Assembly: GCA_017621885.1 (NCBI GenBank)
Contig: JAGASD010000063.1
Coordinates: 1-64,000 of the forward strand
Source of the DNA: Clostridia bacterium
GTDB lineage: Bacteria; Bacillota; Clostridia; Oscillospirales; Acutalibacteraceae
Direction of reading: 5' to 3'
DNA length: 64,000 nucleotides
The position numbers were made by a program, and so were the translations under genes. Position 1 is the stretch's first letter; the number at the start of each line of letters is the position of its first letter. Under the pieces are notes generated by a model. It did not search any database. It saw only the letters and a program-made list of their open reading frames with translations, and was not told the origin of the DNA. This document shows, piece after piece, positions 1-64,000 of this stretch.

Positions 1-96
1 AGCTGTAATTGAATAGTTACAAATCCACAGTGCTTGTCTCTATTATATCGCAGGTAGTTGTTCCTGCAAATACAATATACTCTTTGGAAAGGAGAC

Positions 97-135
97 ATAA
101 TTAAAAACCACCCCCTTTGAGATGGTTTTAATTAT
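97..135 (+). promoter_or_regulatory. Leader hairpin between a Shine-Dalgarno-like site and the fic start
   Basis: The arm ATAATTAAAAACCA (97-110) pairs with TGGTTTTAATTAT (123-135) with one bulged A. A good Shine-Dalgarno-like AAAGGAG lies at 88-94, too far from the likely ATG at 146 unless this hairpin folds. Folding would leave about 12 unpaired bases between the two. The pairing is seen; the role in start selection is inferred. Confidence 0.5.
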
Positions 136-145
136 ACGTGAAAAA

Positions 146-1123
146 ATGTATAATAAAAAACCACCATTTGAAATTACAAATGAGATATTAGATTCTATTG
201 CAGAAATTGCAGAATTGGTAGGAAATGTTAGTGCTGCGCAGGGTTTATCTACCAATCCTACGTTAAGACGAAGTAATCGAATTCGCACTATATATTCTTC
301 ATTGGCTATTGAGCAAAACACATTGAGTTTAGAACAGGTGACAGCAGTTCTTAATGGCAAACGTATTATTGCACCACCAAAGGATATAGCAGAAGTTAAA
401 AACGCGTACGAGATTTATGAGATGATGGATACTCTGAATCCATACTCAGTTGATGATTTGTTAAATGCACATAGTGTTATGACCAGGGATTTAGTTAAAG
501 AGTCGGGGAGCTTTCGTTCGGGTCCTGTAGGTGTTGTAGATAAAGACGGAAATGTTTTGCATATGGGCACACTTCCTGATTATGTCCCTACACTTGTATA
601 TGAACTTATGGATTGGGCAAAAAATAGTGATGTTCATATGTTAATCAAAAGCTGTGTCTTTCATTATGAATTTGAATTAATACATCCGTTTGCTGATGGT
701 AACGGCAGAATAGGTCGTTTGTGGCACACGCTTCTGTTAACTCAATGGAAGCCTATGTTTTCCTGGCTACCTATAGAATCAATTATTCACGACCGTCAGG
801 ATGAATATTACAAGGCTATTAATCAATCAAATTATGAAGGTGAATCAACAGCATTTATTATTTTTATGCTGGATGCTATTAAAGAGGCATTAGCGGAAGC
901 AGTAGAAACTACAGTATTAACTGAAAAGATGTCGGATGCAGAATTGCGTTGGTATAAAATTGAACAGTTTCTTCAAAAAAATGAATTTATTACTAATTCA
1001 GATGTAAGACAAATGTTTCAGGTATCTTCTGCGACTGCAAATCGCATTCTCGCAAAACTAACTGATGAAGGAGTTATTCAAAAGGTGCGAATTGGAAAAT
1101 TATGGGGATATATGCTTGAGTGA
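146..1123 (+). CDS. Fic family protein (probable protein adenylyltransferase)
   Basis: Fic enzymes transfer AMP or related groups from nucleotides to hydroxyl side chains of target proteins in the cytoplasm. The complete Fic signature HPFADGNGRIGR is present near residues 180-191 of this 325-residue protein, including the catalytic His. An upstream SSLAIEQN segment near residue 51 resembles the N-terminal inhibitory helix of class II Fic proteins. The last 60 residues look like a winged helix (SDVRQMFQVSSATANRILAKL region), so DNA binding or autoregulation is possible. I chose the ATG at 146 because MYNKKPPFEIT is the usual start of this family; an ATG at 122 lies inside a leader hairpin. No antitoxin gene is visible beside it. 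The target protein cannot be read from sequence. Confidence 0.88.
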   Translation: MYNKKPPFEITNEILDSIAEIAELVGNVSAAQGLSTNPTLRRSNRIRTIYSSLAIEQNTLSLEQVTAVLNGKRIIAPPKDIAEVKNAYEIYEMMDTLNPYSVDDLLNAHSVMTRDLVKESGSFRSGPVGVVDKDGNVLHMGTLPDYVPTLVYELMDWAKNSDVHMLIKSCVFHYEFELIHPFADGNGRIGRLWHTLLLTQWKPMFSWLPIESIIHDRQDEYYKAINQSNYEGESTAFIIFMLDAIKEALAEAVETTVLTEKMSDAELRWYKIEQFLQKNEFITNSDVRQMFQVSSATANRILAKLTDEGVIQKVRIGKLWGYMLE

Positions 1124-1170
1124 CGATTATTGAATTGCCCTACTTTGCTGACTGCGCCGTAGGCAGCCGG

Positions 1171-1246
1171 CAAGGACTAATTCTTAATAAAACAACAAAA
1201 TCTGTTACCCGAAAGGGTAGCAGATTTTTTGCTTTGCGATATAAAT
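1171..1246 (+). repeat. 76-base repeat, copy 1 (carries terminator and GCGATAT)
   Basis: This stretch matches 3049-3124 at about 71 of 76 positions without gaps. It contains a terminator hairpin and ends in GCGATAT followed by AAAT. Looser similarity extends about 30 bases to the left. In this copy only a degenerate trace of the downstream palindrome array remains (GCGATGT at 1259-1265). Confidence 0.85.
1201..1230 (+). terminator. Rho-independent terminator after fic
   Basis: The arms TCTGTTACCC and GGGTAGCAGA enclose a GAAA tetraloop and are followed by six T. One pair is a G-T wobble. The same hairpin recurs at 3079-3108. Confidence 0.85.
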
Positions 1247-1297
1247 TCTTGGGGCTTTGCGATGTTTTCCTGATTTTTTTACAATTAAACTTTTCTA

Positions 1298-1326
1298 TTG
1301 AATAATCACAAAACTTATGCTAAACT
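1298..1326 (+). promoter_or_regulatory. Candidate promoter of the 1.3-1.55 kb leader RNA
   Basis: TTGAAT (1298-1303) and TAAACT (1321-1326) are separated by 17 bases, and TGC directly before the -10 gives an extended -10 element. Transcription would begin near 1333. Confidence 0.45.
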
Positions 1327-1332
1327 TAATAA

Positions 1333-1547
1333 TGCCAAACTAACTGAATAGGTGTGAAATTGGGTGTAGTTTTCTTTTTATGGAATATTACGCTTGAATT
1401 TGTGTATATCTATACCGTTGAATTTGATAAAAATGCAAATTCCGTCGGTGTAGATATGGTGCGTTACGCCCTGTTTCACATCAGTTAGTTTGGCGACTAT
1501 CGGGGTTTGCATTTTTTGTGCGTCTGCTTCGGTAGGCGCACTTTTTG
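1333..1547 (+). ncRNA. Candidate structured RNA or attenuated leader upstream of the lipoprotein gene
   Basis: The stretch between fic and the lipoprotein gene holds no convincing gene, but it has a promoter candidate, a long imperfect hairpin at 1406-1457 and a terminator at 1518-1547. In the hairpin, ATATCTATACCG pairs with CGGTGTAGATAT and, inside that, GAATTTG pairs with CAAATTC. The lipoprotein start lies 64 bases past the terminator. The RNA could therefore be free-standing or a conditional leader. It matches no riboswitch class I recognise. Pairing is seen; expression is inferred. Confidence 0.4.
1518..1547 (+). terminator. Terminator with UUCG tetraloop
   Basis: The arms GTGCGTCTGC and GTAGGCGCAC pair with two G-T wobbles around a TTCG loop, and TTTTTGTTTT follows. 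It would end a transcript started near 1333, upstream of the lipoprotein gene. Confidence 0.75.
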
Positions 1548-1610
1548 TTTTCCGGAGAAGGTGATATATCAAATTTTACTGAAGATATAAAAATTCAGGA
1601 GTGTGAAAAT

Positions 1611-2390
1611 ATGAAAAAATCCAAAAAGTTAATCAATTTAATTCGTGGTATAGCCTGTGTTCTTCCCGTGTTTATTTGTTTTACAAGCTGTATGGTTTTT
1701 AATAATGACAAATACGAAACTGTTTCTGATATGCAAGATGAATTTATCGGCACGTGGACAGGTTTGGCGGGTTATGCTCAAATTGTAGTAGGTTCAGACA
1801 CAGTGTCGTATATATACAGGGATGCTGAGACGTACGAAGATAGCTTGACCGTGTATGATTCTATAATCTGGAATACCAAGGACGGTTGTATTGAGGTTGA
1901 AAATTCGGATGTTTTGTTTACAATGAGTGAGGACGGTCAGAGTATTGTCGGTGGCTATGGCGGAATTACCATTTTCTACAAGGGCGGAGAGTTAGCCGAA
2001 AAACCAATGCCGACTGAGCTTTTAACAAGGGCGGTTTTTGATGCTAAGCTTTCTGTGGGATACGGATATTTTTCGGCATCAGTTGAAGATATTTGCGACG
2101 AAGTTGTCAGAGATATGACGATTAATTGCTATACCATTGAGGAATACGGTACTGATTATTCGCAGTATGAGGAGCACGTGGGAATCATGGATGAACATCC
2201 CGGGGATGCTTACATAGTTACGTTAAAAGGTGATGTATCTATGAATCCGAATCTGGATTATATGTACACCGAATCATTGGAATTTCTAAAATTTTTAATT
2301 ATCGTTCAGAATAACGAGATTGTTTACAGAGGTTGTTTTGATATGGACGGATATTTTGAAACAGCCATGATTTTGATGCTGACTGATTAA
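1611..2390 (+). CDS. Putative lipoprotein of unknown function
   Basis: I do not recognise this 259-residue protein. The N-terminus is basic (MKKSKK), followed by a hydrophobic stretch ending in FTSC around Cys27, which looks like a weak lipobox, so the mature protein is probably anchored to the outer face of the membrane. The remainder is acidic and probably rich in beta strands, with a GTWTG segment near residue 47 of the kind seen in small beta-barrel lipoproteins. The ATG at 1611 is preceded by AGGAG at a spacing of eight bases; the open frame begins earlier but without a ribosome site. It lies downstream of a terminator-bearing leader and 60 bases before the next membrane-protein gene. 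Confidence 0.6.
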   Translation: MKKSKKLINLIRGIACVLPVFICFTSCMVFNNDKYETVSDMQDEFIGTWTGLAGYAQIVVGSDTVSYIYRDAETYEDSLTVYDSIIWNTKDGCIEVENSDVLFTMSEDGQSIVGGYGGITIFYKGGELAEKPMPTELLTRAVFDAKLSVGYGYFSASVEDICDEVVRDMTINCYTIEEYGTDYSQYEEHVGIMDEHPGDAYIVTLKGDVSMNPNLDYMYTESLEFLKFLIIVQNNEIVYRGCFDMDGYFETAMILMLTD

Positions 2391-2393
2391 AGC

Positions 2394-2426
2394 TGATAAA
2401 TTATTTTTGAAAACGACAATTTATCA
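2394..2426. other. Intergenic hairpin
   Basis: TGATAAATT (2394-2402) and AATTTATCA (2418-2426) form a perfect 9-bp stem just after the lipoprotein stop codon. There is no strong T tract, so it may be a weak terminator or an mRNA-stabilising hairpin. Confidence 0.4.
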
Positions 2427-2450
2427 TTTCAATAAAGGTTTGGTGATTTT

Positions 2451-3005
2451 ATGGATGAATGGATAATTGCAACAATCCTTACAGTGATTTCTGTAGTGGT
2501 TTTACTTGCTTTTGTGATTGCTATGATAATTACAAAGCGAACCGGTAAATTGAGCAAAGCAGGTCTTTGTTCGTTGATTATCGCACTTGCTTTTAGTGTG
2601 ATAGCTTTGTGTATTAGTGCAAGTAATGGTTATACGGAAAATGAAGCTTTTTATAAATATTATAGATATTCTGCAAAAACGCTTGAGGAAGAGCTTGAAG
2701 ATTTTTCGCAAAACCCTTATCTGAACAGTATAAAGGAAATGAAAGAAGAGCATTTGGAAGAAGCCAGAGAAAAAGAAGAGTTGTATAGAAAAATATACTT
2801 CAACTATAAAACTGTAATTGGTTTCTGTAAAATTATGACTGTTAATTTTTGGGTAGTCGGTATCGTTTTAAGTATTATTTCGCATTTAAAGAAAGAAGAA
2901 AAATGCATAGCTGACGGTAATGTTAAACGGTTTTGTATGTATTGCGGTAACCCTATAAATAACGAAAATGAAAAATTTTGTTCCTTGTGCGGAAAAAAGA
3001 TTTAA
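2451..3005 (+). CDS. Membrane protein with C-terminal zinc ribbon
   Basis: This 184-residue protein has two hydrophobic segments near the N-terminus (about residues 5-27 and 38-57), then a charged, Glu-rich stretch (about 75-112) likely to be helical, a third membrane segment (about 127-145), and a short zinc ribbon at the end with paired CxxC motifs (CMYCG and CSLCG). Such ribbons are common on small Clostridial membrane proteins of unknown role. The start is preceded by GGTGAT. It is followed by the 76-base repeat and the palindrome array, and may be co-transcribed with the lipoprotein gene. No specific function can be assigned. Confidence 0.65.
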   Translation: MDEWIIATILTVISVVVLLAFVIAMIITKRTGKLSKAGLCSLIIALAFSVIALCISASNGYTENEAFYKYYRYSAKTLEEELEDFSQNPYLNSIKEMKEEHLEEAREKEELYRKIYFNYKTVIGFCKIMTVNFWVVGIVLSIISHLKKEEKCIADGNVKRFCMYCGNPINNENEKFCSLCGKKI

Positions 3006-3048
3006 TGAAAAACAGCTTCTTTTTTGTGAATTGTGCTACGGCAGTTAT

Positions 3049-3124
3049 CAAGGACTGATGCTTTATAAAACAACAAACTCTGTTACCCGAAAGGGTAGCA
3101 GATTTTTTGTTTTGCGATATAAAT
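3049..3124 (+). repeat. 76-base repeat, copy 2 (carries terminator and GCGATAT)
   Basis: This is the second copy of the repeat at 1171-1246, with about five substitutions and no gaps. Here the terminal GCGATAT is the first unit of a full palindrome array. Both copies lie directly downstream of a gene, so the repeat supplies that gene's terminator. Confidence 0.85.
3079..3108 (+). terminator. Rho-independent terminator after the zinc-ribbon membrane protein gene
   Basis: The hairpin TCTGTTACCC / GGGTAGCAGA with a GAAA loop is followed by six T. It is identical in sequence to the terminator at 1201-1230. Confidence 0.85.
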
Positions 3125-3304
3125 CCCTGTCGGGATTTGCGATATTTCCCGTTGGGAAGCGATATGTGTTTTACACGCGATATGTTTGCTGAAGCAAACG
3201 AGGATTTGTATCGCTCCGTGTTGCCAACGGCAGCATATCGCATCGACAGATATCGCATTTGATACCATCAAATATATCGCGTTTCATTCCGCAAAACATA
3301 TCGC
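3114..3304. repeat. Array of short palindromes separated by GCGATAT, then by ATATCGC
   Basis: GCGATAT occurs at 3114, 3139, 3159 and 3177. The intervals are palindromes of unrelated sequence: AAATCCCTGTCGGGATTT, TTCCCGTTGGGAA, GTGTTTTACAC and, after the fourth unit, GTTTGCTGAAGCAAAC. From 3208 the 7-mer runs in the opposite sense, as GTATCGC at 3208 and ATATCGC at 3235, 3250, 3274 and 3298. The intervals here include ATTTGATACCATCAAAT (3257-3273) and GTTTCATTCCGCAAAAC (3281-3297, a 4-bp stem). The two halves can pair through the 7-mers, leaving the palindromes as side hairpins. With the terminator it fills the 408-base gap before the MFS gene. Confidence 0.85.
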
Positions 3305-3413
3305 CCTTTTATCACTCTGACATGGTTGTGACAGTATTTAAAACTTGTTATTGCAGCATATTGTATTTAATCAACGACTGATGTATAATAGCTGTTGAAA
3401 GGGCGTGCTATAT

Positions 3414-4808
3414 ATGAAAACGGCTGAAAAAATGCATCTTAAAGAAACGAAAGAAATTACAAGACTTTCTAAAATGCAGAACCGCAGCGCAGGCAGTAAG
3501 TATTTTTTTGTTCTTCTTATTCTTATTGCGGTTGTGAATATTCTGGATGAGGTTACGAGTAATCTTACCGTAACTGTACAATCGTCTTTTGTAACGGAGT
3601 TTTTTGTAAATAACCCGTTTATGGGTAAATTTTATACCTATGAGGAGGGTCTTGCTTTTCATTCGGGTATAGGTGTTTTTACATATGTATTAGGTATTTT
3701 TACACCTTTCTACAAAGCCCTTGCCGATAAATTAGGAAGAAAGCCGCTTTTCGTTATGTCAACCTTGGGTATGGCGGCGGGACTTCTTATTATACACCTG
3801 TCAACAAGCTACATTATGTTTCTTGTAGGCTTTGCCGTTATAAGCTTCTTTATGGGTCACGATATACAGATTATTTATATTCTTGAAGAAGCTCCACGCA
3901 AGCATAGAGCTAAAATATACAGCTTCCTTAAAAGCTTCGGAATTCTGGGTGTTATACTTATTCCCACACTTCGTGATATACTTATGGGTGAGGACAGCTC
4001 AAAGTGGCGAGAGATTTTTCTTGTGCCTGCCCTTATCGGCTTCTGTGCAGTTTTACTTGTAATATTATTTGCCAAGGATACAAAGGTTTTTATAAACGAA
4101 CGTTTAGCGTATCTTTCACGCCCGCTTGAAGAGCGCGAAGCAGAAAAAGAGCTGAAAAAACAGAAAAAGGAAGCACAAAGAAATCAATCGGGTGTATTTA
4201 ACGGTGTGAAGTATATATTCTCATCTAAAGATACAAAAATGCTCATAATATCTCACATCATTTTTGATGCGGCAATGCCTGCAATTGCATTGTATTTTGA
4301 GTCGTCAATGCACCGTGCGGGAATGAGCACGGGGAATATTACAAAAGCCTTGTTTATGGTACCTGTGATATATGCTTTAATAACGTTCCTGTCAGGATTT
4401 ATTGCCGATAAATTAGGCAGAAAAGTAACCGTAACACTTTTTTCCGTTACTTGTGTAGCAGGCTACGCTCTTTTTGTGGCAGGTATTCTTAATGGCTGGA
4501 ATCCTTATCTTATAGGCTCACTTGCAGGTCTTTATCAAGGCTCCTATTGGATCGGCAGAGACTATATGAACGTAATGATGACGGAAAAGGTTCCTACGGA
4601 TATACGCGCTTCGGTTGTGGGTGCTGAAGGTCTTCTCGTTATAATAGGTCTTGCTGTAGGCTACGGCGTTACCATAGCAGGAATGCTTGTGCTACCCATA
4701 TGGTGGGCTTGCCTTGCCGTGTCATTACCTGCAGTTTCCGTGGCTGCAATTATGTTTGTATTGAAGGTTAAGGAAACGAAGGGCGCAAGCCTTGATGAAA
4801 TAAAGTAA
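3414..4808 (+). CDS. MFS transporter
   Basis: This is a 464-residue major facilitator superfamily permease with about twelve hydrophobic segments. The cytoplasmic loop motif ADKLGRK appears twice, once in each half (after the second and the eighth membrane segments), which is diagnostic of the fold. A charged central loop (EEREAEKELKKQKKEAQ) joins the halves. The first 30 residues are hydrophilic and unusually long. I chose the ATG at 3414, preceded by GAAAGGG; a GTG nine bases earlier is in frame but too near that site. The substrate cannot be read; nearby glycosidase genes make a sugar or glycoside possible. It stands alone on its strand. Confidence 0.85.
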   Translation: MKTAEKMHLKETKEITRLSKMQNRSAGSKYFFVLLILIAVVNILDEVTSNLTVTVQSSFVTEFFVNNPFMGKFYTYEEGLAFHSGIGVFTYVLGIFTPFYKALADKLGRKPLFVMSTLGMAAGLLIIHLSTSYIMFLVGFAVISFFMGHDIQIIYILEEAPRKHRAKIYSFLKSFGILGVILIPTLRDILMGEDSSKWREIFLVPALIGFCAVLLVILFAKDTKVFINERLAYLSRPLEEREAEKELKKQKKEAQRNQSGVFNGVKYIFSSKDTKMLIISHIIFDAAMPAIALYFESSMHRAGMSTGNITKALFMVPVIYALITFLSGFIADKLGRKVTVTLFSVTCVAGYALFVAGILNGWNPYLIGSLAGLYQGSYWIGRDYMNVMMTEKVPTDIRASVVGAEGLLVIIGLAVGYGVTIAGMLVLPIWWACLAVSLPAVSVAAIMFVLKVKETKGASLDEIK

Positions 4809-4923
4809 CAGGTTTAGCTTTTTGGCCGAAGATACTACTTTAACAGGATTTTTATAAAAATATAATTACTTTGATAAAACAAAGGGTTGTAAAAAACGCA
4901 GACCGTATAAAACAATATAAATC

Positions 4924-4960
4924 AAGGGGTTCCTGCAGGTGATACCTGTAAGAACCCCTT
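4924..4960. terminator. Terminator-like hairpin after the MFS gene
   Basis: AAGGGGTTC and GAACCCCTT form the outer stem, and CAGGT / ACCTG an inner one. The T tract is poor on both strands, so it could terminate either the MFS gene or the leftward gene at 5040, or be another RNA structure. Confidence 0.55.
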
Positions 4961-5039
4961 AAACAATGAAAAAAGCGAAAGCTATTTAAAATTTAGCGTT
5001 TTATGCGGTACGGGATTTTTTGAATCCTCTTTGCTATGC

Positions 5040-5258
5040 TTATTCCTTCCACAGCTCACCTTCTTCCCAGAAAACGCGGTCGAGCACGTTGCGGTAAATT
5101 CCCGGAAATTTCGAATGCGCTTTTTCAAGTGCTTCTTCCGGGAGCTTGCCCTGCTTGTAGAGCTTTCTGAGCTCTCTGGCTTTCTTTTCGTATTTGGAAA
5201 ACTCCTTGTTAACGTTTCCTACTGCCATTGATGCTGTGGGGTCTGAATAATAACCCAT
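5040..5258 (-). CDS. Small basic protein of unknown function (72 aa)
   Basis: This is a short but convincing gene. It has TAGGAGG eight bases before the ATG and a near-consensus promoter upstream on the same strand. The protein begins MGYYSDPTASMAVGNVNKEF and continues as a Lys/Glu-rich helix (about residues 16-50), ending in an aromatic and acidic tail (FWEEGELWKE). There is no membrane segment or signal peptide. I do not recognise a named family; the composition suggests a cytosolic helical protein that binds a partner. The transcript has a leader of about 115 bases containing two hairpins. Confidence 0.7.
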   Translation of the reverse strand: MGYYSDPTASMAVGNVNKEFSKYEKKARELRKLYKQGKLPEEALEKAHSKFPGIYRNVLDRVFWEEGELWKE

Positions 5259-5380
5259 AAAAATTCCTCCTAAACATTGTGTTATCAGGAAGGCAATAAA
5301 AAAAGCCTATCCTGCAAATGGACACAATTTCCCTGCGGAAATTGACCAATTACAAAATAAGCATAAAATTTATGTCGCGG

Positions 5381-5409
5381 ATAATAACACACAAAAGTAT
5401 TTTTGTCAA
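5381..5409 (-). promoter_or_regulatory. Promoter of the 72-aa protein gene
   Basis: On the minus strand TTGACA (5409-5404) and TATTAT (5386-5381) are separated by 17 bases. The leader from about 5374 contains CAATTTCCGCAGGGAAATTG, which folds into a hairpin, and a second stem AGGATAGGC / GCCTTCCT. Confidence 0.8.
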
Positions 5410-5450
5410 GGGTTTTATATAAAAATAAATATTGCTTATATTATGGAGAA

Positions 5451-5479
5451 TTGATTTCTGATAAAAATAATGATATCAT
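5451..5479 (+). promoter_or_regulatory. Candidate promoter of the DUF1292 gene
   Basis: TTGATT (5451-5456) and TATCAT (5474-5479) have a 17-base spacer. A weaker alternative lies at 5403-5431. Confidence 0.45.
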
Positions 5480-5526
5480 TTAATATATTGAAATAATTTG
5501 TATTGCAATAATTTGGAGGGCTTGTA

Positions 5527-5949
5527 ATGAGTAAAAAGGATGGTATATTTGACAAACTTGCGGATAAGTTTGATGAATTATTTGGTGATGCCGAAAACAG
5601 CAACGAAGAAAATAAAGACACTACAATCGGAGCCCCTGCAGATTTGACGGATGATAACGCTGCGGGTGAATCAGAAAAGGATTTACCCCGTAACATTGTG
5701 TTAACTGACGAGAAGGGCAAAGATGCTGAGTTTGAATTTCTCGATATAATACAATATAACGGTGAAGATTATGTAGTATTATTGCCTGCTGAGGAATCCG
5801 ATGAAGCCGGTGAGGTTGTTATTCTCAAAATTGAAGGCTCGGGCGATGATAATGAATCCTATGTGAGTATTGATGATGACAATGCTTTGATGCTTGTGTT
5901 TGAAATATTTAAAGAAAGAAACAAAGACTTGTTCAACTTTGTTGATTGA
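5527..5949 (+). CDS. DUF1292 domain protein
   Basis: The C-terminal half of this 140-residue protein follows the DUF1292 pattern: NIVLTDEKGKDAEFEFLDII, then a tyrosine-bearing YNGEDYVVLLP strand, an acidic loop, and a final segment about the state of the protein that ends in FEIFKERNKDLF. DUF1292 proteins are small, acidic and cytosolic, widespread in Firmicutes, and have no established biochemical role. The first 60 residues are a low-complexity acidic extension (many D, E and N) not found in the shortest family members. TTGGAGG precedes the ATG. It is monocistronic as far as can be seen. Confidence 0.85.
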   Translation: MSKKDGIFDKLADKFDELFGDAENSNEENKDTTIGAPADLTDDNAAGESEKDLPRNIVLTDEKGKDAEFEFLDIIQYNGEDYVVLLPAEESDEAGEVVILKIEGSGDDNESYVSIDDDNALMLVFEIFKERNKDLFNFVD

Positions 5950-6065
5950 TTTTCTTCAAAATAAAGAGAGACTGTGAAAGCTATACGCTCTATGTTGCTT
6001 ATATCTATTATAACTCAGAAAAAGCTTCGAAAAAAGACGAGGAAAAAAGCTGCATAAAACTGCGG

Positions 6066-6094
6066 TTGCATTTAGGAGCGTTTTGTGTTAGCAT
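6066..6094 (+). promoter_or_regulatory. Candidate promoter for the 149-aa protein gene
   Basis: TTGCAT (6066-6071) and TAGCAT (6089-6094) are 17 bases apart, 33 bases before the start codon. Confidence 0.4.
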
Positions 6095-6126
6095 TAGTGT
6101 AAATATGAGGATAAAAGGGTGGTAAA

Positions 6127-6576
6127 ATGGAAAACGAAAACATACAGCAGGTGAGTGTGCGTGAATTGGCGCAGGAGTGGAAAAATCTTCATTTAAGCGT
6201 AGTTGCAGAAAACAAGATGTCTTATGACGACTTTTCGAGAATTTTTTCTCAAACCTATAATTTACTTAAAAGCTTTATTGGTGAAAATCACATCGACAAA
6301 GAATACGTGGAGCTTGTTGCAAATGCATATTGCTTTTCAAATCTTCCGTCAGTAAAATATGAAAATAAAATCGGAGCAGCCTTTGTGCTTACGGAAAGAA
6401 TGCTTAAATATTGCACTATGGACATTAATGCCTGTGCATCTGATGATGGTGTTACGGTTTATTTTATGGAAGAACGTAAGGATGTTTTTCTTAATTTTAA
6501 TAATGTTGACCGCAGTATTGCAGAAATAATAAGTGTTATTGAAGCAAATTACTGGAAGAAGATGTCAAAATCATAA
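6127..6576 (+). CDS. Hypothetical cytosolic protein (149 aa)
   Basis: I do not recognise this protein. It is hydrophilic with no membrane segment or signal. The sequence looks mainly helical from residue 8 to 100 (VRELAQEWKNLHLSVVAENK and following), then has short strands (GVTVYFMEERKDVFLNF) and a final helix. AAAAGGGTGG lies just before the ATG. A strong hairpin terminator follows, so it is probably a single-gene transcript that converges on the leftward membrane-protein gene. Confidence 0.6.
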   Translation: MENENIQQVSVRELAQEWKNLHLSVVAENKMSYDDFSRIFSQTYNLLKSFIGENHIDKEYVELVANAYCFSNLPSVKYENKIGAAFVLTERMLKYCTMDINACASDDGVTVYFMEERKDVFLNFNNVDRSIAEIISVIEANYWKKMSKS

Positions 6577-6586
6577 ATATATCAAA

Positions 6587-6625
6587 AGCTCTCTGTCTGA
6601 AAATAGCGGACAGAGAGCTCTTTAT
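6587..6625. terminator. Bidirectional terminator between convergent genes
   Basis: AGCTCTCTGTC (6587-6597) and GACAGAGAGCT (6609-6619) form an 11-bp perfect stem, followed by CTTTATTTTAT rightward and a shorter T run leftward. Confidence 0.85.
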
Positions 6626-6626
6626 T

Positions 6627-6962
6627 TTATGATTCGTTTTTTCCTTTTTCCGAAACTATAAGTAAAACCAAAGAAACAAGTAATAACGCTACGGCAACAT
6701 AACCGAAAACAGCGATATTGGTAAGGTATTTCAAAGCCCCGATTGCAGAGGTAAGGGCTAAGCTTAAAAATAAAAATCCGCTTGTCAGATTATCCTTTTT
6801 ATCGGGTGTGCTATCTTCTTTGATTACACCATCAGGGGTATATTTCTTTTTGCCTCTCAGCTTGCCCATAAAGGACATAATGCTGAAAATAAAGGAAAAC
6901 ACCGCAACTACAAGCATAACAATTACAATTGATTTTGATAAAGGTATACCTAAAATTGTCAT
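6627..6962 (-). CDS. Small membrane protein of unknown function (111 aa)
   Basis: Three hydrophobic segments are visible: residues about 9-31, 61-80 and 84-106. A basic loop (LRGKKKYTPDG) and an acidic loop lie between the first two. The ATG at 6962 is chosen because AAAGGAGC lies ten bases upstream; the open frame extends 19 codons further without a ribosome site. A TTGACT/TACACT promoter lies upstream. I cannot assign a family; the topology suggests a small accessory or stress-type membrane protein. Confidence 0.6.
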   Translation of the reverse strand: MTILGIPLSKSIVIVMLVVAVFSFIFSIMSFMGKLRGKKKYTPDGVIKEDSTPDKKDNLTSGFLFLSLALTSAIGALKYLTNIAVFGYVAVALLLVSLVLLIVSEKGKNES

Positions 6963-6995
6963 AGAAACAGCTCCTTTGACGTTTTTTCTGTACCA

Positions 6996-7024
6996 AGTGT
7001 AGCACAAATATATATTCAAGTCAA
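6996..7024 (-). promoter_or_regulatory. Promoter of the 111-aa membrane protein gene
   Basis: On the minus strand TTGACT (7024-7019) and TACACT (7001-6996) are separated by 17 bases, about 33 bases before the start codon. Confidence 0.65.
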
Positions 7025-7156
7025 TGAAAGTGTGTTTGCAAGGCTCTTTAGATTATATGTGCTCTTGTATATATTTTTGTGTTGTGGTATATTGAGATTA
7101 AAGTATGGTAAATTTGTATGGGATTATGCTTTATTTTATATGAAAGGGGCAGAAAT

Positions 7157-8020
7157 ATGAAATGTCCTAACTGTAACAAGGAAATAGGCAGATTTGAGCT
7201 TTTACCTAACTGTAAGCACTGCGGAGTAAATATTTTTTACAGTCAGCAAAAAACGCTGCTTACCCGTGATGCAAAAAAGTGCGAGCTTGAATATGCGGGC
7301 TTCCGCATACTTGTTTCAAAGCTTAAAACGGCTTTCATCGGAGGTAAAATACAAATACTGCGGATTGTGGCAATGGTAATGGCAATCGGAGCAATTTTTG
7401 TGCCCTTCGGCAGTATTTCTGTGACTGTTCCGCCTTTTGATACGAGCTTCAGCTTTGGCGCATGGGGAATTTACGGTGCCTTTACGGACGGCACGTTGGC
7501 TGTATTGCTTAATCTTGGCGGTTATGCTGACAAGCAAATGGCAATTTCTCTTGCCGTTCTCGGGTCTATTGTTGCAATATTCCTTTCGGGTCTCGGTGTG
7601 TTCATTGCGTTGCTCCTTTCTTTTATAAATATTCAGAAATCCGCCCGTGCAATGCGCGGACTTTCTTTGGCAGGCAGTATTCTTTGTGTGGGTGCGTTTG
7701 TTGTGAGTGCTCTTCTTCCGTCGGCTATGGCTGAAAGCGGCTTTCTCGTTGGTAAAACAGGTGTCGGTGCATTGGTGTGCCTTGCTGTTCTTATGTTTAT
7801 TTTTGTTCTTAATCACTTCGTTATAAAAAAGAATATTCATCCCGAAATCAAAGAGGTTGACTTGAAAAGAGTTGAACTTAATAAAAAGGTTAAGAAGGGT
7901 GAGGTTTCTCTTGATGACTTGCCGCTTCCGGTGTTTGAGACCGAGGAAGAACGGGAAGAAAGATTAAAGAAAGAGGCAGAAAGCCGAGAGCTTGCTAAGG
8001 AGGGTAAAAAGAATGGCTGA
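7157..8020 (+). CDS. Membrane protein with N-terminal zinc ribbon
   Basis: The 287-residue protein opens with a zinc ribbon (Cys3, Cys6, Cys19, Cys22; MKCPNCNKEIG and CKHCG). After a basic linker come about four membrane segments near residues 66-86, 127-157, 167-190 and 200-222, and a charged cytosolic tail of 60 residues rich in Lys and Glu. The ATG at 7157 has AAAGGGG upstream; an earlier start adds residues with no homology to the ribbon. Its stop overlaps the start of the next gene, so the two are translationally coupled, and a sugar symporter follows. Function unknown. Confidence 0.65.
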   Translation: MKCPNCNKEIGRFELLPNCKHCGVNIFYSQQKTLLTRDAKKCELEYAGFRILVSKLKTAFIGGKIQILRIVAMVMAIGAIFVPFGSISVTVPPFDTSFSFGAWGIYGAFTDGTLAVLLNLGGYADKQMAISLAVLGSIVAIFLSGLGVFIALLLSFINIQKSARAMRGLSLAGSILCVGAFVVSALLPSAMAESGFLVGKTGVGALVCLAVLMFIFVLNHFVIKKNIHPEIKEVDLKRVELNKKVKKGEVSLDDLPLPVFETEEEREERLKKEAESRELAKEGKKNG

Positions 8021-9146
8021 TAATATTATTCACGAAACCCGAAGCAAGAAAAAACAATTTATAATTTTCGGACTTTGCAGCTTCATTGCCCTTGCCCTTT
8101 GTATGCTTACACTTGTGATTGTTGTGAAAAACGTTGAGAAAAATGAAAACACACAGATACAAAGCAACTCGGAAGGGCAGTTTTTGAAGAATGAAAAAAA
8201 TGCTCTTTTGAATTATATTTCCGATATAACGAAGGTGACGCTGAATAATAAATCTGTAAAGGTCAATGTGTCAGCCAACGTTAATATAGATGACAGCACA
8301 ATTACAGTTGACGGGAAAACCGATGGTAAGGACGTTGCACTTTTTACATATTTCAAAAATCAGGCAATAGAGCAGATTGATGCTCTTTACGGTGAGGATT
8401 ACACGGGCGAGTTCGGCGTTATTTATCCGGATATGCCGCATATAGCCTTGCCTGCGGATACAAAAATCTTGTGTAATATGACAAAGGGACTTGCAGATGA
8501 AGAGGGCAATCCCGTTTATGATGATGAGGGCTCACTTGTTGATGCGGATTATTATTTCCTCACCTTCACTGCAAAAAACGGAGCGCTCAACTATGAAGAA
8601 GCCGAAGCCTTCGGTCTTAAAAATGTAAAATCCGTAAAAGACGGTGTAAGTGAAATTTTGTCTTCTGTATGTAAAATAAAAAGCATTAAGGTCACTCCGC
8701 AGGATTTTAAAATAAACGCAAAAGCCAACGTGAATACGGATTATTTAGAATATCTTGAATATCAGTATGTATATAAAATTGATGCGGATATTGAGTTTGT
8801 AAATGCATTCAGCGTGTTCGGTGAAAAAACTGTTTCATTTGAGTATGCTGTTACCAAAAGATTTGATTACTCTTTTGTAAGTGTTACTTTCTCTGAAGAT
8901 ACATTACACCTTGAAAAAGGGGAAGAGGCACAGCTGACTGTCAATGCGGTTATTGAGGATGACAGCGAGTATGAAATAAAATTCATATCCCGTAATCCCG
9001 GACGTGTCACCATTGATGAAATGGGCTATGTAAACGTGATTGAAGAGAGTGAAGATCCCGTAGCAGTTACAGTAGAGCTTGAATATATGGGCGAAAAATT
9101 CTATGACGAGTGCTTAGTTTATACAACCACTCAGGAAAACTATTAA
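8013..9146 (+). CDS. Membrane-anchored extracellular protein, Ig-like C-terminus
   Basis: This 377-residue protein has a basic N-terminus, a single membrane anchor at about residues 16-38, and a long outside region. The outside part contains two similar-looking segments of mixed strands (near residues 60-170 and 200-290) and ends in a BIG2-like domain (about 295-375) with the pattern TLHLEKGEEAQLTVNAVI and GYVNVIEE. BIG2 domains typically occur in surface proteins. AAGGAGGG precedes the ATG at 8013, which lies inside the final codons of the upstream gene. The family is otherwise unknown. Confidence 0.6.
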   Translation: MADNIIHETRSKKKQFIIFGLCSFIALALCMLTLVIVVKNVEKNENTQIQSNSEGQFLKNEKNALLNYISDITKVTLNNKSVKVNVSANVNIDDSTITVDGKTDGKDVALFTYFKNQAIEQIDALYGEDYTGEFGVIYPDMPHIALPADTKILCNMTKGLADEEGNPVYDDEGSLVDADYYFLTFTAKNGALNYEEAEAFGLKNVKSVKDGVSEILSSVCKIKSIKVTPQDFKINAKANVNTDYLEYLEYQYVYKIDADIEFVNAFSVFGEKTVSFEYAVTKRFDYSFVSVTFSEDTLHLEKGEEAQLTVNAVIEDDSEYEIKFISRNPGRVTIDEMGYVNVIEESEDPVAVTVELEYMGEKFYDECLVYTTTQENY

Positions 9147-9158
9147 GGAGGTGCTTTT

Positions 9159-10667
9159 ATGAGTGAGAATAATTCAGAAAACAAAAGCACCGTTGCAGTC
9201 GAAGAAGAGCAGAACGTAAGATATTATGAGGGTCACAACTATGTTGGTGTAAGAGAAACCGTTGCGTATCTTTTCAACGACTGGTCAAACTCCTTTAACA
9301 TCAACGCTTTCTCGGAGCGATATATATGGGATATTGTTAATATAGATTTTACCGTAAGTGCCGCAATGAATCTTGTTACAGCGGCTTGGGATATTGTTAA
9401 TGATACGTTTATTTCCGTTATTGTTGACAACACCCGTACAAGGATAGGTAAATTCAGACCTTATCTTGTTGGTATGCAGTTGCCTCTGACAATAATGAGC
9501 ATATTCACTTGGTTGCTTCCGTTGTTTTTCGGTACAACAAGCGGTACACATCTGCCTAAGCTGATTTACTATTATTTCTTTGCAATTGTAAATGAAACTG
9601 CAGGTACGTTCACAAGCGTTGCAAAAAGCGGTTATATGTCAACCATAACCCCTAACCCCAATGAACGAATAAGGCTCATAACCCTTGCAGAGCTTCTTAC
9701 GGGTTATATGGGTGAGGATTTACCCCGTTATATAATGGGTGTGCTTATTGACCTTGTTAATAACAAGGTTGTTAAATGGAAATTAAGCTCTGTTTTTATG
9801 GTTATGGGTGGTGCAACTGCGTTAATCTCATCCCTTTGCACGTTCTGGTTTTTCCTTGAATCAAAGGAAAGAGTACCCCAGTCTATTGAAAAGCCAAGCG
9901 TTAAAGAGGGGATGAAGGCGATTTTCTCCAACTATCCGGTATTGTTGATGTGTCTTTCCGAGTTTTTGGGTAATTTCTCAATAAGCAAAAGCGAAACAAA
10001 CTATTTTATCGACGTTCTCGGCAGCTATTCGTTGATAACGCTTCTGAATATTCCTTCGTCAATGAACGGAAGTATAAGCTACGCGTTCGTTGCACCCTTG
10101 AGAAAACGCTTTTCGTCAAAATCCTTGTGGATTTTTAATGATGTTTACAATAGCGTCTTGTCAATCGGTGTATTCCTTTTCGGTATGACGAAAAAGAAAA
10201 CAATGTTCCAAAAAACCATTCCTATGTGTATAGCCTTCGGTATTAAAGAATGGTTTGTAAAATGGTCGTGGGGCGTTTCAAAGGTTATAAACGCAGACTT
10301 GTGGAACGAAGCGATGGATTATTGCGAATGGAAAAACGGATACCGAATGGAAGCAACAACAGGTGTTGCAAAAGGGCTTATATTAAAAATCCAAAGTGCT
10401 CTTTTAGGTTCGGTAACAAGCCTTATTATGAAAAAAATCGGCTATGTTCAGGGTCTTGAAATAGGCACACAGAACGACAGAACAAAGTTCTGGGAATTTG
10501 CACTTTGTACCATTATTCCCACAGTTACGGGCATTTTAAGAATCGTTCCAAAATTCCTTTGGCCGATTTCACGTCAAAAGAGAGAGTGGATGTACGCGGA
10601 GCTCAGCGAAAAAAGACAAACCAGCGTTATGGGCTATGCCGAAAGTTTTGAAAAAAACTCGGATTAA
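9159..10667 (+). CDS. GPH-family sugar:cation symporter (MFS_2)
   Basis: The 502-residue protein has about twelve membrane segments and the GPH (glycoside-pentoside-hexuronide) loop motif: D90 followed by NTRTRIGKFRPY at residues 91-102. This family, which includes melibiose and lactose permeases, imports glycosides with Na+ or H+. It follows the anchored Ig-like protein by 12 bases and has AAGGAGG before the ATG, so it belongs to the same operon. The C-terminal tail is hydrophilic and short, without an IIA domain. The glycosidase genes 2.5 kb downstream make oligosaccharide uptake a reasonable inference; the exact substrate is not readable. Confidence 0.88.
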   Translation: MSENNSENKSTVAVEEEQNVRYYEGHNYVGVRETVAYLFNDWSNSFNINAFSERYIWDIVNIDFTVSAAMNLVTAAWDIVNDTFISVIVDNTRTRIGKFRPYLVGMQLPLTIMSIFTWLLPLFFGTTSGTHLPKLIYYYFFAIVNETAGTFTSVAKSGYMSTITPNPNERIRLITLAELLTGYMGEDLPRYIMGVLIDLVNNKVVKWKLSSVFMVMGGATALISSLCTFWFFLESKERVPQSIEKPSVKEGMKAIFSNYPVLLMCLSEFLGNFSISKSETNYFIDVLGSYSLITLLNIPSSMNGSISYAFVAPLRKRFSSKSLWIFNDVYNSVLSIGVFLFGMTKKKTMFQKTIPMCIAFGIKEWFVKWSWGVSKVINADLWNEAMDYCEWKNGYRMEATTGVAKGLILKIQSALLGSVTSLIMKKIGYVQGLEIGTQNDRTKFWEFALCTIIPTVTGILRIVPKFLWPISRQKREWMYAELSEKRQTSVMGYAESFEKNSD

Positions 10668-10679
10668 GGTTTTCCCCTC

Positions 10680-10708
10680 TTGAAAATGATGTTTTTGTGG
10701 TGTATTAT
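10680..10708 (+). promoter_or_regulatory. Promoter of the surface protein / serine hydrolase operon
   Basis: TTGAAA (10680-10685) and TATTAT (10703-10708) are 17 bases apart, 31 bases before the start codon at 10740. Confidence 0.7.
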
Positions 10709-10739
10709 TTATACAAATGATTTTTAAGGAGATGTTGTT

Positions 10740-11828
10740 ATGAATAATGGTTATAACAATGGTCAGAATTACAACCAGCAGAATTACAACCAGCAAAATT
10801 TTCAGGGGAACAATCAACCTTATCAGGGTAATAACCGTCCGGGTAAGAGTTCGGGCGGTTCGGGAAAGACAGCAATTATTATTTTAAGTGTTCTTCTCGG
10901 GGTGGTTCTTCTTGGTTTAGGTATAGGTGCGGCTATACATTTCGGTTCGAACGGTATAACAGGCTCAGGCAGCTCTAATAAAGTTATTGCAGCTCTTGAG
11001 GACGGTAAGTACAGCGAAGCTCTTCAGGAATATGAAAACATATACGGTTACGGAAAAAGCGATGTTAAATTGAACGATGCGCTCGTTAAAAGACTCCTTG
11101 AAATTGAAGATAAATTCCGTGACGAGGAAATTACCTACAACGTTGCAGTGAAGGAAATCGAAACAATTCGCTCAATGGGTATTAAAGAAATTGAGGATGA
11201 CATTCAGCAAACTGCCGAATATGTTGAAAAGCTTGAAAAAATGAACTCCGAAACAGAAGTCGGAACAGTTGTTGAGACGGTAGTGATTGGCAACAATGAT
11301 CCTGATAATGAGCGTCTTGAAGAGGAAGACGTGCCTCCTCCCGCACAGGCAACAATTTCTTCAAATCCGTCTATTTCTTACGCTTCAACCATTAAAGGCT
11401 CTGTTCTCGGCAGTTCAAACGTTAACGGTGCCCGTTCATTCGGAGCAGATAAAGCAATTGACGGATGCTACGACTCCTGCTGGTGCGTAAACACAAGCAG
11501 TACTGCAGGTGCAGGCGGCTCCATCCGCTTTAACCTTACACAGAAAAGCTGGGTAAGCGGTGTTCAGATTGTAAACGGTAACCTTTATATGCCCTATGAT
11601 GACCTTTACAGCCTTAACGGTCAGGTTAAATCCTTTACTCTTACCTTCAGTGACGGCTCTTCTCAGACATTTACAGCTTCATACAACGGTAACGGAAGCA
11701 GCTCATGGCAGACATTCCGCCTTAACAAGCCTGTAGCAACAGATTACATTATTCTTACTGTCAACTCAGGCTATGTCGGAAGCAAATATACAACTAACGT
11801 TTGCCTTGGCGAATTGGACGTTTTTTAA
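10740..11828 (+). CDS. Surface protein with N/Q-rich head and NADase-type glycan-binding-like domain
   Basis: The 362-residue protein has four parts. Residues 1-43 are rich in Asn, Gln and Gly with repeated NYNQQN units and should face the cytosol. Residues 44-67 form one membrane segment. Residues 80-175 look helical and charged (EALQEYENIYGYGK, then a Glu-rich coiled segment). Residues about 205-362 form a discoidin-like beta sandwich. The last part has the order AIDGCYDSCW, WVSGVQIVNG, VKSFTLTFSDG and TDYIILTVNSGYVGSKY, which matches what is annotated as the NADase-type glycan-binding domain. A beta-lactamase-fold lipoprotein gene follows after 6 bases. The ligand is unknown. Confidence 0.75.
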   Translation: MNNGYNNGQNYNQQNYNQQNFQGNNQPYQGNNRPGKSSGGSGKTAIIILSVLLGVVLLGLGIGAAIHFGSNGITGSGSSNKVIAALEDGKYSEALQEYENIYGYGKSDVKLNDALVKRLLEIEDKFRDEEITYNVAVKEIETIRSMGIKEIEDDIQQTAEYVEKLEKMNSETEVGTVVETVVIGNNDPDNERLEEEDVPPPAQATISSNPSISYASTIKGSVLGSSNVNGARSFGADKAIDGCYDSCWCVNTSSTAGAGGSIRFNLTQKSWVSGVQIVNGNLYMPYDDLYSLNGQVKSFTLTFSDGSSQTFTASYNGNGSSSWQTFRLNKPVATDYIILTVNSGYVGSKYTTNVCLGELDVF

Positions 11829-11834
11829 TTAATT

Positions 11835-13067
11835 ATGAAAAAATTGATATCGCTGCTTTTAACCTGCTGCCTTTTGCTTACGTTGGCGGCTTGCACAAAC
11901 AGCAATGCGGTTGAAGAAGAAAATCAGCACAACACGTTGCCGGGTGAAGTAACCGAAATTAACAGCATTGCACAAAGCGAAGCTTTAACTCAGCTACCCT
12001 CTGTTGATTTGAAGGGTAACGCAGCACCGCTGAAGGCAGAGTATGACAGCATATGTAATAAATACGGTGCTGAGGGTGTTCAGGTTGCGGTTATAAAAGA
12101 CGGCAAATTATTCAGTGCGTATGAATACGGAATTGCCCGTAAAGAGGGGGATGTTTCCGTTACTGCGGACACAAAATTCAGAATAGCATCTCTTTCAAAG
12201 CTTGTTACGGATATTGTGTTTATGCGCCTTTGTGAAGAAGGTAAAGTTGACCTCGGTGCAGATATAAGCACCTATCTCGGCTTTAAGGTAAGAAATCCGC
12301 ATCACCCCGAAAGTGTAATAACTCCGGCTATGCTTATGTCACACACTTCAAGCATAATTGACTCGGAAACCTTCCTTTCTTCAAGACTCAGCGGTTCAAG
12401 TGAGCGCATAGAAAAGCTTTTGGAGAGGAATGACAGCTTCTCGTCATCAAAGCCCGGCGCAGAGTTTTCCTACAGTAATTTTTCGGTTGCGCTTATAGGT
12501 TCAATTTGCGAAAAAGCAACCGGCAAAGCCTTTGATGCTCTTGCTCACGAGTATATTTTCAATCCCTTGGGTATAGATGCTTCATATTTAGCATCGAACC
12601 TTAAAAATCAGAGTCTCCTGGGTGAGCTTTACGGTATGGGCGGTTACTCTGTTGAACAACAGATGTCACAAAAAGCGCATAACGAATTGGGCCAGACGCA
12701 TCATCTTGTTCAAGGAAATCTTACAATAAGCGCCAAGGATTACATAAACATTGCGGCTGTGCTTTGTAACGGTGGTGTTGCGGCAGACGGCACAAGACTC
12801 CTGAGTAAAGAAAGTGTTGATAAAATGCTTGCAGACCCCGTAGGCTTTGGTTTCACTAAAAACGAAGGCCTCGCAGAGAACAAGGTTTTCTGTACTCATA
12901 CGGGCAGCAATTTCGGTATGTTTTCTTCATACGCGATTGACCCCGAAAGCGGCTTGGGTGTCGTTGTGCTTTCAACGGGCACGTCAGGCACCAAAAACAA
13001 TCCCGCAGGTCTTTATGATGTTTGTTATGACATAATAAAAATAACAATTGATTCACAAATGAAATAG
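11835..13067 (+). CDS. Beta-lactamase-family serine hydrolase, lipoprotein
   Basis: The protein has 410 residues and begins with a lipoprotein signal ending in LAAC (Cys20), so it is anchored outside the cell. The class C beta-lactamase / DD-peptidase fold motifs are present: SLSK with nucleophile Ser119 and Lys122, YSN at 213-215 and HTG at 355-357 in place of KTG. Proteins of this type are mostly DD-peptidases or esterases; few are real beta-lactamases. It shares an operon with the upstream surface protein (gap of 6 bases) and ends in a terminator that overlaps the promoter of the next gene. A role in cell-wall turnover is plausible but not shown. Confidence 0.82.
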   Translation: MKKLISLLLTCCLLLTLAACTNSNAVEEENQHNTLPGEVTEINSIAQSEALTQLPSVDLKGNAAPLKAEYDSICNKYGAEGVQVAVIKDGKLFSAYEYGIARKEGDVSVTADTKFRIASLSKLVTDIVFMRLCEEGKVDLGADISTYLGFKVRNPHHPESVITPAMLMSHTSSIIDSETFLSSRLSGSSERIEKLLERNDSFSSSKPGAEFSYSNFSVALIGSICEKATGKAFDALAHEYIFNPLGIDASYLASNLKNQSLLGELYGMGGYSVEQQMSQKAHNELGQTHHLVQGNLTISAKDYINIAAVLCNGGVAADGTRLLSKESVDKMLADPVGFGFTKNEGLAENKVFCTHTGSNFGMFSSYAIDPESGLGVVVLSTGTSGTKNNPAGLYDVCYDIIKITIDSQMK

Positions 13068-13071
13068 AATA

Positions 13072-13122
13072 ATACCCTATTCTTGCCTTGACTTGAACTG
13101 CAGGAATAGGGTATAATTTTTT
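13072..13122 (+). terminator. Terminator of the serine hydrolase operon, overlapping a promoter
   Basis: A 15-bp stem, ATACCCTATTCTTGC (13072-13086) with GCAGGAATAGGGTAT (13100-13114), has a 13-base loop and is followed by AATTTTTT. The loop and 3' arm contain a -35 and -10 pair for the next operon. Confidence 0.85.
13088..13117 (+). promoter_or_regulatory. Promoter of the GH3-GH92 operon, embedded in the terminator
   Basis: TTGACT (13088-13093) lies in the terminator loop and TATAAT (13112-13117) at the base of its 3' arm, with an 18-base spacer. Transcription would begin near 13124, about 27 bases before the GH3 start. Confidence 0.7.
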
Positions 13123-13150
13123 CAATATTTTATAACGGAGGACTTTTTTA

Positions 13151-15406
13151 ATGTCTGATTTACCCATATATAAAAACCCTGCTTATTCACCTGAAGAAAG
13201 GGCGGAGGATTTACTTTCCCGTATGACCTTGCGTGAAAAAGCAGCTCAGCTTGATATGAAATTCGGCAGCCAGTATGCTACAGAGGTTCATCCGGATGAT
13301 TTTTGTTCCGTAACGGAAACCACGGATTATTATTGGGAGAGACTCAGAGAGGATTTCCCCGACGGCCTTGGTTATCTTCATGATAATTACAGTGTGCCGG
13401 CTGTTATGAATAAATTGCAAAAGTTTTTCATCGAAAATTCCCGTCTTGGAATACCCGTTATTTTCACGGGTGAAGCTCTTCACGGTATCGCCGGCACAAG
13501 AGCGACAGTTTTACCGATTCCTACTGCCTGGGCGGCAACCTTTGAGCCACGTTATGCATATGAAGCAGGTCGCGTTATTGCCAGGGAAACACGCTCTCTC
13601 GGTATTTTTGAAATACTTGCGCCCAACCTTGATGTTGCCCGTGACCCCCGTTGGGGAAGAACAGAGGAAACCTTCGGTGAAGATACCTGCCTTTCAACAA
13701 AAATGGCAGTTAACATCGTAAAAGGTCATCAGAACGGTGATATTTCTGCAAAGGACTCCGTTATTTCCGAGCCTAAGCATTACTGCGTTCACGGTATTCC
13801 CGAGGGCGGTGTAAACTGTGCTACTGCAAGGGCAGGCGTGAGAGAAATAGAAAGCTGTTATTTACCCGTTTTTGAAGCGGCAATAAAAGAAGGCGGCGCA
13901 AAGGACGTTATGGTAAGCTACAACTCCATTGACGGAGACCTTTTGATGACATCATCTCACTACCTTAAAACCGTGCTGAAGGAGCGCTTTGGGCTTAACG
14001 GTATCTGCCGTTCAGACTGGGGCGGACTCAGAAGAGTTCATTATCTTCACAAAATGGCAAAAAGCCCCAAGGATGCAATATATCTTTCAAAGAAAAACGG
14101 TCTTGACTGTCAGGGCGGTGATGAATACCCTGACAAAGTTTGGGTTGATTCTCTTGAGGAGCTTGTTAACGAGGGCAGAATTGATGTTGAAAACATCAAT
14201 GAGTCCTGCCGCAGAGTGCTTAAACTGAAGTTTGAATTAGGGCTTTTTGAAAACCCCTATACTGACGAAAACGAATATAAGGATATTATAAATTGCAAAG
14301 AGCATCTTGATAAAGCTCTTGAAATTGCTCAAAAATCAATTATTCTTCTTAAAAATGACGGTATTCTTCCGCTTGATAACAGCGGGAAATACAAGAAAAT
14401 TGCATTGATTGGTCCATCTTCAAATAAAGTTCGTCTTGGTGGATATTCTGCAAAAATTGTTAACAGAAGGCTTGATACAATTTACGATGTCCTTAAAAGA
14501 GAGCTTCCCGAAGCAGAAATTATGCAGTGTGACGGTTGCGGTATAAGTGACGGTGATTTTAAATTTGCCCTTGCTGACCAGCACCACCTTATGGACATTA
14601 AGGCAGAAAAGCAGGAAGAAAATATTTCGGAAGCCGTAAATATTGCAAACGAATGTGATTTGATAATTTTCTGCGGCGGTGATGATAATATTTCAAGCGG
14701 TGAGGGTCGTGACCGTTGTGAGCTTACCCTTTGCGGCAGACAGGCAGAGCTTATGGAAAAGCTTTCCGAAACAGGTAAGCCTATGGTATTTGTTATGATT
14801 CACGGCAAGCCTCTTGCAATTAAAGAGCAGGCAGACCAATCAAATGCAGTTCTTTCATGCTGGTTTGGCGGCGAAAAAGGCCCTCAGGCTGTTTGCGACG
14901 TGCTTCTGGGTAAGGTTAACCCGGGCGGCAGATTGCCCTTCTCACTTCCGCGCTCCTCAACAATGATTCCTTGCTATTATTTAATGCTCCCCGGTGCGAG
15001 TAACGAGTATTATGAGGGTAAGGGTGATGCTCTTTATCCCTTCGGCTTCGGTCTTTCTTATACAGAGTTTGAATACTCCGACCTTGTAATTGAAAAGGTT
15101 TCTGAAACCGATGTTAATGTTAAACTGAATGTTAAAAATATTGGCGATAAAGACGGCGACGAGGTTGTTCAGATTTATGTTGAGGATGTTGAAAGCTCGG
15201 TTGTAACACCCTTGAAACTTTTAAAGGATTTCAAGAGAATAACTCTTAAATCAGGTGAAGAAGCAACAGTTGAATTCAAACTCGGTTATGACGCCTTCAA
15301 GCTTATGAATCAGGAATATAAATGGGTTATAGAGCCCGGTAAGTTTAATATTTATGCAGCTTCGTCTTCAAGAGATGTAAGGCTGACAGGTGAGGTTATT
15401 ATATGA
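13151..15406 (+). CDS. Glycoside hydrolase family 3 (beta-glycosidase)
   Basis: The enzyme (751 residues) has the three-part GH3 layout: a TIM-barrel N-domain (about 15-335), an alpha/beta sandwich (about 380-590) and a fibronectin-III-like C-domain (about 655-740). The nucleophile is Asp289 in CRSDWGG, and the KHY substrate-binding pair is at 209-211. GH3 enzymes release beta-linked glucose, xylose or N-acetylglucosamine from the non-reducing end; which one is not readable. There is no signal peptide, so it acts in the cytosol. GGAGG lies seven bases before the ATG. Its stop overlaps the start of the GH92 gene by four bases (ATGA). Confidence 0.92.
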   Translation: MSDLPIYKNPAYSPEERAEDLLSRMTLREKAAQLDMKFGSQYATEVHPDDFCSVTETTDYYWERLREDFPDGLGYLHDNYSVPAVMNKLQKFFIENSRLGIPVIFTGEALHGIAGTRATVLPIPTAWAATFEPRYAYEAGRVIARETRSLGIFEILAPNLDVARDPRWGRTEETFGEDTCLSTKMAVNIVKGHQNGDISAKDSVISEPKHYCVHGIPEGGVNCATARAGVREIESCYLPVFEAAIKEGGAKDVMVSYNSIDGDLLMTSSHYLKTVLKERFGLNGICRSDWGGLRRVHYLHKMAKSPKDAIYLSKKNGLDCQGGDEYPDKVWVDSLEELVNEGRIDVENINESCRRVLKLKFELGLFENPYTDENEYKDIINCKEHLDKALEIAQKSIILLKNDGILPLDNSGKYKKIALIGPSSNKVRLGGYSAKIVNRRLDTIYDVLKRELPEAEIMQCDGCGISDGDFKFALADQHHLMDIKAEKQEENISEAVNIANECDLIIFCGGDDNISSGEGRDRCELTLCGRQAELMEKLSETGKPMVFVMIHGKPLAIKEQADQSNAVLSCWFGGEKGPQAVCDVLLGKVNPGGRLPFSLPRSSTMIPCYYLMLPGASNEYYEGKGDALYPFGFGLSYTEFEYSDLVIEKVSETDVNVKLNVKNIGDKDGDEVVQIYVEDVESSVVTPLKLLKDFKRITLKSGEEATVEFKLGYDAFKLMNQEYKWVIEPGKFNIYAASSSRDVRLTGEVII

Positions 15407-17649
15407 AAAAAGTACAGTACATTGATCCTATAATAGGTAGCGTCGGAGAGGCTGAAACAGAAACCTCTCACGGTGGCGGAAAAACTCATCCGGGTGCTTG
15501 CGTGCCCGGGGGAATGGTGCAGCTTGCCCCTGATACTATTACCGGCGGTGATAATGGCACAGGCTATAATTACTGTCAGGATACAATTGAGGGCTTTAGC
15601 TTTAATCGTATGAGCGGTATTGGCTGGTATGGTGATTTAGGCAATCTTCAGATAATGCCGGTTGTGGGTGAAACCGATCTCCGAAGCGGAAGCAATGAGT
15701 TTGCACCGCTTGTTAAAGGTAAAGAGGGCTGGAAATCACCCTTCTCTCACGAAAGAGAAACAGCACAGGGCGGCTATTATTCGGTTGAGCTTGACCGCTA
15801 TAACATTTTAGCAGAAGCGACGGTTACCTGCCGTACAGGTATGCTCCGCTTTACTTATCCCGAAAACTCCGACGGCAGATTAATATTTAATTTTTCAAGA
15901 AGAATCGGCGGAAAAGCAGATTTTGAAGAAATAAATGTTATTGATAATAAAATAATTGAGGGTCATATAAAATGCACTCCTGCAGGCGGCGGCTTCGGTC
16001 ACGGTAACGGTGGTATTTATTATGATTATTACTTCTCTTGCCATTTGTCACAAAAGGCATCTCAAATAAAATTCTTTTCAAATGAGGAATATGTTGATGG
16101 AGAAATAACCTCTTTTTCACATGAGGATGCAGGTCTTGTTGCTTGTTTTGGCGGCGAAGTAAATGAGCCTGTAGTGTTAAGATGCGGTGTTTCCTACGTT
16201 AGTCTTGACGGCGCAAGAAAAAACCTTTCTGCGGAATGCGATAGCTTTGATTTCGATGCAACAAGGGAAAAGGCTGCAGAGCAATGGGAAAAGGTTTTTG
16301 AAAAAATAAACGTTGAAGGCTCTGATGAAACGGATCTGAAAATTTTCTATACATGTCTTTACCACGTACTTCTTGATCCGCGTTGCTCGGCTGATGTGGA
16401 CGGAAGCTTTACCTTTGGTGACGGTACTGTTTTTAAAGAAAATTACACAAACCGCACGGTGTTCAGCGGATGGGATGTTTACAGAAGTGAGTTCCCGTTG
16501 TTGGGTATTATCCGTCCCGACATTTTAAGTGATGCGGTAAAATCGTTGCTGAAAATAGCAACGTATAAAAGCATGTCGTTACCCAGATGGGAGCTTTTGG
16601 GAATAAATGCAGGATGTATGGTGGGCGACCCGGGTGCGATTGTTGTTTCTGATGCGGTGCTTAAAGGTATTGATGATTTTGATGTCCGGGAGGCTTATGA
16701 GATAATAAAGGCTTCAACATATTGTGAAAAAGAGCTTTACGGAAAGCCCTTTGAATCCATAAGACCCGATTGCAAACAGTACATAGAGCAGTGCTATGTT
16801 CCTGAAGAACTAAGTGACACACTTGAATACCTTTTGGCAGACTATACCACCGCAAAGCTTGCACAAAAACTCGGTAAGCAAGAAGATGCAGATGCTTTTA
16901 TCAACAGAGTTAAAACATATAAAGATAATTTCAATAAAGAGCTTGGATTTATGGCACCTCGTTATGAGGACGGTTCGTTTGTTTATGAAGAAAACGAGTA
17001 CGATGACGACGGATGCGTTGAAAGCAATATTTTCCAGCAGTCCTGGTTTGTTCCGTATGACGTTTCGGGACTTGCTGATTTGTTAGGAAAGGATCGCGTT
17101 TTTGACCTGCTTGAAAGATTTTTTGAAAAAGCAGAACTGGGTGCTTTGTGGAATGATGATTACAATCATTCCAATGAGCCGTGCCATAATATTACCCATT
17201 ATTTCTCAATTCTCGGCAAACCCCACAGGACTCAATATTGGACAAGACGCGTTCAGAAAGAGGCATATCGCACAGGCGCCTTCGGCTTTTGCGGTAACGA
17301 GGATGTGGGACAGCTCTCTGCGTGGTATGTGCTTTCTGCATTCGGATTTGCGCAGGTTTGCCCCGGAGAGCAGGTGTACTATATAAACACTCCGCTATTT
17401 AAAAAGGCAGAAATAAAGCTTGATTCTAAGTATCATAAATGCAAGGTATCGGATACCTTCTGCGTTGCGTGTGACAAAGACCCTCTTCTATATCCGTACA
17501 TTAAATCAGTGAAATTCAACGGAGAAGAGTTAAAAGGCTTGTGCCTTACTTTTGACGATATTACGTCGGGCGGTATTTTGAAATTTGAGCTTTCAGAGAG
17601 TCCTTGTGAGAGCTACGGAATTGATGTTCCTAAAACCTTTTTATATTAA
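15403..17649 (+). CDS. Glycoside hydrolase family 92 (alpha-mannosidase)
   Basis: GH92 enzymes are calcium-dependent exo-alpha-mannosidases. This 748-residue copy has the family's N-terminal sandwich opening (YIDPIIGSVGE, HPGACVPGGMVQLAPDT, GFSFNRMSG) and (alpha/alpha)6 catalytic domain. Candidate catalytic residues are Glu540 in the CVESN motif and Asp634 in GNEDVGQLSAWY; most relatives read DCGQ or similar where this has DVGQ. No signal peptide is present, unlike the Bacteroides enzymes that are exported, so it should process imported mannosides in the cytosol. It is coupled to the GH3 gene by an ATGA overlap and is followed by a terminator. Confidence 0.93.
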   Translation: MKKVQYIDPIIGSVGEAETETSHGGGKTHPGACVPGGMVQLAPDTITGGDNGTGYNYCQDTIEGFSFNRMSGIGWYGDLGNLQIMPVVGETDLRSGSNEFAPLVKGKEGWKSPFSHERETAQGGYYSVELDRYNILAEATVTCRTGMLRFTYPENSDGRLIFNFSRRIGGKADFEEINVIDNKIIEGHIKCTPAGGGFGHGNGGIYYDYYFSCHLSQKASQIKFFSNEEYVDGEITSFSHEDAGLVACFGGEVNEPVVLRCGVSYVSLDGARKNLSAECDSFDFDATREKAAEQWEKVFEKINVEGSDETDLKIFYTCLYHVLLDPRCSADVDGSFTFGDGTVFKENYTNRTVFSGWDVYRSEFPLLGIIRPDILSDAVKSLLKIATYKSMSLPRWELLGINAGCMVGDPGAIVVSDAVLKGIDDFDVREAYEIIKASTYCEKELYGKPFESIRPDCKQYIEQCYVPEELSDTLEYLLADYTTAKLAQKLGKQEDADAFINRVKTYKDNFNKELGFMAPRYEDGSFVYEENEYDDDGCVESNIFQQSWFVPYDVSGLADLLGKDRVFDLLERFFEKAELGALWNDDYNHSNEPCHNITHYFSILGKPHRTQYWTRRVQKEAYRTGAFGFCGNEDVGQLSAWYVLSAFGFAQVCPGEQVYYINTPLFKKAEIKLDSKYHKCKVSDTFCVACDKDPLLYPYIKSVKFNGEELKGLCLTFDDITSGGILKFELSESPCESYGIDVPKTFLY

Positions 17650-17650
17650 G

Positions 17651-17688
17651 AAAGATTGACTGCGAAATTCAGCAGTCAATCTTTTTTT
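17651..17688. terminator. Terminator after GH92, shared with the convergent gene
   Basis: AAAGATTGACTGC (17651-17663) and GCAGTCAATCTTT (17672-17684) form a 13-bp perfect stem followed by a run of T rightward. It also lies at the 3' end of the leftward gene. Confidence 0.88.
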
Positions 17689-19079
17689 TACTTTATATCT
17701 TCAATTGTTTTAAATTCTTTTATGGTTATACCTTTATCCTTGAGAAAATCGGTTTCCTTTCGGAAAATGTCCGCAGTTAAAAAAGTGGAATTATATAAAT
17801 CAATTTTTTCACCGCTTTTCGTTACTGCCACAACGTATGGCTCTTTTTTGAATGTTTTATCTGTCGTGAAACCGTCAACTATTGCAAAATATTCAACGGA
17901 AGAGTATTGGCATTCGCTTTGGCTAAAAGGAAAATCTTCAACAGAATATTTAAATGAGTTTTCATAAAATGCGGTTGTAGAAAAAACGCAGGTAAGTAAG
18001 CCCAGTACGGCAAGGCTTTCGCCTAAAATTGTGAAATATTTTAAAAAAGCTTCGGAGGTCTTGCCCACAGACGGGGTGTAAACGGTTTTATCCGTTTCTT
18101 TTTTAGCTTTGGTTTTTCGGTGATTTATAAAACGCAGGGCAAAAGCACCGCTGAGCATTACACCTAAAGACGGCAGCAGAATAAGGTTTTCCCATATTCC
18201 CGAAAGGTACAGGTTACCTTTGAAATATATTGCTGATAAAACTAAAAACAGTGCAATCATAACAAGTGTAACGGGAATATCAAAAAGAAGGGTAAGACCT
18301 AAGAATTTGAATGAACCCTTAACTCCTGCGTCGTGGCGTTTTGCGCCCTCCTTCATTGAAGCGGCTTTTGCAGCTTCGCTTAAAGGGATTGCTTTGCCGC
18401 CGTTTTCGATGTATTTAATGAGGTTATCGTGGTAAAGTGTGCGGTATTTAGATTTTTTCAGACTTTGAAGAGCTTTTTCAGGCTTTCCGTTATAAAATTT
18501 TGACTGCGAGCCGATAACAGCGGTTTCAATCTGAACGTCGTAAAAGTTTTTTATCATCAGATTTATGATTTTGTCTGCCGCACCGCCAAGCATTTCACCG
18601 CTTTCAAGCACAGAGTCACCGAAATATCGGTTCAGACAGCTGCGTTGGTCGGTAATAAGCTTGTTTTTGTGTATGCCGCTTTTTAAAAGCTCTGTAAGCT
18701 GTGCAGTAAGGTCTTTTAAAAGTGCATTAATTTCTCCGAAGCAGTTGCGCATAAGCTCTTTGGAATCAACGTAAGAGTATGTGTAGCAATTAAAGTTATC
18801 GGGTTGCGTATATGCGAGTATGTCATAAACCGAAAAAGGTAATGTGGGGTCGCTGTCAAGGGTGAAGCTGAGCCATAAAATCTGTTGTGCATAAGAGGCT
18901 TTCCCTCTTTCAATATATGAAACAGAAAGCTTAAAGCCATCAAAAGAAAATGTGGCTATTGCTCCGTCTTTATTTTTATCATTTTTACCCGACGTAAGGG
19001 CTTTTATTGTGGGACTTTGTGTTTTTAAAATAACACCTGTTGCACGGCACTGAGTTGCAAAATATTCTGTGAGCTTCAT
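17688..19079 (-). CDS. Membrane protein of unknown function (463 aa)
   Basis: The first 265 residues are soluble and mixed alpha/beta, with no motif I recognise. Three or four membrane segments follow (about 265-292, 297-320 and 355-378), then a 90-residue extracytoplasmic or cytosolic tail ending in ITIKEFKTIEDIK. The ATG at 19079 is chosen because AAAAAGGAA is close upstream; the longer frame would begin inside the promoter. A TTGACG/TAAAAT promoter with a 17-base spacer gives a short leader. It stands alone between the GH92 and GH78 genes on the opposite strand. Confidence 0.6.
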   Translation of the reverse strand: MKLTEYFATQCRATGVILKTQSPTIKALTSGKNDKNKDGAIATFSFDGFKLSVSYIERGKASYAQQILWLSFTLDSDPTLPFSVYDILAYTQPDNFNCYTYSYVDSKELMRNCFGEINALLKDLTAQLTELLKSGIHKNKLITDQRSCLNRYFGDSVLESGEMLGGAADKIINLMIKNFYDVQIETAVIGSQSKFYNGKPEKALQSLKKSKYRTLYHDNLIKYIENGGKAIPLSEAAKAASMKEGAKRHDAGVKGSFKFLGLTLLFDIPVTLVMIALFLVLSAIYFKGNLYLSGIWENLILLPSLGVMLSGAFALRFINHRKTKAKKETDKTVYTPSVGKTSEAFLKYFTILGESLAVLGLLTCVFSTTAFYENSFKYSVEDFPFSQSECQYSSVEYFAIVDGFTTDKTFKKEPYVVAVTKSGEKIDLYNSTFLTADIFRKETDFLKDKGITIKEFKTIEDIK

Positions 19080-19110
19080 TTTTCGTTCCTTTTTGAGTTT
19101 TATAGATGAT

Positions 19111-19139
19111 ATTTTACTAAAATGTTTACTCTTCGTCAA
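19111..19139 (-). promoter_or_regulatory. Promoter of the 463-aa membrane protein gene
   Basis: On the minus strand TTGACG (19139-19134) and TAAAAT (19116-19111) are 17 bases apart. Confidence 0.7.
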
Positions 19140-19180
19140 CTGAAACGAAAAAACGATACAAATTATTTACAACCTGCCTA

Positions 19181-19209
19181 TTGCTACAAAAAAACTAAAG
19201 GAGTATTAT
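19181..19209 (+). promoter_or_regulatory. Promoter of the GH78 operon
   Basis: TTGCTA (19181-19186) and TATTAT (19204-19209) are 17 bases apart. A small palindrome AGTATTATATACT overlaps the -10. Confidence 0.6.
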
Positions 19210-19241
19210 ATACTACGGATTAGTTTTGAAGGAGTGTTTTT

Positions 19242-21575
19242 ATGCTTTCCGAAAAATTCATTTATGCAACACCGGAATATTCAACCTATAAAAATTTTGT
19301 TGCGTCACCTTTTATGAGAAAAGCCTTTGTAATTCAGAATGAATCCGAAAAAGCAAAGGTCACCATCGGTTGCGCAGGGTTTTATGACGTTTATATAAAC
19401 GGAAAGAGAATTACGAAGGGTATGCTTGCACCCTACATATCAAACCCCGACCATATTGTTTATTACGATGAATATGATATTTGTCAGTATCTTCAGCCGG
19501 GTAAAAATGTTTTGGGTATTCAGTTGGGTAACGGTATGCAGAACAGCGTAGGCGGAGAAATATGGGATTTTGACAAAGCACCTTTCCGCGGTGCGCCCCG
19601 TGTTGCGTTCAGCATTGAAATAACGGATAAAAACGGCAGAGAATACTTTTTTGAAAGTGACACATCAGTTAAATGTGCTCCGTCACCCGTTATTTTTGAC
19701 GATTTAAGATGCGGTTGCTTTTATGACGGCAGAAATGAAAATATAGCTTGGGCGAACGTTGATTTTGACGACAGCACTTGGGCAAATGTTTTGCGGGCAG
19801 AAACGCCCCGCGGTGAAAAAAGAATTTGTGAGGCAGACCCTATTTTGCCCGTAAGAGCCTTGAAGCCCGTCAGTGTAAGAAAATGCAAAATGGCACCCTT
19901 CAGGAATGATAAGCGCACCTGCGCCGATACGTCAAAATTTCCCTCAAAGGAGCGTGAAGGGTGGCTTTATGATTTCGGTATAACCTCAGCAGGAATCGAA
20001 CAGCTTAAAATAAAAGGTGTCCGCGGACAGAAAATTGATCTTCAGTTCGGTGAATATCTTGACGAAAACGGTAATCCCGACATAAGCAACGTTCAGTTTT
20101 ATCCCGACGGATACGCTCAAAGGGATATTTATATACTTAAAGGCGAGGGCGAAGAGGTTTTTGAACCCGTATTTACATATCACGGCTTCAGATATTGCGT
20201 TGTTTTCGGCATAACCGATGCGCAGGCAACGGAGGATTTGTTAACCTTTAAGATATGCAATTCCCGTCTTGAGGAACGCAGTAATTTCCGTTGCTCTGAT
20301 AACACAATAAATAAGCTTCAGGCAATGGCGCGTAATTCAACTCTTTCAAATTTCTGGTATTTTCCCACAGATTGCCCTCAGAGGGAGAAAAACGGCTGGA
20401 CGGGGGATGCGGCAATATCCTGCGAGCAGACAGTTTTGAACCTTACTCCCGAAAAAAGCTACAGAGAGTGGGTGCGCAATATTGTAAAGGCGCAGAATGA
20501 GGATGGAATGATACCGGGGATTGTGCCAACCGATAAATGGGGCTACGGCAAAGGTTTTGGTACTGCGTGGGATTGCGTTTTGGCATACATTCCTTATTAC
20601 GAGTATATTTACCGCGGAGATAAAACCATTATGCAGGAAAGCGCCGCCGCACTTTTCAGATATGCAGATTTCATTGCGCGGAAGCGGAACAAACGCGGCA
20701 CGGTTGAATGGGGTCTGGGTGATTGGTGTCCCGTTACTGTAATTAAAGCACCCCTTGAATTTACCTGCAGTGTTATGGCAATGGATATACTCCAAAAATC
20801 GGCATTTATGTTCGGTGTTATGAATATGACTCTTCAGAAAGAGTTTTGTGAAAAGCTTTATAAAGAAATACGTAGTGCTGTAAGAGAATATCTTATTGAT
20901 TTTAAAACAATGACAGCGGCAGGCAATTGCCAGACGTCTCAGGCAATGGCGATTTTCTTCAATGTTTTTGAAGAGAGTGAAAAGAAGGATGCTTTCAGCG
21001 TGCTTGAAAAAATTGTTGAGCGTGACGGCGAACACGTGGACTTTGGCTTCATCGGTATAAGACCTGTTTTCAGGGTGCTTTGTGATTACGGCAGAATAGA
21101 TTTAGCCTACAAAATGATTACCCGCCCCGATTATCCCTCTTACGGTAACTGGGTGAAAAGAGGGTATACGGCACTTCCCGAAAACTTCCATCCCGAGGAT
21201 GAATTCCCCGATTCACTCAATCATCACAATTATGCTGATGTCAGCGCGGTGTTTATGCGTTATTTTGCAGGTATACGCGTTAACCCGTACAGAGATGATT
21301 GCAACGAAATAAATATTGAGCCTTGTTTTATTGATGAAATTAAAAGCGTGACAGCGTACTACAACAGCCCTGTGGGTATGGTTGATGTTTCTTATGAATG
21401 TAAGGACAACGTCATTGAACTGCGCATTAAAAAGCCTTCTGAGATTTACGGAAAGATTCAGCTGCCCGAAGGATTTATTTTTGAAGACAAAAAGCTCTGC
21501 TATGCGTCCCTTGAAAGCGGTGTGTATCGTATAGTAAATCTTAATTGGATTCCCGAAAATATTATTGAGGTGTGA
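19242..21575 (+). CDS. Glycoside hydrolase family 78 (alpha-L-rhamnosidase)
   Basis: GH78 enzymes release terminal alpha-L-rhamnose by inversion. This 777-residue protein has the N-terminal beta-sandwich domains (to about residue 340) and an (alpha/alpha)6 barrel with TDCPQREKNGWTGDA at 376-390. Asp377, Glu382, Asp389 and Glu647 match by spacing the four substrate-contacting acids known in Bacillus RhaB (D567, E572, D579, E841), so it should be active. The general-base segment is unusual: it reads GYTALPEN instead of the common GATTxWE. There is no signal peptide. A rhamnulokinase gene lies 17 kb away. GAAGGAG precedes the ATG, and the alpha/beta hydrolase gene follows after 5 bases. Confidence 0.92.
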   Translation: MLSEKFIYATPEYSTYKNFVASPFMRKAFVIQNESEKAKVTIGCAGFYDVYINGKRITKGMLAPYISNPDHIVYYDEYDICQYLQPGKNVLGIQLGNGMQNSVGGEIWDFDKAPFRGAPRVAFSIEITDKNGREYFFESDTSVKCAPSPVIFDDLRCGCFYDGRNENIAWANVDFDDSTWANVLRAETPRGEKRICEADPILPVRALKPVSVRKCKMAPFRNDKRTCADTSKFPSKEREGWLYDFGITSAGIEQLKIKGVRGQKIDLQFGEYLDENGNPDISNVQFYPDGYAQRDIYILKGEGEEVFEPVFTYHGFRYCVVFGITDAQATEDLLTFKICNSRLEERSNFRCSDNTINKLQAMARNSTLSNFWYFPTDCPQREKNGWTGDAAISCEQTVLNLTPEKSYREWVRNIVKAQNEDGMIPGIVPTDKWGYGKGFGTAWDCVLAYIPYYEYIYRGDKTIMQESAAALFRYADFIARKRNKRGTVEWGLGDWCPVTVIKAPLEFTCSVMAMDILQKSAFMFGVMNMTLQKEFCEKLYKEIRSAVREYLIDFKTMTAAGNCQTSQAMAIFFNVFEESEKKDAFSVLEKIVERDGEHVDFGFIGIRPVFRVLCDYGRIDLAYKMITRPDYPSYGNWVKRGYTALPENFHPEDEFPDSLNHHNYADVSAVFMRYFAGIRVNPYRDDCNEINIEPCFIDEIKSVTAYYNSPVGMVDVSYECKDNVIELRIKKPSEIYGKIQLPEGFIFEDKKLCYASLESGVYRIVNLNWIPENIIEV

Positions 21576-21580
21576 ATAAA

Positions 21581-22339
21581 ATGGAAAATAAAGTTAACGT
21601 TATTGAACACAGCTTTTTTAAGCACGACGGACTTGATTTTGAATATCACATAAGCGGAAATCCCGACGGCGAGCCGCTTGTTATGCTCAACGGCAACGGC
21701 GGTGATTACCGTTGCTTTGAGGGGGATTTATACATCCCCCTTTCAAAGGATTACAAAATAATTCGCTTTTCAACCCGGGGCACGGGTGAAACTCCCTTGG
21801 GTGACAAAAAACTGACCTTTGACCTTTTCTGCGATGATTTAAAGGCTCTGCTTGATTTTTTAAAGGTTAAAAAGGTGAATATATGCGGATTTTCCGATGG
21901 CGGAAACCTCGGCATGTGCTTTGCGGTCAAATATCCCGATTATGTGTTAAGGCTTGCGGTTTTCGGCTCAAATCTTAACACAAGGGGAACAAAAACGGGC
22001 GACCAGTTAGGTATTATTAAGGACCACAGAATTTATGCAATCAAAGCCTTTCTTACCAAAGACCCCGAGTGGATAAGACGCAGAGAAATTGAGGGTATGA
22101 TGGTGGGGCAGCCCAAGCTTAACTATAAAAAGCTTTCTGCTTTAAAAATGCCTTTCCTTAATGTTTTCGGTGAATTCGATATGATTAAAAGACGTCATTC
22201 AAGAAAAATCACCAAAGCCGTTGAGGGCGCAGAAGAGGTTATGGTGTTAAACGGCGGCCACAGCACCGCCTTCAGAAAAACAGATTTTCTCATTTTACCC
22301 GTTGTTGAAAAGTTCTTAAAAAGTGAAAAGAAAGACTAA
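21581..22339 (+). CDS. Alpha/beta hydrolase
   Basis: The 252-residue protein has the alpha/beta hydrolase order: an oxyanion loop (LNGNGGDYR near residue 32), the nucleophile elbow GFSDGG near residue 108 with the Ser as nucleophile, and a terminal NGGHST His near 225. It starts at the ATG at 21581, preceded by GAGG; an upstream in-frame GTG is too close to that site. It follows the rhamnosidase gene by 5 bases, so it may act on the same substrate, for example by removing acetyl or other ester groups from plant rhamnosides. The substrate is inferred from context only. Confidence 0.8.
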   Translation: MENKVNVIEHSFFKHDGLDFEYHISGNPDGEPLVMLNGNGGDYRCFEGDLYIPLSKDYKIIRFSTRGTGETPLGDKKLTFDLFCDDLKALLDFLKVKKVNICGFSDGGNLGMCFAVKYPDYVLRLAVFGSNLNTRGTKTGDQLGIIKDHRIYAIKAFLTKDPEWIRRREIEGMMVGQPKLNYKKLSALKMPFLNVFGEFDMIKRRHSRKITKAVEGAEEVMVLNGGHSTAFRKTDFLILPVVEKFLKSEKKD

Positions 22340-22343
22340 ATGC

Positions 22344-22382
22344 AAAAAACATCTTCCCTCATTTGAAGGAAGATGTTTTTTG
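22344..22382 (+). terminator. Terminator of the GH78 operon
   Basis: AAAAAACATCTTCC (22344-22357) and GGAAGATGTTTTTT (22368-22381) form a 14-bp perfect stem that ends in T. Confidence 0.9.
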
Positions 22383-22680
22383 ATTAATGAATAATTTCGG
22401 AACGCTGACGCGTTGGTTTTGTAAATGCAAAATTCAAAATTCAAAATGCAAAATTTCGGAACTGCGTTGCGATTAATGCGGAATGCGAAGAGCGAAATGC
22501 GAAATGAAGTTGTCAGCTGCCAGGGGTCAGGTGCCGGTTGAGGAACGCCACGCGTTGATTGTAGATTAAGTTGAAAGTTGAAAACGTAAAACTGAAAACG
22601 ATAACACAGTAGGGTACGCATTTATGCGTACCGCACAAAAATGCAAAAATGAAAACGTCAGAACTGCGTTGCGATTATAA
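22383..22680. other. Gene-free patchwork of short repeated words
   Basis: No gene is supported here. The stretch repeats a small set of words: GCAAAATTCAAAATTC-type runs, GCGAAATGCGAAATG runs, GAACTGCGTTGCGATTA twice (about 22458 and 22663), and small hairpins such as AACGCTGACGCGTT, AACGCCACGCGTT and GGTACGCATTTATGCGTACC. The repetition makes long but meaningless open frames on both strands. Confidence 0.6.
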
Positions 22681-22698
22681 ATAAAGTTGCGGTAGGTT

Positions 22699-22970
22699 TC
22701 TACCTCTCTGCGCAAGGAGAGAGGGGGACCACCTTTTGTTAAGTTGCTTTCAAAACTAACTTTTAAGCGAGTCATAAACTGTGTTTTAAAAGAAAATTCA
22801 GCGGAGTGGTGGAGAGTCCTTATCAAGTTGTTTTTTACAGTAAGTTGAAGGGACCCTCCACCGTCCGTCAAGCTTTATTTATAACAACAATTTTCTGTCA
22901 CGCGTGTAGATTTTTCGTCATAAAAAGTTGAGGGATGACGGTCCCCCCTCCCTCCTTACGCAGGGAGGTA
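22699..22970. repeat. Inverted-repeat element 1 (arms about 121 bases)
   Basis: The left arm (22699-22820) starts TCTACCTCTCTG and GAGGGGGACC and ends GGTGGAGAGTCC. The right arm (22850-22970) is the reverse complement of the same layout (GGACCCTCCACC at its inner end, GGTCCCCCCTCCCTCC and GGGAGGTA at its outer end). The ends are conserved while the middle of each arm is divergent. No coding capacity is evident. Confidence 0.7.
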
Positions 22971-23009
22971 TCATTCCTGACAACAGTTTTTTGTGTAAGG
23001 TCCATTAAT

Positions 23010-23092
23010 ATATCGCATACGCAAGTATATATCGCATTGTAGATATATCGCACCGTAGGTATATCGCCCGAAAGTGGGTAGTTCACTTTCGG
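23010..23092 (+). repeat. Second array of palindromes separated by ATATCGC
   Basis: ATATCGC occurs at 23010, 23029, 23045 and 23061. Each is followed by a different palindrome: ATACGCAAGTAT, ATTGTAGAT (one G-T pair), ACCGTAGGT, and finally a 9-bp stem CCGAAAGTG / CACTTTCGG (23068-23092). The rule is the same as in the array at 3114-3304, with no shared palindrome sequence. Confidence 0.85.
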
Positions 23093-23124
23093 TTAGTCTT
23101 TTGTTGAATAGAACAACATCCTAC

Positions 23125-23156
23125 CGTAGGGGCTGTGGCTTGCCCGGCCCGCGAAT
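23125..23156 (+). repeat. 32-base direct repeat, copy 1
   Basis: CGTAGGGGCTGTGGCTTGCC at its start, and GCGAAT at its end, recur at 23671-23702 with one difference in 32 bases. The pair flanks inverted-repeat element 2. Confidence 0.8.
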
Positions 23157-23179
23157 GTAATCAATACACCCCTTGGTCA

Positions 23180-23620
23180 GAACGGAAGAGCAGATGTTGT
23201 TTCTACCTCTCTGGCATAAGAGAGGGGGACCATCATTTTGTCAAGCGGATGTTAAATTTTATTTTCAAGCGTGTGATTACCCAACCATAAAAGCAAAGTT
23301 TGTCGGATGGTGGAGAGTTCCCGATGCTTCAGCATCGTGGAAGCACAGCTTCCATTGACATAAAGTTTCTGTTATTGAGTTTTGATTTGTTGGTAATCAA
23401 TTTATTATTCTTATTTGTTTTATCTGTGTGGTGAGTTTGTTACAATTGAATCTTACGATTCAACAACGCTTACGCGTTGGGAACTCTCCACCGCTCCGTT
23501 AAACTATTTTTTCAATATAGTTTTTGGCTCGCTTGATACATATTGTAAGAGGAAAATTATTGCAGGGCGGTCCCCCTCTATTAAACCAGAGAGGTAGAAC
23601 AAACATCTGCTTTTTCGTTC
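23180..23620. repeat. Inverted-repeat element 2 (arms about 141 bases) with inner hairpin pairs
   Basis: The outer ends, GAACGGAAGAGCAGATGTT on the left and its near complement on the right, extend arms B (23202-23322) and C (23479-23598). Both arms carry TCTACCTCTCTGG, GAGGGGGACC and GGTGGAGAGTTCC in the same layout and length as element 1. At the inner ends lie two mini-hairpins per side: GATGCTTCAGCATC and TGGAAGCACAGCTTCCA on the left, GAATCTTACGATTC and CAACGCTTACGCGTTG on the right. No protein is encoded. Confidence 0.75.
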
Positions 23621-23670
23621 TTCTACAGGTTTATGTATAAAGATAACGTTAATTCAGAACTGTCGACTAT

Positions 23671-23702
23671 CGTAGGGGCTGTGGCTTGCCCGGCTCGCGA
23701 AT
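23671..23702 (+). repeat. 32-base direct repeat, copy 2
   Basis: This is the partner of 23125-23156. Next to it, CCCTACGAT at 23738-23746 is the inverse of its ATCGTAGGG beginning, so the copy may be one end of a smaller inverted element (about 23669-23746). Confidence 0.75.
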
Positions 23703-23791
23703 TCATCGGTTACCTTTGCGGTTCAGGCAATCCTAAGCCCTACGATGGTTGGTTGTCCTATCGTGATAAACAATAACCGTATGTGAATTAC

Positions 23792-23846
23792 CTACCACCG
23801 CTGCGCGGTCCCCCTCCCTCCGAGCTGAAGCTCGCAAGGAGGATAG
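23792..23846 (-). repeat. Partial arm of the inverted-repeat family
   Basis: GCGGTCCCCCTCCCTCC is the outer end of an arm in the minus orientation, but it is interrupted by the mini-hairpin GAGCTGAAGCTC and lacks a recognisable full interior. Together with the elements to the left it fills the 1.7-kb gene-free gap before recJ. Confidence 0.5.
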
Positions 23847-23948
23847 GCTTCGCATACGGCCAGTTGTCCGTCCCCATAATTCAAAAACAGAGGTGCTTTC
23901 TAAAAAGAAAGCACCGCCAAACTCGTTATGTTTTATTAGTTAAAAATA

Positions 23949-23977
23949 TTGAAAAATCGGGTATGAAATGTTATAAT
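23949..23977 (+). promoter_or_regulatory. Promoter of the recJ operon
   Basis: TTGAAA (23949-23954) and a perfect TATAAT (23972-23977) are 17 bases apart, 30 bases before the recJ start. Confidence 0.85.
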
Positions 23978-24006
23978 AAAATGTAAAATTATAATCGGGT
24001 GATATT

Positions 24007-26055
24007 TTGAATCGAAAAAAATGGGTTGTGTCACCTTGCGACAGAGAGCTTGCAGCGGATATTGCGGAAAACTGCGGAATTGAGCCTTTTGCGGCTTTGC
24101 TGCTCTGTTCCAGAGGATTGACCGACGAGTTTGAAGTAGAGAGTTTTTTGTTTGACACGGAATTAATCGATCCCTTCACACTTCCCGATATGGAAATAGC
24201 CTGCGAGCGCGTTCATAAAGCTGTGGACAGTGGTGAAAGAATAACCGTTTTCGGTGACTATGATGCTGATGGTGTTACGTCAACAGCACTTATGTATTCT
24301 TTCCTTTCCTCCCGCGGCGCGGTTGTGGATTATTACATTCCCGACAGGGCAGATGAAGGGTACGGTATGAATAACCGTGCCATAGATTCTCTTAAAGAAA
24401 GAGGCACAGGCCTTATTGTTACGGTTGATAACGGTATCAGCGCAATTGATGAAATTGAATATGCAAAAAGCCTTGGGATAGACGTTGTTGTTACTGACCA
24501 TCACAAGGTTGGTGAGGTGTTACCTGATGCTGTTGCTGTTGTTGACCCTCACAGAGAGGATTCTGTCTGCGAGTTCAGCGAGTGGGCAGGTGTTGGCGTT
24601 GCATTTAAATTTATATGTGCATTTGATAACGATTTCGGCTATGACCTTCTTGAGGAATACGGTGATCTTGTGGCTCTCGGTACGGTTGCAGACATTGTTT
24701 CGCTCAGAAGCGAAAACAGAATAATAGTAAGAAGCGGTCTTGCGTTTATAAATGCAGGCCTTCATGACGGTACTCTCAGAACGGGTATGAAAGCCCTTAT
24801 TGAGGCTTGTGATAATTCGGGCGCAATTAATTCAACCGGACTTGCATTCAGACTTTCTCCGCGTATAAATGCGGCAGGAAGATTAGGGTCTGCAGAAAGA
24901 GCGCTTAAACTTCTTTTGTCAGAGGATGAAGAAGAGGCAAGGCTTATTGCCGAAGAGATTTCTCAGCTTAATTCGCAAAGGCAGTCCACCGAGGGTGCAA
25001 TTACTGAAGAAGCTATAAAAATTATTGAAAATAATGACGATATAAAATACAGAAAAGTTATTGTTGTGAGCGGTGACGGTTGGCATCAGGGTGTAATCGG
25101 TATCGTTGCTTCACGTGTTGCCGAAAAGTACGGTAAGCCGTGCATTGTTATTTCTGAAAATGACAACGTTTCAAGGGGCAGCGGAAGAAGCATAGAAGGA
25201 TTTTCCTTATATGATGCGCTTTCGTATTGCTCAGGTACTCTTGTTCAGTACGGCGGTCACGTTCTTGCAGCCGGTCTCAGTATTGATAAAGACAAAATTC
25301 CTGAATTCAGAGATAAAATTAACGAATACGCCGAAACGCTTGAACCGATTGTGGGTGTGCTTCATATTGACTGTAAGCTGAATCCTGCGGGAATTGATGT
25401 GGATATGGTTTCTTCCTTGCAGATTCTTGAGCCTTACGGTGCTGAAAACCCTCAGCCCTTATTCGGTCTTTACGGAATGTATGTTTCGGGTATACAGAGC
25501 GTGGGCAACGGCAAGCACACAAGGCTCAGTCTTAAAAAGAACGGTATAAGCCTTTCTGCAATTATGTTTTCCGTAGCGCCCGAGGCTTTACCTTATGTTA
25601 CGGGTGACAAGGTGGATGCTGCCGTAAAGCTTTCTGAAAATGAATATATGGGAAAAACTCAGGTAAGCGTTCAGGTTAAGGATATACGTTTATCAGGGTA
25701 CGATGAAGATAAAATTATAGCCTCAGAGCGTCTGTATGAGGATTTTTGTAAAGGAAAAGAAGATTTTACCCCATTTATGGGTAAGATTATTGTTGACAGA
25801 GCTTTTTGCGGTGACGTTTACAGATATATAAAAAATAACGGTGGATGGAGATATTCTTCCGAATTTCTCTGCTACAGATTAGGTCTTTCTGAAGAAAGAC
25901 TTGCAGATTGCAATATCGCGCTTGATGTATTAAGTGAACTCGGCATCATAATTTTAAAAGAGGGTAAATATATATTACCCTCAGAAAATATAAAAGTATC
26001 ATTAGAAAATTCGTCTGTTTTCAGACGTGCTTGTAAGTGCAGAAACGAACAGTAA
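24007..26055 (+). CDS. recJ: Single-stranded-DNA-specific exonuclease RecJ
   Basis: RecJ degrades single-stranded DNA 5' to 3' in recombination and mismatch repair. This 682-residue protein has the DHH phosphoesterase motifs: VFGDYDADG (Asp84, Asp86, Asp88), VTVDNG (Asp141), TDHH (164-166) and the DHHA1 motif YGGHVLAAG (Gly416-His418). An OB-like domain and a C-terminal helical region follow. The start is a TTG at 24007 preceded by GGGTGAT; it is the only start that preserves the family's KKWVVS beginning. It is the first gene of the long rightward operon, directly before relA as in many Clostridia. Confidence 0.95.
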   Translation: MNRKKWVVSPCDRELAADIAENCGIEPFAALLLCSRGLTDEFEVESFLFDTELIDPFTLPDMEIACERVHKAVDSGERITVFGDYDADGVTSTALMYSFLSSRGAVVDYYIPDRADEGYGMNNRAIDSLKERGTGLIVTVDNGISAIDEIEYAKSLGIDVVVTDHHKVGEVLPDAVAVVDPHREDSVCEFSEWAGVGVAFKFICAFDNDFGYDLLEEYGDLVALGTVADIVSLRSENRIIVRSGLAFINAGLHDGTLRTGMKALIEACDNSGAINSTGLAFRLSPRINAAGRLGSAERALKLLLSEDEEEARLIAEEISQLNSQRQSTEGAITEEAIKIIENNDDIKYRKVIVVSGDGWHQGVIGIVASRVAEKYGKPCIVISENDNVSRGSGRSIEGFSLYDALSYCSGTLVQYGGHVLAAGLSIDKDKIPEFRDKINEYAETLEPIVGVLHIDCKLNPAGIDVDMVSSLQILEPYGAENPQPLFGLYGMYVSGIQSVGNGKHTRLSLKKNGISLSAIMFSVAPEALPYVTGDKVDAAVKLSENEYMGKTQVSVQVKDIRLSGYDEDKIIASERLYEDFCKGKEDFTPFMGKIIVDRAFCGDVYRYIKNNGGWRYSSEFLCYRLGLSEERLADCNIALDVLSELGIIILKEGKYILPSENIKVSLENSSVFRRACKCRNEQ

Positions 26056-26067
26056 GGGGTGATAAGA

Positions 26068-28275
26068 GTGGATGAAAGAACAAGTGTTGAATTTATGTAT
26101 GATGAATTAAGGGAACAGGTTGCTGATATTTTCAGCGACAAAGAGGCGGATGTTATTGATAAAGCCTTCAAGGTTGCCTGCGAGCGACATAACGGGCAGA
26201 AGAGACGTTCGGGCGAGCCGTATATTATCCATCCCGTTGCAGTTGCAAAAATCGTTGTTGATTACGGAATGGATTATCAGTCCGTAGCGGCGGCGATGCT
26301 TCACGATACCGTTGAAGATACTGACCTTACTCTTGAAGATGTGCGCAAGGAATTCGGCGCAGATATTGCCGCTCTTGTTGACGGACTTACAAAATTGGGT
26401 AAGGTTCCCCTTGATATTAAGGATAAAGAGGAGCAACAGGCGGAAAACGTAAGAAAGATGCTTCTTGCAATGTCTGAGGATATCAGAGTCATTATTATTA
26501 AGCTTGCAGACAGACTCCATAATATAAGAACACTCAATTTTGTTGCGCCCCAGAAAAGAAGGGATAAGGCTCTTGAAACCCTTGAAATTTATGCCCCCAT
26601 TGCTCACCGCCTCGGTATCAGAGCAATTAAGGAGGAGCTTGAGGACAGAGCCATCAGCTACCTTGACCCCATCGGTTACAAGGAAATTGAAGAAGAGTTA
26701 TCAAAGCAAGGCAAATCTCACAGCGAATTTCTTGAAACAATAAAAAGTCAGATTGGTGAAAGAGTACACGAGGTTGTGCCTCAGGCGGCTCTTGAAGCAC
26801 GAATTAAAAGTGTTCACGGCATATACCGCAAAATGTATATGCAGAACAAGAATTTTGATGAAATTTATGATATTTATGCCGTAAGAATTATTGTGGATTC
26901 AGTTATTGAATGCTATGACTGCCTGGGTATTATTCACGATATGTTCAAGCCCATTCCGGGCAGATTCAAGGATTATATTTCCACACCCAAGCCCAATATG
27001 TATCAGTCGCTTCACACTACCGTTATCGGCAGGGCAGGTATTCCCTTTGAAGTGCAGATTCGCACCTGGGATATGCACAAAACAGCGGAATTCGGTATTG
27101 CCGCCCATTGGAAATATAAGCTGGGTATAAACGGAAAACAGAAAATTGAGGAGCGCCTTGCCTGGGTAAGGCAGCTTCTTGAAACACAAAAAGAAGCCGA
27201 TGACGTTAAAGACATTGTCAGAACAATCAAAAGTGACTTCGTTTCCGATGAGGTGTTTGTTTTCACACCTAAGGGTGACGTTATTGACCTTCCCGCAGGT
27301 GCAACAGTTATTGACTTTGCTTATGCCATTCACTCAGCGGTAGGTACAAAAATGGTTGGCGCTAAGGTTGGCGGCAGAATCGTGCCCCTTGATTATAAGG
27401 TGCAGACGGGTGATATTGTTGAGGTTCTTACTTCTTCTCAGCCCGGTAAGGGTCCAAGCCGTGACTGGCTCCATATTGTAAAAACAAGCAGTGCACGAAC
27501 AAAAATCCGTGCATGGTTTAAAAAAGAACGGCGTGAAGAAAATATTGCCGAGGGTCGTTCTGAGTTCGAAAAGGAAATCAAGCGCAACAAAATGCGTTTT
27601 ACGGAGGAAGAGTACAAAAAGCTTGTACAGACCATTGCGGACCGTCAGCATTGTGCAACTGTTGATGATTTCTATGCCGCATTGGGCTACGGCGGTTTGT
27701 TTATGTCAAGAATTCTTCCTGCTGTAAGGGATGAATATGCCCGTATAAATGCCGCAAAACAGCCTGAAAAAATAAAAATTCAGGAAACTGCCAAACCCGC
27801 AAAACGTGCGGTGGGTGAGGGTGTTGCAATTGAAGGTATTGACAATTGCCTTATTAAGCTTTCGCGTTGCTGTGCGCCCATCCCCGGTGATGAAATCATA
27901 GGCTTTATAACACGCGGTCACGGTGTTTCCATTCATAAAAGAGATTGCTCAAACGTGCCTAAAGATATTACTTCCTGTGAGTCTCCCGAGCGTTGGGTAA
28001 GTGCCCGTTGGCTTACGAATAATTCAATTCAGGAGTTTAAAGCCGGTCTTGCAATTCTTTGCGAAAGCCGAGTTGCGCTTATGGCTGACGTTGCGACCGT
28101 TCTTGCGGATATGCGCGTTATGATTAACGCAATAAACACTCGTGAGCTCAAGGATGACAGAGCATACGTTTACCTTACAATAACGGTTAAAAGCACAGAT
28201 TTTTTAAACGTTGTTATTTCAAAATTGAAAAAAATTGACGGCGTTATTAACGTAACAAGGAGCAGTAACCAATGA
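26068..28275 (+). CDS. relA: Bifunctional (p)ppGpp synthetase/hydrolase, RelA/SpoT family
   Basis: This 735-residue Rel protein makes and degrades the alarmone (p)ppGpp in response to uncharged tRNA at the ribosome. The HD hydrolase domain is intact (His79-Asp80 in MLHDTVEDT), the synthetase domain contains the RFKDYISTPKPNMYQSLHTT segment, and TGS, a zinc-finger-type segment (SRCCAPIPGDEIIGF) and ACT domain follow in order. Both activities are expected. The GTG at 26068 is preferred because AAGGGG lies eight bases upstream; another GTG nine bases earlier overlaps that site. The stop overlaps the dtd start (ATGA). Confidence 0.95.
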   Translation: MDERTSVEFMYDELREQVADIFSDKEADVIDKAFKVACERHNGQKRRSGEPYIIHPVAVAKIVVDYGMDYQSVAAAMLHDTVEDTDLTLEDVRKEFGADIAALVDGLTKLGKVPLDIKDKEEQQAENVRKMLLAMSEDIRVIIIKLADRLHNIRTLNFVAPQKRRDKALETLEIYAPIAHRLGIRAIKEELEDRAISYLDPIGYKEIEEELSKQGKSHSEFLETIKSQIGERVHEVVPQAALEARIKSVHGIYRKMYMQNKNFDEIYDIYAVRIIVDSVIECYDCLGIIHDMFKPIPGRFKDYISTPKPNMYQSLHTTVIGRAGIPFEVQIRTWDMHKTAEFGIAAHWKYKLGINGKQKIEERLAWVRQLLETQKEADDVKDIVRTIKSDFVSDEVFVFTPKGDVIDLPAGATVIDFAYAIHSAVGTKMVGAKVGGRIVPLDYKVQTGDIVEVLTSSQPGKGPSRDWLHIVKTSSARTKIRAWFKKERREENIAEGRSEFEKEIKRNKMRFTEEEYKKLVQTIADRQHCATVDDFYAALGYGGLFMSRILPAVRDEYARINAAKQPEKIKIQETAKPAKRAVGEGVAIEGIDNCLIKLSRCCAPIPGDEIIGFITRGHGVSIHKRDCSNVPKDITSCESPERWVSARWLTNNSIQEFKAGLAILCESRVALMADVATVLADMRVMINAINTRELKDDRAYVYLTITVKSTDFLNVVISKLKKIDGVINVTRSSNQ

Positions 28276-28727
28276 AAGCAGTTATACAGAGGGTAAGCGA
28301 AGCCTCGGTAAGTGTTGATTCACAGGTCGTAGGAGCTTGCGGCAAGGGCTATATGATTCTTCTCGGTGTCGCAAAGGGTGATACCGAAAAGCACGCAGAC
28401 CTTCTTGCCCGAAAAACAGCCGCATTGAGAGTTTTTGAGGATGAAAACGGCAAGATGAATTTGTCCGTTCTTGATATTGACGGTGAAATTCTTGCAATTT
28501 CCCAATTCACTCTTTGTGCTGACTGTAAAAAAGGCAACAGACCCTCATTTACCCCGAGTGAAGAGCCGGAAAAAGCAAAAGCCCTTTATGACGTTTACTG
28601 TGAAAAATTGCGTGAATACGGTGTCAGAAAGGTTGATAAAGGCGTCTTCGGTGCAGATATGAAGGTGTCTTTAGTCAATGACGGCCCTGTTACGATTTGT
28701 TTTGATACCGATATCTGGAGTGTTTAA
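28272..28727 (+). CDS. dtd: D-aminoacyl-tRNA deacylase
   Basis: DTD removes D-amino acids, and glycine mis-attached to tRNA(Ala), from tRNA. The 151-residue protein is full length and shows the two active-site motifs SQFTLCAD (near residue 77) and NDGPVT (near residue 137, the family NGPVT or similar with the Gly-cisPro pair). It overlaps relA by four bases and is followed after two bases by a metallo-beta-lactamase-fold gene, which is the standard Clostridial order. Confidence 0.95.
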   Translation: MKAVIQRVSEASVSVDSQVVGACGKGYMILLGVAKGDTEKHADLLARKTAALRVFEDENGKMNLSVLDIDGEILAISQFTLCADCKKGNRPSFTPSEEPEKAKALYDVYCEKLREYGVRKVDKGVFGADMKVSLVNDGPVTICFDTDIWSV

Positions 28728-28729
28728 AA

Positions 28730-29359
28730 ATGTATGTAAAAGGTTTTCCCATGGGCCCGGTAAGTGCCAATTGTTACGTTATATGTGACGAAGAAACAAA
28801 AATCGGTGCGGTTATTGACCCGGGTGATTGTAGCGGTTTGCTTTTAAATGAAATTGAAAAAGCGGGTATTGAAGAACTGAAATATATTCTTTGTACCCAC
28901 GCTCATTTTGACCACGTTGCAGGTGCGGGCCGCCTGAAGGAAAGTTTCCCTGAAGCAAAAATAGCCGTAGGGCTTGAAGACAGTGCCGCACTTAATGATG
29001 ATGTGCTCAGCCTTGCCGCATATTTCGGTGCACCGTTTTACCCCTGTGTTGCTGACGAAGAGCTGAAAAATGGCGATGTGCTTCAGATAGGCAATATTGA
29101 ATTTAATATAATCAGCGCTCCCGGTCACACTCCCGGTGGTGTTCTTTACTATGAAAAAGAGCAGGGTGTTCTTTTTACTGGTGATACTCTTTTTAAAGGC
29201 AGTGTCGGAAGAACTGACCTTTACGGAGGAGACACAGCGGTTCTTATGAACACTCTCAAAAAAATAAAAAATTTCCCCGATGAATGTGTTGTTTACAGCG
29301 GTCACGGGGAGAAAACAACAATAAAACACGAGAAAATTTATAATATGTATCTTATATGA
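28730..29359 (+). CDS. MBL-fold metallo-hydrolase (glyoxalase II-like)
   Basis: The 209-residue protein has the metal-binding motif THAHFDH (His57, His59, Asp61, His62), a second metal His in SAPGHTPGG, the bridging Asp in FTGDTLF and the last His in YSGHGEKT. It belongs to the short YqgX/GloB-like group, which lacks the C-terminal glutathione-binding helices of true glyoxalase II. Its natural substrate is not known. It sits between dtd and hemZ, as in many Firmicutes, and overlaps hemZ by four bases (ATGA). Confidence 0.9.
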   Translation: MYVKGFPMGPVSANCYVICDEETKIGAVIDPGDCSGLLLNEIEKAGIEELKYILCTHAHFDHVAGAGRLKESFPEAKIAVGLEDSAALNDDVLSLAAYFGAPFYPCVADEELKNGDVLQIGNIEFNIISAPGHTPGGVLYYEKEQGVLFTGDTLFKGSVGRTDLYGGDTAVLMNTLKKIKNFPDECVVYSGHGEKTTIKHEKIYNMYLI

Positions 29360-30828
29360 ACATTTATTGCATTTCACATAAATATATTTACGAAACCGAA
29401 AAGCTTCTGATGCTGTTCTTCCCTTTGGAAAAGAACAATATCTTTGATGAATTTATTTCGGATGACGGGAATTATTTTTATACCGAGATTGAAGAAACGG
29501 ACAAAAAAATCATTTTCAAAGCAAGGTTTTCTTATGAAGGAAAAAGCCTGAGCGACGAGAAGGCTTTGCTTGCGGACCAATGTGAGGACAGAGAATACGA
29601 GCTTTTATCCTTAGCCTTCCCGTTGCTTCGTACGCTTTGCGGTTTTTCACCTGAATGGGGTATGCTTACGGGTGTGCGTCCTTCAAAGCTTATGATGAAC
29701 AAAATGGTTGAATCGGGTGAAAATTCGGCAAAAGAATATTTTATAAACCATTTTTTTGCAAATGAAGAAAAAACCCTGCTCGCTCTCAAGGTGGCAAAAG
29801 CGGAGCTCCCGATTATAAAGGCTTCACCGGAAAATTCTTTCAGCCTTTACGTCAGTATTCCGTTTTGCCCTACGAGGTGTAGTTACTGCTCTTTCGTTTC
29901 TCACTCTATCGGAAGTGATACCGCTAAAAAGCTTATACCTCAGTATGTGGATAAGCTCTGTGAGGAAATAGCCGTTACTGCAAAAAAAGCAGAAGAAAAC
30001 GGGCTTGTGCTTACAAATGTTTATTGGGGCGGTGGCACACCTACCTCTCTTGAGGCCCAACAGCTTGATAAAATTCTTTCGGCAATCGAGGAAAGCTTTG
30101 ATTTTAGCCGATGCGGTGAATACACCGTTGAAGCAGGACGTCCCGACACAATTACGCAAGAGAAGCTTGATGTTCTCAAAAAACACAACGTAAACAGAAT
30201 AAGTATAAATCCCCAGACCTTTTCTGATGAGGTTTTGAAAAATATAGGCAGATGTCATTCGGCAGGTCTTACAGAGGAAAAATATATTCTTGCAAGAGAA
30301 AAAGGCTTTGACTTTATAAATATGGATTTAATTGCAGGTCTTCCCGGTGATGACTACGAGGGCTTTGTGAAAAGTATTGATAAAGCAATTTCTCTCAGGG
30401 CGGAGAACATTACGGTTCATACTCTTGCACTCAAACGCTCTTCGACTATTGTTACCGAAAATGAAAGCGACTCCGTAAATTCCCGTAACGTTTCAAAAAT
30501 GCTTGAGTATGCAAAAAATGTACTTGCTGAAAACGGTTATATTCCTTACTATATGTATCGTCAGAGCAAGGCGTTAGGTAATTTTGAAAACGTAGGCTGG
30601 TGCAAGCCGGGTAAAGAATGCAAATACAATATTCTTATGATGGAGGAATATCAGCATATTTTATCCGTAGGAGCGGGGAGCGTTACAAAGCTTCTTTCAC
30701 CCGGTATTGAAAAAATTGAGAGGGTTTTTAATTTTAAATTTCCTTTTGAATACATATCACGTTTTGAAAAAATTATCGAAAAGAAAGAGAAGATAAACGC
30801 TTTCTTTTCGGAATATAATAAAAATTGA
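29356..30828 (+). CDS. hemZ: HemZ-type radical SAM protein (coproporphyrinogen dehydrogenase-like)
   Basis: The 490-residue protein has a family-specific N-terminal region of 160 residues followed by a radical SAM barrel with Cys171, Cys175 and Cys178 in FCPTRCSYC, GGGTPTSL and the usual HemN-like motifs to the C-terminus. B. subtilis HemZ is implicated in anaerobic coproporphyrinogen III oxidation. No other haem gene is visible in this window, and HemN-like proteins also include haem chaperones and methyltransferases, so the reaction is uncertain although the HemZ subfamily fits by length and context. Confidence 0.85.
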   Translation: MNIYCISHKYIYETEKLLMLFFPLEKNNIFDEFISDDGNYFYTEIEETDKKIIFKARFSYEGKSLSDEKALLADQCEDREYELLSLAFPLLRTLCGFSPEWGMLTGVRPSKLMMNKMVESGENSAKEYFINHFFANEEKTLLALKVAKAELPIIKASPENSFSLYVSIPFCPTRCSYCSFVSHSIGSDTAKKLIPQYVDKLCEEIAVTAKKAEENGLVLTNVYWGGGTPTSLEAQQLDKILSAIEESFDFSRCGEYTVEAGRPDTITQEKLDVLKKHNVNRISINPQTFSDEVLKNIGRCHSAGLTEEKYILAREKGFDFINMDLIAGLPGDDYEGFVKSIDKAISLRAENITVHTLALKRSSTIVTENESDSVNSRNVSKMLEYAKNVLAENGYIPYYMYRQSKALGNFENVGWCKPGKECKYNILMMEEYQHILSVGAGSVTKLLSPGIEKIERVFNFKFPFEYISRFEKIIEKKEKINAFFSEYNKN

Positions 30829-30838
30829 GGTGGTTGCT

Positions 30839-31768
30839 GTGTCAAAGATAAATAATAATCTTGAATATATTGTTGAATCGGCAAAGAATCCCGAAGCATT
30901 TATTAAAGAATGCGAAGACAGATATAACAATAAAATTGAAAAAATAGCACGTAATATTGCAGATACCGAAAAGGTTGAAATCGTAATGCTTGCAGGACCA
31001 AGCTCTGCAGGTAAAACCACAACAGCAAAAAAATTAAGGCAGCATCTTGATTGCTTAGGAGTTAACAGCTATACGGTTTCCCTTGATGATTTTTATCTTG
31101 ATAACTGCGATGCACCCCGATTCCCCGACGGTACACCCGATTTTGAAACGGTTGATGCACTTGATATAGAGTTTTTTGAGGAAACTATGAAAAAGCTTAT
31201 TGAAACGGGTGAAGCCGATCTTCCGGAGTTTGATTTTCTTGCAGGAAAGCGAAAATCAAACTATAATCACATAAAAATCACAGAAAAGGACGTTATTATT
31301 GTTGAGGGGCTTCACGCTCTGAATCCCAGAATAACTGAGCACCTTCCTGAGGAACGTCTTCTTAAAATTTATATAAACGTTTCATCGAGAATTTATGATG
31401 AAAAGAAAACAATTCTTTTTAACAAACGTAATATGCGTTTTATAAGGCGAATGGTAAGAGATTTTAAATTCCGCGGTAACTCGGTTGAAAAATCTCACGA
31501 AATGTGGCTTACCGTGTGCTATGGTGAGGATATGTATCTCTTCCCCTTTAAGGATAATGCGGATGTAACCATAAACACCATTCATCTTTATGAAACCTGT
31601 ATCCTTAAAAACACGGCAATTAAGCTTCTCAGTGAGATTAAACAGGATTCAGAGTTTTACAAGGAATCCCAAAGGCTTATCAGAAGTCTTTCTTTGTTCC
31701 CTGAAATAGATTCAAGCAAAGTTCCGGATAATTCTCTTATGAGAGAATTTATAGGCTTTGACGAATAA
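30839..31768 (+). CDS. Uridine kinase-like nucleoside kinase
   Basis: The protein (309 residues) is a P-loop kinase of the phosphoribulokinase/uridine kinase group. The Walker A motif GPSSAGKTT is at 53-61, and SLDDFYLDN and EGLHALNP correspond to substrate- and Mg-binding segments. It lacks the N-terminal TGS-like domain found in some longer relatives of this group but has 50 extra residues before the P-loop. I use the GTG at 30839, since GAGGTGG is directly upstream. It is ten bases from hemZ, in the same operon. Nucleoside or related sugar phosphorylation is the likely reaction. Confidence 0.82.
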   Translation: MSKINNNLEYIVESAKNPEAFIKECEDRYNNKIEKIARNIADTEKVEIVMLAGPSSAGKTTTAKKLRQHLDCLGVNSYTVSLDDFYLDNCDAPRFPDGTPDFETVDALDIEFFEETMKKLIETGEADLPEFDFLAGKRKSNYNHIKITEKDVIIVEGLHALNPRITEHLPEERLLKIYINVSSRIYDEKKTILFNKRNMRFIRRMVRDFKFRGNSVEKSHEMWLTVCYGEDMYLFPFKDNADVTINTIHLYETCILKNTAIKLLSEIKQDSEFYKESQRLIRSLSLFPEIDSSKVPDNSLMREFIGFDE

Positions 31769-31789
31769 AATTCGAAAAGGAGAATGAAA

Positions 31790-33571
31790 ATGTCCGAAAA
31801 AGCAACAAAAAAGCAAAATGTTCTGGGCGGTGCAATGGTCCTTGTTGTTGCAACTGCTCTCGTGAAAATAATCGGTGCGGTTTATAAAATTCCGCTTACG
31901 GGTATTATCGGTTCCTTGGGCAGAGGCTACTTTGCTTCCGCGTATAACGTGTATACTCCGATTTATGCAATTTCAATGGCGGGTCTTCCCGTTGCGGTTT
32001 CAACAATCGTTTCAAAAAATGCCGCATTGGGTAAATACAGGGATGTAAAGCAAGTGCTTAAAATAACCTTCCCTCTTTTCCTTATTTTAGGACTTGTGTG
32101 TACGGGTGCGCTCTTCCTTGCAGCTAAGCCCTACGTTGATTCCGTGGGCTCGCCCCTCGCTATTTTCAGCGTTTTTGCAATTGCACCGTCAATCCTTTTC
32201 TGCTGTATTATGAGTACATACCGCGGATATTATGAGGGTCTTAACAATATGTATCCCACAGCTGTTTCCCAGGTTATTGAGTCCTTGGGTAAATTGGTTT
32301 TCGGACTTGTGCTTTCTTATGCCGTGATCAATTATGCTGAGGTTGAAATTGCTGAAAACGGTGCTGTTTTCGGACAGATTATCGAAACTGAAGGGGATAA
32401 AGCTATTGTTTATGCCCTTGCAGCAGCGGCGGCTATCCTCGGTGTTACGCTTGGTACTGTTTTCGGTGCTGTTTACACTGTTTTGCGTCACAAGCTTAAA
32501 AAAGACGGCATTTCAAAGGAAATGCTTGTAAATTCTCCTCTTGCATCGTCTAAGAAAATTACAATAAATGAAATTGTTGCAATTGCAGTTCCCACGGCTA
32601 TCAGCTCACTTGTTCTTAACGTGACAAACTTCATTGATACCTGGATGATTCAGAATAGACTTGAAAGTGTGGTAAATAAGCACTTCGGAACAATTTTTGA
32701 CATATACGGCGATTCCATAACTGCAGCAGATATTGCAAAAGAGAATATTCACACCTTCCTCTACGGCGCTTACGACACGACCCTTGACTTCAGAAATCTT
32801 ATTCCTACAATTATGATGACTCTCGGTGTAAGCGCAATTCCGATTATTTCGGGCGCTATTGCAAAGAAAGATCATAAGCTTGTTAATGAAACAGTAAATA
32901 CTGTTTTCAGAACAACAATGCTCATCGCGCTTCCTGCAGGTGCCGGATTTTTTGCTCTTTCAGAGCCGATTCTTACATTGCTTTATAACGGTACCGAAAA
33001 TCAGGCAGGTATTGCTGTTGCAGCTCCCGTGTTGGCGCTTTACGGTCTTATGATGCCTATTCTGACTCTTTCGTCACCTATTACCAATATTCTGCAGGCA
33101 ATAGGCAGGGCAGATGTGCCTGCCAAAGCACTTGCTCTCGGTTGTGCATTCAAAATCGGCTTTAATTACCTTCTTATAGGTGTACCCGAAATGAATATTA
33201 AGGGTGCTGTTTTCGGCACTGCTTTCTTCTACCTTGTGTGCATCATTTATAACTACGTTGTTCTTAAAAAGGAAACCGGCATTAAGATTGAGATTATGAC
33301 AGTTTTGGTTAAACCGCTTATTGCATCGGTGCTTTGCGGCGGTGCAGCCTTCGGATCATATAAGCTTTTAAGCTCTGTTATGACCTTTGGTGATATGTCC
33401 GGAAGACTTAACGGAAATTCCCTTGCTTGCATAATTTCTATCGGCGTTGCGGTGGTTGTATACGCAATTGCGGCACTTTTGTTGAAAACATTGGTTAAAA
33501 ACGACATTTTATTGCTTCCAAAGGGAGAAAAAATAGCAGAAATACTTGAAAAATATAAACTTATCGTATAA
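31790..33571 (+). CDS. MOP-superfamily flippase (SpoVB/MurJ-like)
   Basis: The 593-residue protein has about fourteen membrane segments and begins with the family segment ATALVKIIGAVYKIPLTGII. SpoVB/MurJ/Wzx-type proteins flip lipid-linked sugars such as lipid II across the membrane. Two hydrophilic insertions are visible (near residues 185-205 and 285-320). The ATG at 31790 is preferred over that at 31784 because AAGGAG lies seven bases before it. It is directly upstream of mazG and hup, an order also seen in spore-forming Clostridia, but whether it serves sporulation or vegetative growth is not readable. Confidence 0.82.
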   Translation: MSEKATKKQNVLGGAMVLVVATALVKIIGAVYKIPLTGIIGSLGRGYFASAYNVYTPIYAISMAGLPVAVSTIVSKNAALGKYRDVKQVLKITFPLFLILGLVCTGALFLAAKPYVDSVGSPLAIFSVFAIAPSILFCCIMSTYRGYYEGLNNMYPTAVSQVIESLGKLVFGLVLSYAVINYAEVEIAENGAVFGQIIETEGDKAIVYALAAAAAILGVTLGTVFGAVYTVLRHKLKKDGISKEMLVNSPLASSKKITINEIVAIAVPTAISSLVLNVTNFIDTWMIQNRLESVVNKHFGTIFDIYGDSITAADIAKENIHTFLYGAYDTTLDFRNLIPTIMMTLGVSAIPIISGAIAKKDHKLVNETVNTVFRTTMLIALPAGAGFFALSEPILTLLYNGTENQAGIAVAAPVLALYGLMMPILTLSSPITNILQAIGRADVPAKALALGCAFKIGFNYLLIGVPEMNIKGAVFGTAFFYLVCIIYNYVVLKKETGIKIEIMTVLVKPLIASVLCGGAAFGSYKLLSSVMTFGDMSGRLNGNSLACIISIGVAVVVYAIAALLLKTLVKNDILLLPKGEKIAEILEKYKLIV

Positions 33572-33595
33572 AATAGAATGTATGAGGAAACGCTT

Positions 33596-34405
33596 ATGGC
33601 AGTTAATTTTGAGTTTAAGGACCGTTACGGTTTTAATGATTTAGTACGCATTGTTCAGGTTCTGAGGGAGCCGGGCGGTTGCCCTTGGGATATGGAGCAG
33701 ACTCACAAGTCAATCAGAGAAAATTTCCTTGAAGAAACTTATGAGGTTATTGAAGCTATTGATACCGACAACAAAGAGCTTATGCAGGAAGAGCTGGGCG
33801 ACGTGCTTTTGCAGGTGCTTATGCATTCCGATATGGCACGTACAGACGGTTGGTTTACAATTGATGATGTTGCCAACGATATATGTGAAAAGCTCATAGT
33901 AAGGCATCCCCACGTTTTCGGTGACGTTACCGTAAGCTCCACAGGTGACGTGTTAAAAAATTGGGATGATATTAAACGCCGGACTAAAAAGCAACGCACA
34001 CAGAGCGAAGCTATGGCGGCTATCCCTTCCGTTTACCCTGCTCTTATGAAGGCCCAGAAGGTTCAGGAGAAAGCAAAAAAAGCAGGCTTTGATTGGGATA
34101 ACGCCGAGGGTGCGTTTGAGAAAATAAGCGAGGAAACAGCGGAGCTTAAAGATGCTCTTTCCAAAGGCGATGAGTCAGCCGTTCAGGATGAATTGGGTGA
34201 TTTGCTTTTCTCGGTTGTGAATGTTGCAAGGTTTTGCAACTGCGAGGCAGAAACCTCTCTTGATATGGCAACCAAAAAGTTTATGGAGCGTTTCACAATT
34301 ACCGAGGCTCTTGCAAAAGAGAAGGGTATTGATATGAAAACAGCTTCAATTGAAGCTCTTGATGAGCTTTGGAATGAAGCTAAAAGAATAAAAAACAACA
34401 AATAA
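33596..34405 (+). CDS. mazG: Nucleoside triphosphate pyrophosphohydrolase MazG
   Basis: MazG hydrolyses NTPs and dNTPs to the monophosphate and pyrophosphate, removing aberrant nucleotides. The 269-residue protein has two MazG repeats: the first with REPGGCPWDMEQTH, EETYEVIEAID and EELGDVLLQ, the second with EETAELKDAL and DELGDLLFSVVN. It starts at the ATG at 33596, with TGAGGAA upstream; an earlier ATG in frame lacks a ribosome site. It is 24 bases from the flippase gene and 65 bases before hup. Confidence 0.93.
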   Translation: MAVNFEFKDRYGFNDLVRIVQVLREPGGCPWDMEQTHKSIRENFLEETYEVIEAIDTDNKELMQEELGDVLLQVLMHSDMARTDGWFTIDDVANDICEKLIVRHPHVFGDVTVSSTGDVLKNWDDIKRRTKKQRTQSEAMAAIPSVYPALMKAQKVQEKAKKAGFDWDNAEGAFEKISEETAELKDALSKGDESAVQDELGDLLFSVVNVARFCNCEAETSLDMATKKFMERFTITEALAKEKGIDMKTASIEALDELWNEAKRIKNNK

Positions 34406-34413
34406 GTCCATAA

Positions 34414-34431
34414 AAAATCGTGTTCACGATT
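34414..34431 (+). other. Small hairpin between mazG and hup
   Basis: AAATCGTG and CACGATTT form an 8-bp perfect stem with a two-base centre, shortly before the hup ribosome site. No T tract follows at once, so it may stabilise the hup message. Confidence 0.45.
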
Positions 34432-34470
34432 TGGAGATAGAATCAAAAAAAATTTTTGGAGGATTTTAAA

Positions 34471-34740
34471 ATGAACAAAACAGATCTTGTAAATGCAGTA
34501 GCAACTGCAGGTTTCTCAAAGAAAGATGCTGATAAGGCAGTAGCAGCAGTTTTCGGTGCTATCGAAGGCGCTCTTGCTAAAGGCGAAAAGGTTCAGCTTA
34601 TCGGTTTCGGTACTTTTGAAGTACGCGAAAGAGCAGCTAAAGAGGGTCGTAACCCCAGAACAGGCGAAACAATCAAGATTGAAGCATCTAAAGTTCCCGC
34701 TTTCAAAGCAGGTGCAGCTCTCAAAAACGCTATTAAATAA
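34471..34740 (+). CDS. hup: DNA-binding protein HU
   Basis: HU is the nucleoid protein that bends DNA as a dimer. The 89-residue protein is the standard length and contains the signature [20 protein letters not shown] at the base of the DNA-binding arm. TTGGAGG precedes the ATG at 34471, and codon use is biased as expected of a strongly expressed gene. A strong terminator ends the operon after it. Confidence 0.96.
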
Positions 34741-34752
34741 TTATTTTTAAAT

Positions 34753-34790
34753 AAACGCCTCAAAACTCAGTTGAGTTTTGAGGCGTTTTT
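34753..34790 (+). terminator. Terminator of the recJ-hup operon
   Basis: AAACGCCTCAAAACTCA and TGAGTTTTGAGGCGTTT form a 17-bp perfect stem followed by more T. It also lies just beyond the 3' end of the leftward MATE gene. Confidence 0.95.
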
Positions 34791-34795
34791 CTGTG

Positions 34796-36181
34796 TTATT
34801 CTGAAACTATATTATTTAACCAGACCTTCTTTTTGACAAGAATCATTCCGATAATTACTTTAATAATATCAATCGCCTGAATCAAGGGGAATGAAACCCA
34901 TATAGGAAGATGGAAAATATAATAGAGTCCAAAAGCAATGGGCACGTTTACACCCATTATGAATACACTGTCCATAAGGAAGGTGATAAGGGTTTTTCCG
35001 CCGCTTCGTATTGTGAAATAAGACGCGTTTGCAAAAGCATGTACGGGAATGAACAATGCGCAAACCCTTATGAAATAAGAGGCATATTCCTTTGAAGCAT
35101 CTGTAACATTGTAAAGCAAAGGAATTTTATCACCGAGTAAAAATACAAAGAAACCGATAACGATGCTTATAACAACAGAGAAGGTGATAAGCTTTCTGTC
35201 TGTATCGTAGGCTTTTTCAAATTCGTTTGCACCAAGATATTTGCCGATTATTATACCTATACTGCTGCCCAGCGAAATAAAGGCAATGTTTGCAAGATTC
35301 ATAACGGTTGATGAAATGCTGTAGCCTGCAACAACATCAATTCCGTGAAGACTGTATGCAACGCTGAGAAGGGACATACCCAAGGACCAGAAAAATTCAT
35401 TGAATAAAAGGGGCATACCCTTGAAGCTAATGTCTTTGAACGTTCTCTTTGGAATGGAAAGGCTCTTGAAAGCCCCTTTGAAATAAGAAAACTTACTGCG
35501 TTTTACAATAACGTAAATAATAACTATTCCGCATTCAACAAATCTTGAAATTGTTGTTGCAATTGCCGCACCTCTTACTCCTAAAGCGGGGAAGCCTAAA
35601 AGACCGAAAATGAGAAGAGCGTTGAAGCAACAGTTTGTTACAACCGCCGCAACACCTGCAAACATAGGTGCCACGGTTTCGCCCGTTTCGCGAAGAGTGC
35701 TTGAAAACACCTGAGTTACACAGAAGGGGAATGCACCCCATATCATTATTTTTAAATAGTCCTTTGCATAAGAAAGTGTAAGGTCGATGTTTCCGCCCGA
35801 CTCACTTTCGTGAAGGTATAAGCCAATGAGCTGCTCATCGAATACTACAAAAATTACAGTAGCAACAGCAAAAAGCAAGACAGTAACCATTGCTTTGTAG
35901 CGCAATGTGTGACGTATGCCCTCGTCATCTTTTTTTCCGTAAAACTGAGCAGTGAATATTCCTGCACCGCTTAATGCACCGAAAACGGCAAGACCGAAAA
36001 CAAATATAAGCTGATTAACAATTGATACACCTGACATCTGCTCCGTGCCCAGTCTGCCTACCATAAGATTGTCAAGCATATTGACAAAATTGGTTATGAA
36101 GTTCTGAATCATAATGGGCAGAGCTACGGTCATTACGGTTTTGTAAAACGCTTTGTCGCCGATATATTTTTTTAATGTCAT
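34796..36181 (-). CDS. MATE-family efflux transporter
   Basis: The 461-residue protein has about twelve membrane segments in two related halves and the typical beginning ALPIMIQNFITNFVNMLDNLMVG. MATE proteins export cationic or other small molecules using Na+ or H+ gradients. It is the last gene of the leftward operon, one base after the GH130 gene. A place next to glycan enzymes could mean export of a sugar or plant-derived aglycone, but that is only inference. Confidence 0.9.
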   Translation of the reverse strand: MTLKKYIGDKAFYKTVMTVALPIMIQNFITNFVNMLDNLMVGRLGTEQMSGVSIVNQLIFVFGLAVFGALSGAGIFTAQFYGKKDDEGIRHTLRYKAMVTVLLFAVATVIFVVFDEQLIGLYLHESESGGNIDLTLSYAKDYLKIMIWGAFPFCVTQVFSSTLRETGETVAPMFAGVAAVVTNCCFNALLIFGLLGFPALGVRGAAIATTISRFVECGIVIIYVIVKRSKFSYFKGAFKSLSIPKRTFKDISFKGMPLLFNEFFWSLGMSLLSVAYSLHGIDVVAGYSISSTVMNLANIAFISLGSSIGIIIGKYLGANEFEKAYDTDRKLITFSVVISIVIGFFVFLLGDKIPLLYNVTDASKEYASYFIRVCALFIPVHAFANASYFTIRSGGKTLITFLMDSVFIMGVNVPIAFGLYYIFHLPIWVSFPLIQAIDIIKVIIGMILVKKKVWLNNIVSE

Positions 36182-36182
36182 A

Positions 36183-37133
36183 TTACTTTATTAAATCGTG
36201 TTCCTTAATGTATTTTATTGTTTCATCTACGGTTGTGAAGGCAAGACCGACAACGGTGTCTGCTCCGCCGTAGTAAATTGCAATTCTGCCTGTGTCTTCA
36301 TCAGCAAGAGCAGCGCAGGGGAATACAACGTTGGGAACGTCGCCTACAAATTCGTAATCCTCTCGCGGTGAAAGAAGATGTCTGTCTGCTCTGTGAAGAA
36401 CCTTCCAGGGTTCGTCTCGGTCAACAATCATTGCGCCCATACTGTATGTAAAGCCGTTACAGCTTGTAATAACACCGTGGTAGAAGCAAAGCCAGCCCTC
36501 ATCTGTTTCAATGGGTGTGGGACCTGCGCCGACCTTTGTCATTTCCCAGTTCATTTCGGGACCGATGACAAAACGGTGCTTGCCCCAATATGTAAGGTCA
36601 GGACTGTGGCTGAGGAAAATGTCACCGTAAGGTGTGTGACCCTTGTCACAGGGACGGGTGAAAATCATATATTCACCGTTTACCTTTCTCGGAAAAAGCA
36701 CACCGTTTCTTGATACCGGCAAAACAGCATCCTCGTAGCGCTCCCAGCTTTCGAAATCTGTTGTTGCGGCAATACCTATTGATGTGCCGCGGGGAGTGTG
36801 GCAAACCCATGAGAGGTAGTATTTTCCGTCAATTTCGCAAAGTCTGGGGTCGTAACCGCGGAATATTTTCTCGTCGTTCAGCTTCCAATGAATGCCGTCA
36901 TCACTGAAGCCCGTTACAAGATATTGTTCACGTGTAACGTCATCCATTCTGAAAACACCTGCAAAGCCGTTGCCGTAAGGTACAACTGCCGAATTGAAAA
37001 TGCTGTTTGCATCCTTAACGAATGTACGGTCAATAATGGGGTTTTCAGTATATCTCCAAACAGGGTCAGAGCAATTTGCAGGTCTGTCCTGCCAAGGAAT
37101 GTTTTTAACCTTTGAATTTAAAATTTTACTCAT
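36183..37133 (-). CDS. GH130 mannoside phosphorylase/hydrolase
   Basis: GH130 enzymes act on beta-mannosides, most often by phosphorolysis, giving mannose 1-phosphate. The 316-residue protein is a five-bladed propeller with the general acid Asp95 in GYDPR and the KVGAGPTPI and YHG motifs. Phosphate-binding residues cannot be confirmed by eye, so hydrolysis is not excluded. There is no signal peptide, in keeping with phosphorolysis in the cytosol. The gene is 11 bases downstream of the M28-like gene and one base before the MATE gene. Confidence 0.9.
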   Translation of the reverse strand: MSKILNSKVKNIPWQDRPANCSDPVWRYTENPIIDRTFVKDANSIFNSAVVPYGNGFAGVFRMDDVTREQYLVTGFSDDGIHWKLNDEKIFRGYDPRLCEIDGKYYLSWVCHTPRGTSIGIAATTDFESWERYEDAVLPVSRNGVLFPRKVNGEYMIFTRPCDKGHTPYGDIFLSHSPDLTYWGKHRFVIGPEMNWEMTKVGAGPTPIETDEGWLCFYHGVITSCNGFTYSMGAMIVDRDEPWKVLHRADRHLLSPREDYEFVGDVPNVVFPCAALADEDTGRIAIYYGGADTVVGLAFTTVDETIKYIKEHDLIK

Positions 37134-37144
37134 TATAAAGCACC

Positions 37145-38359
37145 TCAGCTGTCATAATAATTTAAAGTTTCAATAATCAGCTCTGCAACGTCGCACACGG
37201 TTTTTCTGCGCACGGCAGTAAGCTTATCCTCTTTCGGGGAAACTGTTTTTGAAATGTTTTTCTTTGATGTGCCCAAAGAACAAGCAGGAAAATCCTGCGT
37301 TGCAAAGGGGGTGAAGGCCGCTGAACCCATAAAGGAGTTTTCTTTAGACAGGTTTATTTCAAGGTTTTCTGCCGCCTGAGCAATTACAGAGGCAATTTCG
37401 GTTGAGCCTTTTTCGCCGCTTCCGTCACGGAAAAATACAGATAAATGTTCAGACGTTGTGATTTCTTCAAGAGAAATAAAAACTGTGGGAACATCTGAAA
37501 AAAGACGCCTGTATTTTTTTGCAAATGCATAAGCGCCGGCTCTCGAGGAATACTCTGCACCGGTAACGAGAAAGCAAAATTCAGTTTTTTCATATCTGAA
37601 GCTGTCCTCGGAAAACTGTTTCATAATGCTGAGTATTGTAGCAGTAGGTATGAGGGAAGCGCTTATTCCGGAAGAGCACACTCTTGGATTTACAACAAAA
37701 ATTCCGATTATGTAAAGCGGAATAAAAATCAGACAAATAATTCTTACAGCTTCAAAGCCCGGTTGACCTGCAGGTGCACCCGAAAAAAGGAAAAAAAGCT
37801 GACTGCAAAACAGAAGTGTGTTTCCCAGAAGAGCTCCCGCACTTAAAACCAAAGGCCACCTGTTGCCTAAAATAAGGTTTCTGTAGCTTTGGGGAGCATC
37901 AATGTGCGAGGTTAAAACAACGCGCAGTTCTGTATCGGCACGGGAGTACCGCTTGCCCATAATGTTTCCCGATTTCTTTTTGGGCTTGAAAAAATCAAGC
38001 TTTGTTCCGTCAAAAAGAAATTTGTAAGAAAATATACTGAAAATAAAAAGACTCAGTATAAGTGAAATGGCGGCAGGTGCAATATATCCGCCGTTTACCG
38101 AAAGTGAAAAAAGCAACACACAAATTATCAGAATAATACAGAGGAATTTGTGCATTGCAGTACCTGCACCGGGATTTGTGACGAAGCTTTGTTCGGAAAC
38201 CTCATCACAGTATTTCATAATTTCATTGAGGAACAGGCTGCGCGCCTGCTCCTCACCCTTTGAACCTGCCCGTCTGTTGTCGGTTTTTTCAACAACTGTT
38301 TCAGCCATCTCCAGAACGTAATTGGCATTTTTATCGTCAAGTTTTGGTAACGTTGTCAT
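37145..38359 (-). CDS. M28 peptidase-like membrane protein with lost zinc ligands
   Basis: The 404-residue protein shares the outline of M28 aminopeptidases: GSKGEEQA at 32-39, SHIDAP with His152 and Asp154, TGAEYSSRAG at 266-275 where active members read GAEE, and a FMGSAAFTPF segment at 343-352 where they read SDHxPF. The bridging Asp of NDNAS is also missing (SSGISAS near 229). Only one of the zinc ligands is clear, so it is probably a pseudo-enzyme. Membrane helices at about 70-115 and 168-225 are inserted around the first motif. Its partner or ligand is unknown. Confidence 0.65.
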   Translation of the reverse strand: MTTLPKLDDKNANYVLEMAETVVEKTDNRRAGSKGEEQARSLFLNEIMKYCDEVSEQSFVTNPGAGTAMHKFLCIILIICVLLFSLSVNGGYIAPAAISLILSLFIFSIFSYKFLFDGTKLDFFKPKKKSGNIMGKRYSRADTELRVVLTSHIDAPQSYRNLILGNRWPLVLSAGALLGNTLLFCSQLFFLFSGAPAGQPGFEAVRIICLIFIPLYIIGIFVVNPRVCSSGISASLIPTATILSIMKQFSEDSFRYEKTEFCFLVTGAEYSSRAGAYAFAKKYRRLFSDVPTVFISLEEITTSEHLSVFFRDGSGEKGSTEIASVIAQAAENLEINLSKENSFMGSAAFTPFATQDFPACSLGTSKKNISKTVSPKEDKLTAVRRKTVCDVAELIIETLNYYDS

Positions 38360-38375
38360 ATTTTAACACCGTTTC

Positions 38376-39842
38376 TTATTTAATAATTTGTTTAAAGGTC
38401 TCATAAGCCTTTTCCCAATCATCTCTGTTATCGGGTGTGTAAAGCTTGAGGTTTTCGCCCTGAGCAATGATTTTACGGGCAGCTTTGATGTCAGAAATAG
38501 CACCGCTTGACATAAGCTGAACTGCAATGTTACCTAAAGCCGTTGCTTCGATAGGACCTCCGTAAACGTTAACGTTACAGCTTTGTGCGGTCATCTGAAG
38601 AAGAAGCTTGTCCTTTGTGCCGCCACCCATAACGTGGATACGGTCATATTCTTTTTCTGTGCAATCCTTTATGCCGTCAAAGGTGAGTCTGTATTTAAGA
38701 GCAAGGCTTTCATAAATACAGCGCATAATTTCGCCAACTGTCTGCGGAACGTACTGACCTGTTTTTTCGCAATATTTACGTACGCGCTCAGGGATATTGC
38801 CCATAGGAGCAAATTCGGGAGCATCGGGGTCAATAAAGCATTTGAAGGGTTCACACTCAAGAGCCATTTTTTCAAGCTCAGCATAAGAATACTCTTTGCC
38901 TTCGCGGATCCACTGGCGGCGGCTTTCCTGAATGAGCCAGAGACCGCAGATGTTTTTAAGGAATGCAATTGTGTAATCATATCCCCCTTCATTTGTAACG
39001 TTAAGCTTTTTTGAAGCATCGTTGATGATGGGCTCTTTAACCTCCGTTCCGAAAAGTGACCACGTGCCGCAGCTGATGAATGCAAAATCCTCATATTCGC
39101 AGGGAGCGGCAGTAATAGCACTTTGCGTATCGTGTGAAGCAACGCTGATAATATCTGCTTTGGGTACACCTAATTCCTCGCAAATATCGTCGCTTAACTG
39201 ACCGATAACAGCACCCGTGGGAACAATATCTGTAAGAAGGTCTTTTTTTATACCGAAGGTGTCAAGAATTTTATCTGACCAGTTACGTGTTTTAAGATCA
39301 ACCATCTGCGATGTGGTTGCTATTGAATACTCGGTTGATTTTACACCCGAAAGCATATATGAAAGAAGATCGGGCATAAAGAGAAGCTTGTCTGCTTCTT
39401 CTAAAATATAAGGTCGGTTTTCTTTTAGGGAAAGAAGCTGGAATATTGTATTGAAATCCATAAACTGAATTCCGGTTATGTCATACATTTCTTCCTGTGA
39501 CATATATTTTTTTGCAAATTCCACCATACCGTCATTACGTGCGTCACGGTAGTGCACAGGGTTTTCAACGAGTGTGCCGTCTTTTCTGAGAAGGCCGAAG
39601 TCAACACCCCAGGTGTCGATACCTATTGAGTCGAATCCGCCATCCTCCTTAGCTTTGAGTATGCCTTGCTTTATTTCAAAAAACAAACGCTGTACGTCCC
39701 AGTAAAATGTACCGTTGATTTTAACGGGGTCGTTTGAAAAACGGTGTACCTCGCGAAGCTCAATTTTTTCACCGTCAAAAACACCCACAATAGCTCTGCC
39801 GCTTGATGCGCCAAAGTCAAATGCTAAAACTCTTTTTTTCAT
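38376..39842 (-). CDS. rhaB: Rhamnulokinase
   Basis: Rhamnulokinase phosphorylates L-rhamnulose in rhamnose breakdown. The 488-residue protein is a FGGY-family kinase with the phosphate-binding start AFDFGASSGRAIVG, the DTWGVDFGLL segment and the ADP-binding VMGGGTKDKLL. It fits the RhaB group rather than glycerol or xylulose kinases by the YHFPNxP-like FRFSNDPVKI equivalent HRFSNDPVKINGTFYWD. The ATG at 39842 has GGGAGTG upstream. It works naturally with the GH78 rhamnosidase, but isomerase and aldolase genes are not in the window. Confidence 0.9.
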   Translation of the reverse strand: MKKRVLAFDFGASSGRAIVGVFDGEKIELREVHRFSNDPVKINGTFYWDVQRLFFEIKQGILKAKEDGGFDSIGIDTWGVDFGLLRKDGTLVENPVHYRDARNDGMVEFAKKYMSQEEMYDITGIQFMDFNTIFQLLSLKENRPYILEEADKLLFMPDLLSYMLSGVKSTEYSIATTSQMVDLKTRNWSDKILDTFGIKKDLLTDIVPTGAVIGQLSDDICEELGVPKADIISVASHDTQSAITAAPCEYEDFAFISCGTWSLFGTEVKEPIINDASKKLNVTNEGGYDYTIAFLKNICGLWLIQESRRQWIREGKEYSYAELEKMALECEPFKCFIDPDAPEFAPMGNIPERVRKYCEKTGQYVPQTVGEIMRCIYESLALKYRLTFDGIKDCTEKEYDRIHVMGGGTKDKLLLQMTAQSCNVNVYGGPIEATALGNIAVQLMSSGAISDIKAARKIIAQGENLKLYTPDNRDDWEKAYETFKQIIK

Positions 39843-39857
39843 AAATATCACTCCCGA

Positions 39858-40775
39858 TTATTTAAGGAAACAGTTTATAATAATTTCTTCCGCCTCTTCT
39901 TCGGTTTTACCCATTGTTTGAAGTTTAAGAAGCTGGTCGTTGTTTATTCTGCCGATTGCGGCTTCGTGAATAATGTTTGCATCCTGATGATTTGCCGCAA
40001 TTTCGGGAATTGATCGGATTTTTGCGTTGTCCATAATAATTGAGTCGCACTGTACGTGAGCCTTGCAGGAAGCGTTGCCTACAGCTCTCGGATAAAAAAC
40101 CTGCTCGGAGGTATCCTTTGCAACAGAGCGTGAAATTATCTGAGATGATGCACCTTCACCATTCAATTCAATTACCATATCGGAATGTGCAATTTGCTTT
40201 CCGTGAGTCATAAGCTTTTCTAAAACCACAAGTCGCGCACCCTTTTCGAGCTTTGCAACAGTGTCGCGCTTTGTGGAATCAACACCGCGAATCTGTACGG
40301 TTTCCATTTCGCAGAAGGAGTTTTCATCCATGAAAACCTCCGTTGTGGGGTTGAGGACTCTTTCGCCGGTGCCTTCACCCTCACCATAATGCTTTTCAAC
40401 ATATTTAATGCGGGCATTTTTCCCTATGTGGAAACGGTGGATACCGTCGTGCTCACTTTTTTTGTCGCCTGAGTTGTGTATTCCGCAGCCTGCGACAATA
40501 AGCACGTCTGCATCATCGCCGATGAAGAAATCGTTGTACACAAGGTCTTCAACACCTGCTTCGGTGATAATTACGGGAATATGCACACTTTCGTTTTTTG
40601 TGCCGGGTTTGACAATTATATCAATACCGGGCTTGTCCTTTTTAGGTTCAATTATTATATTTGCGGTGGACTGTCTTTCAACGCCTTCGCCGTTTTTTCT
40701 GATACTGTAAGCACCGCTCGGAACCTCGTGAAGGTCCGCAACCGCTTTAAGCATATTAAGTTCTGTTTTGTTCAT
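39858..40775 (-). CDS. SufB/SufD-like Fe-S scaffold (SmsB)
   Basis: The 305-residue protein has the SufBD beta-helix core and ends in the helical INNDQLLKLQTMGKTEEEAEE segment shared by the family. It is much shorter than SufB (about 465) or SufD (about 420) and is paired with a single ATPase, which fits the minimal SmsCB system of archaea and anaerobic bacteria. In that system SmsB is the scaffold on which clusters are built. No SufS or SufU gene is adjacent, so the sulfur source is elsewhere. It is 15 bases downstream of the ATPase gene. Confidence 0.85.
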   Translation of the reverse strand: MNKTELNMLKAVADLHEVPSGAYSIRKNGEGVERQSTANIIIEPKKDKPGIDIIVKPGTKNESVHIPVIITEAGVEDLVYNDFFIGDDADVLIVAGCGIHNSGDKKSEHDGIHRFHIGKNARIKYVEKHYGEGEGTGERVLNPTTEVFMDENSFCEMETVQIRGVDSTKRDTVAKLEKGARLVVLEKLMTHGKQIAHSDMVIELNGEGASSQIISRSVAKDTSEQVFYPRAVGNASCKAHVQCDSIIMDNAKIRSIPEIAANHQDANIIHEAAIGRINNDQLLKLQTMGKTEEEAEEIIINCFLK

Positions 40776-40790
40776 ATATTATTATTCCTC

Positions 40791-41507
40791 TTATCTGAAT
40801 GTGCAAGCGTTGTTAAATTCTGACATAAGCTCAGGGAAGACCTCTTCGGAGGGTCCCTTCTTTTTGACTACACCGTTTGCAATTACGGCAATCTCGTCAG
40901 CGATTCTCATAATTCTTTCCTGGTGCGAGATGATAACCATACTTTCTTTACGGATTTTTGATATGTTTTTAAAGCTTTCAACAAGCATATTAAAGCTCCA
41001 GAGGTCGATGCCTGCTTCGGGCTCATCGTAAATCGCAAGACTTAAATCTCTTGCCATAAGAGTTGCGATTTCGATACGCTTTATTTCACCGCCCGAAAGG
41101 GATGTGTCAACCTGACGGTTAAGGTAGTCCTTTGAGCAAAGACCGACTCTTGTAAGGTATTCGCAGCATTGATCCTCGGGAAGGTCGCTTCCGTGAGCAA
41201 GTCCCAGAAGGTCACGCACGGAAAGACCCTTGAAGCGAGGAGGGTGCTGGAAAGCGTAGCCGATGCCCAGTTTTGCTCTTTCGGTTATGGACATATCCGT
41301 GATGTCTGTTCCGTTCCAGATTATCTGACCGCCTGTGGGCTTTTCAATACCCATAATGAGCTTTGCGAGGGTGGATTTACCACCGCCGTTAGGTCCTGTT
41401 ATTACAAGAAATTTGCCGTCTTCAAGGGTGAGGGAAACATCTCTGATAATATCTTTTTCTCCCTTTTCATCAGCAACGTTAAATGAAATATTTTTTAGTT
41501 CGAGCAT
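40791..41507 (-). CDS. SufC-like ATPase (SmsC)
   Basis: The 238-residue ABC-type ATPase has Walker A GPNGGGKST, the signature LSGGEIKR and Walker B LAIYDEPEAGID, and drives Fe-S scaffold opening with its SufB-like partner in the cytosol. The Pro-Glu-Ala-Gly after the Walker B Glu differs from the usual SufC DSGLD. The ATG at 41507 is chosen because GGAGAAAC lies just upstream; a longer frame would begin at the transcription start. It is the first gene of a six-gene operon read from the promoter at 41561-41589. Confidence 0.88.
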   Translation of the reverse strand: MLELKNISFNVADEKGEKDIIRDVSLTLEDGKFLVITGPNGGGKSTLAKLIMGIEKPTGGQIIWNGTDITDMSITERAKLGIGYAFQHPPRFKGLSVRDLLGLAHGSDLPEDQCCEYLTRVGLCSKDYLNRQVDTSLSGGEIKRIEIATLMARDLSLAIYDEPEAGIDLWSFNMLVESFKNISKIRKESMVIISHQERIMRIADEIAVIANGVVKKKGPSEEVFPELMSEFNNACTFR

Positions 41508-41560
41508 AAGTTTCTCCGATGTCTTAGAATATTTAACCATTTCATAGTTATACATTTTGA

Positions 41561-41589
41561 ATTATATACAAATTTATACATTTATTCAA
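41561..41589 (-). promoter_or_regulatory. Promoter of the smsC operon
   Basis: On the minus strand TTGAAT (41589-41584) and TATAAT (41566-41561) are separated by 17 bases. Confidence 0.8.
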
Positions 41590-41606
41590 GTCTTTTTGAA
41601 AAATCC

Positions 41607-41635
41607 TTGTTTAAGAACGGCTTTTATGTTATATT
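41607..41635 (+). promoter_or_regulatory. Promoter of murD, divergent from the smsC promoter
   Basis: TTGTTT (41607-41612) and TATATT (41630-41635) are 17 bases apart. The two promoters are back to back with 17 bases between their -35 boxes. Confidence 0.65.
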
Positions 41636-41686
41636 TATTATCACATTATTAAAACAATAAAAGTCTTTTACGGAGATGCTGCAGAA

Positions 41687-42997
41687 ATGTCACGAATAAT
41701 TGAATATATTAAAGACAAAAAAATACTTATTCTCGGCTTTGGCAGAGAGGGTAAATCTACTTATAGCTATATCAGAAAGCATTTGCCCGAAAAGGAGCTT
41801 TTTATAGGCGACAGAAATCAGCCTCAGATTGAAGATGAAAACGTCAGCGTGATCTACGGTGAAAACTATCTTGGTTGTCTTGGGGATTTTGATATAGTTT
41901 TCAAAAGCCCGGGTATTGCTTTTCTTGAGGATGATATGTATCCCGAAACTACAGAAATTACTTGTCAGACCGATATGTTTCTCAGGTTTTGCGACCCGGT
42001 TGTTGTGGGTATAACCGGCTCGAAGGGAAAAACCACCACATCAACCCTTATTTATGAGATGCTTAAAGCGGGCGGTGTAAACACATGCCTTATCGGTAAC
42101 ATCGGTGTGCCCGTTTTTGAAAAAGCTGACGAGGGCGATGATCTTGTGGCAGTCATTGAAATGTCTTCACATCAGCTTGAATTTACAAAGGCTTCACCCC
42201 ACGTTGCGGTGCTTGTAAATATTTATGAGGAGCATCTTGACCACTATAAAACGGGCTTTGAGGGTTATGTGGGTGCAAAGCTCAATATTGCTCTTCATCA
42301 GAAAAATAACGACGTTCTTATTTACAATCCCGAGCAGGACCTTACGGGTGTTGTTGATTGGGATAAGGTAATAAGGGGTATTCCTACACCTGTTACGTTT
42401 ACCTCTGCAGCGGAGGACGAATTTGTAAATGAGCTTTGGAAATCAACAGAGCATTTGAAAGGCGAGCATAATCGACAGGATATTGCGTATGCCCTTGCTG
42501 CAGCAAGAGTCTTCGGCGTCAGTGACGAAGCGGCACGCCTTGCAATTTCGGGCTTCGGCGGAATAGAGCACCGTATGGAATACGTAGGTGTTATAAATGA
42601 CGTAACCTACTATAACGACAGCATTGCCACAATTCCCACGGCGGTTATGGGTGCGGTGAAGGCAATCGGTAACGTTGACTCACATATTTTCGGCGGCCTT
42701 GACAGAGGAATTGATTACACGGATTTTATTGAATTTTTAAAGAATAATAATGTTAAAAACCTTATTGGCCTTCCCGAAACAGGTCATATGATTATTGAGG
42801 AATTAAAAAAGCAAGGTTGCACGAAAAACATGATTTGTGCAAAGGATATGGCAGATGCGGTTGAAAATGCCGATAAATATACTGAAAAAGGCAAATCCTG
42901 TCTGTTTTCACCTGCCGCTGCAAGCTATAATTATTACAAAAATTTTGAAGAAAAGGGAAAACACTTTAAGAAACTTGTTCAGCAATTGACAAAATAA
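41687..42997 (+). CDS. murD: UDP-N-acetylmuramoyl-L-alanine:D-glutamate ligase
   Basis: MurD adds D-glutamate to the peptidoglycan precursor in the cytosol. The 436-residue protein has the Rossmann-like start ILILGFGREGKST, the ATP loop GITGSKGKTTT, EMSSHQLE and the metal/ATP His motif EEHLDHY, and a C-terminal ligand domain with AAASYNYYKNFEEKG. It is a complete ligase by length. It stands away from any dcw cluster here. The ribosome site GGAG precedes the ATG. The next gene's promoter lies within its last codons. Confidence 0.93.
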   Translation: MSRIIEYIKDKKILILGFGREGKSTYSYIRKHLPEKELFIGDRNQPQIEDENVSVIYGENYLGCLGDFDIVFKSPGIAFLEDDMYPETTEITCQTDMFLRFCDPVVVGITGSKGKTTTSTLIYEMLKAGGVNTCLIGNIGVPVFEKADEGDDLVAVIEMSSHQLEFTKASPHVAVLVNIYEEHLDHYKTGFEGYVGAKLNIALHQKNNDVLIYNPEQDLTGVVDWDKVIRGIPTPVTFTSAAEDEFVNELWKSTEHLKGEHNRQDIAYALAAARVFGVSDEAARLAISGFGGIEHRMEYVGVINDVTYYNDSIATIPTAVMGAVKAIGNVDSHIFGGLDRGIDYTDFIEFLKNNNVKNLIGLPETGHMIIEELKKQGCTKNMICAKDMADAVENADKYTEKGKSCLFSPAAASYNYYKNFEEKGKHFKKLVQQLTK

Positions 42998-43014
42998 AGT
43001 TTTGGTTGTATAAT
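42986..43014 (+). promoter_or_regulatory. Consensus promoter of the secreted phosphoesterase gene
   Basis: TTGACA (42986-42991) and TATAAT (43009-43014) are both perfect and 17 bases apart. The -35 lies in the last codons of murD. Confidence 0.92.
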
Positions 43015-43053
43015 AAAATGGTAAAAATCCACATTTTGTAAGGAGATATACTT

Positions 43054-44226
43054 ATGAAAAAACTTTTATCAGTTCTTCTTGCGGTAATTATGCTCGTTTC
43101 AGCAGTAAGCGTAGCTTCAGCCGGCTATAAAGAAGATGCTCAGCTTAAGTTTGACGAAAACGGCAATTTCAAGATTATGGTTCTTGCTGATATTCAGACA
43201 GGTTACCCTGTTCCCGATGACATGATCAGCTTTATTTTTGAATCAGTTGATTTTGCAAAACCCGACGTTATCGTTCTTTGCGGTGACAACATCAACACAG
43301 AAGAAAAAGAAGCATACGATGATGTTTTCAATGCTCTCGACAGAACGGGTGTGCCCTACACAGCAGTTCTCGGTAACCATGACGAGGAATCCTCAGGCGG
43401 TTTAACAAGGGATGAAATTATCGAAAGATATATGTCTTATGACAATTATATCGGTTACGATGCCGATCCCTCTCTTCACGGTGCGGGTACTCACAACCTT
43501 CCCGTTCTTTCAAGCGACGGTTCAAAGCTGGCTTTCAACCTCTGGATGTTTGATTGCGGTGATTACGTATATAATTCAGCAGGCGAATGGCTCGGTTATG
43601 ACTGGGTTCGTAAAAACCAGATTGAATGGTACAACTCCGTTCGTGATGAAATGACAGCTGAAAACGGCGGTGAGCTTGTTCCCTCAATTGCATTCCAGCA
43701 CATTATTCCTCAGGAGCCTTGTGAGAAGATTTTTGTTCCTTCAGAAGTTAATATGGGTGATCTTACAATCAACTTCCAGGACGGCACAAGCCATACATTT
43801 ATTCCTGACATCAACAAATATGAAGGTTACCTCTTTGAAAAGAGCTGTCCCAGCTACGGTAATGACGGTCAGTGGGATGCTATGCTTGAAGGCGGCGACG
43901 TTCTCGGTGTAGTTGTAGGTCACGACCACGTTAACAACTTCGTTGCTGATGTTGACGGTATCGACCTTATTCAGACACCCGGTTGCACATTTACATCATA
44001 TTATAACGATATGATTCAGGGCGCACGTGTTATTGAAATCAACGAAGAGAATCCCTGGGAATATTCAACATATAACCTTACAGCAAACGAGCTTGCACAG
44101 GATGACGGTTCAGCTTTGGGTAACGACAGAAGCGAATTTGATTATACCTTCTCATACTACCTTGAAAAATTCTTTGCAATCTTTATGAACATTTTGCGTA
44201 ACCTTTTCAGCGGTTCTGCAATCTGA
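43054..44226 (+). CDS. Secreted calcineurin-like metallophosphoesterase
   Basis: The 390-residue protein has a signal peptide (cleavage probably after ASA, residue 23) and the metallophosphoesterase motifs ADIQTG (Asp46, with Gln48 in place of His), CGDN (Asp78), GNHDE (107-110) and GHDHVN (His290, His292). A central insertion between residues 150 and 250 is family specific. The last 25 residues are a hydrophobic and amphipathic tail (LEKFFAIFMNILRNLF). The substrate is unknown; phosphodiesters, nucleotides or glycan phosphates are possible. A perfect consensus promoter suggests strong expression. Confidence 0.85.
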   Translation: MKKLLSVLLAVIMLVSAVSVASAGYKEDAQLKFDENGNFKIMVLADIQTGYPVPDDMISFIFESVDFAKPDVIVLCGDNINTEEKEAYDDVFNALDRTGVPYTAVLGNHDEESSGGLTRDEIIERYMSYDNYIGYDADPSLHGAGTHNLPVLSSDGSKLAFNLWMFDCGDYVYNSAGEWLGYDWVRKNQIEWYNSVRDEMTAENGGELVPSIAFQHIIPQEPCEKIFVPSEVNMGDLTINFQDGTSHTFIPDINKYEGYLFEKSCPSYGNDGQWDAMLEGGDVLGVVVGHDHVNNFVADVDGIDLIQTPGCTFTSYYNDMIQGARVIEINEENPWEYSTYNLTANELAQDDGSALGNDRSEFDYTFSYYLEKFFAIFMNILRNLFSGSAI

Positions 44227-44246
44227 GTAAATTAACCACATATACA

Positions 44247-44276
44247 CAGCGGTATCCCTATGGGTGCCGCTGATTT
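44247..44276 (+). terminator. Terminator of the secreted phosphoesterase gene
   Basis: CAGCGGTATCCC and GGGTGCCGCTG enclose a three-base loop, followed by ATTTT. The hairpin lies 20 bases after the stop codon. Confidence 0.75.
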
Positions 44277-44286
44277 TATGCAAAAA

Positions 44287-44305
44287 TATGCATAAAAAAT
44301 GCATA
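44287..44305 (+). promoter_or_regulatory. Candidate distal operator of the arginine operon
   Basis: TATGCAT-AAAAA-ATGCATA is a perfect 7-5-7 palindrome, resembling ArgR/AhrC boxes (TnTGAAT and inverse). ATGCAT-type words repeat nearby (about 44278-44325). It is 209 bases, about 20 helical turns, from a similar site at the argG promoter. Confidence 0.45.
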
Positions 44306-44466
44306 TATACAATTATAATGCATAAATATTTTTAAGGACAGGCAATATGAAGCAGTATATGTTTTTGTGAAACGACACAAAAATACACAAAAAAAGTATA
44401 GAAATATCGCGGTTTTAATGTAAAACGTTGAAAAATCACCAAAAACCAATTATTTTTGTAAAAGTG

Positions 44467-44495
44467 TTGACAATTTCGCTCTAAAGGTGTATAAC
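44467..44495 (+). promoter_or_regulatory. Promoter of the arginine operon
   Basis: TTGACA (44467-44472) and TATAAC (44490-44495) have a 17-base spacer. The transcription start should be near 44502. Apart from this promoter and the operator-like sites, the 333-base gap before argG shows nothing else. Confidence 0.85.
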
Positions 44496-44514
44496 TATGC
44501 ATATCGAATGAATA
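44496..44514 (+). promoter_or_regulatory. Candidate proximal operator of the arginine operon
   Basis: TATGCAT-ATCGA-ATGAATA repeats the 7-5-7 layout of the site at 44287 and directly follows the -10, where a bound repressor would block transcription. Confidence 0.5.
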
Positions 44515-44559
44515 TTTTTACGCAAAATGAATAAATCTTTCTTTTGGAGGAAATCGATT

Positions 44560-45801
44560 ATGGATAAGAAAAATATCAAAAAAGTAGTTCTTGCTTACTC
44601 AGGCGGTCTTGATACATCAATTATCATCCCCTGGCTCAAAGAAAATTATAACAATTGCGAGGTTATTGCTGTTTCGGGTAACGTGGGTCAGGCAAGTGAG
44701 CTTGAGGGCCTTGAAGAAAAAGCAATCGCAACCGGAGCTTCTAAGATTTACATTGAGGACCTTACAAAAGAGTTCCTTGAGGATTACGTTTTCCCCGGAG
44801 TTAAAGCCGGCGCAATCTATGAAGAGTATCTTCTCGGTACAGCTTTTGCACGTCCTCCCATTGCAAAGAGAATTGCTGAAATAGCAATTGCAGAGGGTGC
44901 GGACGCTATCTGCCACGGTTGCACAGGCAAAGGTAACGACCAGGTAAGATTTGAGCTTGCTATCAAGGCATTCGCTCCCAATATGCCCATCATCGCCCCC
45001 TGGAGAGAATGGGAACTCAAATCTCGTGAAGAAGAAATCGCTTATGCAGAGGCACACAACGTTCCTCTTAAAATAAACAGAGAAACAAACTATTCAAAGG
45101 ATAAAAATATCTGGCACCTTTCTCACGAAGGTCTTGACCTTGAAGATCCTATGAATGAGCCCCTTTACAACAAAGAAGGCTTCCTTGAAATGGGCGTTTC
45201 TCCCGAAATGGCTCCCGATAAACCCACCTATGTTACAATCCACTTTGAAAAGGGTGTACCCACAGCGGTTGACGGCGTAGAAATGGGTGCGGTTGAGCTT
45301 GTTACAAAGCTTAACGAGCTTGGCGGTGCAAACGGTATCGGTCTTCTTGACATCGTTGAAAACAGACTTGTTGGTATGAAATGCCGCGGTGTTTACGAAA
45401 CTCCCGGCGGTGCAATTCTTTACAAAGCACACAGCGTACTTGAAACAATCTGTCTTGATAAGGAAACAGCACATTACAAAGCACTTGTTGCACAGAAGCT
45501 TGCAGAGCTCACTTACAACGCACAGTGGTACACACCTCTTACAAAAGCAATACTTGCATTTGTTGATTCCACTCAGGAAACTGTTACAGGTGATGTTAAG
45601 CTTAAACTTTACAAAGGTAATATGATTAACGCGGGTGTTTGCTCACCTTACTCACTTTATGATGCTGATATGGCAACATTTGACGAGGACGAGGTTTATG
45701 ACCAGAAGGATTCCGCAGGATTCATTAACCTTTACGGTCTTCCCATCAAGGTTATGGCAAATATGAGAGAAAAAAACGGCCTTGATAAGCTTGGTGAATA
45801 A
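44560..45801 (+). CDS. argG: Argininosuccinate synthase
   Basis: ArgG joins citrulline and aspartate with ATP. The 413-residue protein has the pyrophosphatase loop AYSGGLDTS near its start and the [13 protein letters not shown] and conserved [16 protein letters not shown] segments. The ATG at 44560 has GGAGG ten bases upstream; an earlier in-frame ATG adds eleven residues with no family match. It is the first gene of the arg operon. Stable hairpin sequence after its stop separates it from argH. Confidence 0.97.
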
Positions 45802-45821
45802 ATTAGATTAATGAAGCTTTC

Positions 45822-45853
45822 TGCACATTCGGCGCTTTTGTGCCGAATGTGCA
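45822..45853 (+). other. 12-bp perfect hairpin between argG and argH
   Basis: TGCACATTCGGC (45822-45833) pairs with GCCGAATGTGCA (45842-45853), and CTTT / AAAG extends it beyond a one-base bulge. There is no T tract on either strand, so it is not an ordinary terminator. It could be a processing or mRNA-stability element. Confidence 0.6.
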
Positions 45854-45879
45854 AAGTGGTTTTGAAAGGGTATTTTATT

Positions 45880-47271
45880 ATGGATAAAATGTGGGCAGGA
45901 AGGTTTTCAAAAGCTCTTGATAAAGAAGCTGATGACTTTAATTCGTCGCTTCACTTCGATTGCAAAATGTTCCGTCAGGATATAACGGGTTCAATTGCAC
46001 ACGCGCAGATGCTTGCAAAACAAGGTATTATTACTGAAAATGACTGTGACGAAATTATTGACGGTCTTACATCAATTCTTGATGATATTGTTGCCGGCAA
46101 GCTTAGCTTTGACAACGGTGCGGAAGATATTCATATGTTTATTGAGGGTGAGCTTACCGCAAGAAAAGGTGATGTTGGCAAGCGTCTTCATACCGCAAGA
46201 AGCCGTAATGACCAGGTTGCAGTTGATATAAGGCTTTATCTTCGTGACGAAGCAGAAAAGGTAAATGATTTACTTTATTCTCTTATCGAGGTTATCCGCG
46301 ATAAAGCAGCAGAAAATCAGGATGCAATTCTTCCCGGTTACACTCATCTTCAAAGAGCACAGCCCATAACCTTTGCACACCATCTTCTTGCTTATGCACA
46401 GATGTTTATGAGAGATGCAGACAGATTGGGTGATGCGGTTAAAAGAATGAATTATTCTCCCCTCGGCTCCTGCGCTCTTTCAGGTACAACCTATGACACA
46501 GACAGGTATTTTGAAGCAGAAAAATTAGGCTTCTACGGTATTATGCAGAACAGCATTGACGGTGTTTCTGACAGAGATTTCTGTGTTGAGCTTATGAGTG
46601 CATTTGCCGTGATTATGATGCACCTTTCAAGATTTTCAGAAGAAATCATTCTCTGGAGCTCTTGGGAATTCAAGTTTATTGAGCTTGATGATTCTTACAC
46701 AACCGGCTCAAGCATTATGCCCCAGAAAAAGAATCCCGATATGGCAGAGCTTGTAAGAGGTAAAACGGGCAGAGTTTACGGTGACCTTTTTGCTCTTCTT
46801 ACTTCTCTTAAAGGCTTGCCCCTTGCATATAACAAGGATATGCAGGAGGATAAAGAAGCAATATTTGACAGTATCGAAACTGTTGAGAAGTGCCTGAGCA
46901 TTTTTGCACCTATGATTGCTACAATGACTGTACTTAAAGATAATATGTATTCTGCGGCACAGAAGGGCTTTATCAACGCAACAGACCTTGCAGACTACCT
47001 TGTTAAAAAGGGGATGCCTTTCCGTACAGCCTACAAAATCGTCGGGCATACGGTTGCAGAATGTATTGAAAAAAATACGGTTCTTGATAAGCTTTCACTT
47101 GAAGAATACAGAGCACACAGTGAACTCTTCGACGAGGATTTGTTTGAAGAAATTTCACTTGAAACCTGCATAAAAAAGAGAATTTCCGCAGGCTCAACAG
47201 GTTATGCGGCAGTTGAAAAGCAGATTGAATTTGTTACGGAGTTTATAAATGGCAAAAAAGATATTTATTGA
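45880..47271 (+). CDS. argH: Argininosuccinate lyase
   Basis: ArgH cleaves argininosuccinate to arginine and fumarate. The 463-residue protein has the beginning MWAGRFSKALDKEADDFN, HTARSRNDQV, and the fumarase/aspartase signature GSSIMPQKKNPD. I start it at the ATG at 45880, preceded by GAAAGGG; an upstream ATG at 45811 would read through the intergenic hairpin. Its end overlaps argC by 23 bases. Confidence 0.97.
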   Translation: MDKMWAGRFSKALDKEADDFNSSLHFDCKMFRQDITGSIAHAQMLAKQGIITENDCDEIIDGLTSILDDIVAGKLSFDNGAEDIHMFIEGELTARKGDVGKRLHTARSRNDQVAVDIRLYLRDEAEKVNDLLYSLIEVIRDKAAENQDAILPGYTHLQRAQPITFAHHLLAYAQMFMRDADRLGDAVKRMNYSPLGSCALSGTTYDTDRYFEAEKLGFYGIMQNSIDGVSDRDFCVELMSAFAVIMMHLSRFSEEIILWSSWEFKFIELDDSYTTGSSIMPQKKNPDMAELVRGKTGRVYGDLFALLTSLKGLPLAYNKDMQEDKEAIFDSIETVEKCLSIFAPMIATMTVLKDNMYSAAQKGFINATDLADYLVKKGMPFRTAYKIVGHTVAECIEKNTVLDKLSLEEYRAHSELFDEDLFEEISLETCIKKRISAGSTGYAAVEKQIEFVTEFINGKKDIY

Positions 47272-48181
47272 TGGTAAGGCCGGCACAACCGGTTTAAGAA
47301 TATATGAAAGGCTTGAAGGCTTTAAAGGTATTGAGCTTATAAGCCTTGACGACGAAAAAAGAAAAGACCCTGTTTTCCGAAAGGAGGCACTTAACAGCGC
47401 GGATATCGCTTTTTTGTGTCTTCCCGATGATGCCGCAAGAGAGTCTGTTTCACTTATTGAAAACGAAAATACTGTTGTCATTGATACATCAACAGCACAT
47501 CGTACACTTGATGATTGGGCTTACGGCTTCCCGGAGCTTTCAGAAGCACATAAGGATAAAATTATCAACTCAAAGCGTATTGCGGTGCCCGGCTGTCACG
47601 CAAGCGGCTTTATATCACTCGTTTACCCTCTCATTGAGGCGGGTGCTCTTGACGGCAGTGAAAATCTTTCGTGCTTTTCTCTTACAGGCTACAGCGGCGG
47701 CGGTAAGAAGATGATTGCCGAATATGAGGAAGAGCCGGACGAGCTTTTAGGCGCACCCAGACAGTACGGTCTTACACAAAATCACAAGCATCTCAAAGAA
47801 ATGATTAAAATATCAGGTCTCAGAAATGCCCCTGTATTCTGTCCGGTGGTCGGTGATTTTTATTCCGGTATGGAAGTAACAGTCCCCATTTTTAAAAGTG
47901 ATTTGAAAAACGGGTTTGATATTGAGAAAATCAAAGAAATATACAAAAACAAATATACAGGTCCTCTTGTAACCTTCTGTGATAATTTGAACGAAAACGG
48001 ATTTATTTCAGCGGCTTTACTTTCGGGTAAGGATTCAATGGCGGTTTCCGTTTTCGGTAACGAGGACAGAATTATTCTTACCGCCCGTTATGATAACCTT
48101 GGTAAGGGTGCATCCGGGGCAGCGGTAGAATGTCTTAACATTGTGTTGGGTAACGACCTTACACAAGGCTTAGAGGTGTAA
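47249..48181 (+). CDS. argC: N-acetyl-gamma-glutamyl-phosphate reductase
   Basis: ArgC reduces acetylglutamyl phosphate with NADPH. The 310-residue protein fits the shorter, type 2 ArgC, with the nucleotide loop GKAGTTGLRI and catalytic Cys in VPGCHASG (near residue 116). SGGGKKMI follows as in the family. It overlaps the argH end by 23 bases, which suggests translational coupling; TACGGAG inside argH serves as its ribosome site. Confidence 0.95.
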   Translation: MAKKIFIDGKAGTTGLRIYERLEGFKGIELISLDDEKRKDPVFRKEALNSADIAFLCLPDDAARESVSLIENENTVVIDTSTAHRTLDDWAYGFPELSEAHKDKIINSKRIAVPGCHASGFISLVYPLIEAGALDGSENLSCFSLTGYSGGGKKMIAEYEEEPDELLGAPRQYGLTQNHKHLKEMIKISGLRNAPVFCPVVGDFYSGMEVTVPIFKSDLKNGFDIEKIKEIYKNKYTGPLVTFCDNLNENGFISAALLSGKDSMAVSVFGNEDRIILTARYDNLGKGASGAAVECLNIVLGNDLTQGLEV

Positions 48182-48184
48182 TTT

Positions 48185-49396
48185 ATGGAGATTATAAACG
48201 GCGGTATCTGTGCCGCAAAAGGCTTCACCGCAGGCGGTGTTCATTGCGGTATAAGAAAAAACAAAACAAAAAAAGATCTTGCGTTGATTTATAGTGAAAG
48301 CGTAGCTTCAGCGGCAGCGGTTTATACAACTAACCTTGTAAAGGGAGCTCCTCTTGTTGTTACAAAGGCTCATCTTTTAAACGGTAAGGCTCAGGCAGTT
48401 ATTTGCAACAGCGGTAATGCAAATACCTGTAATGCTGACGGTATTGAGGTAGCCGAGAATATGGCAAAGCTTACTGCTGAGTGTCTTGGAATTAACGAAG
48501 ATGACGTTATTGTCGCTTCAACCGGTGTTATAGGCCAGCCTCTTGATATTACTCCCATTAAAAATTCAATGGATGCACTTAAAGCTTCTTTGGGAAAAAA
48601 CAGTGCTGATGCTGCAGAAGGTATAATGACAACCGATACTGTTCAAAAAGAATTTGCTGTTTCTTTTGAAATCGGCGGTGTGCCTTGTAAAATCGGCGGT
48701 ATTGCAAAGGGCTCCGGTATGATTCATCCTAATATGGCAACAATGCTTGTGTTTATTACAACAGACGTTGCGATTTCTCCCGAAATGCTTCAGACGGCAC
48801 TTTCAAGGGATATTCAGAACACATTTAATATGGTAAGCGTTGACGGGGACACTTCAACAAACGATATGGTTTCGGTGCTTGCAAACGGTCTTGCAGGTAA
48901 TAAGGAAATTACAGAAGAAAACGAAGATTTCTGTGAATTTATGAAAGCACTTAACACAGTAACCGTTCACCTTTGCAGAATGATTGCAGGTGACGGCGAG
49001 GGTGCAACAAAGCTTCTCGAGTGCCGTGTAACAGGTGCTAAGGATGAATGTACTGCAAAAACAGTTGCTAAAAGCGTTATCTGCTCTTCTCTTACAAAAG
49101 CGGCAATGTTCGGTGCTGATGCTAACTGGGGGCGTGTGCTTTGCGCTATCGGTTACAGCGGTGCAGACGTTGACGTTACGAAGGTAGATGTTTCCTTTAC
49201 ATCTGCAAAGGGCACGATTCCCGTTTGTAAGGATGGCGCGGGAATTGAATTTTCTGAAGAGATTGCAAAAGAAATTCTTCTTGAAAAAGAGATTACAATA
49301 AATGTTGAGCTTAATTCGGGTGATTTCAATTCCACTGCATGGGGATGCGATTTGACCTATGAATACGTAAAAATAAACGGCGATTACAGGACTTGA
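48185..49396 (+). CDS. argJ: Glutamate N-acetyltransferase / ornithine acetyltransferase
   Basis: ArgJ moves the acetyl group from acetylornithine to glutamate and so recycles it. The 403-residue precursor contains the self-cleavage site KGSGMIHPNMATML, where the Thr is the new N-terminal nucleophile of the beta chain, and the C-terminal NSGDFNSTAWGCDLTYEYVKIN. Whether this copy can also use acetyl-CoA (bifunctional) is not readable, but the operon has no argA, so it or another enzyme must start the cycle. Confidence 0.96.
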   Translation: MEIINGGICAAKGFTAGGVHCGIRKNKTKKDLALIYSESVASAAAVYTTNLVKGAPLVVTKAHLLNGKAQAVICNSGNANTCNADGIEVAENMAKLTAECLGINEDDVIVASTGVIGQPLDITPIKNSMDALKASLGKNSADAAEGIMTTDTVQKEFAVSFEIGGVPCKIGGIAKGSGMIHPNMATMLVFITTDVAISPEMLQTALSRDIQNTFNMVSVDGDTSTNDMVSVLANGLAGNKEITEENEDFCEFMKALNTVTVHLCRMIAGDGEGATKLLECRVTGAKDECTAKTVAKSVICSSLTKAAMFGADANWGRVLCAIGYSGADVDVTKVDVSFTSAKGTIPVCKDGAGIEFSEEIAKEILLEKEITINVELNSGDFNSTAWGCDLTYEYVKINGDYRT

Positions 49397-49400
49397 TAAT

Positions 49401-50264
49401 ATGAATATTAATAATCATCAGCGTGCGGAAATCCTTACTCAGGCACTTCCGTATATACAGAAATATCACGATAAAATTGTTGTTGTTAAATACGGCGGCA
49501 ACGCAATGATAAGCGAAGAGCTTAAAATGCAGGTTATGGAAGACATTGTTCTTTTGTGGCTTATAGGTGTTAAGCCGGTTCTTGTTCACGGCGGCGGTCC
49601 CGAGATTTCAGAAATGCTTAAAAAGGTCGGAAAAGAAAGTAAGTTTGTTGACGGTCTGCGCGTAACAGACAAGGAAACTGCAGAAATCGTGCAGATGGTT
49701 CTTGCAGGTAAAATCAATAAACAGCTTGTTAACCTTCTTGGTGAATTCGGCGGTAATGCAGTCGGTATTTCAGGTGTTGACGGCCACCTTATTGAAGCAA
49801 AGGTCAAGGATGAAAGATTAGGCTTTGTAGGTGAAATTACAAATGTAAACGTTCAGCCTATTTTAGACCTTATTGAAAAGCAGTATATTCCCGTGGTTTC
49901 AACTGTCGGTTGTGACAGCGAAGGTAATGTTTATAACATAAATGCCGATACTGCCGCATCTTATATAGCAGGTGCAATGCACGCGGAAAGACTCATTACA
50001 ATGACAGATATTCCCGGTATTTTAAGGGATGTTAATGACCCGGATTCAATTATTAAAAGAGTGAATACCGAAGAAGCAAAGGAGCTTTTCCGCGATGGCG
50101 TTATTACCGGAGGTATGATTCCTAAGGTTGAATGCTGTATTGAAGCAATCGAAAAGGGTGTAAGAAGAGTTACAATTCTTGACGGCCGTGTGCCTCACGC
50201 GGTGCTTCTTGAGTTGCTTACTAACGAAGGTGCAGGTACTCTCGTTAAGGGAACGGATGCCTGA
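49401..50264 (+). CDS. argB: Acetylglutamate kinase
   Basis: ArgB phosphorylates N-acetylglutamate. The 287-residue protein has the amino-acid-kinase motifs VVKYGGNAM near residue 28, VLVHGGGPEI near 62, and the C-terminal GGMIPKVECC and IEKGV. The N-terminal helix before the kinase fold (about residues 5-20) is the type that in arginine-sensitive enzymes forms the hexamer and mediates feedback inhibition, so arginine control is likely (inference). It lies four bases after argJ. Confidence 0.96.
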   Translation: MNINNHQRAEILTQALPYIQKYHDKIVVVKYGGNAMISEELKMQVMEDIVLLWLIGVKPVLVHGGGPEISEMLKKVGKESKFVDGLRVTDKETAEIVQMVLAGKINKQLVNLLGEFGGNAVGISGVDGHLIEAKVKDERLGFVGEITNVNVQPILDLIEKQYIPVVSTVGCDSEGNVYNINADTAASYIAGAMHAERLITMTDIPGILRDVNDPDSIIKRVNTEEAKELFRDGVITGGMIPKVECCIEAIEKGVRRVTILDGRVPHAVLLELLTNEGAGTLVKGTDA

Positions 50265-50277
50265 AGGGGATGGACTA

Positions 50278-51444
50278 ATGAATATCAAAGAGCTTGATAA
50301 AAAATATGTGGCTGATACCTATGCCAGATTTCCTATTGAAATCGTAAAAGGTGAGGGTAGTAAGCTTTATGACGATACGGGCAAAGAGTATATTGATATG
50401 GGTACCGGTATCGGTGTGAATATATTCGGTGTCGGTGATAGAGAATGGGTTTCAGCAGTTACAAATCAGCTTAATACCCTTCAGCATACCTCTAACCTTT
50501 ATTACACGGAGCCCTGCGTAAACCTTGCACAGATTCTTTGTGAGAAAACGGGTGCGCAAAAGGTTTTCTTTTCAAACTCAGGCGCAGAGGCTAACGAATG
50601 TGCAATAAAGTGCGCACGAAAGTATGCAGCAGATAAAAAAGGTGCAGAGTACAATAAAATAATAACTCTCAATAACAGCTTTCACGGGCGTACAATTACA
50701 ACCCTTGCCGCAACGGGCCAGGAAAGCTTTCATAAGGATTTTCTTCCCCTTACAGAAGGCTTTTTGTATGCAGATGCAGGTGATTTTGACGGTGTTAAAT
50801 CACTTGTTGAAAACAATAAGGTTGCCGCAATTATGATTGAGGTTGTACAGGGCGAGGGCGGCGTTGTTCCGTTGGATAAAGCTTTTGTGAAAAATATTGC
50901 AGAGCTTTGTGAAAGTGAAGATGTTCTTCTTATTGTTGATGAGGTTCAGACCGGTAACGGAAGAACAGGTGCTCTTTACGGATATATGAAATACGATATA
51001 ATACCCGATATTGTTTCAACCGCAAAGGGGCTTGGCGGTGGGTTGCCCATTGGTGCAACAATGTTTTTCCCGAAAGCCGCAAATGTATATGTTCCCGGAA
51101 CACACGGCTCGACCTTTGGCGGTAACCCCGTTTCCTGCGCAGGTGCCTTTAATATAATAAAAAGACTTGACGATGCCTTCTTAAAATCAGTTGAAGAAAA
51201 GCACGATTATATCATAAACGAGCTTTCAGATGCCGAGGGTGTAAAAGGTATAACCGGTTTGGGGCTGATGCTGGGAATTGAAACCGAAAGGGATGTAAAC
51301 GAGGTTCTCAAGGAATGTCAGGAAAACGGTGTTCTTCCCATAAAAGCAAAGAATAAAATAAGACTTCTTCCGCCTCTTAATATACCCTTTGAGGATTTGG
51401 AAAAAGCCGTTAAAATCATAAAAAATGCATTGAGAGGTGCTTGA
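50278..51444 (+). CDS. argD: Acetylornithine aminotransferase
   Basis: ArgD is a class III PLP aminotransferase that makes acetylornithine. The 388-residue protein has [38 protein letters not shown] and the PLP lysine in STAKGLGGG. It starts at the ATG at 50278, with AAGGGGA upstream; the frame extends 99 bases into argB without a ribosome site. It is 13 bases after argB and one base before the argF start. Confidence 0.95.
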
Positions 51445-51445
51445 A

Positions 51446-52429
51446 ATGAATCTTAAAGGACGCGATTTTTTAAAATTATTGGATTTTACAAGTGAAGAAA
51501 TGGAATACCTTATAAACCTTGCTTCAGAGCTTAAAGCAAAAAAGAAAAACGGTGTTCCTCACGATACACTCAAAGGAAAAAACATTGCGCTTATTTTTGA
51601 AAAAACAAGCACAAGAACACGCTGTAGCTTTGAGGTTGCCGCAAGAGATTTGGGTATGGGTGTTACCTACCTTGACCCTGCTGCTTCACAGATCGGCAGA
51701 AAAGAAAGCATTGCTGATACAGCGAGAGTTTTGAGCTCTATGTATGACGGTATTGAATATCGCGGTCACGGTCAGCAGATTGTCGAAGAGCTTGCCAAGT
51801 ATTCTTCCGTACCTGTGTGGAACGGTCTTACAAATGAATTCCATCCCACACAGATTCTGGCAGATTTTCTTACAATAAAAGAGCATTTCGGATACCTTAA
51901 AGGTATAAACTTTGTTTATATGGGCGATGCAAGATACAATATGGGTAATTCTCTTATGGTAGGCTGTGCAAAAATGGGTCTTAACTTTACCGCTTGCGCT
52001 CCTAAGAAATATTTCCCTGATTCTGCACTTGTTGATGAATGTAAAAAAATTGCAGAAGAAACGGGCTCAACCCTTTCTTTTGTTGAAGACCCTATGGAAG
52101 CAACAAAAAATGCAGATGTAATTTATACCGATATCTGGGTTTCAATGGGTGAGCCTGAGCTTGTTTGGGCTGAAAGAATTAACGATTTGTCAAAGTATCA
52201 GGTTAATAAAGAGCTTATGGCAAATGCAGGCGATAAAGCGATATTTATGCATTGCCTTCCCTCATATCACGATAAAAAGACAGAAATCGGTAAATGTATG
52301 TGTGAAAAATTCAATCGCGATGCAATGGAAGTAACTGATGAGGTTTTTGAAAGCGAACAATCAGTTGTTTTCAAGGAAGCAGAGAACAGAATGCATACAA
52401 TTAAGGCTGTTATGTACGCAACACTTTAA
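51446..52429 (+). CDS. argF: Ornithine carbamoyltransferase
   Basis: ArgF makes citrulline from ornithine and carbamoyl phosphate. The 327-residue protein has the carbamoyl phosphate motif [11 protein letters not shown], the HPTQILAD ornithine-side motif, and HCLPSYHD in place of the more common HCLPAFHD. It closes the arg operon one base after argD, with GAGGTG as ribosome site. No clear terminator is visible in the 22 bases before the convergent gene. Confidence 0.96.
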
Positions 52430-52451
52430 AGCTGAGTGCCTTATCCACTAT

Positions 52452-52775
52452 TTAAAACAGCTTATCGGCTAAATCATAATAATGAACAAGCCTTACAAAA
52501 TTGTATTTTTCAAAATACGATAAAATTTCATTGCAAAACCATTCAGGTGCACCGTAGTTAATTATGACTACGGTGCATTTTTCTTTCATACCGCAGAATT
52601 CGAATATTGAACGGATATTATAGATTTTGTAAAGAATACTTTTGTCGCAATTCTTCAATGGCAGTGTAATGGTTATCTGCCCGGTTCGCCAGGCAACCAC
52701 CTTCATAACAACAAGCATTAAAATTGCAATAAGACCAATAATTGCAAGACCTAAAGTGAGAATATCCGACCACAT
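52452..52775 (-). CDS. Small membrane-anchored protein of unknown function (107 aa)
   Basis: It has one membrane segment at about residues 6-28 and a soluble domain of 80 residues with strands (GQITITLPL, KCTVVIINYG) and a helix (EWFCNEILSYFEKY). GGAGG lies before the ATG, so it is likely a real gene. I do not recognise the family. It converges with argF and lies downstream of a terminator that follows the phosphoesterase gene on the same strand. Confidence 0.55.
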   Translation of the reverse strand: MWSDILTLGLAIIGLIAILMLVVMKVVAWRTGQITITLPLKNCDKSILYKIYNIRSIFEFCGMKEKCTVVIINYGAPEWFCNEILSYFEKYNFVRLVHYYDLADKLF

Positions 52776-52813
52776 AATAAAACACCTCCTGCAATATAAT
52801 ATGCAGAAGATGA

Positions 52814-52850
52814 AAAAAGGGACTGCCGCAAATCTGCAACAGTCCTTTTT
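52814..52850 (-). terminator. Terminator of the leftward phosphoesterase gene
   Basis: GGACTG and CAGTCC pair, and an inner GCA / TGC pair and flanking A and T runs extend the hairpin. On the minus strand it ends in a T run. Confidence 0.8.
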
Positions 52851-52857
52851 AATATAA

Positions 52858-53895
52858 TTAAACGAGCTCGTATTCCATTACTGCCTGTTCAAATTCGTTT
52901 GTTGTAAGGAATTTGCCGTTACCGAAGTCTCTTGCGTAGAAGATAACCTTTGTGGGAGTAACTTCAACGTAAAGACCCGTTGCAGGATTGTTATATGAGC
53001 CATCTTTGTTATCAATACCTACAGAAGGAACATTGATACCCTGAACGTTGTTAGCTTCATCAATTGTCTGGTAAGTGTTTTTACCAAAGCCTGTGTGAAG
53101 GTGACCTGTCATGAAGAATACATTCTTATAATCGTTGATTATTTCATAAACCTCGTTTGTCTGCTTACCGATAGAACCGGTTAAATCGGGATCTTCCTTA
53201 GCAACATAAGTGGGAAGTGAACCGTAAACGTCATCGCTGTTTGATGAACCCCAAGTACCGGGAAGACCGTGAGATTCAGCAAGGGGATAGTGGCAAAGAA
53301 CGAAAACGGGTCTGCCGTTTTTGGTTGCTTCTTTAAGTTCGAGGTTGAGCCACTGAAGCTGTTCATCGCTGATAAATGCATCTTCCAATCTCCACTCATC
53401 AGAGCCGAGAACAAGGAAAGTGTAGCCATCAATCATATATTTATAATGAGTGCTGTTCTGAGGATTCTGACCATTGTTGAGCTTGTTCATAAAGTCAAAG
53501 AAACGAGCGGTACCCTGATTATATTCGTTAAGACGAAGGTCATGGTTACCTGTGCACATAATGTAATTTCTTACGTTAAAACCATTGATGCTGTCATAAA
53601 TTCTGTCATATTCTTCCTGGAAACCGTTTTCTGTAACGTCACCGATAACAAGGAAAGCATCAAGCTCAATTTCAGAGTTCTTCATATCCTCTGAAAAAGA
53701 AATAAGGTTAACTTCTCTCTCAGGCATAATGTTTGAAACCTGAGTGTCGCCTGTTACAACAAAATCAAGAACAGTTGAAGGGTTTTTTGTTTTAAGAGTG
53801 TCATCAGTTGATGGCATTGTAATACCGCCGAATGCCATAAGCAGTGACATCAAGAGTGCCATAAGCTGATAAATTGCGTTGCTGAAATGAAGCAT
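52858..53895 (-). CDS. Calcineurin-like metallophosphoesterase with N-terminal hydrophobic helix
   Basis: The 345-residue protein has the metallophosphoesterase motifs TGDTQ (Asp50), IGDVTENG (Asp86), TGNHD (116-119), CHYPLAE and GHLHTG. The N-terminus MLHFSNAIYQLMALLMSLLM is a hydrophobic amphipathic segment that is not a normal signal peptide (no basic residue at the start), so export or membrane association is uncertain. It is a different subgroup from the phosphoesterase at 43054. Substrate unknown. Confidence 0.8.
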   Translation of the reverse strand: MLHFSNAIYQLMALLMSLLMAFGGITMPSTDDTLKTKNPSTVLDFVVTGDTQVSNIMPEREVNLISFSEDMKNSEIELDAFLVIGDVTENGFQEEYDRIYDSINGFNVRNYIMCTGNHDLRLNEYNQGTARFFDFMNKLNNGQNPQNSTHYKYMIDGYTFLVLGSDEWRLEDAFISDEQLQWLNLELKEATKNGRPVFVLCHYPLAESHGLPGTWGSSNSDDVYGSLPTYVAKEDPDLTGSIGKQTNEVYEIINDYKNVFFMTGHLHTGFGKNTYQTIDEANNVQGINVPSVGIDNKDGSYNNPATGLYVEVTPTKVIFYARDFGNGKFLTTNEFEQAVMEYELV

Positions 53896-53929
53896 AAGTA
53901 CACAACCTTTTCAATAATATTTTTACACA

Positions 53930-53958
53930 ATTATATCACTTTTGGTAAATTTCGTCAA
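53930..53958 (-). promoter_or_regulatory. Promoter of the leftward phosphoesterase gene
   Basis: On the minus strand TTGACG (53958-53953) and TATAAT (53935-53930) are 17 bases apart. Confidence 0.85.
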
Positions 53959-53991
53959 TGGATATTTTTGTATAATAATAAACAAATTTTA

Positions 53992-54020
53992 TTGAAAAAA
54001 AGATGTTTCTATGGTATTAT
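53992..54020 (+). promoter_or_regulatory. Promoter of the GH2 gene
   Basis: TTGAAA (53992-53997) and TATTAT (54015-54020) are 17 bases apart. Confidence 0.75.
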
Positions 54021-54037
54021 AAACTATAAAATAGTTT
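54021..54037 (+). promoter_or_regulatory. Candidate operator of the GH2 gene
   Basis: AAACTAT-AAA-ATAGTTT is a perfect 7-3-7 palindrome that directly follows the -10 box and covers the expected transcription start. A repressor binding there would control the gene. No regulator gene is nearby. Confidence 0.45.
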
Positions 54038-54052
54038 GTTAGGAGAAGTTTT

Positions 54053-55825
54053 ATGGAAAAATTGCTTACAAGATGGGGTAAAAATCTTGATAAAAATTTA
54101 CCTCTTAACGATTATCCGAGACCTCAGTTAAAGCGTGATAGCTTCATTAATCTTAACGGTGAATGGAATTACGCTATTTACGATGAATATAAAAAATTTG
54201 CAGGCTATCAGGGTAAAATTATTGTACCCTTCAGCCCTGAGTGTATTTTAAGCGGCGTTGAAAAAATAGTAGAGCCTTCGGACATACTTTACTACCAGAA
54301 AATATTTAAATTTAAAAGAACAAATCATAGGGCACTTCTTCATTTTGGTGCTGTTGACTATGAGTGCAAGGTACTTCTTAACGGTAAGCTTGTGGGTGAG
54401 CACAAGGGCGGCTATACCCCCTTTACATTTGATGTTACACCTTACATTTTAGACGGTGAAAATGACTTGCGTCTTGAGATAAAAGACCCCACTCAGACAG
54501 GTACACAGGCACGCGGTAAACAGACTTTTAAGCGTGGCGGTATCTGGTACACACCTCAGTCGGGTATCTGGCAGACAGTGTGGATTGAAGAGGTTTGTGA
54601 GGGTTATATTGAATCAATAAAGCTTACCCCCGATATTGATAATGATGAATTGCAGATCGAAATTAAATATAACGGTCCGGCTGATGCTGAAATGGCGGCA
54701 ATTGCTCTTGAAAAGGGTACAGTAATGAACGGATGTAAGCTTGAAAACGGCAAAGGCATTATTAAGCTTGCGGACTACGAATGCTGGAGTCCCGAAAACC
54801 CCGTGCTTTATGACCTTAAAATTGTTGCGGGTAATGACCATGTTGAAAGCTATTTCGGTATGCGTAAATTCAGCGTTGGTGAGGATGAAAACGGCACACC
54901 CCGTTTTATGCTCAATAATAAGCCTTATTTTTTCAACGGTCTTCTTGACCAAGGCTACTGGAGTGACGGTATGTACACCGCGCCCCACGATGACGCGCTG
55001 ATTTACGATATTCAGACAATGAAGGATTTAGGCTTCAACACCTTGAGAAAGCACATTAAAATTGAACCCTTGCGCTGGTATTACCATTGCGACAGACTTG
55101 GTATGATTGTGTGGCAGGATATGATTAACGGCGGCGGAGCTTATAATTTCCTTGCAATCGGTACGTTGCCCTTCTTCGGTATGCTTTTCAGCAATAAGAA
55201 AATCGGTCACGTTAATGACAGCAACAAGCACTTCAGATTCTATGCAAGAACAGATGAAAAGGGCAGAGAAGAATATTTTAAGGATTCAGAAGAAATGATA
55301 GACCTCCTCTACAACGTACCTTCTCTTGCATTGTGGACACCCTTTAATGAGTCCTGGGGTCAGTTTGAAAGCGCAAAGGCTTGTGAGTTCTACCGTAAAA
55401 AAGATCCCACAAGACTTATTGACCACGCAAGCGGTTGGGCAGACCAAGGCGCAGGCGACGTAAACAGCTTCCATATTTATTTTACACCCTTCTGGTTCCC
55501 CAAATATAATAAAAATGACAATCGTCCCATTGCTCTTACTGAATTCGGCGGATATTCAATTCAGCCCAAAGGCCATATGTACAACAAGAGCAAATTCTTT
55601 GGATACCGTAAATATTATGATCAGGAAAAATTTGATGATGCTATAAGAAATCTTTATGAAAACAGAATTCTTAACTGCATTAAAAATAAAGGTCTTTCTG
55701 CTATTATTTACACAGAGGTAAGTGACGTTGAAGATGAATGCAACGGTCTTTTATCCTATGACCGCGAGGTAATTAAAATCACTCCTGATGTAATGAAGGA
55801 TATTAACTCTAAAATTAAATTATAA
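54053..55825 (+). CDS. Glycoside hydrolase family 2
   Basis: The 590-residue enzyme has the GH2 order: galactose-binding-like sandwich (about 1-180), immunoglobulin-like domain (about 185-275), and TIM barrel (about 285-590). The acid/base is Glu433 in PFNESWGQF and the nucleophile Glu497 in ALTEFGGYS. GH2 includes beta-galactosidase, beta-mannosidase and beta-glucuronidase. The sequence does not decide between them, although neighbours hint at mannoside or plant-glycan substrates. There is no signal peptide. A palindrome-bearing promoter is upstream and a terminator downstream. Confidence 0.92.
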   Translation: MEKLLTRWGKNLDKNLPLNDYPRPQLKRDSFINLNGEWNYAIYDEYKKFAGYQGKIIVPFSPECILSGVEKIVEPSDILYYQKIFKFKRTNHRALLHFGAVDYECKVLLNGKLVGEHKGGYTPFTFDVTPYILDGENDLRLEIKDPTQTGTQARGKQTFKRGGIWYTPQSGIWQTVWIEEVCEGYIESIKLTPDIDNDELQIEIKYNGPADAEMAAIALEKGTVMNGCKLENGKGIIKLADYECWSPENPVLYDLKIVAGNDHVESYFGMRKFSVGEDENGTPRFMLNNKPYFFNGLLDQGYWSDGMYTAPHDDALIYDIQTMKDLGFNTLRKHIKIEPLRWYYHCDRLGMIVWQDMINGGGAYNFLAIGTLPFFGMLFSNKKIGHVNDSNKHFRFYARTDEKGREEYFKDSEEMIDLLYNVPSLALWTPFNESWGQFESAKACEFYRKKDPTRLIDHASGWADQGAGDVNSFHIYFTPFWFPKYNKNDNRPIALTEFGGYSIQPKGHMYNKSKFFGYRKYYDQEKFDDAIRNLYENRILNCIKNKGLSAIIYTEVSDVEDECNGLLSYDREVIKITPDVMKDINSKIKL

Positions 55826-55832
55826 AGAGAAG

Positions 55833-55864
55833 GAACCTGAATTTTTTATATTCAGGTTCTTTTA
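55833..55864 (+). terminator. Terminator of the GH2 gene
   Basis: GAACCTGAAT (55833-55842) and ATTCAGGTTC (55850-55859) form a 10-bp perfect stem followed by TTTTT. Confidence 0.9.
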
Positions 55865-55879
55865 ATAAGGAGAAAACTT

Positions 55880-57943
55880 ATGGATGTTTTAAAAACAGGG
55901 CCATTTATGCAAAGGGTAACTGAGCGTATTCCCGTTGATGAAAAAATCAATTCTGTTGCAATCGGAAACGATGGCAGCATATATGTGTGTACAGACAGCG
56001 GTCTTTTAAAATTTATAAATGGTGAAGAAATGGTGCTTTTCGGTGACGGTGCTTTCGGGAGAGTTCATTGTGACAAAAACGGAAGAGTTTTTGCTTCACA
56101 GGGTAAAAACCTTTTTATTATAACCGATAATGGAGCTGAAAGCTTCGGTGTTTTTGATTATGATATTACCGATCTTCAGGGTGAGAATGAATTATACGTT
56201 CTTACCGAGCATACTCTTGACGTTGAAAAAGACGGCGGTTTTTTCAGACTTCAGGATATTGGACAGGAGTCAATTTCCCTTGCGGTTCTCGGTGAAAGAG
56301 TTTGTGTTGCAAGCAGAAAATGTATTCAGCGTATGGAGGGAAAAAGAAGAACCTGGCGTATAATTTTCCCGGCGCATTCAACAATGCCCGAAATAAATAT
56401 AAACGTAATCGCTTTTGATAAGCAGGGCTATCTTCTTGTCGGTGCAGATGAAGGCCTTTATATTTACGATTATAAAAGCGGATGGTACAACCATAAGCAG
56501 ATATCGGCTCTTCCCGAAGAAAAAATTTACAGTGTATCAATAGGCAAGGACGGTGCATATCTTTTAGGTACGGATGCAGGTGCGGTTATTATTAAAAACG
56601 GTATGTCAAAATACCTTCCTGCAACCCGTTACGCTTATGATACAGATGTTACAGCGGTTGCATATAATGACGGCACTTGCTATACTGCCTCAAACGGCGG
56701 TGTGGTTATAATTTCCGAAAAAGAAATGACTCTTTTTGAAAAGTCAAAATATATGTTCGAGCAGACAGAAAAGTATTTCCCCAGAAAAGACGGCTTTATT
56801 ACTTCTGTTAACGCCCTTGACGGAAAGCATTGCTCAGAAGTATCTGATAATGACGGCTTGTGGACACATTCATACCTTGCGGGACTTTCACTCTGGTATG
56901 CTGTTACAAAGGATGAAGAAATTCTTAAAGCGGCAAGAAGAACAAAGGATGCAATGCTTGTTTTAACAAGAGCGCCTGAAATAAAGGGCTTTACAGCCCG
57001 CGCAGTCCGTTACCCCGACGAGAAAAACTGGGGAGTCGGGCTTGATACACAGGAAATCGGCGCTGAATGGCACCGCTCGTCAGACGGCACTTACGAATGG
57101 TTGGGTGAAACCTCAAGTGACGAAATGACAGGTCATTATGTTGGTTTTTCTCTATATTACGACCTTTGCGCAGATGAAGCTGAAAAGGCAGAAATCTGCG
57201 AGGCAGTATGTAATATCACGGACCATATTCTTGATAATGACGGCTATCTTATAGATTTTGACGGTAAGCCTACCTCCTGGGCGTGCTGGAATGAAACCGC
57301 ACTTAACACAGACAGTATGTGGATGTGGGAAAAGGGTGTAAATTCTCTCGAAATGCTCAATTTCCTAAAAATTTCTCACCATATGTCAGGAAATGAAAGA
57401 TATTTAAAGAAATATAAAGAGCTTATTTCAGACCACCATTTTCTCATAAATGCCGCATTCCATAAAAGGGAAGACGGTCATTCCTGTCATATTGACGATA
57501 ATCTTGCAATACTCAATACATTGTCATATTTAAGGCTTGAAGAGGACCCGTCAATAAGACAATATCTTCTTATGGGTCTTGCTTCGCATTATGAATATGA
57601 AAAAATTGAGGGCAACCCTTATTATGCATTTATTTATAAAGCTTTTACAGGAGCTCCCTGTGACGTTGACTCCTGCGTTAAAGCTCTCAAGGATTATCCT
57701 TATGAATTATATAATTACAGAATGATTAACAGCAAACGCAGAAATATTGAAATGGATGAGGAACCTCTTAAATGGGGCGAAAAGCCTCACGTTAAAGTGC
57801 CGTTTGCCTGGGATGAACGCCCACAAACGAGGTTGGGTATAAATCCCTTTGGTATGGACAGCAGAAAAAATGCGAGTACCGACAGCGGAATGTCTTTTAT
57901 ATTCATCTATTGGTTGGGAAGATATTTTGGTATTATAGAATAA
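55880..57943 (+). CDS. Large protein with N-terminal beta-propeller and C-terminal helical toroid, unknown function
   Basis: I do not recognise this 687-residue protein as a named family. Residues 20-285 contain short strand repeats with GSIYVCTDSGLLKF, GYLLVGADEGLYIY and GAYLLGTDAGAVII patterns, typical of propeller blades (as in two-component-regulator propellers). Residues about 300-687 look like an (alpha/alpha)6 toroid with helices in pairs and the conserved-looking motifs GETSSDEMTGHY (409-420), WNETALNTDSMWMW (470-483) and CHIDDNLA (536-543), of the kind found in six-hairpin glycosidases. There is no signal peptide. It follows the GH2 gene but has a terminator in between. Confidence 0.5.
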   Translation: MDVLKTGPFMQRVTERIPVDEKINSVAIGNDGSIYVCTDSGLLKFINGEEMVLFGDGAFGRVHCDKNGRVFASQGKNLFIITDNGAESFGVFDYDITDLQGENELYVLTEHTLDVEKDGGFFRLQDIGQESISLAVLGERVCVASRKCIQRMEGKRRTWRIIFPAHSTMPEININVIAFDKQGYLLVGADEGLYIYDYKSGWYNHKQISALPEEKIYSVSIGKDGAYLLGTDAGAVIIKNGMSKYLPATRYAYDTDVTAVAYNDGTCYTASNGGVVIISEKEMTLFEKSKYMFEQTEKYFPRKDGFITSVNALDGKHCSEVSDNDGLWTHSYLAGLSLWYAVTKDEEILKAARRTKDAMLVLTRAPEIKGFTARAVRYPDEKNWGVGLDTQEIGAEWHRSSDGTYEWLGETSSDEMTGHYVGFSLYYDLCADEAEKAEICEAVCNITDHILDNDGYLIDFDGKPTSWACWNETALNTDSMWMWEKGVNSLEMLNFLKISHHMSGNERYLKKYKELISDHHFLINAAFHKREDGHSCHIDDNLAILNTLSYLRLEEDPSIRQYLLMGLASHYEYEKIEGNPYYAFIYKAFTGAPCDVDSCVKALKDYPYELYNYRMINSKRRNIEMDEEPLKWGEKPHVKVPFAWDERPQTRLGINPFGMDSRKNASTDSGMSFIFIYWLGRYFGIIE

Positions 57944-57947
57944 AAAA

Positions 57948-57988
57948 TACGGCGTTGTGTTACAAAAAAACACAACGCCGTAACTTTT
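57948..57988. terminator. Bidirectional terminator
   Basis: TACGGCGTTGTG (57948-57960) and CACAACGCCGTA (57971-57982) form a strong stem with A and T runs on both sides, between two convergent transcription units. Confidence 0.93.
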
Positions 57989-57990
57989 TA

Positions 57991-59070
57991 TTATCTTTTA
58001 AGCTTTTCGATTACTTTTTCAAAAAGGCCTATAATTTTATTAATTATGACACCAACAATAATTCCGATAATAAGAATAGAGAGGACTGCTAACAGCAAGC
58101 GCAATAAAAATTGTCCAAAATTATCTGTTACTTCAAAAAGTTTAACATTATCTTTCCAGATAAAGTCTCTTATAAGCGGATGTTCATGAATAAGATAAAC
58201 GCAAAACGAGGATAAAGAAGCGGTTGTAATGATTTTACCCCACTTTTTATCTGTATAAATCGGTTTGTTTACAAAAAAGAGGAATAGACATACTGACCCG
58301 AAAAATACTGTGGCACTGTTGTAGCGAATTAATATACTTTTTAGATTTGCAAATAAGAGCAATACATCTTTCAGGTTTTCAAGTAGTGCATTTATAAAAA
58401 CAGCGACCATTGAAATAACTATGTAGAAAATCCCATAAGGTTTTTTAGGTAACGGAAAACGGCGAATATACGCGCCTACACAATAAAGAACAATAAACCA
58501 GGTTAAGCTATAGCCTTTACTTGAATCAAAATTATCACCAAAAAGGTTCAGCGTCGGAATCACCATAAAAATAAACAGTAAAACAAAAATGAATTTTTTG
58601 AAATCCTGTTGATTAAGAGAGTCTATGAGTCTATTTAAAAAGGGTGACAATATCATCAATACAAAATAACAGGTGAAAAACCAATATTGATTTGACATTA
58701 CGGGTAAAAGTTGGGAAAGAAACTGAACGAAACTTAAGTTGATGTTTTGAGATAGAACTATTGCTAAATAAATACCTATGGAAAAAATTAAGGTTTGAAC
58801 CCAGAGTTTAAATATCTTCTTCGGTTGCGGCGCAGAAACACTTATGAAATAACCGCTTATTAAAACAAAACAGTTTACTGCAACAAGTGAAAACATGTGT
58901 AAAATCCAAACAGCCCAATACACACCGCTGTATGTTGTGATTTGTGTGTTCTGAAGTCCGTAGGTTTTTGTGTGTAGAATTATAACCATTATCATTGACA
59001 ATATTTTTAATATGTCAAGAGAAAGGTTTCGTTTCTTTAATTTGTTTTGTGAATTTAAATTTTGTTCCAT
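57991..59070 (-). CDS. Acyltransferase 3 family membrane protein
   Basis: The 359-residue protein has about ten membrane segments and the family's first-helix pattern LDILKILSMIMVIILHTK with the active-site His. Acyltransferase 3 proteins transfer acetyl or similar groups to polysaccharides across the membrane. It overlaps the preceding transferase gene by 16 bases and is the last gene of the surface-polysaccharide cluster, so it likely O-acylates the product. Confidence 0.85.
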   Translation of the reverse strand: MEQNLNSQNKLKKRNLSLDILKILSMIMVIILHTKTYGLQNTQITTYSGVYWAVWILHMFSLVAVNCFVLISGYFISVSAPQPKKIFKLWVQTLIFSIGIYLAIVLSQNINLSFVQFLSQLLPVMSNQYWFFTCYFVLMILSPFLNRLIDSLNQQDFKKFIFVLLFIFMVIPTLNLFGDNFDSSKGYSLTWFIVLYCVGAYIRRFPLPKKPYGIFYIVISMVAVFINALLENLKDVLLLFANLKSILIRYNSATVFFGSVCLFLFFVNKPIYTDKKWGKIITTASLSSFCVYLIHEHPLIRDFIWKDNVKLFEVTDNFGQFLLRLLLAVLSILIIGIIVGVIINKIIGLFEKVIEKLKR

Positions 59071-59612
59071 AAAAATTGTCCTGTTGCATTTTCCTTATGT
59101 ATTATTTTACATGGATTACCAATAACCGCGCTGTGAGAAGGTACGTCCTGATTAACAAAAGCGTTTGGTGCAATTATAACATCATCACCAACAGTAATTC
59201 CGCCTATTACAGTTGCGTTTATGCCGATTTGCACACAATCACCTATTACGGGTGCCCCCACAGGGTTACCCGTGTTATTTCCAATAGTTGAGCCTTTATA
59301 CATATTAACATTTTTGCCTAAAACTGCAAGAGGCGATACAGTGATATTGTAAGGGTGAATCATACAAAAACCGTCACCGATTTTGGTTTCTGTTTTAATT
59401 TCTATACCGTATTTTCTGCAAAGGCGATAAAGCTTATATTCATAAAACAGTTTAGAAAGCTTGTTTTTTGAATTTTGAGAAAGGCGGAAATAAACCATAT
59501 ACCTTACCCTGTGATAAAACATAAAATCCTTTATAAATGAAAATAAAGAAAAATCTTTTGTTCCTTTAGTGCGTATGTAATCGGAATACCAAGGTTTACT
59601 TTCAAATTTCAT
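59055..59612 (-). CDS. Left-handed beta-helix acetyltransferase (serine acetyltransferase-like)
   Basis: The 185-residue protein has a helical N-terminal half (about 20-70) and a C-terminal left-handed beta-helix with hexapeptide repeats (IGDGFCMIHP, VIGDCVQIGINATVIGGITVGDDVIIAPNAFVNQDVP). The pattern matches the CysE-like group used both in cysteine synthesis and in polysaccharide clusters; here the context favours the latter. The ATG at 59612 is preceded by AGGTGAT; an ATG nine bases earlier is too close to that site. Confidence 0.85.
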   Translation of the reverse strand: MKFESKPWYSDYIRTKGTKDFSLFSFIKDFMFYHRVRYMVYFRLSQNSKNKLSKLFYEYKLYRLCRKYGIEIKTETKIGDGFCMIHPYNITVSPLAVLGKNVNMYKGSTIGNNTGNPVGAPVIGDCVQIGINATVIGGITVGDDVIIAPNAFVNQDVPSHSAVIGNPCKIIHKENATGQFLWNKI

Positions 59613-59635
59613 TTTAATCACCTTTAATGATATTT

Positions 59636-60715
59636 TTAAACTATATATTTCTTTATTACAGGGATTTTATTCAGAATCAATGAAATTAAGTATGATGCAA
59701 TTGTTGTGGCAATTGTTATTGTCGGTACTGATAAAACAGGGTGGAAGCTTGTGCTTTGAATACCGAAAGAGCGAAAAACCTTTAGAATAAAAATATGTAC
59801 AAGGAATGCACCAAAGCTGTATTTTGAAAGTTTAATAATTATTTTATTAAGTTTTTCGTTCCCATTTGCATTATATTTAAACCATACAAATACGGCAATT
59901 GCCATTAAAAGCACGTTTACAGAGGTTGTACTGTAGAAAGCTTCTGATGATTGATCTGCGTTTTTTGAAGCCAATAAGTTAAGCAGAATCGTCAACGCAA
60001 GTCCGATTATACCAAGAGTATATATAATCATTCTATTCTTTTTGTTTATTTCGGTTTTATTAAGATAAAAACCGAGAATGAAATACGTAGCAAATCCAAA
60101 TGCAATATTGACGTTGAAGTTTTTAAAAAGCGTGTTGACATTTTCAAAAATCAATTGAGCATTGCCCTTTAACAAACAAGTTGCAACTAATTCTGATTGC
60201 GTTTTTATAAAGCAGAAAACAAGCGAAAGTATTAAAAAATACTTGATTAATTTATCATTTTTTGTAAGATGTTTTATTAATGGAATGCATATATAGAGCC
60301 CAATAATCATAGGCAAAAACCAAAGGTGAACAGCACCTGAAATGAAATTACCTACAATCTCCGGTAAGGATATTTGGTATCCTTCTGTAAAAATCAATTT
60401 TCCAATGGGGTCAACAATTGCATAGAATGCTGACCACACAATGTATGCAATTGCCATACGTGATATGTATTTTTTATAGAGCGTTTTTGTGGGAATTTCT
60501 CTGGGAAGGAAAAGCGCACCGCTTATCATTACAAAAACAGGAACACCCCATCTTGATAAGCTATTACAGAAATTATAAATATTCCATTCCGTACCGGCTA
60601 ATTCAACATCGTTCATATTTTGTGCCGCAACGTGAAGTAAGATTATGGCTATGGAAGCAAATACCCTTAAATAATCAAGGTGATATTGTCTTTGAGTAAG
60701 GTTGCTGTTTGTCAT
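59636..60715 (-). CDS. Second acyltransferase 3 family membrane protein
   Basis: The 359-residue protein begins YHLDYLRVFASIAIILLHVA, with the active-site His in the first membrane segment, and has about ten membrane segments (RWGVPVFVMISGALFLP follows as in the family). It is the same length as the acyltransferase at 57991 but not a close duplicate. GAAAGGAG precedes the ATG. It likely modifies the same surface polysaccharide at another position. Confidence 0.87.
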   Translation of the reverse strand: MTNSNLTQRQYHLDYLRVFASIAIILLHVAAQNMNDVELAGTEWNIYNFCNSLSRWGVPVFVMISGALFLPREIPTKTLYKKYISRMAIAYIVWSAFYAIVDPIGKLIFTEGYQISLPEIVGNFISGAVHLWFLPMIIGLYICIPLIKHLTKNDKLIKYFLILSLVFCFIKTQSELVATCLLKGNAQLIFENVNTLFKNFNVNIAFGFATYFILGFYLNKTEINKKNRMIIYTLGIIGLALTILLNLLASKNADQSSEAFYSTTSVNVLLMAIAVFVWFKYNANGNEKLNKIIIKLSKYSFGAFLVHIFILKVFRSFGIQSTSFHPVLSVPTITIATTIASYLISLILNKIPVIKKYIV

Positions 60716-60752
60716 ATTACACTCCTTTCTTATCAGGCAAAAACATAAATAC

Positions 60753-61661
60753 TTATAAGGATTTTTTCAATATCCTTTTTATTTTGTTAATAACGCGTGT
60801 TTTGAGATGATTGATTTTATTTTTTAAAGCTAATTTATCGTAGTGCTTATTAGATTTCTTTATTTCTTTTTCACATGCACCCTGCAAAATAAGCTCCAAG
60901 GCTGCCATTTCCTTGCAGTAGGGGATTGAATTAGTGAATCTTGTGCCCCAATGAACAATATCTGTTTTTGTGTTAAGGGGATTACAGTATGCATAACGGT
61001 TTGTTATATCAAGTTTGAATAAATTTTCGTGCTCCCACCAGCAAATAAGGGATGAAAAATCGTGAGGGATGGGTTTGCAACCGTTTACCGCCATACTTAA
61101 TGCTACTACCGGCTCGTCACCCGGGGTCTCAAATTTACCCTTGAATTTATAATCTGCGTAGGTTTTTGAGAATGTTTTTGCATCCTTTAAAACCTTTTTA
61201 CATTTTTCGGTTTTACGCATATAGTAAATGCCACCATGAAGACCCACAACGTAGTCAATCTGTTTTTGTAAATCAGCATTCAGGTTATCATATTCAAACC
61301 AACCTGTTTTATCGTCAAGGGGTAAAACTCTGCCGTAGCAGCAAAAATCATCGGCATTTTCAAAAATATCAAAAAGTCTGTTAATATCGCTGAAGCAAAG
61401 GCAGTCCGCATCAATAAAAATATTTATATCATAGGGTAAAAGGTCAAACATATTGAGCTTGTCAAGATAAGAGCGTGTGGGATTACTGAAAATACGCACG
61501 TCATCAAACTCTTTTGTGTATTCATTTTCTTCATCGCACAAAAGGGCAAAGGGGAGAGGGTTTTCAGTTGTAAAACGGTACGAAAGCAAAAGATTTTTTG
61601 CAATTTTATAATACTGCTCTTTGCCCGTTGCAATTGTAATAAAGCCTTTGGTAAGTACCAT
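60753..61661 (-). CDS. Glycosyltransferase with nucleotide-diphospho-sugar-type fold
   Basis: The 302-residue protein has a Rossmann-like start (TKGFITIATGKEQYY), a DxD metal site in IFIDADCLCF (Asp84, Asp86), GLHGGIYYMRKTEK and a late HWG motif, the usual order in GT8-like enzymes. The C-terminal 40 residues are basic and helical, which suggests membrane attachment. The sugar donor is not readable. It is four bases from the GT32-type gene. Confidence 0.78.
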   Translation of the reverse strand: MVLTKGFITIATGKEQYYKIAKNLLLSYRFTTENPLPFALLCDEENEYTKEFDDVRIFSNPTRSYLDKLNMFDLLPYDINIFIDADCLCFSDINRLFDIFENADDFCCYGRVLPLDDKTGWFEYDNLNADLQKQIDYVVGLHGGIYYMRKTEKCKKVLKDAKTFSKTYADYKFKGKFETPGDEPVVALSMAVNGCKPIPHDFSSLICWWEHENLFKLDITNRYAYCNPLNTKTDIVHWGTRFTNSIPYCKEMAALELILQGACEKEIKKSNKHYDKLALKNKINHLKTRVINKIKRILKKSL

Positions 61662-61664
61662 AGT

Positions 61665-62423
61665 TTAACCTCTTTTAAATAATGCTTTTAATTTTGCGTA
61701 GTTTTTATCGCCAAGTATTTTCATTAAAATTTTGTTGGGAAGATGAACAATGTACCGTAATTTTTCTCTTCTCCAACGTTTTTTTTGACCTTCTTTCCAG
61801 GATTTTTCAAACCAGGATGCGTCAAAATGATGTATGGAATAAGTGTTTTTTGTTTTTTCCGAAAGACCTGTGCGCTCGTTTTTGGGGCAAAGGTATTCGG
61901 GTGGATAAAAGGACATATCTGCAATTTTTTGAATATCACCGTTGTTTTCTTTTAAGCCGTGGGCTACAAGCAATTCTGTTGTAATAATGGGGCAGGAGCG
62001 AAGAGACGAAAAATCCGTAAGCTCTTCATAATAGCGCATGTTTTCACCAATAAAGCCGTGACCTTTTGGGGCAGCAAAGCCAAGCCCTGTTGCAATAGAC
62101 TTTTTATCTTCAAAGCCCATATATGCACCGTTTTTTACTAATTCATCAAGGGGCTTAAGAAGCTCAACGTCTGTGTCAAGGTAAACACCGCCGTTTTCGT
62201 AAACAACTTTAAGACGGATATAGTCAGTAAGAAAAGCCCATTTTTTGTTTTCATAACAGAACTTGCAATATGCATTACAGTTAACGTCAAAATTGCTTTC
62301 GTCCCAACGCTTTATTTCATAATCGGGGCAATATTTCTGCCAGGATTTAATGCATTTTTCTGCTGATTTGGGAAGGGGCTTTCCGCCAAACCAGCAAAAG
62401 TGAATAACTTTAGGAATACTCAT
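61665..62423 (-). CDS. GT32-type capsular glycosyltransferase
   Basis: The 252-residue protein starts with IPKVIHFCWFGG and contains SDY-like TDYIRLKVVYENGGVYLDTDVE, with the DxD pair Asp83 and Asp85. This is the standard Gly_transf_sug layout (OCH1-like, GT32). Such enzymes add hexoses in capsule and other surface polysaccharides. A basic tail is at the C-terminus. It lies between two other glycosyltransferase genes with gaps of two to three bases. Confidence 0.88.
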   Translation of the reverse strand: MSIPKVIHFCWFGGKPLPKSAEKCIKSWQKYCPDYEIKRWDESNFDVNCNAYCKFCYENKKWAFLTDYIRLKVVYENGGVYLDTDVELLKPLDELVKNGAYMGFEDKKSIATGLGFAAPKGHGFIGENMRYYEELTDFSSLRSCPIITTELLVAHGLKENNGDIQKIADMSFYPPEYLCPKNERTGLSEKTKNTYSIHHFDASWFEKSWKEGQKKRWRREKLRYIVHLPNKILMKILGDKNYAKLKALFKRG

Positions 62424-62425
62424 TT

Positions 62426-63403
62426 TTATTTCCTCAATAATTTTGCTTTTAATTTACTTGCGAGAGCGTAGAGCTTCATAATAAACGGATAAGCCGCCTC
62501 GTAAGAATAGGACATATTGTGAACGTTGAATTTGTCTTTGTTTTCTTTAAGATATTTTTTTAATGTTTTTTTAATATCTTTTAAAATTGCTTTGTTCTTT
62601 TTTAAATCTGCTTTATTTTCTTTTATTCGTACAATCTGGTATGCGTGGTGATGCACAAAAAGCTCAAATTCTTTTTCGTAAGCTCTTTTCAAGCCTTTTT
62701 CTTTATAGAATTTCAATTGCTCTTCCATAGCATCAAAAATTACAAGTTCAGATGTATTCCAAGGTGAACGTGAGATACCGTTTTCGTTACGCAGATAGTA
62801 GTATAGCTGTAAGTCTGTGTAGGCAATTTTTTTGCATTTATGTAAGACCTTGTACGTAGTAAACGTATCTTCAAAATTTTTGCCTACAGGATAGCGCACA
62901 TCCTCAAAAACGCTTTTGTGGTAAAGCTTATTCCAGGCGTAGTTATATTGCCACGAATGGTTTACTAAAAAATCTTCGGGAGAGGTCAATTCGTAGTCAA
63001 TATTATAAAAATCATCGTGAGGAACTTCGATTAACACGCGCTTATAATTACAAACGCTGATTTTAACGTTGTTTTTAACTATGCCGTTCAGTAATATTTC
63101 AAGATAACGGGGATGAAGCCAATCGTCACTATCTAAAAACGTTATAAAATCACTGTTGTTCTGCTCGTAAAACCAGTTTAAACCTGTGTTTCTTGCGGCA
63201 GAAAGACCACCGTTTTTCTGGTGAATTACAAAAATACGGCTGTCTTCTTCAGCATATTTTTCGCAAAGCTTGGGGCAATTGTCGGGTGAACCGTCGTCAA
63301 CCAGCAAAAGAACCCAGTTTTTATACGTCTGGTTAAGAATACTTTCAACACAACGGGGAAGGTATTCTTCAACCTTATAAACGGGGACTACAATAGTTAT
63401 CAT
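62426..63403 (-). CDS. GT2 glycosyltransferase
   Basis: The 325-residue protein has the GT-A family 2 features: IVVPVYKVEEYLPRCVESIL, VDDGSPDN (Asp36, Asp37), NGGLSAARNTG and FLDSDDW (Asp91, Asp93, Asp94), followed by a C-terminal helical and basic region. It is an inverting enzyme of surface-polysaccharide synthesis with an unknown sugar. It overlaps the upstream glycosyltransferase gene by four bases (ATGA). Confidence 0.92.
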   Translation of the reverse strand: MITIVVPVYKVEEYLPRCVESILNQTYKNWVLLLVDDGSPDNCPKLCEKYAEEDSRIFVIHQKNGGLSAARNTGLNWFYEQNNSDFITFLDSDDWLHPRYLEILLNGIVKNNVKISVCNYKRVLIEVPHDDFYNIDYELTSPEDFLVNHSWQYNYAWNKLYHKSVFEDVRYPVGKNFEDTFTTYKVLHKCKKIAYTDLQLYYYLRNENGISRSPWNTSELVIFDAMEEQLKFYKEKGLKRAYEKEFELFVHHHAYQIVRIKENKADLKKNKAILKDIKKTLKKYLKENKDKFNVHNMSYSYEAAYPFIMKLYALASKLKAKLLRK

Positions 63404-64000
63404 TTCAACAATCCTAACTTCTTTTTAAGCCTTGTTATATAAAACATAGGCTTATTTGTTCTTTCGTAATAATAAAGCTGTTTTTGTGCATCAAGCTTTA
63501 TATAAGGGGCGTAAAGGGATTTTATCTCTTTTTCGCATTTTTTAATGAATGGAATAAAGCTTTCACCGTTTTCGGTCTTTGCTCTATAGTACATATTTGC
63601 AGAAATTTCAAAGTAATATGAACAAAGGTGCTCCGTCATTTTTTTGAAATCAACAGAATAGAAAAAGTCAATCTGTTCTTTAAATGCCCACAAAACGTCA
63701 AGCTGTTTTTCTGTAAAGGCTTTTTTTGTGGTGCCTGTGGTGTTGATGTAGTAAAAATACAATTGAGCATCCGTTATAGCTACTGTTTTTGCTTCGTGAA
63801 GCCATTTGCAGACAATTGCGTTATCCTCGTAAATTCTGCCCTCTGTAAGAGGGTATTTTTCATAAATTGATTTGTGAATAAGCTTGCCCCACACAACCCA
63901 ATAATAATATTTTTCGTTTTTACAAAGATTTAAAATATTGTCTTCGGTCATTTGGAGTGTGTTGAATTTTACCTCTTTATGACTGAAAAAATCTTCGGGG
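63400..64000 (-). CDS. GT2-like glycosyltransferase, C-terminal part (cut by window edge)
   Basis: The frame stays open to the right edge of the window, so the true start is outside and the internal ATG at 63951 is not the start. The visible 200 residues match the C-terminal part of GT2 proteins (WGKLIHKSIYEKYPLTEGRI, YEDNAIVCKWLHEAKTVA, YFYYINTTGTT), the region after the catalytic fold. The DDGS and DxD motifs would lie off the window. It overlaps the next GT2 gene by four bases. Confidence 0.82.
   Translation of the reverse strand, partial: PEDFFSHKEVKFNTLQMTEDNILNLCKNEKYYYWVVWGKLIHKSIYEKYPLTEGRIYEDNAIVCKWLHEAKTVAITDAQLYFYYINTTGTTKKAFTEKQLDVLWAFKEQIDFFYSVDFKKMTEHLCSYYFEISANMYYRAKTENGESFIPFIKKCEKEIKSLYAPYIKLDAQKQLYYYERTNKPMFYITRLKKKLGLLK

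Follow-up and report, generated by a model that had tools for sequence, protein, structure and literature searches.

The window analyzed here is a 64,000-nt stretch of a contig (JAGASD010000063.1) from a Clostridia bacterium of the family Acutalibacteraceae. Near its start, between two open frames, lies an array of short hairpins separated by a constant 7-mer (3114–3304). The separator is GCGATAT at 3114, 3139, 3159 and 3177, and its complement ATATCGC at 3235, 3250, 3274 and 3298. The next frame on the same strand starts near 3414 and is, by eye, transporter-like; no gene of the 23S-rRNA-IVP (IVP) family described below follows this copy of the array. Ahead of the array (3067–3113, no strand assigned) is a terminator-like hairpin, termed HP0, which consists of CTGTTACCC-GAAA-GGGTAGCAG at 3080–3101 with an A-rich run before it and a T-run after it. 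It folds as the outer hairpin, and a hairpin also precedes many relatives of the array.

All units of the array are read on the forward strand. The left half begins with separator s0 (3114–3120), followed by hairpin 1 (3121–3138; AAATCCC-TGTC-GGGATTT, 7 bp), s1 (3139–3145), hairpin 2 (3146–3158; TTCCC-GTT-GGGAA), s2 (3159–3165), hairpin 3 (3166–3176; GTGT-TTT-ACAC), s3 (3177–3183) and hairpin 4 (3184–3199; GTTTGC-TGAA-GCAAAC). Hairpins 1 and 2 are found both in the predicted fold and by the count of pairs within each interval, hairpin 3 by that count and hairpin 4 from the sequence. The center, GGATTTGTATCGC (3202–3214), complements the start of the array (3114–3126) with one mismatch, and its final 7 nt (3208–3214) can be read as a degenerate (fused) first right-hand separator. 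The right half continues with a degenerate hairpin, TCCGTGTTGCCAACGGCAGC (3215–3234), assigned by eye against relatives, and then with a separator (3235–3241), the degenerate interval ATCGACAG (3242–3249), which pairs only by borrowing the AT of the next separator, and that separator itself (3250–3256). These are followed by a hairpin of 7 bp, ATTTGAT-ACC-ATCAAAT (3257–3273; predicted fold and pairing count), a separator (3274–3280), an imperfect hairpin, GTTTCATTCCGCAAAAC, with 4 outer bp (3281–3297; pairing count) and the last separator (3298–3304).

The preliminary description of this locus, made from the letters alone, reported palindromes alternating with a constant 7-mer in two mirror halves. 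The array and its mirror halves are real, but not every interval is a palindrome. Four of the seven are perfect, with 7, 5, 4 and 7 outer pairs, while interval 3281–3297 is imperfect (4 of 7 pairs) and two are not palindromes: 3242–3249 by itself, and the central interval 3184–3234 (51 nt), which contains the perfect hairpin 3184–3199 and further material. The six short intervals have 27 outer pairs in total, a number equaled in none of 20,000 shuffles, so the array is not a product of chance. GCGATAT occurs 24 times in the whole window compared to 6.6 expected, and none of 100 shuffles had as many. The RNA fold of 3080–3310 has an energy of −89.9 kcal/mol (z −7.5), which none of 200 dinucleotide shuffles matched, and the DNA fold of the same segment also has z −7.5; the proposed ability to fold thus withstands the shuffled controls. 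CRISPR arrays have repeats of about 21–48 nt and unrelated, non-palindromic spacers. With repeats of 7 nt and mostly palindromic intervals, the array is not one of them, as had been stated.

By sequence comparison, the window array is one copy of a dispersed element. The pattern GCGATAT-N9-20-GCGATAT occurs 33 times in the same genome and its reversed control 0 times, and 28 of the 33 distinct intervals have at least three outer pairs. The pattern is present in 18 of the 22 genomes of the genus, this one included; low counts in some (e.g. G001 and G003) look like chance, because the intervals there are not palindromic by eye. Within this one genus the number of arrays ranges from 0 to tens according to species. 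A search of relatives for runs of several units, the check proposed at the outset, gave many multi-unit copies in other genomes among the matches listed, which also include unrelated tandem repeats and chance matches and are not used for a rate.

Copies aligned by reading have a common plan, HP0-[s-hairpin]x4-center-[s'-hairpin]x3-s', in which s' complements s. After HP0, which is often terminator-like, the left half is s0-H1-s1-H2-s2-H3-s3-H4 and the right half s'1-H5-s'2-H6-s'3-H7-s'4, and the center between them is the reverse complement of all or part of s0 and the first arm of H1. Some copies consist of the left half alone (e.g. in G133). Of the marks of a MITE, which has terminal inverted repeats and a short target duplication, terminal repeats are visible by eye in copies from G059, and none is established for the window copy. 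The window copy fits the plan with damage at 3208–3214, 3215–3234 and 3242–3249 and with one surplus imperfect hairpin at its end, again by eye. The hairpins are very free in sequence, with 40–50 distinct forms per position among 57 oriented elements. It had been said that the palindromes share no sequence with one another. This holds within the window copy, but between copies the positions are recognizable: hairpin 1 is often AAATCC..GGATTT, AAATCC being its commonest arm (32 of the 57 elements). In five other loci (L415, L416, L426, L434 and L295) the mirror order seems by eye to be reversed, with separators of the ACATCGT or ATATCAT type first and their complements past the center.

The separator differs by lineage (GCGATAT, GTGAAAT, GTGATAT, ATGATAT and others), and the opposite half changes along with it. 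Counted over the 57 oriented elements, Watson-Crick pairs join the halves at 1,169 of the 1,197 positions within separators (97.7%), compared to a mean of 979 (82%) when halves are swapped between elements. A stem with side hairpins, as first proposed, is possible, and its two sides covary between lineages. In this arrangement (fold A) s0 pairs with s'4, s1 with s'3, s2 with s'2 and s3 with s'1, giving a stem with three four-way junctions; the minimum-energy fold predicted for the window contains it only in part. In a second arrangement (fold B) the array start, s0 and the first arm of H1, pairs with the center. In 55 of 68 element groups, one or both of the orientations tried give a center in which the first six bases of H1 find an exact complement; for crossed pairings of centers with elements of different H1, each in one orientation, the figure is 264 of 4,218. 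The two arms of H1 and the center thus vary together, despite the frequency of AAATCC. Because the 57 elements were oriented through the fold-B complement, a fold-B count among them is circular; the count of 55 of 68 is free of this. The window copy itself does not pass the exact six-base test.

Mismatches distinguish the two halves. The stems of the left arm have 820 Watson-Crick pairs and few, evenly spread mismatches (9 G.T, 10 A.C and 4 C.T), with no strand bias. Those of the right arm have 947 Watson-Crick pairs with 98 A.G, 21 G.T, 3 A.C, 1 C.T and 8 other mismatches, an A.G signal that comes in part from one related hairpin type. Tandem 5'-GA/GA-3' mismatches occur in 46 of 342 hairpins, every one of them in the right arm. 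The mismatch counts leave out stems less than 60% paired (13 of 342) and come from related elements, so that the events are not independent. Such a one-sided pattern in the right arm suggests the sense strand in single-stranded form, with which RNA and sense-strand DNA would agree equally well.

The left half resembles Gut-1, an RNA candidate that has been an orphan since 2010 (Weinberg et al. 2010, PMC2864571). Window positions 3112–3188 match the Gut-1 model (RF01706) at 38.2 bits (E 3e-4 over 30 kb) in an alignment across all 77 model positions, and both have three hairpins set apart by a constant 7-mer. This score is below the gathering score of 50, so the window half is not a Gut-1 member by score. 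The consensus plans are alike, with a longer hairpin 1 and then two shorter hairpins between copies of the separator, which is GUGAAAU in Gut-1 and GCGATAT in the window. The Rfam model covers the left half only, whereas many strong Gut-1 matches have the same mirror half, center and HP0 as the window family; others are left halves only. The model was run on 147 order genomes; matches with E no greater than 0.001 occur in 64 of them, and 52 have one above the Gut-1 cut-off. Fourteen control genomes gave one match, sub-threshold, in E. coli. Ahead of Gut-1, 17 of 30 first-hit loci have a tRNA gene, whose end always falls 29–42 nt before the match, the gap being occupied by HP0 where the sequence was read. 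At one locus (L170, 1380–2500), four tandem Gut-1 elements of two alternating types follow one tRNA-Trp gene, and a stretch like a tRNA T-arm (GAGTTCGAGTTC or GAGTTTGAATTC) comes after three of the four. As to carriage by phages, of 189 loci examined on viral contigs, four (L444, L490, L519 and L555) have a Gut-1-like mirror array; two more (L574 and L610) matched the search and are plain tandem repeats.

Complete relatives of the array carry a gene. In many copies, a gene of about 115 codons follows directly after the right arm, and 21 array-bearing loci among those examined have an IVP-type frame after the array (L152 and L240 are one place). Three of the proteins match PF05635 (23S_rRNA_IVP; E 1e-22 to 7e-21) and two match NCBIfam TIGR02436 (four helix bundle protein; E 7e-25 and 2e-24), and the sole strong match among solved structures is PDB 2rld (E 3e-23). 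The IVP family is described as resembling Avd of diversity-generating retroelements (PMC10053308), and its proteins as having no known function (PMC4990558). The preliminary description captured the array itself, and missed the likeness to Gut-1, the terminator-like hairpin ahead and the IVP gene that follows in complete copies. In the 147 order genomes, Gut-1 and PF05635 occur together in 55, Gut-1 alone in nine, IVP alone in 16 and neither in 67 (odds ratio 26, p 1e-16, relatedness ignored). Genomes of the genus with more arrays also tend to have higher IVP counts (Spearman 0.68, n=22, relatedness likewise ignored).

The arms were classed at 108 IVP loci, drawn from the genus, the order and a small number of MAG records and all with flanks long enough for the purpose. 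Mirror arrays (type A) are present at 59, 33 by a strict test passed by 0 of 324 shuffles and 26 by eye; at 46, bare tandem repeats with a unit of 7 or 8 nt precede the gene (type B), and three loci have neither. The type-A loci include a clade of IVPs, termed KTIKEL, with the separator GCGATAT. In this clade, the right arm ends 13–18 nt ahead of the start codon, and at 7 of 11 loci the left arm recurs past the gene in direct orientation (shuffled, 0 of 11). In 36 of the 48 other type-A loci, a promoter-like site lies between the right arm and the IVP start, compared to 15% of shuffles, so the arms are probably not part of the IVP mRNA there. A role of the arms as purely a 5' UTR therefore suits the KTIKEL clade but not most others. 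A tRNA gene is found within 520 nt upstream at 30 of the 48, at none of the 11 KTIKEL loci and at 6 of the 46 type-B loci. One IVP element in a tRNA-Leu region (L289) is flanked on either side by the 5' portion of the tRNA (about 40 nt), by eye as if duplicated at insertion.

Relatives differ in the presence of these elements at orthologous sites. One such site, which has a histidine kinase gene on one side and an ABC transporter gene on the other, was compared in 13 genus genomes with a kinase orthologue at 68% identity or more. Four (G020, G009, G014 and G017) have the order left arm, right arm, IVP gene, left arm, with the IVP frame broken in G014 and the state of G017 taken from locus L262, since the L392 stretch falls past the site. 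A solo left arm stands at the same spot in G012. An array is lacking in the other eight genomes, and three of these (G000, G015 and G018) have an unrelated insertion; the G015 contig ends soon after. This insertion downstream of the kinase gene (L385, L386 and L387, in G018, G000 and G015) is about 400 bp long and contains hairpins, and on its other strand a short frame resembles by eye a holin-like small peptide. At a second site, after serS (22 genomes, by eye), G020 and G009 have the left-right-IVP-left order and G012 has left and right arms only, with left separators changed to TCGATAT and right ones to ATATCGA. Five genomes (G000, G014, G017, G018 and G019) have a short bare heptamer-like run there, G007 and G008 other sequence and ten a mere short gap, while G013 and G015 cannot be judged. 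In form, these states resemble LTR elements and solo LTRs. The comparison of relatives bears out, as an appearance, the earlier impression that the array is part of something mobile, although the pattern of presence and absence would fit loss as well as gain. At the window locus no clean empty site was found: the five relatives with an orthologue of the downstream gene also differ in the upstream gene.

Bare heptamer arms are widespread around IVP genes. Under a phasing test that requires at least 15 of 21 matches, the best lag in the 108 loci is 7 in 38, 14 in five, 8 in three and another value in four. A lag of 7 or 14 is thus found in 43 of 108 loci, compared to 13 of 2,160 local shuffles and 2 of 114 stretches more than 1,200 nt away from the gene. 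This count is used rather than that among type-B loci (43 of 49), which is circular, type B being defined through the lag test. An inverted arm is present in the downstream flank at 22 of the 46 type-B loci and at none when shuffled. Plasmid loci were found with a type-B protein as query, and all 12 examined, among 25 of 40 matching records, have a best lag of 7 or 14 on both sides. They belong to Bacteroidota, Spirochaetota, Cyanobacteriota, Chloroflexota and Bacillota, and mostly 0 of 100 shuffles reached the same result (1–4 of 100 on a side in Monoglobus, Chlorohelix, Gloeocapsa and Pseudanabaena, the last with 4 on both sides). Fourteen further genomes were searched and ten gave IVP matches; of 30 loci taken, 27 had enough flank. 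A lag of 7 or 14 exceeds the shuffles on at least one side in 22 of the 27 and a lag of 8 in one, and the four with neither arm type include three from one deltaproteobacterial genome. In two cyanobacterial plasmids (L637, Anabaena cylindrica, and L641, Pseudanabaena galeata), the gene for the four-helix-bundle protein adjoins CRISPR cas1, together with cas2 in Anabaena.

On a tree of the 108 IVPs, which has few columns, many open forks and a midpoint root, type A requires only 2 changes, compared to a mean of 35.8 when labels are shuffled, and it sits inside type B. Going by this nesting, arms with hairpins seem to have been elaborated late from bare heptamer arms; bare 7-nt arms are probably the ancestral form, with hairpins fitted between the heptamers later. 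The separator also follows the IVP clade, as counted for 13 heptamers chosen beforehand: GCGATAT in KTIKEL, ATGAAAT or GTGAAAT in KGHYSL, GTGATAT in SILRDK, GTGATGT or ATGATGT in LSMxFSV and GTGAAGT in SQSM, with a mixture in LSMQLSV. That protein and heptamer changed together suggests recognition of one by the other.

We consider it likely that the window array is an arm-only, non-autonomous copy, or remnant, of a small selfish element of the 23S-rRNA-IVP (PF05635) kind. Complementary arms built of 7-nt units (GCGATAT/ATATCGC) are present in the window copy, and the IVP gene is present in the complete relatives and absent here. This reading draws on features observed directly: the anatomy, the covariation, the linkage to IVP genes, the presence and absence at orthologous sites and the clade-specific separators. 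It also suggests a shared origin for the orphan gut RNA family and the seven-letter repeats around IVP genes. We infer further that RNA is the acting form, that the IVP reads the heptamers and that arm-only copies are mobile in trans. None of the ten PF05635 matches in the same genome (nine loci, all read; assembly 94% complete) is an intact IVP of the KTIKEL type; the assumed helper is thus missing from the assembly, which counts against mobilization in trans today. Also against the reading stand the nine order genomes that have Gut-1 matches and no IVP match, and the loci (three of the 108 and four of the 27) with neither arm type.

A complete element consists of the terminator-like hairpin, the left arm, the right arm with complementary heptamers and the IVP gene, to which one clade adds a second, direct left arm. 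The left and right heptamers can pair into a central stem with four-way junctions at the joints and the hairpins as side branches, and hairpin 1 can pair with the center as an alternative, giving two mutually exclusive folds. In the most likely way of working, the sense strand would act as structured RNA or single-stranded DNA, and an oligomer of the IVP of the same clade would read the heptamers. The fold might let the element sit harmlessly by host terminators and tRNA genes. As an RNA or single-strand scaffold read by the IVP, the arms would then either shield the host transcript or undergo RNase III cleavage, as happens with the intervening sequences (IVSs) of 23S rRNA.

Of the other explanations, the one that survives best is that the array is a free-standing structured RNA, namely the Gut-1 sRNA, or an RNA that acts in cis in some function of the host, and that the IVP genes are mere companions. 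Rfam types Gut-1 as an sRNA gene, and the strong RNA fold (z about −7), the excess of G.T over A.C and the tandem G.A mismatches on one strand of the right arm and the tRNA genes 29–42 nt ahead of 17 of 30 first-hit loci would all suit such an RNA. However, the copy number varies from 0 to tens across one genus, relatives differ at orthologous sites, arms, IVP clade and separator change jointly, and in the copies read a terminator-like hairpin lies between tRNA and array. We therefore regard this explanation as unlikely. Less likely again is that the hairpins are kept perfect by mutation, with template switching in quasi-palindromes mending both arms of what are passive repeats. The nearly pure Watson-Crick stems of the left arm (820 pairs to nine G.T) and the great freedom of the hairpins are what this process would produce, yet it leaves unexplained the covariation of distant separators (97.7% compared to 82%), the complement between hairpin 1 and the center, and the confinement of tandem G.A pairs to one half.

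The suggestion of a REP-type transposase does not hold up well. An element of the REP/BIME or IS200/IS605 type, with hairpins that a Y1 (RAYT-like) transposase mobilizes in the form of single-stranded DNA, would share with the arrays a hairpin with a constant short foot, convergent halves and dispersed copies, and Y1_Tnp matches do occur in some array-rich genomes (G020, G009, G005 and G012). Their distribution, however, does not follow the arrays: with this one Pfam model (PF01797) there are 0 matches in the genome of the window and in the array-rich G006, G008 and G014, and matches are present in the array-free G011. A REP/BIME element accompanied by a RAYT was rejected on the same absence in the window's own genome, and movement by a Y1 enzyme is very improbable. 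Equally improbable is a double-stranded DNA cruciform serving as a recombinase site, the multi-branched form raised earlier, because a cruciform has no strand preference and the right arm has 98 A.G to 1 C.T and 21 G.T to 3 A.C on the sense strand, even if the inverted repeats are perfect, the DNA fold is strong and the left arm is free of strand bias.

BOX elements of Streptococcus are modular, dispersed and foldable as RNA, with a variable number of inner units, and their modules keep their sequence. The window family is likewise modular and dispersed, but here only the separators are constant, and the complete form carries an IVP gene. The 23S IVS of Coxiella, like the complete relatives here, encodes an IVP within an element whose ends are complementary, and tandem GACAGAT heptamers are reported ahead of its IVP frame (PMC4990558), which fits the 7-nt arms. 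That IVS is embedded in 23S rRNA, from which RNase III excises it (PMC4990558), whereas the window family is intergenic, often downstream of tRNA genes or terminators, with its heptamers set apart by hairpins. The window array was rejected as a 23S IVS itself, given its position between two open frames and the lack of any rRNA in an Rfam search of window positions 1–30000.

Tandem 7-nt units between genes are described for Cyanobacteria, Bacteroidetes and others in the available parts of two reports, as TAACTGA (PMC4679880) and as GGGAATC and GGGGA(C/T)T (PMC4692102), and the IVP loci here bear such arms. For the over-representation of heptamers in bacteria, these parts offer only a polymerase-slippage hypothesis (PMC4692102, PMC4679880). 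The terms "four helix," "four-helix," "S23" and "intervening" are all absent from the text of PMC4679880, and "four helix" and "intervening" from that of PMC4692102; the link of the published repeats to IVP loci is a proposal made here. The Gut-1 description (PMC2864571), as far as it was available, names no protein partner. A search of the open-access literature, which leaves most preprints and subscription journals outside, found no paper linking Gut-1 or intergenic heptamers with the IVP. IVS elements, Gut-1 and heptamer repeats are each already known, while that literature yielded neither an arm laddered with hairpins nor the joint anatomy nor a link between all three.

A broader proposal can be made more tentatively, as something quite possible that we would stop short of calling probable. 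IVP genes and their 7-nt arms may form a class of bacterial mobile elements of their own, in which an oligomeric IVP would read a phased ladder of heptamers on single-stranded nucleic acid, an LTR-like direct repeat of the left arm would collapse to solo arms, and insertion would occur by terminators and tRNA genes. Autonomous, non-autonomous and solo-arm forms of this class would then account for orphan Gut-1 RNAs, 23S IVSs and a large part of the so far unexplained excess of intergenic heptamers. The link joins Gut-1, the IVP and the heptamers into one testable question, namely whether an IVP binds the heptamer of its own clade and whether IVP elements move. The natural design of the arrays is unusual as well, in that the joints of what may be a ladder of four-way junctions are constant while every side hairpin is free to change.

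A second dispersed repeat is present in the same genome, at window positions 23010–23107 and at four other loci (L009, L013, L016 and L017). It consists of runs of ATATCGC with mini-hairpins of 9–12 nt (ACCGTAGGT, ATCGCAGAT and ATACGCAAGTAT), and its number of units varies. The four other loci have a flank in common, with GGTACCATT and a short hairpin, and some copies end in CCGAAAGT.
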